Below are positions 1 to 39,458 of a DNA stretch of 39,458 nt, in pieces (within the stretch, counting starts at the first letter, position 1; every line of letters starts with the position of its first letter). The translations under genes were made by a program, and so were the position numbers. The stretch is from Actinomycetes bacterium (GTDB taxonomy: Bacteria > Actinomycetota > Actinomycetes > Streptosporangiales > Streptosporangiaceae). The stretch lies in the NCBI GenBank assembly GCA_021792405.1, contig JAJYUU010000028.1, positions 1 through 39,458 of the forward strand, in the 5' to 3' direction. The notes beneath the pieces were generated by a model. That model had not been told where the DNA came from, searched no databases, and saw nothing but the letters and a program-made list of their open reading frames with translations.

Positions 1-131
1 CCATCCGCTACGCCAGCTACCAGGAGCTGTACCTGGCCGGTTCGGCTGTCGCGGTGGTCACCGCGGTCGTCTTTCCGCTGACCTGCCATCTTCCGGGAAC
101 GGGCAAGCGCAGAGCCGGCCGCTCCCGCTAG
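1..131 (+). CDS. C-terminal end of an unidentified membrane protein (partial)
   Basis: The frame is open from the left edge and ends at a TAG at 129-131. The readable tail is about 42 residues. It contains one hydrophobic stretch (AGSAVAVVTAVVFPL) followed by a short basic tail (GKRRAGRSR), which is the usual cytoplasmic end of a last membrane helix. Codon use is high-GC like the neighbouring genes. The family cannot be identified from so short a piece. Its final codons contain one copy of a 10-nt motif (GGAACGGGCA) that recurs five times in the window. Confidence 0.5.
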   Translation, partial: IRYASYQELYLAGSAVAVVTAVVFPLTCHLPGTGKRRAGRSR

Positions 132-252
132 TCCTGCGCAGGGCTGCCGGACCTGAGTGCCGACTCGACGCTCTGGACGTAACCGGCGGGACACCATCGC
201 TGTCGCGGGCGGGAAGCCCAGATTAAGCATTCGACAGCGTCTGCCTCCTGCC

Positions 253-298
253 CTACTGTAGAGAAACATCATGATCTAGGGCGCTCTACAGTGCTGTA
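253..298. promoter_or_regulatory. Paired palindromes, candidate operator
   Basis: Three nested symmetries are seen. CTACTGTAG at 253-261 is palindromic around its central T. TACAG-TG-CTGTA at 287-298 is a second palindrome. ACTGTAGAG (255-263) is the exact inverse of CTCTACAGT (284-292), with 20 nt between. TACA/TGTA half-sites resemble BlaI/MecI/CopY-type operators, but no regulator gene is visible. The site lies in the non-coding stretch (132-411) before the tRNA-like sequence and the AAA ATPase. No gene is seen elsewhere in that stretch. Confidence 0.3.
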
Positions 299-411
299 TG
301 GGGCGCAAGCGCAGGAATAGCCGGTGCAAACCGCGCGGTCCAGCAGCCACGCGGTCCTTCTCCGGTCGCACAGGTGGACCAATCCTGGCCCGCGCGGCCA
401 GGGACGAAGTC

Positions 412-502
412 GGGGATGAAGCTCATCTGGCGGAGCGTCTGGCGTGCACCCGGAAGCTGACATGCACCCAGAAGGCAGCAGGTTCGACTCCTGCCGTCTC
501 CA
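412..502 (+). tRNA. Degenerate tRNA-Ala(UGC)-like sequence with an internal 18-nt duplication
   Basis: A 7-bp acceptor stem pairs GGGGATG (412-418) with CGTCTCC (495-501), including a G3-U70 wobble, the hallmark of alanine tRNAs. The D-stem is GCTC/GAGC (421-424, 433-436). The anticodon loop is CGTGCAC (443-449), giving anticodon TGC. The T-arm is perfect (GCAGG-TTCGACT-CCTGC, 478-494), with discriminator A502. Several near-invariant bases are wrong (position 8 is A, 15 is T, 21 is G, 33 is G). An 18-nt tandem near-repeat (445-462 and 463-480, 13/18 identical) inflates the variable region to 23 nt. It is probably a decayed tRNA or an attachment-site relic in which only the 3' half is intact. 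A class II tRNA is less likely. Confidence 0.4.
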
Positions 503-503
503 C

Positions 504-1853
504 ATGACGGAAACCGATCAGCTGGTTGCAGCCCTCCGGGCGCGAGCACCACGGCTCGCCCTGCTGCTGGCAGGTGCCCAGGTCGCCTGGCCTCTCGCCA
601 GCAAGCTGCGGCGGCGTTACCGGGTTCAGGCGTGCTACACGGTAAAGGTCCCCGGCAACGACGAGATATATGACGACCTGCACGAGTGGGTCCTGAGCCT
701 GATGACACTCAGGGAACAGCGCGCACTGATCGCCTGGACGGGGAGGCGCGGCTTTGACGAGTTCGCCGACGAGTTTTCGCCGGATCGCCGGGCAGCAGAA
801 CCAGAGTTGCGGCTCCGCTACGACGGCACGCGAGTGCAGGCCTTCACCGTCGCTGGTCACCCGATCAAGGTCCACGTCCGCGACGACACCGACGACGGCA
901 AGGACAGCATCCGCGCCAGGCCGCCAGAGATCATGTTCACAGCCCAGTCCCTGGCTGGCCGACAGGCGCTGCTGGCGGAGATTGCCGGGGTTCTGCAGCG
1001 CTCCAGGCAGGCATCGCGGCACGCCACGTTCCGGATGCTCGACCGGCGGGGCTCGTGGACCCGGCTGGACAGCCTCCCGCCGCGTGACCTGGCCAGCGTC
1101 ATCCTGCCGCCCGGCCAGCTGGAGCGGCTGACCGCTGACGTCGCCAGATTCCTGGACGCTGAGCCTGATTACCTGCGCAAGTGCATTCCCTGGCACCGCG
1201 GCCACCTGTACGAAGGCCCGCCCGGCACCGGCAAGACTAGCGTGGCGCGCGCGATTGCCAGCCATTTCGGCATGGACGTCTGGTACCTGCCGCTGGGCGA
1301 CGTGAAGGCCGACGGCGAACTACTCCGGGTGGCGAGCCAGATCAACCCGCGGTCCATGCTCCTGCTTGAGGATGTCGATGTGTTTCACGCCGCCACTGCG
1401 CGCGACGATGCCACGTCGGGCGCCACCTTGTCCGGACTGCTGAACGCGCTCGACGGGATCGCCACCCCGCACGGGTTGCTCACCGTAATGACCACGAACA
1501 CGCCGGACGTGCTGGATGACGCTGTCGTGCGTCCCGGCCGCGTCGACCTCATAGAGCACTTCGGCCGCGCTGACGAGGAACAGGTCCGCCGCCTGCTCTC
1601 GCGCTGGTACGGCACTGAGGTACCCGCACCGCCCGGGATCACCGGGGTTGCGCACGCCGACGTGATCGAGGCGTGCAAGCGGAACGAGGCACCGTCCGGC
1701 GCGATCGCCGATCTCGCCGGAGGAGAGCCGGTGGCCAGCCGCCAGGCGGGATTGCCCAGGCGGACGCCGGGCCGACCGGCCGCGGTCAGCCCGGCAGCAT
1801 GCGGACGAAGTCGTAGTTCCCGTCGCCAAGGCCGCGGTGCAGCTTACCGGTGA
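504..1853 (+). CDS. BCS1-like AAA family ATPase
   Basis: This is a 449-residue protein if started at ATG 504, 2 nt after the tRNA-like element. The upstream in-frame ATGs lie inside that element and were not used. The N-terminal half (1-225) is a family-specific region without enzyme motifs. The AAA module follows, with Walker A GPPGTGKT (about 238-245), Walker B LLLEDVDVF (about 286-294), the sensor-1 stretch MTTN and an RPGRVD arginine-finger segment. This layout matches bacterial BCS1-type AAA proteins, which are protein-remodelling ATPases; the substrate here is unknown. The last 50 or so residues (from about ADLAGG) are Pro/Arg-rich. From 1786 on they are encoded on the antisense of a fragment of another gene, so the native C-terminus may have been lost or replaced. 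The ATPase assignment is firm and the biological role is open. Confidence 0.85.
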   Translation: MTETDQLVAALRARAPRLALLLAGAQVAWPLASKLRRRYRVQACYTVKVPGNDEIYDDLHEWVLSLMTLREQRALIAWTGRRGFDEFADEFSPDRRAAEPELRLRYDGTRVQAFTVAGHPIKVHVRDDTDDGKDSIRARPPEIMFTAQSLAGRQALLAEIAGVLQRSRQASRHATFRMLDRRGSWTRLDSLPPRDLASVILPPGQLERLTADVARFLDAEPDYLRKCIPWHRGHLYEGPPGTGKTSVARAIASHFGMDVWYLPLGDVKADGELLRVASQINPRSMLLLEDVDVFHAATARDDATSGATLSGLLNALDGIATPHGLLTVMTTNTPDVLDDAVVRPGRVDLIEHFGRADEEQVRRLLSRWYGTEVPAPPGITGVAHADVIEACKRNEAPSGAIADLAGGEPVASRQAGLPRRTPGRPAAVSPAACGRSRSSRRQGRGAAYR

Positions 1854-1983
1854 TCGCCAGCCCGTCGTCGTACGGCCCGGAGATGTACATCGGCTTCCCG
1901 TCGCGGCCGAACGTCAGCTCGCATTCTCCGTCCCATGCGCCCAGGTAGCCCGCTGCCCGCCCGAAGTCCTGACGTCCGCAGAT
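1786..1983 (-). pseudogene. 3' remnant of an unidentified gene, antisense to the AAA ATPase end
   Basis: The minus strand reads 65 uninterrupted codons between a stop at 1984-1986 and a TGA at 1786-1788. They look like real protein (for example YLGAWDGECELTFGRDGKP, YISGPYDDGLAITGKL and GDGNYDFVRMLPG), with sensible composition and a natural end. There is no start codon before the internal ATG of MYISGP, and the 5' part of the gene is absent. The SNF2 helicase gene ends 44 nt further on in the same direction. I read it as the tail of a disrupted gene left by a rearrangement. The family was not recognised. Confidence 0.4.
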
Positions 1984-2029
1984 CTAAAGCCGAAGCGCTC
2001 TGGACCGCCAGCCGCCATGCTGACGAGGG

Positions 2030-5000
2030 CTACGAGAACAGGCCGCGGATGTCGTCCGCGTCGAGCGGACCGCCGAACTCGTTGCCGCTGTCGATGACGC
2101 TGGTGAACAGCTGTGCCTTCCGGGCCTTCAGTGCCATGACCTTGTCCTCGATGGTGCCGGCTGAGATGAGCCGGTACACGACGACGTTGCGCGTCTGGCC
2201 GATCCGGTGGGTCCGGTCAACGGCCTGTGCCTCGGTGGCCGGGTTCCACCACGGGTCGAGCAGGAAGCAGTAGTCCGCCTCGGTCAGGTTCAGCCCGAAG
2301 CCGCCGGCTTTCAAGCTGATCAGGAACACCGGAGCCGCTCCGCTCTTGAACCGCTCCACAACAAGCGCGCGGTCGCGGGTCGACCCGTCCAGGTAGCAGT
2401 ACTCGATGCCGGCCGCATCCAGCCGTGCTCGCACCCGCGCCAGGAACCCGGTGAACTGGCTGAACACCAGCGCGCGGTGCCCGCCGCCGGCCACCTCGGT
2501 GAGCTGGCCCAGCAGCGCATCGATCTTTGCGCACGGCATGTCCTCGCTGGCGGGGTCGACCAGCCCGGCGTGCAGGCTCAGCTGTCGCAGCAACGTCAGC
2601 GAGCGCAGGATCGTGAACCGGTTGGCGTTCAGGTCGCCGATGAGACCCAGCACCTTCTGCCGCTCGCGCTGCAGGTACGTCTGATACAGCTTGCGGTGCC
2701 GCGGGTGCAGATCCACCTCCAGCACCTGCTCCTGCTTGGCCGGCAGGTCGGCGGCGACCTGCTCCTTGGTCCGGCGCCTGACCAGCGGCTTGATTCGCCT
2801 CCGCAACTGCGCCAGCAGCTCGGTCTGGCCGCGCCGCTCGATCGGGCGGGCATAGTACTCCGCGAAACGCGTTGGGCTCGGGAACAACCCGGGTGCCGTG
2901 ATCGACAGCAGCGACCACAGTTCCATGAGGTTGTTCTCCATCGGTGTGCCGGTGATCGCTAGCTTGAATGGCGCGGGCAGCGTGCGCGCGCACTGGTAGA
3001 CGCGCGACTGGTGGTTCTTGACGTTCTGCGCCTCGTCCAGGATCAGGCCGGACCACTGCACGGCGGAGTAACGGGCACTGTCCATCCGCAGCAGCGCGTA
3101 CGTGGTGATCACCGCGTCGGCTCGCGCGACGATCGAACCCAGGTCGCCGCCACTGCGCGCCAGCGTCTCGCTGATCACCGCGACCCGCAGTCCTGGCGCG
3201 AACCGCGCCGCCTCGCTGGCCCAGTTCGACACCACGCTCGTCGGAGCCACGATCAGGAACGGCGGCGCGGCCGGCTCAGCTGCCCTGGCGTGGCAGATCA
3301 GCGCCAGCGCCTGCAGCGTCTTGCCCAGGCCCATGTCGTCGGCAAGGATCCCGCCGAGCTGGTTGGCCCACAGGAATGCCAGCCACTGGAAGCCGTCCGC
3401 CTGATACGGCCGCAGCTGCGCGGTCAGCGCGGCCGGCATCTCCGCCTGCTGCGCTCCGCCAACGCCGGCGGAGAGCAGGCCATCGACGTGACGCTGCCAT
3501 GCCGCCGCCTGTCGCTCGACCAGGCCGAGCGAGGCCAGCTCACCCCACAGGTCTGCCTGGAACCTGCTGATACGCAGCTGGCTGCCCGGCCAGTCGGCCA
3601 GTGTCCGCGCTTCCTCGATCAGCCGCGCCAGCGACCGCAGCTCCGGCTTGTCGAGCGAGAAGTACGCGCCGTCGTCGAGCAGCAGATGCGACTCGCCGCG
3701 GCTCAGGGCCACGAACACTGTCGCGAACGGCACCGTCCGGCCGTCTACCGTTATGGTCACGCCGAGGTCGAACCAGTCGTGCTCGCCCGAGATCTCGTCG
3801 GCCGACACGCCGATCCGCAGCGAGTCACTGACCTCGCGGTAGTCCGCGGGCTCACCGGTGATCTCCACCCCGATCCCTGGCTGGCCCGACAGTAGCGGCA
3901 GCAGCTCCGTGCTGAACCGCATCGTGTCGATCCCGGTAAGCTGCGCGGCCGGCCAGATCACGGAGCCGCCCGGCAAGGGCAGCGGCAGCCGGTCATCGCC
4001 TTGGTCACCCTCATCGGCGCCGGCCAGGCCGAACTTCTCCAGCGGGGCCACTGCGATGCCATCCAGGATGGCCCGCTCTGCTGCCGGATCGCGGTAACCC
4101 GCATCCCTTGCGTCGGCGGCCGCGGCGAGCGGCACCCGACGCACCGAGTCCCCGATCTGGTACAGCCACTCGAAGCTGACATCCACGCAATGGCCCGGAC
4201 CGTACTCGGCGCCGAGCACCAGGGTCGGCGCCGAGATCGGCGGCGGCGTGAATGACTCGTCGGAGGATATGACTGTCGCCGCCTGCCTCAGCCGCGGGTA
4301 GTACTCGGAGCGGAACCTGCCCTCCTCAGCCGCAGGCACCGTCAAACGTCCGCTTGCCAGCGCGAGATCCTGCAACTCCCTGCTCGTGCGCTTGCCGAGC
4401 GACGCCAGCCCGAACCGCCAGCCGGAGACGTTCACGCCCCGCTCGACGTCCGCGCGGCCGGCGTAGACGACGCCGTGTCCCGTCGACCCGACGAACCGCA
4501 CGGGCACCACATCGGCCGGCCCGCCGTCGACCCGGATCACCGGGCTGATCACCAGCTCTCCCGGCTGCGAGCCACCGGTGACATCCAGGCACAGCTCCGC
4601 GGCGCCGCAGGCCGGCAGGCGCCCGAGCCGCCGCGGGTAAACCAGCGCCAGCCCGATGGCGGCTGCCTCCTCAAGCAGCGGCCACAGGTGGCGTGACTCG
4701 AACCGCGCCAGGTCGATGTAGCGCTGGTCGCTGGTGTGGTAGCCGGTGTGGCCCGACAGGTAGGTCGAGTACAGCTCCGTCAGCAGGCGGATGTGCTCGC
4801 GGTCATAGCCACCGTAGTACCGAAGCGAGTCGAGCTTGCCCCAGCCGACCTGACCGGCGACCCAGGTGCCGTTCCTGCCCGGCTGAACCAGCCGAGCGTC
4901 GATGATCAGCCGGCCCGCACCCTCCCGGACCCGCCTGGCCTCGTCAGTGTCCCGGATCGACACCTCGACCGCCAGCGGTGTCCGGCTCGCCTGACCCGGG

Positions 5001-5467
5001 GAACCGTCGTTCCCGCCCGGAAGCAGCGCGGCGAGCGAGCGCTCCCACGGAAGCGGCACCTGAACCGAGATGTCCTGCCCGCACGCTTCCGCGGCCGCCA
5101 GCGTCAGCGTCGCCGCGTGCTCGCAGTCGGTCACGCGCCGGCAGGTGCACGAGCTCTCGATGAACCGCAGCGTCCGGCCGGCGGCCAGGTAGATCGTCGT
5201 CTCGAAAAAGCCGTCGCTGGCCTGCAGGTATCCCTGCAGCGCGGTCTCGGCGGGACGCCACATGACCTGCCCGCCGGTCCGCTGGGCCAGCGCGCGGTGC
5301 GCCGCGGCCCAGGCGGCCGGGCCTACCGCAGCCTGAACCGATCCGAGGTCGATTTCACCGGGGAGCACGGTCACCATGGCCCGCACGATAGCGTCCGGGA
5401 CCGACAGCCGCGCACCGTACACGCCGGTCCATACGGCTGGCACGAGCGTGACAAACGGCGCGACCAT
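2030..5467 (-). CDS. SWIM zinc-finger SNF2-family DNA helicase/translocase
   Basis: This is a 1145-residue protein from ATG 5467. ATG 5377 (residue 31) is an equally plausible start, and neither has a clear Shine-Dalgarno. A SWIM zinc-binding motif, CTC-x6-CEH, lies at about residues 107-117. A long middle region carries no motif I can name. The C-terminal 500 residues form a complete Swi2/Snf2 ATPase: motif I ILADDMGLGKT, motif II LILDEAQ, motif III ITGTPMENN, and helicase-C motifs ending in QAVDRTHRIGQTR. Such proteins translocate on double-stranded DNA and remodel protein-DNA complexes. The gene is divergent from the operon at 5569-8745 with about 100-190 nt between, so a shared control region is likely. 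SNF2-like helicases are common partners in BREX and DISARM-type defence loci. The catalytic motifs are all intact. Confidence 0.92.
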   Translation of the reverse strand: MVAPFVTLVPAVWTGVYGARLSVPDAIVRAMVTVLPGEIDLGSVQAAVGPAAWAAAHRALAQRTGGQVMWRPAETALQGYLQASDGFFETTIYLAAGRTLRFIESSCTCRRVTDCEHAATLTLAAAEACGQDISVQVPLPWERSLAALLPGGNDGSPGQASRTPLAVEVSIRDTDEARRVREGAGRLIIDARLVQPGRNGTWVAGQVGWGKLDSLRYYGGYDREHIRLLTELYSTYLSGHTGYHTSDQRYIDLARFESRHLWPLLEEAAAIGLALVYPRRLGRLPACGAAELCLDVTGGSQPGELVISPVIRVDGGPADVVPVRFVGSTGHGVVYAGRADVERGVNVSGWRFGLASLGKRTSRELQDLALASGRLTVPAAEEGRFRSEYYPRLRQAATVISSDESFTPPPISAPTLVLGAEYGPGHCVDVSFEWLYQIGDSVRRVPLAAAADARDAGYRDPAAERAILDGIAVAPLEKFGLAGADEGDQGDDRLPLPLPGGSVIWPAAQLTGIDTMRFSTELLPLLSGQPGIGVEITGEPADYREVSDSLRIGVSADEISGEHDWFDLGVTITVDGRTVPFATVFVALSRGESHLLLDDGAYFSLDKPELRSLARLIEEARTLADWPGSQLRISRFQADLWGELASLGLVERQAAAWQRHVDGLLSAGVGGAQQAEMPAALTAQLRPYQADGFQWLAFLWANQLGGILADDMGLGKTLQALALICHARAAEPAAPPFLIVAPTSVVSNWASEAARFAPGLRVAVISETLARSGGDLGSIVARADAVITTYALLRMDSARYSAVQWSGLILDEAQNVKNHQSRVYQCARTLPAPFKLAITGTPMENNLMELWSLLSITAPGLFPSPTRFAEYYARPIERRGQTELLAQLRRRIKPLVRRRTKEQVAADLPAKQEQVLEVDLHPRHRKLYQTYLQRERQKVLGLIGDLNANRFTILRSLTLLRQLSLHAGLVDPASEDMPCAKIDALLGQLTEVAGGGHRALVFSQFTGFLARVRARLDAAGIEYCYLDGSTRDRALVVERFKSGAAPVFLISLKAGGFGLNLTEADYCFLLDPWWNPATEAQAVDRTHRIGQTRNVVVYRLISAGTIEDKVMALKARKAQLFTSVIDSGNEFGGPLDADDIRGLFS

Positions 5468-5568
5468 GGCAACCGCGCGACCGGCATCGCGGCTCCCCGT
5501 TTCCGGGTACGGTTCTGCTGTGCGCCAAGACGCGCGCTAACCCCCCAGCAAATCCGAGGAGTGCGCCC

Positions 5569-6357
5569 GTGGAGTCAGAGACGACCTTCGAGGCTGCGCT
5601 GAGCCTGACGCAGGGCAAGGCGGAAGCCGCGCTCAAATCCGCCGGATCAGTGACGCGGGAGCTGCGCAAGGCCCGGGCTGCCGCGGCGAATGGCCAGGTG
5701 CGCGACCTGCGCCGCGCGCTCGAAGCGGCCGTGGGGCTGGCCGGCGAGCTGCAGGCGTCCGCGCAGCAGGCACGCGACAGCTTCGATATCGACGAGACCG
5801 CCTACCTGGCCTCGGGCGAGTACGCCAAGGAACTGCTGGCGATGGCTCCCGAGCGTGGCGTGTCCCTGTATGAGGAAGACGAGCGGCTGCTGAGTTATCC
5901 GTCGATTGTCCGCGTCCTGCCCGGCGATTCCGTCGTGGAAATCGACCGCAAGAGGGAACGACGATTGCGTCCCTCGGTCCTGCTTGGCCTGCTGGCGGCT
6001 GTGCAGCAGCGCCCGGCCCGGTTCCGGGCCGAGCAGTTCCTTGAGAGTCTCGCCGCGGGCTACGAGCTGGTAGTTGCCCGCAACGGGAAGAAACCCGATG
6101 CCGTCGTGCGCCTGGTCGAGATCTGGGATGTGCTGACGCTGCTTCCCGGCCAGGCGAGGGAGTACACCCGGCAGGAGTTTTCCCGCGACTTGTACCTGCT
6201 CGACCAAAGTGGCGCGGCGAAGACGAAGGACGGCCGGGCGTTGCGCTGGCACGCCAGCAGCGGGACGCGCTCATCGGGCGTGCTGACTACTGTCGCCCGC
6301 ACCGGCCAGCAGCAGCGCTACTGGGGCGTATCGTTCGCGAACGGGCCAGAGCGCTGA
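5569..6357 (+). CDS. Hypothetical protein with helical N-terminus, first gene of BrxD-like operon
   Basis: This is a 262-residue protein. It starts at GTG 5569, chosen because GAGGAG (5556-5561) sits 7 nt upstream. The first 85 residues are Ala/Arg/Glu-rich and look like a long helix or coiled coil. The rest is mixed alpha/beta with no catalytic motif I recognise (for example SYPSIVRVLPGDSVVEIDRK and VVRLVEIWDVLTLLPGQ). There is no signal peptide or membrane segment. The stop is followed within 10 nt by the next gene, and the three genes appear to be one transcript. By position it is likely an adaptor or structural subunit of the helicase/ATPase system. This is inference only. Confidence 0.8.
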   Translation: MESETTFEAALSLTQGKAEAALKSAGSVTRELRKARAAAANGQVRDLRRALEAAVGLAGELQASAQQARDSFDIDETAYLASGEYAKELLAMAPERGVSLYEEDERLLSYPSIVRVLPGDSVVEIDRKRERRLRPSVLLGLLAAVQQRPARFRAEQFLESLAAGYELVVARNGKKPDAVVRLVEIWDVLTLLPGQAREYTRQEFSRDLYLLDQSGAAKTKDGRALRWHASSGTRSSGVLTTVARTGQQQRYWGVSFANGPER

Positions 6358-6364
6358 GGTGATG

Positions 6365-7384
6365 ATGGTGACCAGTGACGGCCAGCCAGCCCCGGCCGCC
6401 GTGCTCGGCGGCGGGATGCTGAAGGCCGGCGACTATGCCGACTTTCTAGCCCGCGAGTACCTGACGGGTTATTTGCCGGCCGGCGGCGCGGCGGTGAAGG
6501 TCGCCGTCGTCGGCGAGGACGGAGCGGCCGACCGGCTGGGCGCGGCGCTGGCATCCGCGGCTGCGGTGGCCGGGTCGCTCTACGCGCCGATTTCCGCCGA
6601 GACCACCCGGGTGCACATGATCGACCAGGTATTCCTGGCGATATCTCGGGCGGTGGACTGGGAGGCGGTGGCGGCTGCTCACGTGCGCGCGGCCTACGAG
6701 GAGGCGGCCTTCCCGGTGGGCGAGGAGGCTGACCTCGCCGTGACGGCGGTCGCGCGGCGGCACGACGTCGACAGCCGGGAGCTGTACCGCAGCGTACGGC
6801 GGCTGCTGGAACGCAGCCTGCTCGGCAACCCGGCCGTCGCGCCGGAGCTGGGCCGGGCGATGCTGCGGCTGGCCCAGGCCCAGCTCGGCGGCGGCGACAT
6901 CGACGTGGCCGAGCACGACGCGGTGATGAGCTGGCTGCGTGGCGAGCTGACGTCGATCACCGCGCTGCGGCCTGCGCTCATCTACGCCCGCATCGGCCGG
7001 CACAACGCCAGGGCGATGCTCGCTTCGACGGCTGTGCTGCTGCTTGCGGCCGGCTACCAGGGTCTCGTCGTGCAGCTGGACCTCGGCAGGCTTGCCGAGG
7101 GGCGCCGGCCGCCAGCGGAGCTCAGATCCGGCTGCTATTACTCAAAGGCAGCCGTGCTGGATGCTTACGAGGTCTTGCGCCAGTTCATCGACGCGACTGA
7201 CGAGCTGCGCGGCGTGCTGGTCGTCGCGGTCGTGCCACCCGAGCTGATGACCGACGAGACCCGTGGGCTGCCGGCTTACTCGGCGCTGCACCTGCGCGTC
7301 GCGGACGAGGTCCGCGACCGGCGCCGGGCCAATCCGTTCGCCGCGCTGGTGCGCCTCGAGGTACGGCTGGAGGCCGTGGCATGA
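6365..7384 (+). CDS. BrxD-like P-loop-fold protein with degenerate Walker A
   Basis: About 340 residues. Candidate starts cluster at ATG 6362, ATG 6365 and GTG 6368, just after a GAGG (6356-6359) that overlaps the upstream stop; 6365 is used here. The start of the fold (VKVAVVGEDGAADRLGAAL, about residues 44-62) has the hydrophobic strand and first glycines of a P-loop, but the GKS/T is replaced by AAD. A later segment, GYQGLVVQLDLGRLA, takes the place of Walker B but lacks the usual acidic pair. The C-terminal part (STKA-like helix, then GVLVVAVVPPELM and a receptor-like RVADEVRDRRRANPFAALVRL) resembles the C-terminal half of BrxD/DUF2791 ATPases. I infer a catalytically dead paralogue of the next gene, with which it overlaps by 4 nt (ATGA). 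A wholly unrelated fold cannot be excluded. Confidence 0.75.
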   Translation: MVTSDGQPAPAAVLGGGMLKAGDYADFLAREYLTGYLPAGGAAVKVAVVGEDGAADRLGAALASAAAVAGSLYAPISAETTRVHMIDQVFLAISRAVDWEAVAAAHVRAAYEEAAFPVGEEADLAVTAVARRHDVDSRELYRSVRRLLERSLLGNPAVAPELGRAMLRLAQAQLGGGDIDVAEHDAVMSWLRGELTSITALRPALIYARIGRHNARAMLASTAVLLLAAGYQGLVVQLDLGRLAEGRRPPAELRSGCYYSKAAVLDAYEVLRQFIDATDELRGVLVVAVVPPELMTDETRGLPAYSALHLRVADEVRDRRRANPFAALVRLEVRLEAVA

Positions 7385-8745
7385 CGCCTGTTCTCACGCA
7401 GCAGCAGGTCGCCCAGCGGCGCGCCGTCGAGGCGCTTCGCTCAGGCGTGCCGAGCTGGGACGCGGTAGCAATGCTGGGCTCGGGGCAGCCGGACGCCGAG
7501 GACCGCTTTCTTGGCCTGCTGCAGCGGGCGGCCGCGCGTCCCGGAGGCAACGTCGTCGCCGAATGGGGCAGCTCGCCGGGCGGCCAGGGTGCTTCGGGCG
7601 CGGACCGGCGCGGGCACGGTGGCGAGTCGCGCGGGCTGCTGCTGGGCGGTGGATTCGGCGGCGGAAAGAGCCACCTGCTCACTCATTTCGGCCACCTGGC
7701 CTCCTCCGCCGGATTCGTCGTGAGCACCGTCGTGATCAGCAAGGAGACCCCGCTGCACGACCCCGCCAAAACCTTCCGGGCCGCGATCGACGCCGCCGTG
7801 GACCCGGCCCGCGCCCACGGCGCGCTGGCCAGCTCCGCCGGGCTGCTGGACCCGGACACCCCGCGGTATTCGGAACTCACTCGCTGGGTCAACTCGCCCG
7901 CAAGCGGGCTGGACGAGCGGTTCGCCGCGACGCTGCTGTGCTACGAGCGGCTGCGTGGCGGTGACGTTCCCGGCAGCGACGAGACCGCGGACTCGTTCGT
8001 CCGGTTCTGGAGCGGCGAGCCCCTGCGCGTCAGCGACTTGCGCCGGACGCTCCGGTCTGTGGGCGCTGCCAGCGTGTTCACGTTCTCTCCGGTCAGCGCG
8101 CGGGACCTGGCGCAGCAGCGGTTCCGGTTCGCCGCCGCGCTGTTGCGCGCCGCGGGTCACCAGGGCTGGGTCATCCTGTTCGACGAGGTCGAGCTGATCG
8201 GCAGGTACTCATTGCTGCAGCGCGCTCGCTCCTACGCCGAGCTCGGCCGCTGGCTCACGAGTCACGAAGTCGACCGTAATGTGCCGCTGGCTGCCGTCTT
8301 CGCCATGACGGACGATTTCGAGGCCGCCGTGCTGACCGGTAAGAATGATCGCGATGAGATTCCCCGCAAGCTGCGGGCGAAGCAGTCGCCCGAGTGGGAC
8401 GAGACGGCGGCGCTTGCTGAGGTCGGCATGAAGCGCATCGAGAGCGACATGATGCTGCTGGAGCCGCCGGACGCCGCCGAGCTCGACCGCGCCTACACGG
8501 CGCTCAAGAAGCTGCACGGCGACGCGTTTGACTGGTCGCCGCCGGACGTCCCCGGGCTGGAGCGGCTTGGCGCCACGCGGATGCGCCAGTACGTGCGCGC
8601 CTGGATCAACGAATGGGACCTGATGCGCCTCGACCCGGAGTTCCAGCCGCAGACGGTTGCCGTCGACATCGCCAGCGACTATCGCGAGGATAGCGACCTG
8701 GAAGACGGCGGCGACGCCTGGAGCGACGGGTCCGAGCCGGAGTGA
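7381..8745 (+). CDS. BREX BrxD-like (DUF2791-type) P-loop ATPase
   Basis: This is a 454-residue protein starting at ATG 7381, overlapping the preceding stop by 4 nt, which suggests translational coupling. Walker A is GGGFGGGKSH (about 88-98). Walker B is WVILFDEVELIG (about 263-274), followed by the helix RARSYAELGRWL seen in the BrxD/DUF2791 family. The spacing and the GKSH and DEVE signatures match that family, whose members are ATP-binding components of type 2 BREX and related defence loci. The C-terminal 25 residues are very acidic (EDSDLEDGGD). No BREX methyltransferase (PglX), PglZ phosphatase or PglW kinase is encoded nearby. The system is therefore BREX-related at most: this ATPase, its inactive-looking paralogue, a small coiled-coil protein and a divergent SNF2 helicase. 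Confidence 0.8.
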   Translation: MTPVLTQQQVAQRRAVEALRSGVPSWDAVAMLGSGQPDAEDRFLGLLQRAAARPGGNVVAEWGSSPGGQGASGADRRGHGGESRGLLLGGGFGGGKSHLLTHFGHLASSAGFVVSTVVISKETPLHDPAKTFRAAIDAAVDPARAHGALASSAGLLDPDTPRYSELTRWVNSPASGLDERFAATLLCYERLRGGDVPGSDETADSFVRFWSGEPLRVSDLRRTLRSVGAASVFTFSPVSARDLAQQRFRFAAALLRAAGHQGWVILFDEVELIGRYSLLQRARSYAELGRWLTSHEVDRNVPLAAVFAMTDDFEAAVLTGKNDRDEIPRKLRAKQSPEWDETAALAEVGMKRIESDMMLLEPPDAAELDRAYTALKKLHGDAFDWSPPDVPGLERLGATRMRQYVRAWINEWDLMRLDPEFQPQTVAVDIASDYREDSDLEDGGDAWSDGSEPE

Positions 8746-8826
8746 TGCCCGCCCGCCCAGCCCCGCTTGCGACTGCGCCTGCATTCCAGCGGCACTAGCT
8801 GCGGGGCTCGCAGGTATTTGCTTGTG

Positions 8827-8840
8827 CTAAGTAATATTAG
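8827..8840. promoter_or_regulatory. AT-rich imperfect palindrome upstream of MFS gene
   Basis: CTAAGTAATATTAG is an AT-only island in otherwise very GC-rich DNA, with CTAA/TTAG arms. It lies 80 nt before the MFS start at 8921. It could be a -10 region with an operator for a MarR/TetR-type regulator. No regulator gene is adjacent, so the role is inferred from position and composition only. Confidence 0.3.
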
Positions 8841-8920
8841 TTCACGATGAATTCATGCCAGGTGCCGCCACGCCGCCCCGGCGGGCCCGCGGCCCGGGCC
8901 GGAGCATCAGGAGTCAGGCG

Positions 8921-10432
8921 ATGACCTCGCGGCTGCGCACGGCGCTGCTGCCCGCCTGGGTCGACCGCACCATCGGGATCGTGTTTGCGGCCCGGTTGTG
9001 CATGAGCGCCGCCAGGGCGGTTGCCAGCGTAGTCACGGCGCTGTACCTGGCAGCCGATGGGTTCTCCGCCGTCGAGATCGGCCTGCTCTTCCTGTGCGTC
9101 GGCGTCGCGACGGCCTGCCTGGCGTCCGGTGTTGGCATGCTGTCGGACCGGGTCGGCCGCAAGCCGTTCATGATCGCGGTGCCGCTGCTGGCCGCCCTCG
9201 CTGCGGCCGTGTACGCGATGACCACCAATCCGGCCGTACTGTTCGCCGCGGCAGCCCTCGGCAGCTTCGGACGCGGCGCGGGCGCGGGCGGCGGCAACGT
9301 CGGGCCGTACCAGCCGGCCGAGTCCGCGCTGGTGGCCGAGGCCGCGCCAGCGTCCGCGCGGGCCAGCGCGTTTTCCCGGCTGACGTTCTTCTCGTTGCTT
9401 GGCGCGCTGGCAGGCGGCCTTCTCGCGGCTCTGGCTGGCAATTCCCATCACCTGAGCGCGGCGGCGGCGGCCAGCGCCTACCGGCCGGCCTTCATCTCGG
9501 CGAGCGTGCTGGCGGCCGTCTCGGGGGTGCTTTCGTTCTGGCTGCGCGAGCCGCGCGCCGACCGTCCCGCCGGAGCGGGACATGCCCGGATCCGGTTTCC
9601 TCGTCGGTCCTGGCCCGCGCTGTGGCGCTTGTCGGTCACCAACGCCATCAATGGCCTCGCGATGGGCGTCATCGGCCCGTTCATGAGCTACTGGCTCTAC
9701 CTTCGCTACGGGGCCAGCGCGGCGGCGATCGGCTTGCTGTTCGCGCTCGTGAACCTCGGCTCGCTGGTCTCCGCGCTGACCGCCGCACCGCTCGCCCGGC
9801 GGCTTGGCACCGTGCGCGCCATCGTGATAGTCCGCGCGCTGGCCGCTGCGCTGCTGGTTCCGATGGCTCTCGCTCCGGCGTACTGGATGGCCGGGGCGAT
9901 CTACTTCATCCGGATGGTGGTGCAGCGGGTGGGCCTTCCGCTGCGCCTATCGTTCGTCCAGGATCTGGCCGATCCCTCGGAACGAGCAAGCGTGGCCGCA
10001 CTGTCGGCGTTGCCAGCTCAGGCGACCATGGCCGGCAGCCAGGTGCTGGCTGGCTATCTGTTCGAAGAGGTGGCACTGGCCGCACCGTTCATGGTGGCCG
10101 CGGCGGCCCAGTTCGTCACGGCGGTGCTGTATGCCGGCTTCTTCGGACGTCGTGGCGCCATCTCCGCGCGGTCTGCGCCGGCCGGTCAGCCCGCCGATGA
10201 CGGCGACGCGCCAGACCCGCTTGGCGCGCACGACGCGTGCGCGGGTCGATTATCCGCGCAGGCTGCTGGCGGTGATGGGGTCCGCGAAGTCGCATGCGGG
10301 CGGGAACTGCTGTCAGGACAATGGGCGGACCGCGCGCTGAGTGCCGTGCGCCCGCCGGGTTCGGCCGCGATCATCGTGCGACCGGTGGAACCGGTGTCGG
10401 GCTTGCGACCGTCTAACTTCTGCGATGAGTAG
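8921..10432 (+). CDS. Major facilitator superfamily transporter
   Basis: About 503 residues from ATG 8921, preferred over an upstream in-frame ATG because AGGAG (8909-8913) lies 7 nt before it. The first 400 residues show about 12 hydrophobic segments with a long central loop (LREPRADRPAGAG). The typical MFS loop 2-3 signature is present (GMLSDRVGRKPFM). Further MFS-like turns include PLARRLGTVRA. Substrate is unknown; drug or small-molecule export is the common role. The last 100 residues after the final helix are hydrophilic and unlike any MFS tail I know. They may be read-through into former intergenic DNA. Confidence 0.88.
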   Translation: MTSRLRTALLPAWVDRTIGIVFAARLCMSAARAVASVVTALYLAADGFSAVEIGLLFLCVGVATACLASGVGMLSDRVGRKPFMIAVPLLAALAAAVYAMTTNPAVLFAAAALGSFGRGAGAGGGNVGPYQPAESALVAEAAPASARASAFSRLTFFSLLGALAGGLLAALAGNSHHLSAAAAASAYRPAFISASVLAAVSGVLSFWLREPRADRPAGAGHARIRFPRRSWPALWRLSVTNAINGLAMGVIGPFMSYWLYLRYGASAAAIGLLFALVNLGSLVSALTAAPLARRLGTVRAIVIVRALAAALLVPMALAPAYWMAGAIYFIRMVVQRVGLPLRLSFVQDLADPSERASVAALSALPAQATMAGSQVLAGYLFEEVALAAPFMVAAAAQFVTAVLYAGFFGRRGAISARSAPAGQPADDGDAPDPLGAHDACAGRLSAQAAGGDGVREVACGRELLSGQWADRALSAVRPPGSAAIIVRPVEPVSGLRPSNFCDE

Positions 10433-10471
10433 GCGATGGCGAAAGCCGCGCTCCGAGAGGTAAGGGTGACC

Positions 10472-11020
10472 ATGCGCACTGCAGGTAACCGCGCTGTGCT
10501 GAGATGGGCCGCGCTGCTGGCCGTCGGGCCGGCCGTGATCGCTGGGTGCGGCCAGCAGCCCCATGGCCCGTCGTCGAACGCGGGCGCCGCTGCCCCGCGC
10601 GCTTCAGCGACGGCAACGCCGGCCACCTCCGCGACGCCGGTGAAGGCCGGCTGCGGCACCCCGGCGACGCCAGTGAGCCAGGGAACGCTCACACTTGGTG
10701 CTGGCGACAACGGCAAGAAGCTATGCGTCCGGACCGGTACCGCCGTGCTGGTGTTCCTGCATGGCTCGGCGGCGAGCAGGTGGACGCCGGTCCGGGTCAG
10801 CTCGGCCGATCTTGCCCTGCACCCGGATCCGGCCTTCACGCTGGCTTTGTGGGTCACCGGCGGATCATTCCTCGCCGTTCACCCCGGAACGGTGGTCATC
10901 ACTTCATCGCGGCCGGCCTGCAGCGCGGGTTCCCAGACCAGCGCGTCCGCCCCGGCTGGCGGCGCGAACTGTCCGGCGGGAACGGGCAAGTTCCGCGTCA
11001 GCGTGGTTATCTCCGGCTGA
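10472..11020 (+). CDS. Putative secreted lipoprotein
   Basis: This is a 182-residue protein from ATG 10472. An upstream in-frame ATG at 10436 would add 12 non-signal residues. The N-terminus is a lipoprotein signal (MRTAGNR, hydrophobic core, lipobox VIAG-C at about residues 24-28). It is followed by a low-complexity Ser/Ala/Thr/Pro linker. The compact domain that follows has a Cys pair (AGCGTP, KKLCVR) and beta-type segments (GTAVLVFLHG, FTLALWVTGGSFLAVHPG). It looks like an anchored extracytoplasmic beta-sandwich. The specific family was not recognised. It follows the MFS gene by 39 nt and may share its transcript. The strong hairpin at 11104-11138 ends it. Confidence 0.72.
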   Translation: MRTAGNRAVLRWAALLAVGPAVIAGCGQQPHGPSSNAGAAAPRASATATPATSATPVKAGCGTPATPVSQGTLTLGAGDNGKKLCVRTGTAVLVFLHGSAASRWTPVRVSSADLALHPDPAFTLALWVTGGSFLAVHPGTVVITSSRPACSAGSQTSASAPAGGANCPAGTGKFRVSVVISG

Positions 11021-11103
11021 CCGCACCAGCTTCCGGCCGGTCCGTGTACCGCCGGAACCATCCGGCGTCGGCCTGCCCGGCCGGGAGCGATGGATTACGA
11101 GAA

Positions 11104-11138
11104 GGGGGCGCCCCCGGGCCAGGCCCGGGGACGCCCCC
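11104..11138. terminator. Strong bidirectional hairpin terminator
   Basis: GGGGGCG (11104-11110) pairs with CGCCCCC (11132-11138), and CCCCGGGCC (11112-11120) pairs with GGCCCGGGG (11122-11130), with one C-A mismatch between the two helices. It lies between the convergent lipoprotein and secreted-protein genes. It lacks a T-run, as is common for actinobacterial terminators. Confidence 0.8.
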
Positions 11139-11162
11139 TCTGTCACGTAACCGCGGTGCGGG

Positions 11163-13025
11163 TCAGGAGACTACGAGCGCGGTGTTGTCGATCAGGAAAC
11201 TGGTCGTGCGGTACCGGAGGTTGTCCAGGCCGAAGAACTCCACGACGATCCTGCGGCCGGCGTAGCTGCCGGTGTTGAAGTAGTAGTACTGGTAGTGGCC
11301 GGCGTTGCGGTTGGTGAAGGTGCGCAGCAGCGCGAGCACCCGTCCGCGGGGTGAGAGGATCTCGACCCTGAGCCTGGCCCAGATCCGCCGGCGCGGGGCG
11401 TTGGTGATGACCCGCAGCCAGAACGAGAGCCTGGCGTTGGCGCAGCCGGCCGCTATGGTGACCTCCTGGGAGAGGTAGTTGGTGTGGCGGGGGATGCTTT
11501 CCTGCAGCATGGCCAGCCACTTCCCCGAACGCGCCGGGTACTGGCGCGAGGAGCGGGTGAGCACGCCGCGGGTGGCGTGCCAGGGGTAGAGCCGGCCGCT
11601 CTCGAAGCCGGGGTTGCCCAGCAACTGCGCCGGCTGGCACGCCGGGCCTGTCGTCCAGTTGAAGGACACGGACCCGGATGCGCCAGTGGTGTCAAACACC
11701 CGCACCGTGACGGTGTTGTTTGCATCGCCGGTCGGCGTGCCGGTGATCAGGCCGGTCTGGGAATCGATCGACAGGCCCGCTGGCAGGCCGCTTGCGGCGT
11801 AGCTGAGCTCGGGGCGAGGGCTGGCCGAGGATGAGGCCATGATCTGCAGGCTGGCCGCACTGCCGGTGATGGTGGACTGGCCGCCGGGGTTGGTGACGGA
11901 AACCTTGTCTTCCCTGGTGGCTGCCATCACGCAGCGGTTGGCGGCGTTGCTCCACAGCGACTGCATCGCGAACGTCCCGGTGGACAGCCTGACGTCGCCG
12001 GCCGGATCGGAACTGCCCCAGAGCTTGCCGCCCCAGGCGCACTTGTCGCCGATCTCGCCGCCGGAGACAAAGTCGTTCGGGTCGAACCAGCCGCTGTCCG
12101 GGTAGGGGTCGGTGATCGTCTCGGCGTACTCGTGGCCGCCGACGATCGAGAACCCGTCGCGGTATCCCGCTGACCCGGAGTTGACGAAGTTCTCGCCGCA
12201 GCCCGTGCCGGCGTCGAGCAGGTACGGCATGTTGGTGTAGGTGACGTCGCTGTACGGGTCGTTGGAGTGGTAAGCGCAGTAACTGCCGGTTCCGCCGAAG
12301 CAGTTCGGCGCGTAGAAGCCCTGCGGGCAGGTGCCGGACTGGGTGGCGATGATGACCTGGTCATCCTGCGGGTTGGCGGTGAGGTTGTGAGCGGTGGCGA
12401 ACGCGTCCGCCTCGGCCTGGAGCTGAGTCTGGGTCGTGCCGAACGGCGGGGTGCTGGTGTCGGTGAACGTGCCCTCGTACTGCGAGCCGCTGAAGGTCGG
12501 GAAGCCGGTCGAGTCGGTGTACTGCGACGTGGTCAGCGACCAGGTGTCCTTCGGCTGCACGCCGAGGCCCTGGTAGAAGCTCTTCATGTAGGCGGCGGTT
12601 CTGATCTCGCCCGTCCTGTGTGCCCAGGCCGGGCCCCACAGCAGCAGGTAGATGTGGACGGTGTGCTCGACCGGCCCGCCGTTATAGGCCAGCTTGCAGT
12701 TCGGCTCGGCGCAGGCGGCGGTCGCCTTGGCTGCGGCAGCCTTGGGGCGGTAGCCGATCCGGTAGGTGATGCCGGCGATCTTGCCCAAGTGCTTGACGTG
12801 CGCCAGTGCGTGCTCGTACCCGCCGTGCAGGTTGGTCAGGTGCATCCAGCCTGGCGTGGCGGCGGTGTGACCGGCGTGGCTGGTCGCCGCGGCGGGAGCC
12901 GTCCGGGCCGCGAATGCGGGCGTGGCGGCGACGGCAGCCTGAATGCCGCCGGCCATGACCAATGTGGCCATGGCCGTGAAGATGGCACGGGCAGCCATCT
13001 TGCGCCGATGGGCATGCAATCTCAT
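11163..13025 (-). CDS. Secreted protein with HE-motif domain, Ig-like and carbohydrate-binding-like domains
   Basis: This is a 620-residue protein from ATG 13025. That start was chosen because an AGGGGG lies just upstream and a signal peptide (MRLHAHRRK, hydrophobic core, AVAATPAFA-A) begins there; the open frame extends further upstream without features. Residues 100-410 form a Cys-containing extracellular domain with GGHEYAETITDPYPDSGW and GGEIGDKCAW. A His-Glu motif before a TDP segment is reminiscent of metallopeptidase-like or EXORDIUM-like proteins. Residues 420-490 form a putative Ig (He_PIG) domain (SGLPAGLSIDSQTGLITGTP). The C-terminus, from LLGNPGFESG, is a jelly-roll, carbohydrate-binding-type module. 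It is likely exported and acts on or binds an extracellular polymer. Peptidase activity is unproven. Confidence 0.8.
   Translation of the reverse strand: MRLHAHRRKMAARAIFTAMATLVMAGGIQAAVAATPAFAARTAPAAATSHAGHTAATPGWMHLTNLHGGYEHALAHVKHLGKIAGITYRIGYRPKAAAAKATAACAEPNCKLAYNGGPVEHTVHIYLLLWGPAWAHRTGEIRTAAYMKSFYQGLGVQPKDTWSLTTSQYTDSTGFPTFSGSQYEGTFTDTSTPPFGTTQTQLQAEADAFATAHNLTANPQDDQVIIATQSGTCPQGFYAPNCFGGTGSYCAYHSNDPYSDVTYTNMPYLLDAGTGCGENFVNSGSAGYRDGFSIVGGHEYAETITDPYPDSGWFDPNDFVSGGEIGDKCAWGGKLWGSSDPAGDVRLSTGTFAMQSLWSNAANRCVMAATREDKVSVTNPGGQSTITGSAASLQIMASSSASPRPELSYAASGLPAGLSIDSQTGLITGTPTGDANNTVTVRVFDTTGASGSVSFNWTTGPACQPAQLLGNPGFESGRLYPWHATRGVLTRSSRQYPARSGKWLAMLQESIPRHTNYLSQEVTIAAGCANARLSFWLRVITNAPRRRIWARLRVEILSPRGRVLALLRTFTNRNAGHYQYYYFNTGSYAGRRIVVEFFGLDNLRYRTTSFLIDNTALVVS
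11536..11586. repeat. 51-bp repeat, copy inside the secreted-protein gene
   Basis: This segment encodes PWHATRGVLTRSSRQYP at the start of the carbohydrate-binding-like module. A second copy, 49/51 identical and in the same orientation, is at 13264-13314. Confidence 0.85.
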
Positions 13026-13263
13026 CTGGGGTCCCCCTCGAAGAAGGTCGTGATCGCGCAGGCGCGCGCATATCGCGCCCGGCGGGCCAAGGCGGGGGTT
13101 GGCCCCTCCGGTGCGCACACCATTATGGCTGGATACGGCGAAAGGCACCGGCAAATGACACGCCAGCACGGAGAAGTTCACTTACCAAGTCCGCGGGCGG
13201 ATGGTCGCTGCCGCGCTGTCCGGTCTCGCCTTCAGGGACCAGTTCGCGAGGACGTGCCCGGCA

Positions 13264-13314
13264 GGGTACTGGCGTGAGGATCGGGTGAGCACGCCGCGGG
13301 TGGCGTGCCAGGGG
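13264..13314. repeat. 51-bp repeat, stray copy upstream of the secreted-protein gene
   Basis: It is 49/51 identical to 11536-11586 in the same orientation. On the minus strand it still reads PWHATRGVLTRSSRQYPA in an open frame (13182-13454) that lacks any other recognisable sequence. It looks like a relic of a paralogous gene or a small duplication. The rest of the 13026-13372 gap contains no convincing gene. Confidence 0.8.
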
Positions 13315-13360
13315 ATAGGGGCCGCGCTGATCTGCAACGCACTCTGAGCGCCGACCGGGG

Positions 13361-13366
13361 TAGGAT
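13361..13366 (+). promoter_or_regulatory. Leaderless-type -10 element for vapB
   Basis: TAGGAT fits the actinobacterial TAnnnT -10 box and is 6 nt before the ATG at 13373. Transcription would therefore start at the initiation codon. There is no Shine-Dalgarno upstream of this ATG. No clear -35 is seen. Confidence 0.55.
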
Positions 13367-13372
13367 TGCTAT

Positions 13373-13630
13373 ATGGCGAAGCGTAAGATAACTGTGACGG
13401 TGGACGAGGAACTCGTCGACCGGGCCCATGAGCTCGGCGCGGAGAAACTGTCATCGGTCGTCAACACCGCACTAGCCGAGCATGTGGAGCGGCTGGGCCG
13501 GCTAGCCACTCTCCGGCACCTCCTGGACCGATGGGAGGCCCAGGCGGGTCCGGTGCCACCCGAGGTCCGGGCGGACGCGGCTGCCGCGTTCGACGAAGCC
13601 GACGGTAGCCCGAGCATGGCAGCGGGATGA
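13373..13630 (+). CDS. VapB-type ribbon-helix-helix antitoxin
   Basis: This is an 85-residue protein from ATG 13373. It opens with a basic beta-strand and helix pair (KRKITVTVDEELVDRAHELG, then SSVVNTALAEHVERL), the DNA-binding ribbon-helix-helix layout of VapB/CopG antitoxins. The acidic/hydrophobic C-terminal tail is the part expected to wrap and inhibit the toxin. It overlaps the PIN-domain gene by 4 nt (ATGA), the standard antitoxin-first order. A leaderless promoter lies directly upstream, and autorepression is typical for the family. Confidence 0.85.
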   Translation: MAKRKITVTVDEELVDRAHELGAEKLSSVVNTALAEHVERLGRLATLRHLLDRWEAQAGPVPPEVRADAAAAFDEADGSPSMAAG

Positions 13631-14067
13631 CCGGCGCGCCGCTCATCCTCGACGCCGACGGCCTGGACGCGCTGACTGAGCAGCCTCCGCCCGATCGGCT
13701 GAGGGCGCTGCTGGCAGAGGCCTGGGAGCGCAAGAGCGACGTGCTGGTGCCGGCCCTTGTGTGCGCCGAGTGCTGCCGGGGTGCCGGGCGGACTCGTGCT
13801 GTCGAGGCATCGCTGGCGCGTCACCGGGACTCTCGTGCCGCGCGACCCGCAGTCCGCGTTGTCCCGACCGACTTCGACATGGCCCGCCGCGTCGGGTCAG
13901 TGCTGCATGGCGCTGGCGCAGACACCAAGGACGTGGTGGATGCGCACGCGATCGCTGTCGCCTCGATGCACGGCCGGGCAGTGGTCGTGACCGCTGATCC
14001 GGATGACATCCTGCGCCTCGCTGCGGCAATGCCTGCGGTGCGGATCGTTACCCGCTCCGCGCGCTAG
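13627..14067 (+). CDS. VapC-type PIN-domain ribonuclease toxin
   Basis: This is a 146-residue protein, translationally coupled to the antitoxin. It has the PIN acidic residues in order: D in LILDADGLD (about residue 9), E in LVCAECC (about 47), D in KDVVDAHAI (about 103) and D in VVTADPDDI (about 121). VapC toxins cut specific RNAs, often tRNA or rRNA, when freed from VapB. The target cannot be read from the sequence. Its TAG stop (14065-14067) overlaps the opposing stop of yajQ in a shared CTAG, so the two transcripts overlap antisense at their ends. Confidence 0.85.
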
Positions 14068-14558
14068 CGGTAGTTGACGAACTGCAGGGCGATGTCGAGA
14101 TCTTTGCCCTTGAGCAGGGTGATGACGTCCTGCAGTTCGTCCTTCTTCTTGGAGGTCACTCGCAGTTCGTCGCCCTGAACCAGAGGCCGGACGCCCTTCG
14201 GGCCCTCGTCCCGGATTATCTTCGAGATCTTCTTGGCATCATCTTGCGATATGCCTTCTTTGAGGCCGACGTTCAGCCGGTACTCCTTGCCCGACGGACG
14301 TGGCTCGCCGGCATCAAGGACCTTGAGCGATACCGACCGCTTGACCAGCTTCTCCTTGAAGACGTCGAGCACGGCATTGGCCCGTGTCTCGCTGTTGGCC
14401 CGGATCTCGATCGCGGTCTTGCCCGACCACGTGATCGACGCGCCGACGCCGCGGAAATCGAACCGGGTACTGATTTCCTTGGCAGTCTGGTTGACCGCGT
14501 TGTCGACTTCCTGGTGATTAATCTTCGAGACAATGTCGAATGAGGACTCAGCTGGCAT
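14064..14558 (-). CDS. yajQ: YajQ family nucleotide-binding protein
   Basis: This is a 164-residue protein from ATG 14558 ([12 protein letters not shown]). The open frame adds four residues upstream that YajQ proteins do not have. It is a typical YajQ throughout: [19 protein letters not shown] at the start, RFDFRG, two similar halves, and [12 protein letters not shown] at the end. Members bind nucleic acid or nucleotides, and some have been reported as cyclic-di-GMP effectors. The role in this host is not established. It starts close to, and divergent from, the RNA methyltransferase gene. Confidence 0.95.
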
Positions 14559-14592
14559 GCGCCACATCATAAATCGTCATCAGCCAGCGGCA

Positions 14593-15762
14593 GTGGCAGC
14601 CACCGGCCGTCCGGTGGCAATCATCGCCAGGTCGGTGCACGGTCTTGAGTGGGTGTGCGCCTGGGAGGCCCGCGCTGGCGGCGTGGCGGCGAGCGACGTC
14701 CGGCTGAGCCGTCGGCAAGCCGATTTCGAGATCGAATCTGCCGGCCCATCGCTGCTCGGGCTCCGGACGGCCGACGACGTATTCGTCAAGGTCGCCGACA
14801 TCTACGGCGTCGGCAGGACCAAGGCTGGCCTGCCCGCACTCGGGCAGGCGGCCGCGGCACTCGACTGGCCACGCGCTTTCGGCATCCTGCGGGCCGTCCG
14901 GGAGGTAGCCGAGCGCGGCAGCTTCGACGTGGTGGCCAGCGTCGAGGGCCGCCCCAGCTACAACAGGTTCGCCGTGGAGCAATCGATCGGGCGGGCCGTC
15001 GCTCCGGTGCTCGGCGCGACGTTCTCCGAGCGTGACGGCGGTGCGCGAGCGGGCGCGGAGTCGGACTTCACGGTGCGCGCATTCGTCAGCGATGACCGGG
15101 CCACCATCGCCATCCGGCTGGGCGCCAGGCCGCTGCACCGCCGTGCCTACAAGGTCAGCACCGGCCCAGGCACCTTGCACCCGCCGGTGGCCGCGGCACT
15201 GGCGGCGATCGGTGCGCCAGCTACGGGCAGGCTGCTTGATCCGTTCTGCGGTGACGGGACTATCGGCATCGAGGCAGCGCTGACCCACCGGCGGCTGAGC
15301 GTCCTGGCCACGGACATCGATCCGCGCCGGGTGCGAAATGCCCGGCAGAACGCCGCGCTGGCGGGAGTGGACATCGAGGTGCGACTGGCCGATGCTGCCA
15401 CCGTCGCGGAGAGTTCCGCAGCCGTGGATGCGGTCATCGCTAATCCGCCCTGGAACCAGACGGTGAGCCCGGCCGGGCGCATGGCCGGATCGGGGCGCGG
15501 CTTCTGGGACGTCCTGGCCCCCGTACTCGGACCGGACGGCACTATGTGCTGTGTCACCGATGCCGACCTCGGCGTGCCGGGAATGATGGCCCGGCAGGGC
15601 TGGCAACTGGGGCTCGCACAGCGGATCAGGCTGGCGGGGCGGGTTGCCGATGTGACGCTGGCAGCGCCGCCCGGCAGGCCCGCGCCCGGCCTCCCGGCCG
15701 GCCTGGCGGACTGGCGCCGGAAAGCACTGGCCGCTGGGGTCGTCACCGACGCGGGATTCTGA
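14593..15762 (+). CDS. THUMP-domain class I RNA methyltransferase
   Basis: About 389 residues from GTG 14593. The frame is open back to an ATG at 14533 that would overlap yajQ's start, and GTG 14614 is also possible; no start has a good Shine-Dalgarno. The N-terminal third has a THUMP-like RNA-binding layout (GLEWVCAWEARAGGVAAS, then DDVFVKVADI). The methyltransferase domain has SAM motif I LLDPFCGDGTIGIEAAL, motif II VLATDID, and motif IV NPPW, which is typical of N2-guanine methylation of rRNA or tRNA (RlmKL/Trm14-like group). The exact target nucleotide is unknown. Confidence 0.88.
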   Translation: MAATGRPVAIIARSVHGLEWVCAWEARAGGVAASDVRLSRRQADFEIESAGPSLLGLRTADDVFVKVADIYGVGRTKAGLPALGQAAAALDWPRAFGILRAVREVAERGSFDVVASVEGRPSYNRFAVEQSIGRAVAPVLGATFSERDGGARAGAESDFTVRAFVSDDRATIAIRLGARPLHRRAYKVSTGPGTLHPPVAAALAAIGAPATGRLLDPFCGDGTIGIEAALTHRRLSVLATDIDPRRVRNARQNAALAGVDIEVRLADAATVAESSAAVDAVIANPPWNQTVSPAGRMAGSGRGFWDVLAPVLGPDGTMCCVTDADLGVPGMMARQGWQLGLAQRIRLAGRVADVTLAAPPGRPAPGLPAGLADWRRKALAAGVVTDAGF

Positions 15763-15844
15763 CCATCCGGCGCTACGCCGGCCGGGCAGCCGGCGGAGCG
15801 CGGCCGGTTATCCTACGGCAGGCAGTGCCGCGCAAGGAGGGCCA

Positions 15845-17500
15845 GTGGTGAGAACGCGCCGTGACGTCGTGGTGGTGGGCGGCGGTCACAACGGCCCGGT
15901 AGCAGCCGCGTACCTGGCGAGGGACGGCCTTGACGTCCTCGTTTGCGAGCGCCGGGACATCGTCGGTGGCGCAGCGGTGAGTGAGCGTCCGTTCGGGCCT
16001 GACTACCTGGTGACGTCGCTGTCGTACGTCGTGTCTTTGCTCCCCGCGGACATCGTGGCCGATCTCCGGCTCACCAGCCACGGGTATCACGTCTTCCCGC
16101 AGGGCCCGTACTTCGCCCCGCGCGCGGACGGCAGGTACCTGCGGCTGCCCGACGACCCGGCCGAGCGCGAGAAGGAGATCGGGAAGTTCTCCGCCGCCGA
16201 CGCTGCGGCCTACCCCGGCTACGAGGCACACCTGCAGAAGATCGGCGGCGTCCTTGGGCCGATGCTGGACGAGATCCCGCCGCGGCTTGGTTCCCGGCGG
16301 CCAGCCGACCTTGCCCGGCAGGGGATGCTGCTGCGGCACCTGCGGAAGCTGGACGCTCGTGGTGCCGTGGACATCACCCGCTTGCTCACCGGGAGTGTCG
16401 CCGACTTGCTGGACAGGTACTTCGAGTCGGACGCGCTCCGGGGCGTGCTCGCGGTGTCCGGCGTGATCGGGACCTGGGCAGGCCCGAGGTCGCCCGGCAC
16501 CGCCTACGTGGTGCTGCATCATCACATCGGGGACACTGGCGGGCAGGCGGGCGCGTGGGGATTCCCGCGCGGCGGGATGGGCGGGGTCACCCGGGCGCTG
16601 GCTGCGGCGGCGCGCTCGTTCGGCGCCGAGATCCGTACCAGCGCGCCGGTGTCGGCGATCCGGACCCAGTCCGGCAGCGCGGCTGACCCCAGGGTCAGCG
16701 GGGTAACGCTGGCCTCCGGCGAACAGATCGATGCGGGCACGGTGATCACGACCGTGCACCCGAAGATCGCGTTCCTCGACCTCGTTGATGCCGCCCACCT
16801 GCCGGAGCCGTTTCTGGCCGACATCCGTGGCTGGCAGACCCGCAGCGGCACGGTGAAGGTCAACCTAGCCCTCGGCCGGCTGCCGGTGTTCGCCAGCCAC
16901 CCGGACTACGACCCGCAGGTACACGGGGGCACGATCGTGCTTGCCGAGAGCCTGGACGATATCGAGAACGCTTTCCAGGAGGCGGTGTCCGGCAGGCCCT
17001 CGGCGCTGCCCTTTGCCGACATCTGCATCCCGAGCGTTTTCGACGACTCGCTCGCCCCGTCCGGCCAGCACGTGATGTCCCTGTTCACGCAGTGGGTACC
17101 GCACCGCTACGCCGACTCAGCCGAGCACGAGGAACTCGAAGCCTACGCCGATCGCGTGATCGCCCGGGTGGAGACGATCGCGCCGGGCTTCACCGCCTCG
17201 ATCCTGCACCGGCAGGTCATCGGACCGCACCAGATGCAGCAGGAATACGGGCTTGTCGGCGGGAACATCTTCCATGGCGAGCTGAGCATGGGGCAGATGT
17301 TCCACGCCCGCCCGGCCGCAGGTTACGCAGACCTGCGTACCCCGGTGCGCGGCCTGTATCAGGCCGGCTCAGCCACTCACGGCGGCGGCGGGGTGACCGG
17401 CATTCCCGGCCGCAACGTGGTCAGGCAAGTGCGCGCTGACCACCGCGCTGACCGCTGGCGGCGGGCGTTCCGCAGCGGTCTGCCAGCCCGCGATAGCTAG
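15845..17500 (+). CDS. FAD-dependent phytoene-desaturase-like oxidoreductase
   Basis: About 551 residues. Tandem GTGs at 15845 and 15848 follow AGGAGG (15835-15840), and the second has the better spacing. The FAD-binding Rossmann motif VVVGGGHNGPVAAAYLARDG is at the N-terminus, followed by the ERRDIVGGAA segment. The C-terminal GLYQAGSATHGGGGVTGIPG is the CrtI-type FAD-contacting end. Overall the protein resembles the CrtI/PYROXD2 group. No carotenoid genes are present in the window, so the substrate is unknown. Transcription appears independent of its neighbours. Confidence 0.88.
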   Translation: MVRTRRDVVVVGGGHNGPVAAAYLARDGLDVLVCERRDIVGGAAVSERPFGPDYLVTSLSYVVSLLPADIVADLRLTSHGYHVFPQGPYFAPRADGRYLRLPDDPAEREKEIGKFSAADAAAYPGYEAHLQKIGGVLGPMLDEIPPRLGSRRPADLARQGMLLRHLRKLDARGAVDITRLLTGSVADLLDRYFESDALRGVLAVSGVIGTWAGPRSPGTAYVVLHHHIGDTGGQAGAWGFPRGGMGGVTRALAAAARSFGAEIRTSAPVSAIRTQSGSAADPRVSGVTLASGEQIDAGTVITTVHPKIAFLDLVDAAHLPEPFLADIRGWQTRSGTVKVNLALGRLPVFASHPDYDPQVHGGTIVLAESLDDIENAFQEAVSGRPSALPFADICIPSVFDDSLAPSGQHVMSLFTQWVPHRYADSAEHEELEAYADRVIARVETIAPGFTASILHRQVIGPHQMQQEYGLVGGNIFHGELSMGQMFHARPAAGYADLRTPVRGLYQAGSATHGGGGVTGIPGRNVVRQVRADHRADRWRRAFRSGLPARDS

Positions 17501-17548
17501 CCCGGCTCGCGTCGCGCCTAGCCCGCCAGCGCCCGCGCGGCCATCGGG

Positions 17549-17680
17549 CAGGGCGCGCGCGGCGCTCGGCTGGAAGCCGAGTTCGCTGGCGATCGCGAGG
17601 CTCCGGGCACGAATCGCGGCGGAGACGCCGGGCTGATCGTTCAGGGCGAAGGCCGCCGCCGCAGTGACCGACCCTGGCAT
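17549..17680 (-). pseudogene. Remnant of a LacI-family DNA-binding domain
   Basis: The minus strand reads FALNDQPGVSAAIRARSLAI followed by ASELGFQPSAARAL. This matches the second half of LacI headpieces (xALNgrpGVSxxTRxRVlxxAxeLGYxPNxxARAL). The preceding helix-turn-helix part is degraded and no ligand-binding domain follows. It is probably a decayed regulator gene. The match is by eye only. Confidence 0.4.
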
Positions 17681-17980
17681 CCGCCCGACGGCGGGTGCCG
17701 GACGTCCTGGCGTCCCCGCTCAGCACAGGCGCCAGGATTCCGGGAACGGGCAATGCCCGGCGATCCGCCGTGTTCGCCAGCCGGTGAATTGCCAGCGCTT
17801 GGCAGATCGGGCAGGCACTATTCCGGTTGTGCCCGGCATTGAGGTCAGCGTGCAGGCCGAGCCGGCCGACCTTGTGGTGAGCCCGGGGTGCCTGTGACGA
17901 CACAAGCGCACTAGCCGCGCTCCGGTGGTTTCGTGGTGACCGGCCGGGGCATTCCTGTGTGGCCGGGCAGTTACTCAACG

Positions 17981-18044
17981 TGTCCAGACCGTCGCGATCT
18001 GGTTGCCTGGACATCGCTGGCGACACGGTTGACGGCGACACGGT
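17981..18044 (+). promoter_or_regulatory. Inverted and direct repeats upstream of dps
   Basis: TGTCCAG (17981-17987) is inverted as CTGGACA (18007-18013). The overlapping CCAGA/TCTGG pair (17984-17988, 17998-18002) could form an alternative hairpin using the same left arm. Just downstream, GGCGACACGGT occurs twice (18019-18029, 18034-18044) with a 15-bp period. This fits operator sites or a switchable leader for dps. The regulator is unknown. Confidence 0.3.
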
Positions 18045-18119
18045 GAGTGACTCCCGGCGCGTACTGGCACCGCCGGCCGCGCACTTGAGGTGCGCCGGCG
18101 CAGTAACTGAGGAGATCCC

Positions 18120-18815
18120 TTGCCCGCCAAGCGTTCCACTTCGACCACTACACGACGCACGGCGACCACATCGCGGCGTCCGGCTGCCGGCACCCGGCGT
18201 CCTGCGGCGGCCGCGCGTGTGCCGAGCCCCGCCCCTAGCCCGGACGGTCACACCAAGGCGATGACCAGCCAGCCATGGCTCCATCAAAGAGGGGTCGAAC
18301 TGCAGGAGTTCGGCACCGTCCGCCAGTTCCCCATCGGGCTAGCCCACGACACGCGGATGTATTCCTGCCAGCTTCTCAACCAGACGCTGGCAGATTCTCA
18401 GATCCTGCACGCCCTGTACAAGAAGCATCACTGGCTGATGCGGGGTGCGACCTTTTACCAGCTCCATCTGCTCCTGGACAAGCACGCAGGCGAGCAGCTC
18501 GAGCTGATCGACATGATCGCCGAGCGGATCCAGACACTAGGCGGCGTTGCCGTGGGCGATCCCCGGCACGTCGCCGAGATCACCGGGATTCCGCGGCCGC
18601 CGGACGGGGTCGAGGAAGTCCCGGCGATGCTATCCAGGCTGCTGGAAGCCCACGAGATGATCCTGGCGGGCGCGCACGAGGCGGCGGCCCGTACCGTAAA
18701 GATGGGCGACGACGGCACGAACGACCTACTCGTCTCCGACGTGATCCGAACCGGCGAGATGCAGGCCTGGTTCCTGGCCGAGCACCTGGTCGATACGCCG
18801 CTGGTGCACGCCTGA
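18120..18815 (+). CDS. dps: Dps/ferritin-like DNA-protection protein with basic N-terminal tail
   Basis: This is a 231-residue protein from TTG 18120, supported by GAGGAG at 18109-18114 with 5-nt spacing. The first 45 residues are Arg/Thr/Ser/Pro/Ala-rich (AKRSTSTTTRRTATTSRRPA), a positively charged, histone-like tail expected to bind DNA. The ferritin-like body has the Dps dinuclear site pattern: HHWLMRGATFYQLHLLLDKH followed by DMIAERIQTLGG. Dps proteins oxidise and store iron and coat DNA under oxidative or starvation stress. Total length exceeds the usual 160-190 because of the tail. It is convergent with the SRPBCC gene. Confidence 0.9.
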   Translation: MPAKRSTSTTTRRTATTSRRPAAGTRRPAAAARVPSPAPSPDGHTKAMTSQPWLHQRGVELQEFGTVRQFPIGLAHDTRMYSCQLLNQTLADSQILHALYKKHHWLMRGATFYQLHLLLDKHAGEQLELIDMIAERIQTLGGVAVGDPRHVAEITGIPRPPDGVEEVPAMLSRLLEAHEMILAGAHEAAARTVKMGDDGTNDLLVSDVIRTGEMQAWFLAEHLVDTPLVHA

Positions 18816-18839
18816 CCTTCGGCGGCGGCCCGCCGCTAG

Positions 18840-19403
18840 TCAGGTCGCGCTTGGCTCGGCTGCGGCCGGATGAGGGGTCAGCGGGGTGAGCAGCGGTCGC
18901 ACTGTTCCCTGAATGGGCTGCGTGGCCGGCGCGGTCAGGGTGCCAGCGACGGAGCGGAGTAGCGCGCCGAACGTCGCGTCGGCCACGTTATGCATGACTG
19001 CCGCATCCAGCCTGGCGCCAAGCCAGCCGAGCGGCGGCCGGTACACCCCTGCCAGGGTCAGCTCGGCGCCGCCCGATCCGGCCCTGGTCAGCGTGAAGTC
19101 GCCGTCTAGGACGGGGAACAGGTCCCCGGCCATGCCGGTAGCCTCCCAGCGCAGCCCCACCTGCAGGTGTCCGTCGCGTTCGGCGGGCTCAAGGAAGCTG
19201 ACCCGGACCAGTTTGCCGGCGCCTCGCACGTTTCCCAGCGGCCCGACCCTGATGACGACGGCAATACCCGTCTCGTAGGCGGAATGAGACGCGCCAGCCA
19301 GCGCTCCGCCGCGGACCAGGTCGATCAGCCGGGCCCGGGCAGTGTCGAAGTCAAGGTCGAGCAGCAACTCCCGTCGGGCGAACATGCGTTCAACGTGATG
19401 CAT
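18840..19403 (-). CDS. SRPBCC-like lipid/ligand-binding protein
   Basis: This is a 187-residue protein if started at ATG 19403 (MHHVERMF). In-frame ATGs at 19451 and 19490 would add residues without clear homology, and no start has a good ribosome site. Segments such as FDTARARLIDLV, VRVSFLEPAERDG, DGDFTLTRAGSGGAELTLAG and GARLDAAVMHNVADATFGAL follow the strand/helix order of START/SRPBCC folds, with a long C-terminal helix. These bind hydrophobic ligands. No catalytic residues can be named. This is a hypothetical function by fold resemblance. Confidence 0.65.
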   Translation of the reverse strand: MHHVERMFARRELLLDLDFDTARARLIDLVRGGALAGASHSAYETGIAVVIRVGPLGNVRGAGKLVRVSFLEPAERDGHLQVGLRWEATGMAGDLFPVLDGDFTLTRAGSGGAELTLAGVYRPPLGWLGARLDAAVMHNVADATFGALLRSVAGTLTAPATQPIQGTVRPLLTPLTPHPAAAEPSAT

Positions 19404-19758
19404 CGCCGACGCATCGGCTACGGCCGAAGGTCCTCTTTTTAAGATGAACATCGGCCATGTCATGACGCCAGGCGGTGTACCTACGGGCACGCCCGAGACG
19501 TCCCGGTTGTTGAGCTGGGCCAGCCAGCCAGCCAGCGGGGAACAAGAAAGCGCTCCGGGCAGCGAGGCTGGTCAGCGGGCCTTACCCTGAAGGAGCCAGT
19601 TAGTATGCGTGGTTGCTATCCTGCCACGCCGCGCAGCCGGCCGACCGCACGACGACGCGACCGTACACCAAGCCGGCGCCGCTACACCGCTTGCCTCACT
19701 TAGCATAATATGCCCGCTATTGCACTCGGCATCGAGATTGGACGACGGAGAGATTCGA
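19404..19758. other. Intergenic region with an AT-rich patch
   Basis: No gene is supported between the SRPBCC start and the glycosyltransferase start. A -10-like CATAAT lies in a locally AT-rich stretch around 19700-19712 and could belong to the glycosyltransferase promoter. No matching -35 was identified. Confidence 0.4.
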
Positions 19759-20793
19759 TTGACCACCGTGAAGTATTCAATCGTGATCCCCATTTATAAC
19801 GAGGAGGAGTCGTTTCCTGCGCTGCTCACGCGGCTGCGCGAGGTGATGGACCGTCTCGACGGCCCGGTTGAGGTCGTGCTGGTCGATGACGGCAGCCGGG
19901 ATCGCAGTTTCGCGCTGATGGCGGCGGCGAATCGGGAGGATCCGCGGTTCAAGGTGCTGCAGTTGTCGCGGAACTTCGGGCATCAGATCGCCATTACCGC
20001 CGGGATGGACGTGGCGGCCGGGCAGGCGGTGATCGTGATGGACGCTGACCTGCAGGATCCGCCTGAGGTGATCTTGCAGATGGCAGAGCGGTGGCAGGAG
20101 GGCTACGAGGTTGTGTACGCCGTCCGCGAGCACCGAGAGGGCGAAACCCTGTTCAAACGGAAGACGGCCACGATATTCTATGGCATTCAGCGGCGGCTGG
20201 CTGAGATCGACCAGCCGATGGAAGTAGGTGACTTCCGGCTGGTGGACCGCAAGGCGCTGGATGCGTTCTTGCAGATGCGGGAGCGGAACCGGTACGTCCG
20301 GGGGATGTTCTCGTGGGTCGGATTCCGGCAGAGCGCGGTGCCGTACACGCGGTCCCCGCGAGAGGCGGGGCAGAGTAAGTACCCGCTGCGGAAAATGATG
20401 CGACTGGCCTTTGACGGGCTTGCCGGGTTTTCCACCGCTCCGTTGCGGTTCGCGCTGATGCTGGGTCTGGTGATGGCCGCGATCTCCGTGGCATACGGGA
20501 TCGTGGCGATCGCGCTGAAGCTGGCCGGGGTGGCGGATTCGCCTGGCTATGCTTCGTTGCTGGCGACGATCACCTTCCTCAGCGGGGTGCAATTGACAGT
20601 GATGGGCGTGGTGGGCCACTACGTGGCGCGGATCTATGACGAGGTCAGGGCCAGGCCGCTGTACCTGGTGCGGGAGGCGCGCGGGTTCGCCGCTGGCGGT
20701 TATGCCGGGGCCGGTTCTGAGGTGCTGTGGCCGGCCGTCGGCCAGGATTCGCTGACCCGCGGCCAGCGCGTGCCGCCGCTGCCGCCATCATGA
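19759..20793 (+). CDS. GT2 family glycosyltransferase, polyprenyl-phosphate type
   Basis: This is a 344-residue protein from TTG 19759, preferred because GGAGAGA (19747-19753) precedes it by 5 nt and the GT-A fold begins at once (KYSIVIPIYNEEESFPALL). Motifs are VVLVDDGSRDRS, LSRNFGHQIAITAGMD, the DxD-type VIVMDADLQDPPEVI, and the QSKYPLRKM acceptor loop. Two C-terminal membrane helices follow (PLRFALMLGLVMAAISVAYG and FLSGVQLTVMGVVGHYV). This matches the ArnC/GtrB/DPM1-like enzymes that make an undecaprenyl-phosphate sugar on the inner face. It overlaps the next gene by 4 nt (ATGA), so the two are probably made together. Its 3' end is the source of the relics at 22600 and 24641. Confidence 0.92.
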   Translation: MTTVKYSIVIPIYNEEESFPALLTRLREVMDRLDGPVEVVLVDDGSRDRSFALMAAANREDPRFKVLQLSRNFGHQIAITAGMDVAAGQAVIVMDADLQDPPEVILQMAERWQEGYEVVYAVREHREGETLFKRKTATIFYGIQRRLAEIDQPMEVGDFRLVDRKALDAFLQMRERNRYVRGMFSWVGFRQSAVPYTRSPREAGQSKYPLRKMMRLAFDGLAGFSTAPLRFALMLGLVMAAISVAYGIVAIALKLAGVADSPGYASLLATITFLSGVQLTVMGVVGHYVARIYDEVRARPLYLVREARGFAAGGYAGAGSEVLWPAVGQDSLTRGQRVPPLPPS

Positions 20794-22559
20794 CCACGGT
20801 CAGCCATCCCGATGACGGGCCTGCTCAGCTAGCCGAACCGGGCCAGCCGGAGCCTGTCCAGGCAATCGAGCAGCGCGAGCGGCTTCGGTCGCCGGCCCTG
20901 CAGGGCGGTCTTGCCTTCCTGATCTACCTGGCCGTGTGGTGGGGGACGGAATTCCGGCGGGTCGTCGCGCATCCGACGTACGCCTTGCTCGACCAGAGGA
21001 GTCAGGACCCCAACTTGTTCGTGTGGGCCCTTCGCTGGTGGCCGTACGCGATCGGGCATGGGGTCAATCCCCTGTTTACCCATATGGTCGGCCTGCCAGC
21101 CGGCCACTCGCTGGCCTGGGTGACCACCGTGCCGCCGATCGCCCTGCTGGCCACCCCGCTGACCCTGACTGCCGGGCCGGTGGTATCACTCAACCTGCTC
21201 GCTGCCGTCTCGTTGCCGCTATCGGCGTGGGCGGCGTTCGTGCTGTGCCGGCGGCTGACCGGGAAGTTCTGGGCCGCGCTGGCCGGCGGTGCCGTTTTCG
21301 GCTTCTCCGCCTATGACATGAGCCACTCCGCGGCAGGCCAGCTAGACCTCGCCTTCAGCCTGCTGCTGCCCGTCCTGGCCTATCTCATCCTGGTCTGGCG
21401 CGACGGAGGCCTGAGCTCGCGCACGTTCGTGATCCTGGGCGGCCTCACCATGGCGCTCCAGTTCTACCTGATGATGGAGGTCTTCGCCGACCTGACCGCC
21501 GTGCTGGCGGTATCGCTGCTGCTCGGGCTCGCGCTAGCCGGGCCAGGCGGTCGGCCGCAGCTAGTGCGCCTGGCCAGGGTCCTCGGCCTCGCCTACGCGA
21601 TCGCGGCCGTGCTGGTCGCGCCCTACGCGGTGTTCGCGCTGTCTTCCAAGTCGCCGAAGCTCACCGGGAATACCGGGCTGGACCTGGCCAGCCTCGTCAT
21701 ACCTCAGCCCGGCCGAACCTACGGCATCGCCTGGCTGACACACGCCGCTGCTCACCCTAATCTCAACTCCTACGCCGGATACGTGGGCGTTCCCGTCCTG
21801 CTGCTCGCGGTGCTGCTCGCCGTCACGACCTGGCACAGCAAGATCGTCCGGTTCCTCACCGGCATGCTGGTGTTCCTCATCGCGGCCTCGCTCGGGCCGG
21901 TGGTTTACCTTGACGGCAGGGCCGTTTCCGGCCTGCCCTGGGCCGGATTGTGGCGGCTGCCGATCCTGCGCAATGCCTACCCAGGACGGTTGATGCTGTT
22001 CGTCTACCTGGTGCTGGCGGTGGCGACCGCGCTGTACCTGGCCGGCCCCGCGCGGCGGGTGCCGTGGGCCCGGGTGGGCCTAGTCGTGCTGGTGCTCGCA
22101 TTCATTGCCCTGGACGCCGTACCGATGAAGGTCAGGTCGCAGTCGACCGTGCCGGCGTTCATCACCTCGGGGCTGTATCGCCGTCAGCTGACGCCAGGCG
22201 AGACCGTCGTCGTGGTATCCGACGTTGGCAATGCCGGCATGCAGTGGCAGGCAGAATCCGGCTTCTACATGCGGATCGACGGCGGGTACTTCACCGAGGG
22301 CATCAGCAAGCTGACCGACCTGCCCTGGCCGGTGCAGCACCTGAGCAAGTCCACGCCGCTCCTGGTCAGGAGGTTCGAAAGATACGTGAGCTCCTTCCAT
22401 GTCGGCGCGATCCTGGTGGACGCGAGCCTGGCGCCCAGGTGGGCGGCCGTCATCGGCAAGACCGGCCTGGTCGGGCACGAGGTCGGGGGTGTCATCGTGT
22501 ACCAGGCCCACGACTGCCAGTCCTGTCATAACGTCGACTGGGCCCAACTGCGCGCATGA
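20790..22559 (+). CDS. GT-C-like polytopic membrane protein, copy 1
   Basis: This is a 589-residue protein from ATG 20790, coupled to the GT2 stop. About 12 membrane helices are preceded by a short hydrophilic start. A first extracytoplasmic loop has DQRSQDPNLFVWALRWWPYA; the acidic Asp and the DPN motif are kept in all three copies, as expected for a GT-C catalytic loop. Other shared blocks are NLLAAVSLPLSAWAAFVLCRR and GGAVFGFSAYDM. A C-terminal extracytoplasmic domain contains VVVSDVGNAGMQWQAESGFY and ends with a Cx2C (DCQSC). A likely role is transfer of a sugar from a polyprenyl-phosphate donor made by the GT2 to a surface glycan or protein. The family has not been identified to name level. 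Confidence 0.85.
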   Translation: MTTVSHPDDGPAQLAEPGQPEPVQAIEQRERLRSPALQGGLAFLIYLAVWWGTEFRRVVAHPTYALLDQRSQDPNLFVWALRWWPYAIGHGVNPLFTHMVGLPAGHSLAWVTTVPPIALLATPLTLTAGPVVSLNLLAAVSLPLSAWAAFVLCRRLTGKFWAALAGGAVFGFSAYDMSHSAAGQLDLAFSLLLPVLAYLILVWRDGGLSSRTFVILGGLTMALQFYLMMEVFADLTAVLAVSLLLGLALAGPGGRPQLVRLARVLGLAYAIAAVLVAPYAVFALSSKSPKLTGNTGLDLASLVIPQPGRTYGIAWLTHAAAHPNLNSYAGYVGVPVLLLAVLLAVTTWHSKIVRFLTGMLVFLIAASLGPVVYLDGRAVSGLPWAGLWRLPILRNAYPGRLMLFVYLVLAVATALYLAGPARRVPWARVGLVVLVLAFIALDAVPMKVRSQSTVPAFITSGLYRRQLTPGETVVVVSDVGNAGMQWQAESGFYMRIDGGYFTEGISKLTDLPWPVQHLSKSTPLLVRRFERYVSSFHVGAILVDASLAPRWAAVIGKTGLVGHEVGGVIVYQAHDCQSCHNVDWAQLRA

Positions 22560-22599
22560 GCAACGGCGGTTAGCTAGGCTCGACGGCGGGCTGATGCGG

Positions 22600-22788
22600 G
22601 GGTAATGGCGTCAGCGGCGTACCGGATTGTGGCAATTGCGGCGAAGCTGCCCGGGCCGGCAGGTCAGGTTTGGCTATGCTTCGTTGCGGGCGGCGATCGC
22701 GTTTCCTCAGCGGGGTGCAACTGATAGTGCTCGGCATGGTGGGCCACTACGTGGCGCGGAGTTATGACGGGGTCCTGCAGCCGTCATG
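22600..22788 (+). pseudogene. Decayed 3' fragment of the GT2 gene, relic 1
   Basis: The DNA matches the GT2 gene around 20475-20640. Shared stretches include GGCTATGCTTCGTTGC, CTCAGCGGGGTGCAA and GTGGGCCACTACGTGGCGCG. It contains indels that break the frame, and the last 50 codons of GT2 are missing. It then runs into the sequence CAGCCGTCATGACC that starts GT-C copy 2, mirroring the end of the intact GT2. It is the footprint of a GT2/GT-C pair duplication. Confidence 0.85.
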
Positions 22789-24585
22789 ACCGCAATCAGC
22801 CATCCCGAGGACCGGCCCGCACCGGTCGGCGCGCAACTGGCCGCTGAGCGGCGGCCCGCCGCTGCTCCGGCCCCGCCTACCCGGAACTGGCTCGGATCGC
22901 CGGTGCTGCAGGGCGGACTTGCGTTCCTGATCTACCTCGTCGCCTGGGCGGGGACTACCTACTGGCCGGTCGTCAGCCACCTCAGTCAGACTCTGCTTGA
23001 CCAGCAGAGCATGGACCCCAACTTCTACGTGTGGGGCCTGCGCTGGTGGCCGTACGCGATCGCGCATGGCCTGAATCCGCTGTACTCGCATGAGATCGGC
23101 GCGCCGGCCGGTTATTCGCTGGCCTGGGTGACCACGGCGCCGCCGGTCGCGGTGCTGGCCGCTCCGCTGACGCTGATTGCCGGGCCGGTCGTCGCGTTCA
23201 ACCTGCTGAGCGCGGTGGCGCTGCCGTTGTCGGCATGGGCGGCGTTCGTGCTGTGCCGGCGGCTCACTGGCAAGTTCTGGGCATCGCTGGTCGGCGGTGC
23301 GGTCTTCGGCTTCTCCGCCTACGAGATGAACCATGCCAGCGCAGGCCAGCTCAATCTGACCTACAGCCTGCTCTTGCCGGTCATCGTTTACCTCGTCGTC
23401 CTGTGGCGAGATGAGCGGATCGGTTCCCGCGCCTTCGTGGTCCTGACCGGGCTGGCCATGGCGCTTCAGTTCTATTTGTTCCTCGAGACGTTTGCCGACA
23501 TGACGGCGATTCTGATTGTCGCGCTCGTCGTCGGATACGCCGTGGTGGGGCGCGACTTCCGTCCGCTGGTTCTCCGGCTGGCTCGGCTAACCGCCGTTGC
23601 CTACCTGCTTGCACTGGTGCTGGCCGCGCCGTACCTGGTCGATGCGCTGCTGAGCAAGCCGCCGCAGCCGCCCAGGGTGACCGGGATGGATCTGGCTAGC
23701 CTGGTGATCCCGCGGCCGCAGCGTACCTTCGGCATCGGCTGGCTGACCAACGCGGCGGCTGCTCCTCATCAGGTATCCGCAGCATGCTATGTCGGCATTC
23801 CGCTGCTCGTGCTGGCTATCCTGTTCGCCGTCACCGGCTGGCGCAGCACGCTGGTCCGGTTCCTGACCTGCATGCTGGCGCTCGTCCTCGTCGCCTCGAT
23901 CGGGCCGGTGGTTTACCTCGAGGGCCGCCGGACTGCCGTGGTGTTCTGGGCGAAACTGTTCTACCTGCCGCTCGTCCGCAATGCCTACCCGCTGCGGCTC
24001 ATGCTGTTCGCTTACCTGATCCTGGCCGTGGCCACCGCGCTGTGGCTGGCGGGCCCGGCGAAGCGACTGCCCTGGGCTCGCTTCGGGCTGGGTGTCCTGG
24101 TGATTGTTTTCATCGCCCTGGACACCGTCTCGCTCAAGATCAGGCCGCATACCACCGTGCCGGTTTTCGTCAGGTCCGGGCAGTACCGGCGGTATCTCTC
24201 GCCCGGTGAGACCGTCGTGGTGGTCTCCGACATCGGCAACGCCGGGATGCTCTGGCAAGCCGAGTCGGGCTTTTACCTACGGATCGCCGGCGGGTATATC
24301 AACGCCGGGCTGAGCCATCGGAGCGACTTGCCGAAGCCGGTCCAGGACCTTGCCAAGGCCACCCCGGCCGATGTCACGGCCTTCGAGAAGTTCGTCAGAA
24401 CCGGCCATGTCGGCGCGATCCTGCTGGACGGCGGGCATGAGCCAGTGTGGGTGGGCATCTTCCGCCGGATCGGCCTCGTCGGGCACGCCACTGGCGGCGT
24501 TATCGTGTACCCCACAGACGGATGCCGGGATTGCCGGCTGCTAGGCAAGGACCAGATCGGCCCGCAATCGACGGTGAAGGCATAG
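22786..24585 (+). CDS. GT-C-like polytopic membrane protein, copy 2
   Basis: This is a 599-residue protein from ATG 22786. It is a close paralogue of the genes on both sides, sharing DQQSMDPNFYVWGLRWWPYA, AFNLLSAVALPLSAWAAFV, FGFSAYEM and VVVSDIGNAGMLWQAESGFY, and it ends with a GCRDC Cx2C. The membrane-helix layout is the same as copy 1. It has no Shine-Dalgarno of its own because its start context was inherited from a coupled GT2 that is now only a relic. How it is translated is therefore unclear, unless the relic transcript still carries ribosomes or the start is weakly used. Confidence 0.85.
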   Translation: MTAISHPEDRPAPVGAQLAAERRPAAAPAPPTRNWLGSPVLQGGLAFLIYLVAWAGTTYWPVVSHLSQTLLDQQSMDPNFYVWGLRWWPYAIAHGLNPLYSHEIGAPAGYSLAWVTTAPPVAVLAAPLTLIAGPVVAFNLLSAVALPLSAWAAFVLCRRLTGKFWASLVGGAVFGFSAYEMNHASAGQLNLTYSLLLPVIVYLVVLWRDERIGSRAFVVLTGLAMALQFYLFLETFADMTAILIVALVVGYAVVGRDFRPLVLRLARLTAVAYLLALVLAAPYLVDALLSKPPQPPRVTGMDLASLVIPRPQRTFGIGWLTNAAAAPHQVSAACYVGIPLLVLAILFAVTGWRSTLVRFLTCMLALVLVASIGPVVYLEGRRTAVVFWAKLFYLPLVRNAYPLRLMLFAYLILAVATALWLAGPAKRLPWARFGLGVLVIVFIALDTVSLKIRPHTTVPVFVRSGQYRRYLSPGETVVVVSDIGNAGMLWQAESGFYLRIAGGYINAGLSHRSDLPKPVQDLAKATPADVTAFEKFVRTGHVGAILLDGGHEPVWVGIFRRIGLVGHATGGVIVYPTDGCRDCRLLGKDQIGPQSTVKA

Positions 24586-24640
24586 GCCGGAGCGGTCAGG
24601 TCAATAGCTGGTCAAGCCGTCGGGAGCGGTTGACCGGCCA

Positions 24641-24756
24641 GGCTATGCTTCGTTGCTGGCGACGATCAGCTTACTCAGCGGGGTGCAAGTGACAGTGCTC
24701 GGCATGGTGGGCCGCTACACGGCGTGGAGATATGGCGGGGCCCCGCCGCCCTCATG
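24641..24756 (+). pseudogene. Decayed 3' fragment of the GT2 gene, relic 2
   Basis: It begins with GGCTATGCTTCGTTGCTGGC, identical to the GT2 gene, continues with a CTCAGCGGGGTGCAA match and GGTGGGCCGCTAC, and ends at the CCCTCATGACC that starts GT-C copy 3. It is shorter than relic 1 and independently truncated, and its frame is not maintained. It is the second footprint of the tandem duplication. Confidence 0.85.
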
Positions 24757-26538
24757 ACCATGATCAGCCATTCCGACGACGGGTTTGCCCAGGCCGGGGC
24801 TACGCTCGCCGCTCCGGGACGGTCGGTCAGCACCCGGCCAGGCCAAGGTGGTCGGCTGCGGTCACCGGCCGTGCAGGGACTGCTCGCCTTGACGATCTAC
24901 CTGCTGGTCTGGCTATCGACGTCGGCCCGAACGCAGGTTCTCCAGCTCAGCTGGGCAGATCTCGACCAGAAGAGCATGGACCCGAACTTCTATGTCTGGG
25001 GCCTGCGCTGGTGGCCGTACGCGATCGCGCACGGCCTGAATCCCCTGTATGCCCATGTGATCGGCGCGCCGGCCGGTTATTCGCTGGCCTGGGTGACCAC
25101 CGCCCCGCCGGTCGCGGTGCTGGCCATCCCGCTGACCCTGATTGCCGGGCCGGTCGTCGCGTTCAACCTGCTGAGCGCGGTGGCGCTGCCGTTGTCGGCA
25201 TGGGCGGCGTTCGTGCTGTGCCGGCGGCTGACCGGCCAGTTCTGGGCATCGCTAGCCGGCGGCGCGGTCTTCGGCTTCTCCGCCTACGAGGTCAACCATG
25301 CCGCCGCGGGTCAGCTCAACCTGACCTACAGCCTGCTCCTGCCACTGCTCGGTTACCTGGTGGTGGCGTGGTGGCAGCAGCGCATCCGCGCCCGCACGTT
25401 CGTGATACTCGCCGCCATCGCGATGGCAGTCCAGTTCTACCTGTTTCTCGAGACGTTCGCCGACCTGACGGCGCTCCTGATCGTCGGGCTCCTGATCGGG
25501 TTCGCGTTCGCCGGGCAGCCGGCTCGCCAGGTTGTCGTGCGGCTTGCGAAGCTTCTCGGCGCGGCCTACGGGCTCGCGATCGTCATTGCGCTGCCGTACC
25601 TGGCCTACGCGCTCGCCAGTAAGACGCCGAAACTGAGCGCGATCACGGGCCTGGACCTGGCTAGCCTCGTGCTGCCACGGCCCCAGCGGACCTTCGGCAT
25701 CCACTGGCTGGCGCATGCGGCAAGCCTGCAAATCCGCACCTCCGAGGCGGGCTACGTCGGCATTCCGCTGCTGGTGCTGGCTGTCCTGCTCGCCGTCACC
25801 GGCTGGCACAGCAGGCTGATCCGGTTCCTGACCTGCGCGCTGGCCTTCATCATCGTGGCCGCGCTCGGCCCGGTGCTGTATGTCGCGGGAAGCGCGGTAG
25901 CCAGGCTGCCCTGGGCCAGCCTGTGGCACCTGCCCATCGTGCGCAACGCCTACCCGTCCCGGCTCATGGTGTTCGCCTATCTTGTGCTGGCGGTGGCGAC
26001 CGCGTTCTGGCTGGCCGGCCCGGCGAAGCAAGTGCCATGGGCGCGCTGGGCGCTGGGCGTGCTCGTGCTGGCATCCGTGGCCCTCGACACGCCGACTCTC
26101 AGCGTCGGTTCGCACACCAATGTGCCCGCTTTCATCAGCTCAGGGGCGTATCGCCGGAGCCTTTCGCCGGGCGAGATCGTTGTCGTGGTCTCCGAGGTCG
26201 GCAACGCCGGGATGCTCTGGCAAGCCCAGTCGGGCTTCTACCTGCGGCTTGCCGGCGGTTTCATCAACCAGGCGATCACGCGCCACTCCGATCTGCCGCC
26301 CGCGGTTCAGCAGCTCGTCAGCGCGACGCCGGCCCATATAGCGGCGTTCGAGAAGTTCGTCAGGGCCGACCATATCGGCGCGATCCTGCTCGATGCCAGG
26401 CACGAGCCGTCGTGGGTGAAGATCTTCAGCAAAGTCGGCTTCACCGGCTACCGGGTCGGTAACGTGATCGTGTACCCGACAAAGGGCTGCCAGAACTGCA
26501 TCGCCCTGACCGGCCTGCGCCCGCTGCAGCCGCGCTGA
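24754..26538 (+). CDS. GT-C-like polytopic membrane protein, copy 3
   Basis: This is a 594-residue protein from ATG 24754. The in-frame ATG at 24724 lies in the GT2 relic and was rejected. It shares with the other copies DQKSMDPNFYVWGLRWWPYA, NLLSAVALPLSAWAAFVLCR, the FAYLVLAVATAFWLAGPAK helix and VVVSEVGNAGMLWQAQSGFY, and ends with a GCQNC Cx2C. Copies 2 and 3 share longer identical stretches with each other than with copy 1, so the second duplication was probably between them. All three copies look intact, which argues for kept function, perhaps with different acceptor or sugar choice. Confidence 0.85.
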   Translation: MTMISHSDDGFAQAGATLAAPGRSVSTRPGQGGRLRSPAVQGLLALTIYLLVWLSTSARTQVLQLSWADLDQKSMDPNFYVWGLRWWPYAIAHGLNPLYAHVIGAPAGYSLAWVTTAPPVAVLAIPLTLIAGPVVAFNLLSAVALPLSAWAAFVLCRRLTGQFWASLAGGAVFGFSAYEVNHAAAGQLNLTYSLLLPLLGYLVVAWWQQRIRARTFVILAAIAMAVQFYLFLETFADLTALLIVGLLIGFAFAGQPARQVVVRLAKLLGAAYGLAIVIALPYLAYALASKTPKLSAITGLDLASLVLPRPQRTFGIHWLAHAASLQIRTSEAGYVGIPLLVLAVLLAVTGWHSRLIRFLTCALAFIIVAALGPVLYVAGSAVARLPWASLWHLPIVRNAYPSRLMVFAYLVLAVATAFWLAGPAKQVPWARWALGVLVLASVALDTPTLSVGSHTNVPAFISSGAYRRSLSPGEIVVVVSEVGNAGMLWQAQSGFYLRLAGGFINQAITRHSDLPPAVQQLVSATPAHIAAFEKFVRADHIGAILLDARHEPSWVKIFSKVGFTGYRVGNVIVYPTKGCQNCIALTGLRPLQPR

Positions 26539-26582
26539 CGGGTGCGCCGGCAGCCGGCCGCCGGCCGGAACAGGCCGGCGTC

Positions 26583-27278
26583 TCAGGCACCCGCGGCTCC
26601 TCTGACCAGCACCGCTGCCAGGCACCCGGCCAGCAGGAACGGCCCGAAGGGCAGGCTGCCGGTGCGCAGCGACGCACGGCCGACCGCCAGCATGCCGAGG
26701 CCGTAGCACGCCGCCAGGAGGAACGCGGCGAACGCCGAGGTCAGCAAGACCCCCCAGCCGAACCACGCGGTCAGCGCGCCAGTGCTGAGGCTGAGCTTGG
26801 CATCGCCGAGACCGGACGATCCCGGCTTCGCCACAGCGGCGATCGCGAAGAACAGGGCTGCCGCTCCGGCACCCGCTGCCGCCCTGCCGATGTCCTGCCA
26901 CTGGCCGCCGACGGCGGCATCGGCGATCAGTAAGGCCGCGATCCCGGCGAAACAGCCGCCGGTCAGCGGATCCGGCAGCCTCCGCACCCGTAGGTCGATG
27001 ATCGCGAGCGGCACGCCGCAGGTCACCAGCCAGCCGCAGGCGATCGCAGGCAGTTCCTGGTGCAGCCGGAGCGTCACCAGCAGGACCAGCGTTCCGGTGA
27101 GCAGCGCGGTGAGGACCGGAGCGCGGCGCCCGGCCGGACGTGCCACGGATGCGCGGCCTGCTGCGGTTGCCGGCGCCTGTGGTTCACTGGCGGCCGGGAA
27201 CCGGCCGGCAACGCGATGAGCATGCCATCCGCAGCCCGCCGCTACCGCAGCTGCAGTCACACTGAAAACCAGGCTCAT
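26583..27278 (-). CDS. Prepilin peptidase (A24 family), short form
   Basis: This is a 231-residue protein from ATG 27278 (upstream GGGGGCGAG). The open frame goes on upstream without features. Several membrane helices are present. The two catalytic aspartates are in IDLRVRRLPDPLTG and GLGDAKLS (the GxGD motif). These enzymes cleave the leader of type IV pilin-like proteins at the membrane. The N-terminal methylase domain with its Cys motifs is absent, as in many actinobacterial TadV-type peptidases. No tad or pil genes are in the window, so the substrates are elsewhere. Confidence 0.85.
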   Translation of the reverse strand: MSLVFSVTAAAVAAGCGWHAHRVAGRFPAASEPQAPATAAGRASVARPAGRRAPVLTALLTGTLVLLVTLRLHQELPAIACGWLVTCGVPLAIIDLRVRRLPDPLTGGCFAGIAALLIADAAVGGQWQDIGRAAAGAGAAALFFAIAAVAKPGSSGLGDAKLSLSTGALTAWFGWGVLLTSAFAAFLLAACYGLGMLAVGRASLRTGSLPFGPFLLAGCLAAVLVRGAAGA

Positions 27279-27461
27279 CTCGCCCCCGGCGTCTGCGCCG
27301 AACCTCACCAACGATCCCGACATGCCACGTTTCGCCCCGAAGGTATCGCGAATCGTCCGGCTCCCGGACGGGATCGGCCGTGACCGGATGCCATCGCGTG
27401 CCGGGGCGTGCTGCGCATAACCAGCCGGCCGGAAGGACGTCTGAGCCTCGCGTGCCGAGCA

Positions 27462-27478
27462 CTGACTGGAGGAGTCAG
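27462..27478 (+). promoter_or_regulatory. Hairpin with the Shine-Dalgarno in its loop
   Basis: CTGACT (27462-27467) pairs with AGTCAG (27473-27478). The 5-nt loop is exactly GGAGG, the Shine-Dalgarno of the MmcQ gene, 8 nt before its ATG. Confidence 0.5.
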
Positions 27479-27480
27479 CC

Positions 27481-27837
27481 ATGACCTGGGAAGACGTGCT
27501 TGCCTACTGCCTGGCCAAGCCAGGCGCATGGCAGGACGAGCCATGGGACGGCGACGTCGTGGCGAAGGTCGGCGGGAAGATCTTCGCCTTCCTCGGCTCC
27601 GGCGCGGGCGCGGCAGCGGGCATCGGGCTCAAGTGCGGCCCGACACGCGAGGTGGCCGACGAGTGGCTGGCCCGCTATCCGGCGGACGCCTCGGTGATGC
27701 CCTACATCGGCAGGTCGGGCTGGAACACGCTGCGCGTCGCCGGTGCCATCCCGCCAGACGAGCTCACTGACGCGATCGACGCGTCCTACGATGCCGTGGT
27801 CGCCCGGCTGCCGAAGAAGGACAGGCCGCCGGCCTAG
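27481..27837 (+). CDS. MmcQ/YjbR family protein
   Basis: This is a 118-residue protein from ATG 27481 behind GGAGG. It has the small YjbR fold order: TWEDVLAYCLAKPGAW, DVVAKVGGKIFAFLG, IGLKCGPTREVADEWLARYP, GWNTLRVAGAIPPDELTDAI and SYDAVVARLPKK. The family is compact and predicted to bind DNA; the physiological role is unknown. It is encoded alone, divergent from the prepilin peptidase. Confidence 0.9.
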   Translation: MTWEDVLAYCLAKPGAWQDEPWDGDVVAKVGGKIFAFLGSGAGAAAGIGLKCGPTREVADEWLARYPADASVMPYIGRSGWNTLRVAGAIPPDELTDAIDASYDAVVARLPKKDRPPA

Positions 27838-27907
27838 GCCGGGCAGCCGTCAGCCCGCGGTGGCCATCCGGGCCGGAGCGCGAGCGCCCTGACCGCGCAG
27901 CCGGCGA

Positions 27908-29011
27908 CTAGCCCAGGCTGGTCAGCCTGGCGACCGTGGCGTCGAGCTCGGCAGCGAGCGCGGCCATGACGGCGGCGACCGGCTGCACCTCGTTCATCCG
28001 GCCCACGATCTGGCCCACGGGCATCGGGATGACGTCCGGATTGCCCGCTCGCATCAGCCGCTGATGGGCCTCCGCGACCAGCAGGTTCTGCAGCGGCATC
28101 GGCAACGGCTCCGGTGCGCCGGGCTGCACCCAGGCGTCGGTCCAGCTGTTCTTCAGCAGCCGGGCCGGCTTCCCGCTGTAGATCCGGGACCGGACCGTGT
28201 CCGATGACGTAGCGGCCAGCAGCGCCGTGCGCAGGCCGGGCAGCGGCGACAGCTCGGCGTATTCGGTGGTGATCAGCCAGGCTGAGCCCATCCAGACGCC
28301 TGCCGCGCCGAGTGCCAGGGCCGCGGCGATCTGGCGGCCGCTGCCGATGCCGCCCGCGGCCAGCACCGGAACGTCCGGCCCGACCGCGTCGATGACCTCG
28401 GGAACCAGCACCATGCTGGCGATCTCACCGGTATGGCCGCCAGCTTCGTAGCCCTGGGCGACCACGATGTCGACCCCGGCGGCAACATGCGACTGCGCGT
28501 GCGCTGCCTTTCCGGCCAGCGCCGCGACTAGCATGCCCCGGTCGTGCGCGGCCTCGATGATGTCGGCTGGCGGCGATCCCAGCGCGTTCGCGATCAGCCG
28601 GGCAGGGTGCGCCAGGGCTACCTCGACTTGCGCCCTGGCAACCGAGTGCAGCCAGCCGAGTACGCCGTCGCTAGCGATCCCGTCCTCCGGCAATGGCGGG
28701 ACGCCAAGCCTGGCCAGGGTCTGATCGACGAACTCGCGATGCCCGGCGGGGATCAGCTTGTTCAGGTCGATCGCCGCTCCCTCGGCCGGGATCTTGGCCG
28801 GCATAACTACGTCGATGCCGTACGGGCGCCCGTCGGTGTGGGCGTCCATCCAGTCCAGGACCTTGTCCAGCTCGGCCGCGTCGTTGAACCTGACGCAGCC
28901 GAGCACGCCAAGCCCGCCCGCCCGGCTGATCGCCGCCGCGACGTGCTCGGACGGGGTGAAGCCTGCGATCGGGTGCTCGATGCCCAACTGGTCGCACAGT
29001 GGCGTGCGCAT
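27908..29011 (-). CDS. Nitronate monooxygenase / IpdC-like flavin enzyme
   Basis: This is a 367-residue protein from ATG 29011 behind GAGGAGG, with 10 nt between the ligase stop and its start, so it is second in an operon with the FadD19-like gene. It is a TIM-barrel FMN enzyme of the 2-nitropropane dioxygenase family: SRAGGLGVLGCVRF, VAGVDIVVAQGYEAGGHTGE-like motif, PVLAAGGIGSGRQIAAALALG. Mycobacterial IpdC (Rv3553) of the steroid ring pathway belongs to this family and has a similar opening (ELCDLIGIEYP there, PLCDQLGIEHP here). The IpdC role is plausible given its KstR-linked operon but not proven. A plain nitronate monooxygenase is the alternative. Confidence 0.85.
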   Translation of the reverse strand: MRTPLCDQLGIEHPIAGFTPSEHVAAAISRAGGLGVLGCVRFNDAAELDKVLDWMDAHTDGRPYGIDVVMPAKIPAEGAAIDLNKLIPAGHREFVDQTLARLGVPPLPEDGIASDGVLGWLHSVARAQVEVALAHPARLIANALGSPPADIIEAAHDRGMLVAALAGKAAHAQSHVAAGVDIVVAQGYEAGGHTGEIASMVLVPEVIDAVGPDVPVLAAGGIGSGRQIAAALALGAAGVWMGSAWLITTEYAELSPLPGLRTALLAATSSDTVRSRIYSGKPARLLKNSWTDAWVQPGAPEPLPMPLQNLLVAEAHQRLMRAGNPDVIPMPVGQIVGRMNEVQPVAAVMAALAAELDATVARLTSLG

Positions 29012-29021
29012 CTCGGCCTCC

Positions 29022-30686
29022 TCAGTCCAGCCCGTGCTGGCCGTCTGCGGCGGGCTGGCCCTCTACGGCGTGCTGCGAGCCCTGCCCGGCGGTCGCTAGC
29101 TGCTCCTGCGCGTAGCGGTGCGCCCAGCGGTAATCGGCCTTGCCGGCTGGCGTGCGGCCGATCTTCTCGACCAGCCAGACCGACCTGGGCACCTTGTAGC
29201 CGGCGAGCTGAGTTCGCAGGTGCGCGTCCATCGCGGTGAGGTCGAGGTGATGACCGTCCCGCGGCTGGACCAGCGCCGCTACCCGCTGCCCCAGCCGCTC
29301 GTCCGGCACGCCGATCACCACCGCGTCGAAGACGCTGGCAAATGACTTGAGCGCGGCCTCGACCTCCTCGGGATAGACCTTCTCGCCGCCGGTGTTGACG
29401 CAGGTGTTGCCCCGGCCGAGCAGGGTGATCGAGCCGTCCTCTTCCACCCTGGCGAAGTCGCCCGGCACGGCATAGCGCACCCCGTCGACCTCCGCGAACA
29501 GCGCTGCGGTCTTGACCGGGTCCTTGTAGTACCCAAGCGGGATGTGACCGCCGCGGGCAATCCTGCCGATCTCGCCCGGCCCGACGCGCTGGTTGTGCTC
29601 GTCGATCACGATCGTCGACGGGCCGGCTGTCACCGTGGGGCCCGCGGCCTTCTGGTTGCCCGCCGACACGTAGCCGAGTCCGGTAAAGCCGGTCTCGGAA
29701 GCTCCGATCGCATCGGTGATGACGACGCCCGGCATCAGCTTGAGGTATTCGTCCTTGACGCTGGCCGAGAAGATCGCGCCGTTGCTGGAGACCGCGACGA
29801 GCGTGGCGGCGTCGTAGTCCGCCTGCTGGTATGCCTCGATCAGCGGCCTGGCCATGGCGTCACCGACGATCACGATCACGTTGACCTTGTGCCGCTCGAC
29901 GGCCCTCCAGACTTCATCGGGGTCGAACTGCGGCACCAGTACCACGGTGTCGCCGGAGAACAGAGCGGGCAGCGTGCTCCACTGCGCGCTGCCGTGGATC
30001 AGCGGCGCGGTGGCCAGCCGTACCAGGCCGGCTTGCCCGGCTGTGCCGCGGCGGATCTGCGCCCACTCGTCCGGCAGCCGCTCGCCGGTGGTGAAGTCGA
30101 TGCCGCCGCCGAGGGTGCGCCATACGTCCTCGTGCCGCCAGAGCACGCCCTTGGGGTAGCCGGTGGTGCCGCCGGTGTAGAGCAAGTAGATGTCGTCGGC
30201 GCTGCGCTCGGCGAAGTCTCGCGCGGCCGACTCGCCGGCGATCCCGGTCGCGAGGTCGCGCACGCCCGCGGGCAGCCCGGTGCCGCTGCCGTCCTCGATG
30301 GCCAGGAGCGCCGTCAGGTCCGGGAAATCGGGCAGCAGCGCGGCGACCTTGTCGCCGTACTGCCGGTCGAACACCAGTCCCTTGAGCTCGGCCTCGCTGA
30401 ACAAGTAGCGCAGTTCGGCATCGACGTACCGGTAGTTGACGTTGACCGGGATCGCCCGCAGCTTGTAGCAGGCCAGGAAGGTCTCGATCAGCTCGATCGA
30501 GTTCCGGCCGTAGGCGCCGACGTGGTCACCCTGCCGCACCCCTGCTGCAGCCAGGAAGTGCGCAAGCTGGTTGCTGCGCGCCTCGAGGTCGCGGTAGGTG
30601 ATCTCGGCATCGCCGCAGGCGATGGCCAGGCGCTCGGGCACCGCGTCGGCTGCATGCTCAAAGAGGTCAGCGATGTTCAGCGCCAT
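29022..30686 (-). CDS. fadD19: FadD19-like steroid side-chain acyl-CoA ligase
   Basis: This is a 554-residue protein from ATG 30686. It is an ANL superfamily enzyme: ATP-binding [20 protein letters not shown], core [12 protein letters not shown], hinge and C-domain [14 protein letters not shown], and catalytic lysine in [11 protein letters not shown]. The sequence follows M. tuberculosis FadD19 closely (for example ALNIADL at the start and [16 protein letters not shown] and GYKVPRS later). FadD19 activates C24/C26 sterol side chains as CoA esters and is needed for C-24-branched sterols in Rhodococcus. The divergent echA19-like neighbour matches the mycobacterial arrangement. A TAGTTT -10 lies 6 nt before the ATG (30693-30698, minus strand), so the mRNA is probably leaderless. 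A KstR-type site overlaps it. The last 25 residues are a Gln/Gly-rich tail. Confidence 0.92.
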
Positions 30687-30696
30687 GGGAAGAAAC

Positions 30697-30710
30697 TAGA
30701 ACGTGTTATC
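30697..30710. promoter_or_regulatory. KstR-type operator between fadD19 and echA19
   Basis: TAGAACGTGTTATC fits TnnAACnnGTTnnA except for the last base. It overlaps the fadD19 -10 box on the minus strand (30693-30698). KstR is a TetR-family repressor of sterol catabolism released by steroid-CoA intermediates. Its gene is not in the window. Confidence 0.75.
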
Positions 30711-30769
30711 GTTCGGGGCAACCAGCCGCCCGGAATTTTGTCCGCCGCCGCGGAACGGAGGCCCTCGCG

Positions 30770-31639
30770 ATGACGCCGACCCCTGCCGATCGGCCTGCCG
30801 CCGGAGGTTCCGCCGATCAGCCCGGCGGTTCCGCTGATCAGCCCGGCGGTAGCGATCAACCGCACGCGCTTGTCGAACTCCGGGGCCATGTGCTGATCGT
30901 GACCATGAACCGGCCGCACGCCCGGAACGCGCTGAGCGGCCCGATGATGGCAATCATGAAAGCGGCCTGGGATCGAGTCGACACCGACCCGCAGGTCCGG
31001 GCCTGCATCCTGACCGGGGCAGGCGGGGCATTCTGCGCCGGCGCGGATCTCAAGGCGATGACTGCCGCGCATCCCGGTGACTCGCTGCGCGCCGGGGAGT
31101 TCGACCCGTCGGTCATCGAGCCGCTGCTCAAGGGCCGACGGCTGACCAAGCCGCTGATCGCGGCGGTCGAGGGCCCGGCCATCGCCGGCGGCACCGAGAT
31201 CCTGCAGGCCACCGACATCCGGGTGGCCGGCGCCGGCGCACGGTTCGGGATCTCCGAAGCCCGCTGGGGACTGTTCCCGCTCGGCGGGTCCGCCGTCCGG
31301 CTGGTCCGCCAGATCCCCTACACGGTCGCTGCCGACCTGCTGCTGACCGGCCGGCACATCAGCGCCGAGGAGGCGCTGCGGATCGGCCTGATCGGTTACG
31401 TCGTGGCGGACGGGCAAGCGCTGGCTAAGGCACTGGAGATCGCCGAACTGATCGCCGCCAACGGCCCGGTAGCCGTGCAGGCGATCCTTGCCGCGATCAG
31501 GGCCACCGAGGGCATGGCCGAGCACGATGCGTTCGCGGTCGAGGCCAGGATCGGCATGGCCGTTTTCGGCAGCGAGGACGCCAGGGAGGGGCCGCGGGCC
31601 TTTGCCGAGAAACGCACACCGGATTTTCAGGGCCGCTGA
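30770..31639 (+). CDS. echA19: EchA19-like enoyl-CoA hydratase of sterol side-chain beta-oxidation
   Basis: This is a 289-residue protein from ATG 30770 behind GGAGG (30757-30761). It is a crotonase-fold protein: [14 protein letters not shown], oxyanion segment [38 protein letters not shown], and [20 protein letters not shown]. The order and wording match mycobacterial EchA19, which hydrates steroid side-chain enoyl-CoA. The first 35 residues are a repetitive Gly/Ser/Asp/Gln/Pro tail (GGSADQP repeats) not found in EchA19. It is divergent from fadD19, with the same KstR-type site between. Confidence 0.92.
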
Positions 31640-31693
31640 GTCGGCCCGCCTAGGCGTGAGTTACCGATAGCTGCCCTACTTGGCGCCGGCACC

Positions 31694-31707
31694 TAGAACG
31701 TGTTTCA
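31694..31707. promoter_or_regulatory. KstR-type operator before the DUF35-ltp4-ltp3 operon
   Basis: TAGAACGTGTTTCA is a full match to TnnAACnnGTTnnA. It ends 9 nt before the GTG start of the DUF35 gene, so bound repressor would cover the promoter. The start has no Shine-Dalgarno; a weak TTCACT at 31704-31709 may be its leaderless -10. Confidence 0.8.
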
Positions 31708-31716
31708 CTCTGATCC

Positions 31717-32742
31717 GTGACCGAGCCCGCCGCCGCGCCGCTGAGCGCGCCGCTGAGCGCGCCGCTCAGTGCGCCACTGGAGATCAGCTTCGACTACACC
31801 CGGTCGCTCGGCCCGGTGCTGAGCCAGTTCATGACCGGGCTGGCGGAGCGCACGATCCTCGGCTCACGCGGCGGGGACGGGCGGGTCTACGTGCCGCCGG
31901 CCGAGTACGACCCCGTGACCTTCGCCCCGCCGGCGGACCTGGTCCCGGTAGGCCCGGCGGGAACCGTGCTGACCTGGTCGTGGCAGCCGGAGCCGCGCGA
32001 GGGACAGCCGCTGCGCCACCCGTTCGCCTGGGCGCTGATCAGGCTGGACGGCGCCGATACCGCCATGCTGCACGCGGTGGACGCGGGCTGCGCCGCCCGG
32101 ATGAGCACCGGCATGCGCGTGCGGCCGCGCTGGGCCGCGGAACGCCGTGGCCACATCTGCGACATCGAGTGCTTCGAGCCCGAGGCTGACGGGCCCGTTC
32201 TTACCGGGAACGGGCAGCAAGCGGCCAGCCAGTCAGCGGGCGTTCCCGGCATGGATGGCCGGCCGGTGACCATGATGACCACCCCGGTGCGGCTGCACTA
32301 CCAGCACACCGCGTCGGCGGAGGAGAGCCGCTACCTGCGCGCGCTGCAGGCGGGCAAGCTCATCGGGCAGCGCTGCCCGGCCTGCGGCAAGGTCTACATC
32401 CCGCCGCGCGGCGCCTGCCCGGTCGACGGCGTGCCCACGGCTACTGACGTGGAATTGCCTGATACCGGCATCGTGACCACGTTCTGCGTGGTGAACGTGC
32501 CGTTCCATGGTCAGCGGATCCCGTCGCCGTACCTTGCCGCACAGGTCCTGCTGGACGGCGCGGACATCGCGTTCCAGCACCTCATCCTCGGTTGCGAGCC
32601 GGACGAGGTGCGGATGGGCATGCGCGTCCGCGCCGTCTGGAAGCCGGCCGCGGAGTGGGGGACCACGGCCGAGAACATCAGCCATTTCGAGCCGACCGGG
32701 GAGCCGGATGCGCCTTACGACTCCTACGCCCGCCACTTGTAA
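31717..32742 (+). CDS. Two-domain DUF35 OB-fold protein, partner of Ltp thiolase-like aldolases
   Basis: This is a 341-residue protein from GTG 31717. The first half (to about residue 155) is a DUF35-like OB fold without a zinc ribbon. The second half has a zinc-ribbon-like CPACGKVYIPPRGACPVDG, in which the fourth Cys is replaced by Asp, followed by an OB fold (TGIVTTFCVVNVPFHGQRIP). This layout matches mycobacterial Rv3521, next to ltp4 and ltp3. DUF35 proteins such as ChsH2 bind thiolase-like Ltp2 to form a retro-aldolase. The linker between the halves (GPVLTGNGQQAASQSAG) contains a perfect GCCCGTTC/GAACGGGC inverted repeat in the DNA. The opening residues are a triple SAPL repeat. Confidence 0.85.
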   Translation: MTEPAAAPLSAPLSAPLSAPLEISFDYTRSLGPVLSQFMTGLAERTILGSRGGDGRVYVPPAEYDPVTFAPPADLVPVGPAGTVLTWSWQPEPREGQPLRHPFAWALIRLDGADTAMLHAVDAGCAARMSTGMRVRPRWAAERRGHICDIECFEPEADGPVLTGNGQQAASQSAGVPGMDGRPVTMMTTPVRLHYQHTASAEESRYLRALQAGKLIGQRCPACGKVYIPPRGACPVDGVPTATDVELPDTGIVTTFCVVNVPFHGQRIPSPYLAAQVLLDGADIAFQHLILGCEPDEVRMGMRVRAVWKPAAEWGTTAENISHFEPTGEPDAPYDSYARHL

Positions 32743-32754
32743 GGACCGCTGGCC

Positions 32755-33831
32755 ATGAGCGATGTCGCAGTGATCGGGTTCGCCGAGGCGCCTAACGTGC
32801 GCAGCACCGACGGCACGACCAACGGCGTGGAGATGCTGGTCCCGATCTTCCGCGAGGTGTTCGAGCAGACCGGGCTGACCAAGTCTGACGTCGGCTTCTG
32901 GTGCTCCGGCTCGTCTGACTACCTGGCGGGCCGGGCGTTCTCCTTCGTCTCGGCGGTCGACGCGATCGGTGCGTTCCCGCCGGTGATGGAGTCGCACGTG
33001 GAGATGGACGGCGCCTTCGCGCTGTACGAGGCATGGGTCAAGGTGCTGACCGGGGAGGCGGATATCGCGCTGGCCTACGGCTTCGGCAAGTCCTCGGCGG
33101 GCGACCTGCGCCGGGTCCTCGCGCTGCAGCTTGACCCTTACCTGATGGCGCCGCTGTGGCCGGACTCGGTCGCCGTCGCTGCCCTGCAGGCCCGGCTTGG
33201 CCTGGACCAGGGCCTCTGGACGGAACGGGCAATGGCCGAGGTGGCGGTCCGCAGCCGGGCCGCCGCCATGTCGAACGCCCGAGCGCAGTTGTCCGGCCAG
33301 GTGTCCGCTGAGGAACTGCTTGCCGCGCCGATGCTGGCCGATCCGCTGCGGGCGCACGATTGCGCGCCGGTCACCGACGGGGCGGCCGTAGTGATCATCG
33401 CGGCTGCCGATCGCGCCCGCGAGCTGTGCGAGCGGCCGGCCTGGATCAGCGGCTTCGAGCACCGCATCGACTCTGGCCAGCTCGGCGCGCGCGACCTGAC
33501 CCGGTCGGCCTCCGCGGCCGCGGCCGGCACTGCGGCCGCGGCCGGCGCGGTGGGCGCGGCCGGCGCGGTGGGCGTCGACGTGGCCGAGTTGCACGCGCCG
33601 TTCACGCATCAGGAGCTGATCCTGCGCGACGCGCTGGGGTTGGCGGAGCCGGTCCTGGTGAACCCGTCCGGCGGTGCGCTGGCCGGCAACCCGCTGTTCG
33701 CGGCGGGCCTGGCCCGCATCGGGCACGCGGCGCGGCAGATCATCTCCGGTGCGGCCGACCGCGCGCTTGGCCATGCGACCAGCGGTCCGGCCCTGCAGCA
33801 GAACCTCGTGTGCGTGATGGAGGCCCGGTGA
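32755..33831 (+). CDS. ltp4: Ltp4-like thiolase-fold aldol-lyase
   Basis: This is a 358-residue protein from ATG 32755, with AAGGA directly after the upstream stop. It is thiolase-like SCP-x/Ltp family: SDVAVIGFAEAPNVRS, VGFWCSGSSDYLAG, LTGEADIALAYGFGKSSAGD, DVAELHAPFTHQELI, and NPSGGALAGNPLFAAGLAR at the C-terminus. In Rhodococcus, Ltp3 and Ltp4 are needed for cleavage of C-24-branched sterol side chains by a retro-aldol step. An Ala/Gly-rich low-complexity insert (33508-33575) interrupts the segment before DVAELHAPF. It overlaps ltp3 by 4 nt (GTGA). Confidence 0.88.
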   Translation: MSDVAVIGFAEAPNVRSTDGTTNGVEMLVPIFREVFEQTGLTKSDVGFWCSGSSDYLAGRAFSFVSAVDAIGAFPPVMESHVEMDGAFALYEAWVKVLTGEADIALAYGFGKSSAGDLRRVLALQLDPYLMAPLWPDSVAVAALQARLGLDQGLWTERAMAEVAVRSRAAAMSNARAQLSGQVSAEELLAAPMLADPLRAHDCAPVTDGAAVVIIAAADRARELCERPAWISGFEHRIDSGQLGARDLTRSASAAAAGTAAAAGAVGAAGAVGVDVAELHAPFTHQELILRDALGLAEPVLVNPSGGALAGNPLFAAGLARIGHAARQIISGAADRALGHATSGPALQQNLVCVMEAR

Positions 33832-35036
33832 GTGACACCTTGGCGCAGCCGAGCTCCGGTCGGCACTCAAGCCGTGCCGAGCATCGCCGGGCGGCGGTGC
33901 TCGGCGCCGGCCAGACCCACCACCGCAGCAAGCGGCCGGATGTCTCCATCGCCGGGCTGTGCCGGGAGGCAGTCGATCGCGCGCTGGCCGACGCGGGGCT
34001 CGGACTAGGCGATATCGACGCGGTCGTGGTCGGGAAGGCGCCCGACTTGTTCGAGGGCGTGATGATGCCCGAGCTGTACCTCGCTGACGCACTCGGCGCG
34101 ACCGGCAAGCCGCTGCTGCGGGTGCACACGGCCGGGTCGGTCGGCGGCGCTACCGGCGTAGTGGCGGCGAGCCTGGTCCAGGCCGGCCTGCACCGGCGGG
34201 TGCTCGCGGTGGCGTTCGAGAAGCAGTCCGAGTCGAATGCCATGTGGGCGCTGTCGATCATGCCGCCGTTCTCGATGCCCCTGCTGGCCGGGGCGGGCGG
34301 CTACTTCGCGCCGCACATCCGCTCCTACATCCGGCGGAGCGGGGCGCCGGCGCACATCGGCGCGCTGGTCGCGGTGAAGGACCGCCGTAACGGGGCCCGC
34401 AACCCCTACGCGCACTTGCGTCAGCCGGACATAACGCTGGAGTCGGTGCAGGCCTCGCCGATGCTCTGGGACCCGGTGCGGTACGACGAGACGTGCCCGT
34501 CATCCGACGGCGCCTGCGCGGTAGTGATCGGTGATCAGGCCGCGGCCGAGGCGTCCGCGCGGCCGGTGGCCTGGATCCGGGCCACGTCGATGCGCACCGA
34601 GCCGACCATGTTCGCCGGCAAGGACAACGTCAATCCCAGGGCGGGCGCCGACGCCGCGGCAGCCTTGTGGGCCAGGGCCGGGATCTCCAGCCCGATCGAC
34701 GAGATCGACGTGGCCGAGATCTACGTCCCGTTCTCCTGGTTCGAGCCGATGTGGCTGGAGAATCTCGGCTTCGCTGCCGCCGGGGACGGCTGGAAGCTGA
34801 CGCAGGCGGGGGAAACCGAGATCGGCGGCCGCATCCCGGTGAACCCGTCTGGCGGCGTGCTCTGCTCCAACCCGATCGGCGCGTCCGGGCTGCTGCGGTT
34901 CGCCGAGTCGGCGATGCAGGTCATGGGCACGGCCGGTGAGCATCAGGTGCCGGGTGCCAAGACGGCGCTCGGGCACGCCTACGGCGGCGGCTCGCAGTAC
35001 TTCTCCATGTGGGTGGTGGCAGACAGCCCTGACTGA
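33828..35036 (+). CDS. ltp3: Ltp3-like thiolase-fold aldol-lyase
   Basis: This is a 402-residue protein from GTG 33828 overlapping the ltp4 stop. The frame is open further upstream, but that is the shadow of ltp4. Family segments are RRAAVLGAGQTHHRSKRPDV, VVVGKAPDLFEGVMMPELYL, the central VHTAGSVGGATGV, SSDGACAVVIGD, DEIDVAEIYVPFSWFEP and NPSGGVLCSNPIGASGLLRF. It corresponds to mycobacterial Rv3523. With DUF35 and Ltp4 it forms the three-gene set expected for aldol cleavage of branched sterol side-chain CoA esters. It converges on the cyp125 gene with 21 nt between stops. Confidence 0.9.
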   Translation: MSDTLAQPSSGRHSSRAEHRRAAVLGAGQTHHRSKRPDVSIAGLCREAVDRALADAGLGLGDIDAVVVGKAPDLFEGVMMPELYLADALGATGKPLLRVHTAGSVGGATGVVAASLVQAGLHRRVLAVAFEKQSESNAMWALSIMPPFSMPLLAGAGGYFAPHIRSYIRRSGAPAHIGALVAVKDRRNGARNPYAHLRQPDITLESVQASPMLWDPVRYDETCPSSDGACAVVIGDQAAAEASARPVAWIRATSMRTEPTMFAGKDNVNPRAGADAAAALWARAGISSPIDEIDVAEIYVPFSWFEPMWLENLGFAAAGDGWKLTQAGETEIGGRIPVNPSGGVLCSNPIGASGLLRFAESAMQVMGTAGEHQVPGAKTALGHAYGGGSQYFSMWVVADSPD

Positions 35037-35057
35037 CGGCGGCCGGCCCACCCGCGA

Positions 35058-36281
35058 CTAGCGGTAGCTGACCGGGAGCCGCTTGACCCCGTTCAGCCAG
35101 CCGGACCGCAGCCGCTCCGCCTGGCCGGCCTTGCTGATGCCGGGCATGACGTCGGCGATCGCGTTGAACATCAGGTCGATTTCCAGCCGGGCCAGGTTGG
35201 CGCCCAGGCAGTAGTGCGCGCCCGTGCCGCCGAACCCGACGTGCGGGTTCGGGCTGCGGGTGATGTCGAACTGGCCAGGCTGGTCGAAGACCTCCTCGTC
35301 GAAGTTCGCCGACCGGTAGAACATGCCGACCCGCTGGCCGGCCTTGATCTGCTGGCCGCCGAGTTCGGTGTCCCTGACGGCGGTCCGCTGGAACACCGTG
35401 ACCGGCGTGGCCCAGCGGACGATTTCGTCGACGGCGGTAGCCGGCCGCTCGGCTTTGAACAGCTCCCATTGCCCGGGGTCATCGAGGAAGGCCTGCATGC
35501 CGTGCGAGATCGCGTTCCGGGTGGTCTCGTTGCCGGCGACCGCGAGCAGGATGACGAAGAAACCGAACTCGTCCGAGGTGAGCGCTTCACCGTTTACCTG
35601 CGCGTGCACCAGCTTGGTGACGATGTCGTCGCGCGGGCAGGCGCGCCGGTCCTCGGCCATCAGCATGCTGTAGCCGAGCACCTCGGCTGCGGCGGTCTCG
35701 CCGTCGCCCTGATAGTCAGGGTCGTCGTAGCCGACCATGTCGTTCGACCAGGAGAACAGCTTGTGCCGGTCTTCCTGCGGCACGCCGATCAGCTCGGCGA
35801 TGGCCTGCAGCGGCAGCTCACAGGCGACGTCGGTGACGAAGTCGCCGCTGCCCCGCTCGAGCGCGACGGCGACGATCTTCTGCGCGCGCTCGGTCAGCAC
35901 TTCGCGCAGGCCGTTGATCGCGCGCGGGGTGAAGCCGCGGGAGACGATGCCGCGGATCTTGGTGTGCTGCGGCGGGTCGGTGTTTAGCATGATCACGCGC
36001 TGCAACTCGACCTGGTCACGGGTGTTGCCCTGGGGGAACCGGATGATCGCACCGTTGGCGTAGCTGGAGAACGTGTCGCTGTCCCTGGAGATCGCGACCA
36101 CGTCCTTGTGCCGGGTGACGGCCCAGAACCCGTCGTCGTCGAAGCCCATGTCGGACGGCTGCGGGTTCCACCGGACCGGCTCGGCGCGGCGCAGCGCGGC
36201 GAACTCCTCCTGCGGGAGCCGGTGCGCGTACAGGTCAGGATCGGTCAGGTCAAGGCCGGGCGCGACAAGCGGCTCAGGCAT
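35058..36281 (-). CDS. cyp125: CYP125-type cytochrome P450, steroid C26-monooxygenase
   Basis: This is a 407-residue protein from ATG 36281, with GGAGG upstream. The I-helix is LAVAGNETTRN, the K-helix is EIVRW, and the haem-binding loop is GFGGTGAHYCLGANLAR (Cys about 358). Long stretches follow M. tuberculosis CYP125A1 (for example PHVGFGGTGAHYC, CELPLQAIAELIGVPQEDR and ERLRSGWLNGVK). CYP125 oxidises the terminal methyl of the sterol side chain to start beta-oxidation. It needs ferredoxin and a reductase, not encoded here. The gene is divergent from fadA5, as in mycobacteria, and a KstR-type site ends 17 nt before its start. Confidence 0.94.
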   Translation of the reverse strand: MPEPLVAPGLDLTDPDLYAHRLPQEEFAALRRAEPVRWNPQPSDMGFDDDGFWAVTRHKDVVAISRDSDTFSSYANGAIIRFPQGNTRDQVELQRVIMLNTDPPQHTKIRGIVSRGFTPRAINGLREVLTERAQKIVAVALERGSGDFVTDVACELPLQAIAELIGVPQEDRHKLFSWSNDMVGYDDPDYQGDGETAAAEVLGYSMLMAEDRRACPRDDIVTKLVHAQVNGEALTSDEFGFFVILLAVAGNETTRNAISHGMQAFLDDPGQWELFKAERPATAVDEIVRWATPVTVFQRTAVRDTELGGQQIKAGQRVGMFYRSANFDEEVFDQPGQFDITRSPNPHVGFGGTGAHYCLGANLARLEIDLMFNAIADVMPGISKAGQAERLRSGWLNGVKRLPVSYR

Positions 36282-36297
36282 GGCGGGCCTCCGGATC

Positions 36298-36311
36298 TGT
36301 AACGTGTTCTA
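36298..36311. promoter_or_regulatory. KstR-type operator for cyp125
   Basis: TGTAACGTGTTCTA is a full match to TnnAACnnGTTnnA, 17 nt upstream of the cyp125 ATG on the minus strand. Confidence 0.8.
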
Positions 36312-36358
36312 GTCGGATTCAAGCATGCCCCCAGCCCGGGGTGAACAGCCCGCGGTGA

Positions 36359-37591
<1,233 letters not shown>

Positions 37592-37633
37592 CGCTGGGCT
37601 TCGAGCGGATCCGGGGTCAACCCGCTGGCATAA

Positions 37634-37649
37634 CGTGACGCAGGTCACA
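37634..37649. promoter_or_regulatory. CRP/GlxR-like site upstream of the secreted basic protein
   Basis: CGTGACGCAGGTCACA fits TGTGA-N6-TCACA except for the first base. It is 92 nt upstream of the ATG. A second inverted repeat, ACATCGGG (37647-37654) and CCCGATGT (37722-37729), encloses the leader, and its right arm lies 1 nt before the AAGGAG. CRP-family control is inferred from the palindrome only. Confidence 0.45.
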
Positions 37650-37740
37650 TCGGGCTGAGTAACGCCAGTGCGGGCGCCGGCGCTGTAGGCGGTGTTGTCG
37701 GCGGCCTCGCTCCGGTCGGGGCCCGATGTGAAGGAGAACC

Positions 37741-38169
37741 ATGCGTCTTCCCAAGTCCCTTGCGGTCCGTATCGGTGGTGTCGCCGTGGCGGCGGCGATC
37801 GCAGTGACCGGGGCCACGGCGGCTGCCAGCGCCTCCACCGCTGCCCCCGCGGTGCACAAGATCCCTACGACGCTGACGATCAGTAACTCCAAGCCAGTTC
37901 GCCACCGGCACCGGACCACGGCTATCGTCGAGGGCCACCTGAGGACGGGCTCGTACAACCTTCGCCACATGCGCGTGTGGCTTCAGCGGCGTGGCCGCAG
38001 GGGTCGCTGGTACGTCACGCAGATGCAGCTGACCAGGCGTTACGGCCGCGTCTTCTTCCGCGTGCGCATCTTCCGGAGGCCCGTCACGTTCCGGCTGGTC
38101 TTCCGCGGCACCCGGAACTTCGCGAGGTCGGTGAGCCACATCGACACGATCTCTCCGGCCACCTCCTAG
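37741..38169 (+). CDS. Small secreted basic protein, hypothetical
   Basis: This is a 142-residue protein from ATG 37741 behind AAGGAG. It has a signal peptide (KSLAVRIGGVAVAAAIAVTG, then ATAAASA-S). The mature part is very rich in Arg/His with a beta-type pattern (TTLTISNSKPV, RVWLQRRGRRGRWYVTQMQL, FRLVFRGTRNF). The periodic strands resemble an Ig-like or Big-domain sandwich carrying a strong positive charge. No enzymatic motif is seen. A polyanion-binding extracellular protein is a guess. A CRP-like site lies in its promoter region. Confidence 0.72.
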   Translation: MRLPKSLAVRIGGVAVAAAIAVTGATAAASASTAAPAVHKIPTTLTISNSKPVRHRHRTTAIVEGHLRTGSYNLRHMRVWLQRRGRRGRWYVTQMQLTRRYGRVFFRVRIFRRPVTFRLVFRGTRNFARSVSHIDTISPATS

Positions 38170-38258
38170 CACCAGGAAGGGCAGCGCGCCGGCGGGTGTT
38201 CGGGGTTTGGCTGACATGCCTCCCGAATGCCCGCCGGTGTGCGACTCTTACTGCCGCG

Positions 38259-38888
38259 ATGGCGAGTCAGACGAATGCGCTCGATGACGCTCTGGCCAGG
38301 GCGAGGACCGGTGACGAGGCCGGGTTCCTTGAGCTGTGGCGAGTTCTCCAGCCCCGGCTGCTGCGGTTTCTGCGCGTTGTGGGCTGCGATGACCCCGACG
38401 ACGTGGCCAGCGAGACATGGCTGCAGGTGGTCAGGGACCTGCACAAGTTCTCCGGCGGTGAGGAGGACTTCCGCCGCTGGCTGTTCACCATCGGCCGGCA
38501 CCGCGCTGTCGACGCGGCCCGGACGAAGTCCAGGCGCCCGGTCGGCCCGTCCGCGGTTGGCCTCGACATCCTGGCCGACAGCCAGTCGGTCGAGGACCAG
38601 GTACTGGACGGCATGTCGGCCCAGCAGGCGATCGCGCTGCTTGCCGGGCTGTCCAGGGATCAGGCTGAGGCCGTCGCGTTGCGCGTTATCGCCGACCTGG
38701 ACACCCCTGACGTCGCCAAGATCCTCGGCAAGTCCGCTGGCTCGGTCCGGGTGGCGCTGCACCGCGGCCTGAAGGCGCTTGCGGCGAACCCGTCGGTGCA
38801 GGCGCTGGCGGGCCGGCCCGCTGTCGGCGGATTCGCGGCGGCGCCGCACCCGGCTGGCTCCGCGTGGATGCTGGAGGAGGTGGACTGA
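38259..38888 (+). CDS. ECF-type RNA polymerase sigma factor
   Basis: This is a 209-residue protein from ATG 38259; the longer open frame upstream is a shadow of the previous gene. Region 2 is LWRVLQPRLLRFLRVVGCDD, then PDDVASETWLQVV and the DFRRWLFTIGRHRAVDAART segment. Region 4 is LSRDQAEAVALRVIADLDTP and the helix-turn-helix VAKILGKSAGSVRVALHRGL. It directs RNA polymerase to a specific promoter set. It overlaps the next gene by one base (TGATG), and that gene probably encodes its membrane-linked partner. No Shine-Dalgarno is evident. Confidence 0.92.
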   Translation: MASQTNALDDALARARTGDEAGFLELWRVLQPRLLRFLRVVGCDDPDDVASETWLQVVRDLHKFSGGEEDFRRWLFTIGRHRAVDAARTKSRRPVGPSAVGLDILADSQSVEDQVLDGMSAQQAIALLAGLSRDQAEAVALRVIADLDTPDVAKILGKSAGSVRVALHRGLKALAANPSVQALAGRPAVGGFAAAPHPAGSAWMLEEVD

Positions 38889-39458
38889 TGCGCTCCGGCC
38901 GCACCGACGGCGCCGCATTTTCCGGCCCCGGCATGGACCAGTTGCTCGGCATCCTGACCGCTCCGCCGACCCAGGCTGAGCTGGCGGGTGAGCAGCGCGC
39001 ACTCGCCATGTTCCGGGCCAGCGCCGGTCCGCTCGCCAGCTCGTTCGCAAGCCCGCTCATTAGCCCGAAGGCCGGCACCGCGGCCGACGGCGCGGTCACC
39101 GCACCCATCCCGGCGCGGCCCCCGGCCACGCAGACCCCGGCCACGCAGCCCCCGGCAACGCAGCCGCGGCGGGCTATCCGCAATCCGTTCCGCTCGCCCG
39201 CCCGCTGGGGCATGCGGCTGGCTGCGGCCGGGGTGCTCGTGGTGGCCGGCGCCATGACAGTAGCCGCCTACGCCGCCGTTCTCCCGGTGCCCGTCCAGAA
39301 CCTGGCGCACGATGTCCTGAGCTTCGCCGGCGTACCGCCAGCGCACCACCAGCACGGCACCGGAGCGCCGCCGGGGCACGGCGGGCCTACCGCGCCGGGC
39401 GGTCATCGCGGTGCCTCGCCCGGCGGGTCAGCGCGTCAGTCGCCGAACCCCGGCCGGT
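38888..39458 (+). CDS. Single-pass membrane protein, probable anti-sigma partner (partial)
   Basis: The frame starts at ATG 38888 and is cut by the window end (190 residues seen). An N-terminal cytoplasmic part (FSGPGMDQLLGILTAP, ELAGEQRALAMFRA) is followed by a Pro/Ala/Thr repeat (ATQTPATQPPATQP). One membrane helix comes next (RLAAAGVLVVAGAMTVAAYA), then a Gly/Pro/His-rich outer region. The position after an ECF sigma gene and the topology suggest a regulator of that sigma factor. No zinc-binding HxxxCxxC anti-sigma motif is visible, so the role is inferred. Confidence 0.7.
   Translation, partial: MRSGRTDGAAFSGPGMDQLLGILTAPPTQAELAGEQRALAMFRASAGPLASSFASPLISPKAGTAADGAVTAPIPARPPATQTPATQPPATQPRRAIRNPFRSPARWGMRLAAAGVLVVAGAMTVAAYAAVLPVPVQNLAHDVLSFAGVPPAHHQHGTGAPPGHGGPTAPGGHRGASPGGSARQSPNPGR

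Follow-up and report, generated by a model that had tools for sequence, protein, structure and literature searches.

The window, a stretch of 39,458 nucleotides of actinomycete DNA, contains between positions 2030 and 8745 a gene for a SWIM-SNF2 helicase that diverges from three further genes, the last of which encodes a BrxD-like ATPase. The locus raises the question of whether these four genes constitute a single undescribed system, as a preliminary description of the sequence suggested, or whether only some of them belong together, and how they are related to BREX, Shango, and other known systems.

Organization of the Locus

As had been described, the helicase gene lies on the minus strand, divergent from a plus-strand operon, named here acc-A1-A2 (Table 1), and the last gene product carries Walker A (GGGFGGGKS), the DEVE signature, and a BrxD-type family assignment (PF10923 BrxC_BrxD, 51 bits). 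The preliminary description overlooked that the middle gene encodes a second BrxD-like protein. The A2 start and the A1 stop share 4 bases, and AGGAG can be read a few bases 5′ of the GTG start of acc. Judged by their sequences, all four are genuine genes kept by purifying selection, with the differences from the nearest relative found mostly at third codon positions.

Table 1. Features of the locus, with positions in the window.
Feature	Position	Strand	Remarks
SWIM-SNF2 helicase, 1145 aa	2030..5467	-	Divergent; may partner the triad locally, outside the conserved core
Divergent intergenic region, 101 bp, helicase to acc	5468..5568		Read from the sequence
acc, orphan protein, 262 aa	5569..6357	+	Long N-terminal helical hairpin, followed by a C-terminal alpha/beta domain (model)
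A1, predicted BrxD/SngB-like pseudo-ATPase, 341 aa	6359..7384	+	PF10923 match; without ATP site
A1 eroded P-loop, residues 46-56	6494..6526	+	SngB/BrxD alignment and structure model
A1 block R302-G...Y-x-A-L-x-x-R313, as in SngB	7262..7297	+	Conservation and alignment
A2, predicted BrxD/SngB-like ATPase, 454 aa	7381..8745	+	PF10923 match; ATP site intact
A2 Walker A, GGGFGGGKS	7645..7671	+	Pattern [GA]x4GK[ST] in 46/46 members
A2 Walker B, ILFDEVE	8173..8193	+	D, E, and E each in 45/46 members, one gap

The Conserved Unit and the Adjacent Helicase

Of 44 public loci, 41 keep the order acc, A1, A2, and the remaining three are cut by contig ends; the loci were found with patterns derived from the window's own A2, so that close relatives are over-represented among them. 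They belong to Actinomycetota, Acidobacteriota, Chloroflexota, Gemmatimonadota, Nitrospirota, and one deltaproteobacterium. The 4-base overlap is present between A1 and A2 in 33/44 and between acc and A1 in 26/42 pairs (with starts chosen by a script), and the correlations between the distance matrices of the three proteins are 0.89–0.93 over 42 triads, including that of the window. Since the gene order is kept so consistently and the differences show a third-position bias, the linkage is not due to chance. What is conserved as a unit is the operon of three genes (5569–8745), not the set of four. A2 is rare, being present in 5 of 393 genomes of the class and 4 of 396 of the phylum, with its own genome counted in both. 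No relatives of A2 were found in phage, plasmid, and viral-contig collections, and the presence of the triad in these collections was rejected; the same result speaks against the split-loader reading given below.

The helicase of the window is an SNF2 helicase by its matches to SNF2-rel_dom (PF00176, 216 bits) and Helicase_C (PF00271, 67 bits). The SWIM model scores 12.2 bits, below its cut-off, with the motif CxC-x5-CxH (CTC-x5-CEH) readable in the sequence, and the best PADLOC match, among the best 25 of 38 families, is DpdE (PDLC02851, 692 bits). Full-length orthologs of this helicase are present in eight other genomes among 60 searched. Only one of these, from the same genus, also contains the triad, and none of the seven helicase neighborhoods outside the genus (two on contigs shorter than 7 kb) includes a triad gene. 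Thus, co-conservation, which the preliminary description expected of all four genes, holds for acc-A1-A2 and fails for the helicase, and a four-gene module is rejected, as a SWIM-SNF2 helicase next to the triad was found only within the genus of the window.

It is quite possible, if somewhat short of an even chance, that this helicase is an unrelated neighbor and that the triad acts by itself or with a helicase from another locus. Such an arrangement agrees with the seven neighborhoods described above and with the near triads L014, L015, and L059, which have no SWIM-SNF2 helicase alongside. On the other hand, the linkage is preserved between the window and locus L013, whose DNA is 91% identical over 6.8 kb, another genome (G005) retains remnants of both helicase and triad at a single deletion joint, and SNF2 helicases recur next to other triads.

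A1 and A2, a Putative Pseudo-ATPase and ATPase

Both A1 (55.2 bits) and A2 (51.3 bits) score above the gathering cut-off of PF10923 BrxC_BrxD (22.2 bits), which places them in this superfamily. Compared with a profile of four proteins (three SngB, one BrxD), A1 gave a probability of 98.1 (E 9e-14, 246 columns) and A2 of 98.4 (E 8.5e-15, 259 columns), and the direct comparison of the A1 and A2 profiles gave a probability of only 51.8. According to these profiles, both are proteins of the BrxD/SngB family, and the operon consists of two BrxD-like proteins and one orphan, since A1 also matches PF10923. Above the cut-offs they match BrxC_BrxD only, and otherwise BrxD and, weakly, SngB; neither matches the profile of a housekeeping family, in keeping with the earlier assumption about the ATPase. 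Comparison of the two profiles with PDB sequences yielded nothing useful.

The Walker A motif is found in all 46 members of A2 and in none of the 42 full-length members of A1, so that A2 is predicted to be an ATPase and A1 a pseudo-ATPase. In A1, the Walker B aspartate is kept in 42/42 members, and the position of the glutamate is occupied by Leu or Ile in 36/42. The structure model of A1 (pLDDT 90.1) has at the P-loop site a four-residue loop between strand 45–51 and helix 56–71. No PDB match at E of 0.001 or better was returned by Foldseek for this model, and the fold assignment of A1 rests therefore on profiles. Arg302 and Arg313 of A1 are invariant in the 42 full-length members; basic residues are conserved in the corresponding region of A2 as well (Lys/Arg321 in 45/46 and Arg332 in 41/46), so the supply of arginines by A1 would be only one option. 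The basic residues of A2, the direct A1–A2 probability, and the Foldseek result for A1 are points against the split-loader reading.

The Orphan Protein

The protein encoded by acc has no match in Pfam, PADLOC, or NCBIfam at E up to 1. Its monomer, modeled with AlphaFold2 (pLDDT 93.9, pTM 0.83), has no Foldseek match among PDB folds with E below 1, the Wadjet chain found being a weak one (E 2.2), and its profile, compared with PDB sequences, finds designed coiled coils that match the hairpin. Identification of acc as a TerB protein was rejected on the lack of Pfam and PADLOC matches and on a probability of 0.2 in the comparison with the alignment of SngA. The profile comparisons of acc, SngA, and c4 and c6, two proteins encoded beside other triads, with each other gave probabilities of 0.3 or less each.

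A match to DUF3375, which we take to be JetA, is found in 2 of 41 acc members (best E 0.0047), neither of them among the six of 41 that were scanned singly. Together with the weak Wadjet chain, it would fit a reading of acc as a kleisin- or JetA-like subunit and of the triad as a Wadjet-like condensin. That reading is close to refuted and seems extremely improbable to us: profile comparison of acc with four DUF3375 proteins gave a probability of 0.05, on which its identification as JetA was rejected, and A1 and A2 belong to PF10923 and are not SMC ATPases.

Comparison with Known Systems

The absence of PglX, PglZ, and PglW that had been noted is confirmed by PADLOC among the six proteins encoded at 444–10432 (for the helicase, in the best 25 of 38 families), and the locus is indeed not a classic BREX locus. 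Four further proteins of the window gave only a partial match to mad2, and part of a BREX type-2 set is found on another contig of the same genome. In the NCBIfam BrxD model, the two ATPases score 46.1 and 47.1 bits against a cut-off of 350, and are not BrxD equivalogs. The locus resembles the BrxD–BrxHI dyad of BREX type 2 in linking a PF10923 ATPase to a helicase, and differs from BREX type 2 in the missing Pgl proteins and in having an SNF2 helicase in place of the Ski2-like one described in PMC12839542. The role of BrxD is regarded there as uncharacterized, with helicase loading only proposed, for BrxHI (PMC12839542).

Shango, consisting of SngA (TerB), SngB (ATPase), and SngC (DEAD helicase), similarly combines an ATPase, a helicase, and a third protein; SngB shares its ATPase family with A1 and A2, and Shango genes are divergent to the triad in 5/44 loci. 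However, A1 and A2 score only 23 and 11 bits in the SngB model, compared with 569 for the SngB of L049, the triad has two paralogous ATPases, one without an ATP site, acc has no similarity to the SngA alignment and is not a TerB_N/TerB_C SngA, and the helicase is of the SNF2 type, with SngC not in the best 25 of 38 families; neither full-length SngB nor SngC was found. With the BrxD and SngB scores this low, and the Pgl proteins, SngA, and SngC not found, membership in BREX and in Shango was rejected.

The SNF2 core of ZorD (Zorya), DpdE (Dpd), and DrmD (DISARM) is common to the window helicase, the SNF2-Mrr protein of L047, and the SNF2 protein of L053, but the window protein falls far short of the equivalog cut-offs in NCBIfam, and no other protein of these systems is present among the six scanned. 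In turn, the XPB-type partner in L042 (c3) matches PbeA of the Pbe system at 190 bits, although the match is confined to the helicase region, and PADLOC finds nothing for c4, which is encoded in the same operon.

A triad that serves Shango or BREX as an accessory for regulation or specificity, in trans where these are not adjacent, would be consistent with the five loci divergent to Shango genes, with the partial BREX type-2 set in the genome of the window, and with canonical BrxD (above 400 bits), which 7 of 19 distinct A2 genomes encode compared with 12 of 54 triad-less relatives, both being non-random samples. We consider it improbable, as 12 of the 19 A2 genomes have no canonical BrxD/SngB-type match above 400 bits; for the same reason BREX or Shango is not needed in trans, and such a requirement was rejected.

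Neighbors of the Triad in Other Genomes

The neighbors were sorted with a fixed panel of ten proteins on short or cut contigs, so that other helicases can have been missed. An XPB/PbeA-like helicase follows the triad in 12/44 loci, c6 together with an SNF2-Mrr protein in 6/44, and another SNF2 protein stands beside it in 3/44. Among the 5/44 loci with divergent Shango genes, all three are in view in three (in L049, SngA with 195, SngB with 569, and SngC with 874 bits in PADLOC) and SngA alone in L021 and L041. A helicase itself is thus in view in 24/44 loci. The upstream partner c4 has weak Pfam matches to sigma-70 region 4, and c6 has no Pfam match. On the A2 tree, where near-copies alone can make labels cluster, the neighbor types require 9 changes compared with a mean of 25.4 after shuffling, with none of 200 shuffles as low.

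The other 18/44 loci, some of them cut short, have no panel member alongside. These 18, which include the closest relatives of the window beyond its own genus (L014 and L015), are another point against the split-loader reading. In some of them the triad adjoins genes such as those for PTS components in L016, a peptidase in L034, and a dehydrogenase in L037. When 111 of their 116 neighbors were compared with PADLOC, no family (among the best 25) matched more than two at E 1e-20, a scan without a control set and with the total of proteins having any match not readable. Some defense-type matches do occur there (a type I methyltransferase, mad2/mad3, DolB, and MkoA/MkoC), and no clear defense island is seen, again with no control set; this result also counts against the split-loader reading.

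It is conceivable, but rather unlikely, that the triad is a device for DNA repair or chromosome maintenance in some bacteria, to which the neighboring defense-type helicases of other clades are incidental or later additions. Loci without a panel member, some near the genes just listed, the lack of a clear excess of defense genes around them, and the absence from phage, plasmid, and viral-contig collections would all suit such a role. Its patchy presence in the class and the phylum does not, nor does the SNF2-Mrr helicase-nuclease found in the operon in six of the nine non-actinobacterial loci (9/44).

A Possible Split Helicase Loader

Since the three genes travel together and often adjoin different helicases, the triad has the look of a helper cassette not yet described, one that may serve in defense against phages. 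The gene order and overlaps, the co-conservation, the domain families, the loss of Walker A in A1, and the types of neighbors lead us to infer, with nearly balanced confidence, a split helicase-loader cassette of the ORC/Cdc6 type with exchangeable helicases, probably defensive. On this reading, acc, A1, and A2 would assemble into a single complex containing an ORC/Cdc6-type ATPase of the BrxD/SngB family that is split between two proteins: A2 would bind and hydrolyze ATP, and A1, as a dead paralog, would complete a ring or dimer. ORC-type ATPases employ arginine fingers, and A1 could possibly give its arginines to the site of A2. The orphan acc might be an adaptor contacting DNA or the helicase, and the complex might load or activate an SF2 helicase on target DNA, as proposed for BrxD with BrxHI. 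The helicase would be replaceable, with the SWIM-SNF2 protein as the candidate in the window, and the most likely purpose would be defense against foreign DNA.

The expectation of an undescribed system remains plausible for acc-A1-A2, not for the set of four genes. We can tentatively propose that the triad is a defense core spread across phyla, in which a heteromeric pseudo-ATPase/ATPase loader and an orphan adaptor act as a common front end to which different helicase effectors can be joined (XPB-like, SNF2-Mrr nuclease, or SWIM-SNF2), also placed back to back with Shango, such that recognition and effector are separable. In the literature searched, neither a description of the triad nor the term DUF2791 was found, and the triad would add a family without a good match to any PADLOC 2.0.0 model. 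With the ATP site in one protein, a dead paralog kept beside it, a third partner, and alternative helicases, it would represent a natural split version that makes the helicase loading proposed for BrxD testable by single mutations and partner swaps.

Composition of the operon

The SNF2 helicase (SNF2-rel_dom 216 bits, Helicase_C 67 bits in Pfam) and the operon genes acc, A1 and A2 are present as the preliminary description had them, but the single BrxD-like ATPase that it placed in the operon is in fact two: besides the last gene, A2 (51 bits), A1 (55 bits), which had been overlooked, matches PF10923 BrxC_BrxD (Pfam cut-off 22.2). Pfam gives no match for acc of the window. PADLOC and NCBIfam scans concur that A1 and A2 are both BrxD-like, with 43-47 bits, scores far under the NCBIfam BrxD cut-off (350), and include a weaker match to SngB, the Shango ATPase (A1 23 bits, A2 11 bits). 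PADLOC 2.0.0 has no good match to the triad acc-A1-A2, and no description of it was found in the literature searched. Among ATPase-helicase modules of the BrxD/SngB type, the triad counts as a new variation.

Upstream of the helicase, as also in L013, the nearest relative of the window, lies a gene for a BCS1-like AAA ATPase; tblastn revealed none at the 43 remaining loci of the 44 compared. Its listed GTG start falls within a predicted tRNA-Ala gene, the end of which adjoins an ATG at 504, a possible start of the AAA gene.

Features of the window and of the stretches compared with it
Feature	Stretch	Coordinates	Strand	Remarks
tRNA-Ala (TGC)	window	412-503		92 bases (ARAGORN); 44.5 bits in Rfam
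BCS1-like AAA ATPase	window	444-1853		listed GTG start at 444
SNF2 helicase, 1145 aa	window	2030-5467	minus	N-terminal CxC-x5-CxH (SWIM) motif
acc, 262 aa	window	5569-6357	plus	101 bp from helicase gene
A1, 341 aa	window	6359-7384	plus	PF10923 BrxC_BrxD
A2, 454 aa	window	7381-8745	plus	PF10923 BrxC_BrxD; four-base overlap with A1
RMKL-like methyltransferase	window	14533-15762		partial match to PADLOC mad2 model, 78.6 bits
Joint in genome G005	L058	4870-5570		window 2039-2672 runs directly into 8620-8690
Orphan family c4	L042	6647-8248		in line with triad
Orphan family c6	L047	11203-11691		in line with triad
Large SF1 helicase with RNase H fold domain	L048 (Bryobacterales)	3842-7276		upstream of triad
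Very divergent triad	L074	7431-10527		profile scores acc 54.8, A1 223.6, A2 353.1 bits
Partial BREX type-2 set (PglY/BrxC end, PglZ, BrxD, BrxHI) and match to restriction enzyme model	L057 (contig C46)	92-8831 and 8891-10138		

Conservation of the triad

Patterns drawn from the A2 of the window itself, run against a single genome of each species, found the 44 loci. In 41 of these, acc and A1 lie ahead of A2 and share its strand; the remaining three (L031, L045, L055) are truncated at a contig end. Six further stretches carry the triad in order (L059, L074, L076, L078, L079, L080; L075 is cut), L059 and L076 being from genomes already matched in the earlier A2 genome search. A four-base overlap, with starts picked by script, joins A1 to A2 in 33/44 pairs and acc to A1 in 26/42; A1 in L053 and A2 in L054 are split over two frames. 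The pairwise distances of acc, A1 and A2 correlate (0.891, 0.911 and 0.925; 42 triads, window included), and third positions account for 52/70 of the differences between the window and L013 in acc, 55/85 in A1, 100/139 in A2 and 157/248 in the helicase. The divergent triad of L074 belongs to a one-contig actinobacterial genome, and in that stretch the panel of ten proteins used for sorting neighbours matches nothing but an XPB fragment, weakly (44 bits) and some 5 kb off.

Proposed division of the ATPase between A1 and A2

Walker A is present in all 46 members of A2 and in none of the 42 full-length members of A1 (an alternative count of 0/45 includes three fragments without that region). In A1 the Walker B aspartate is kept in 42/42, and the position of the glutamate is L or I in 36/42. 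Arg302 and Arg313 of A1, conserved in 42/42, lie within a block corresponding to DPRRGLFSYPALASR in SngB; since A2 is also basic here (residue 321 is K or R in 45/46, Arg332 is kept in 41/46), the arginine is not claimed for A1 only. Compared by profile with a set of three SngB and one BrxD, A1 reaches a probability of 98.1 (E 9e-14) and A2 one of 98.4 (E 8.5e-15); the direct comparison of A1 with A2 gives only 51.8. In the A1 model (pLDDT 90.1) the order of strands and helices is compatible with a P-loop protein, and a loop of four residues occupies the expected P-loop position; the model has no match in the PDB at E 0.001 or better.

The 41 members of acc have no convincing Pfam match, the best (E 0.00034) being of one member to V-SNARE across a helical hairpin. 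Comparison of the acc fold with the PDB yields nothing with E below 1, and its profile has no likeness to SngA, JetA (DUF3375), c4 or c6.

Helicases beside the triad

Sorted with the panel, the 44 loci comprise 12 with a downstream XPB-type helicase, c3 (weak in L048), nine of them with c4 upstream; six with c6 and an SNF2-Mrr helicase-nuclease downstream; five with divergent Shango genes, of which L026, L027 and L049 (in L049 SngA 195, SngB 569, SngC 874 bits) show the full set of three in view and L021 and L041 SngA alone; three with SNF2 helicases otherwise placed (L013, L020 at 1.4 kb, L053); and 18 with no panel match beside the triad. A helicase itself is therefore in view in 24 of the 44. 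Shango, composed of TerB, an ATPase and a helicase, is a tested anti-phage system (PMC10250203). All six SNF2-Mrr loci are within the nine non-actinobacterial ones, the other three of which are Acidobacteriota (one weak XPB match, two none); L079 and L080, found later in the actinobacterial phylum, also have SNF2-Mrr. The neighbour types cluster on the tree, with 9 changes against a shuffled mean of 25.4 and 0/200 shuffles as low, in a quick test (midpoint root, five long branches, L020 labelled 'none') in which near-copies by themselves make labels cluster. The relatives of c4 and c6 are also in line with the triad, in different sets of loci, and a relative of the L048 SF1 helicase occurs in L023, at a distance of over 6 kb to the triad.

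The SNF2 helicase of the window is outside the conserved core. A search of 60 genomes, the window genome among them, shows the helicase at full length (E up to 1e-150) in nine and A2 in six, once as a fragment; apart from the window genome, G004, a member of its genus, is the only one with both. Outside the genus, seven neighbourhoods of the helicase contain no triad gene; two of these seven are on contigs shorter than 7 kb. A group of ten in the A2 tree includes the window and L013; its eight other members lack a panel helicase next to the triad. In G005, another genome of the genus, the C-terminal part of the SNF2 gene is joined directly to the final codons of A2. If this is no assembly error, the joint marks an apparent deletion that starts within the helicase and reaches the end of A2, and that removed the helicase along with the triad. 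At best, the neighbouring helicase acts as a local partner of the triad. Both the observation as first made and its interpretation are partly right.

Possible mechanism and distribution

BrxD is described as an ATPase of the ORC-Cdc6 kind whose linkage to BrxHI is tight and which may load or activate BrxHI (PMC12839542). In the simplest reading, a BrxD-like loader function would be divided among the triad proteins, with A2 carrying the ATP site, A1 serving as a structural part that perhaps supplies an arginine, acc providing the contact to DNA or helicase, and different helicases acting as effectors; all from complex formation onward is what we infer. Against a role in defence, among the PADLOC families listed none has more than two matches (E 1e-20) in 111 of 116 neighbour proteins scanned at the 18 loci with no panel match, a scan that covered these neighbours alone and was tallied by family, not by protein. 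Some of the matches near these loci are of defence type, namely to a type I methyltransferase, mad2, mad3, DolB, MkoA and MkoC; ordinary metabolic genes adjoin some of the loci.

At E up to 1e-30, A2 is found in 5/393 genomes of the class and 4/396 of the phylum, own included in both; no A2 turned up in collections of phages, plasmids and viral contigs. Of 19 distinct genomes that carry A2 (from 21 handles, with each of two pairs of identical coordinates counted once), 7 have a canonical BrxD scoring above 400 bits, vs 12 of 54 relatives without the triad (60 minus G005, which has the remnant, and five that have the triad). The window genome itself has, at the start of contig C46, the end of PglY followed by PglZ, BrxD and BrxHI (BREX type 2); PglW and PglX are not in view in this stretch. 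A match to a methyl-directed type II restriction enzyme model adjoins this BREX part.
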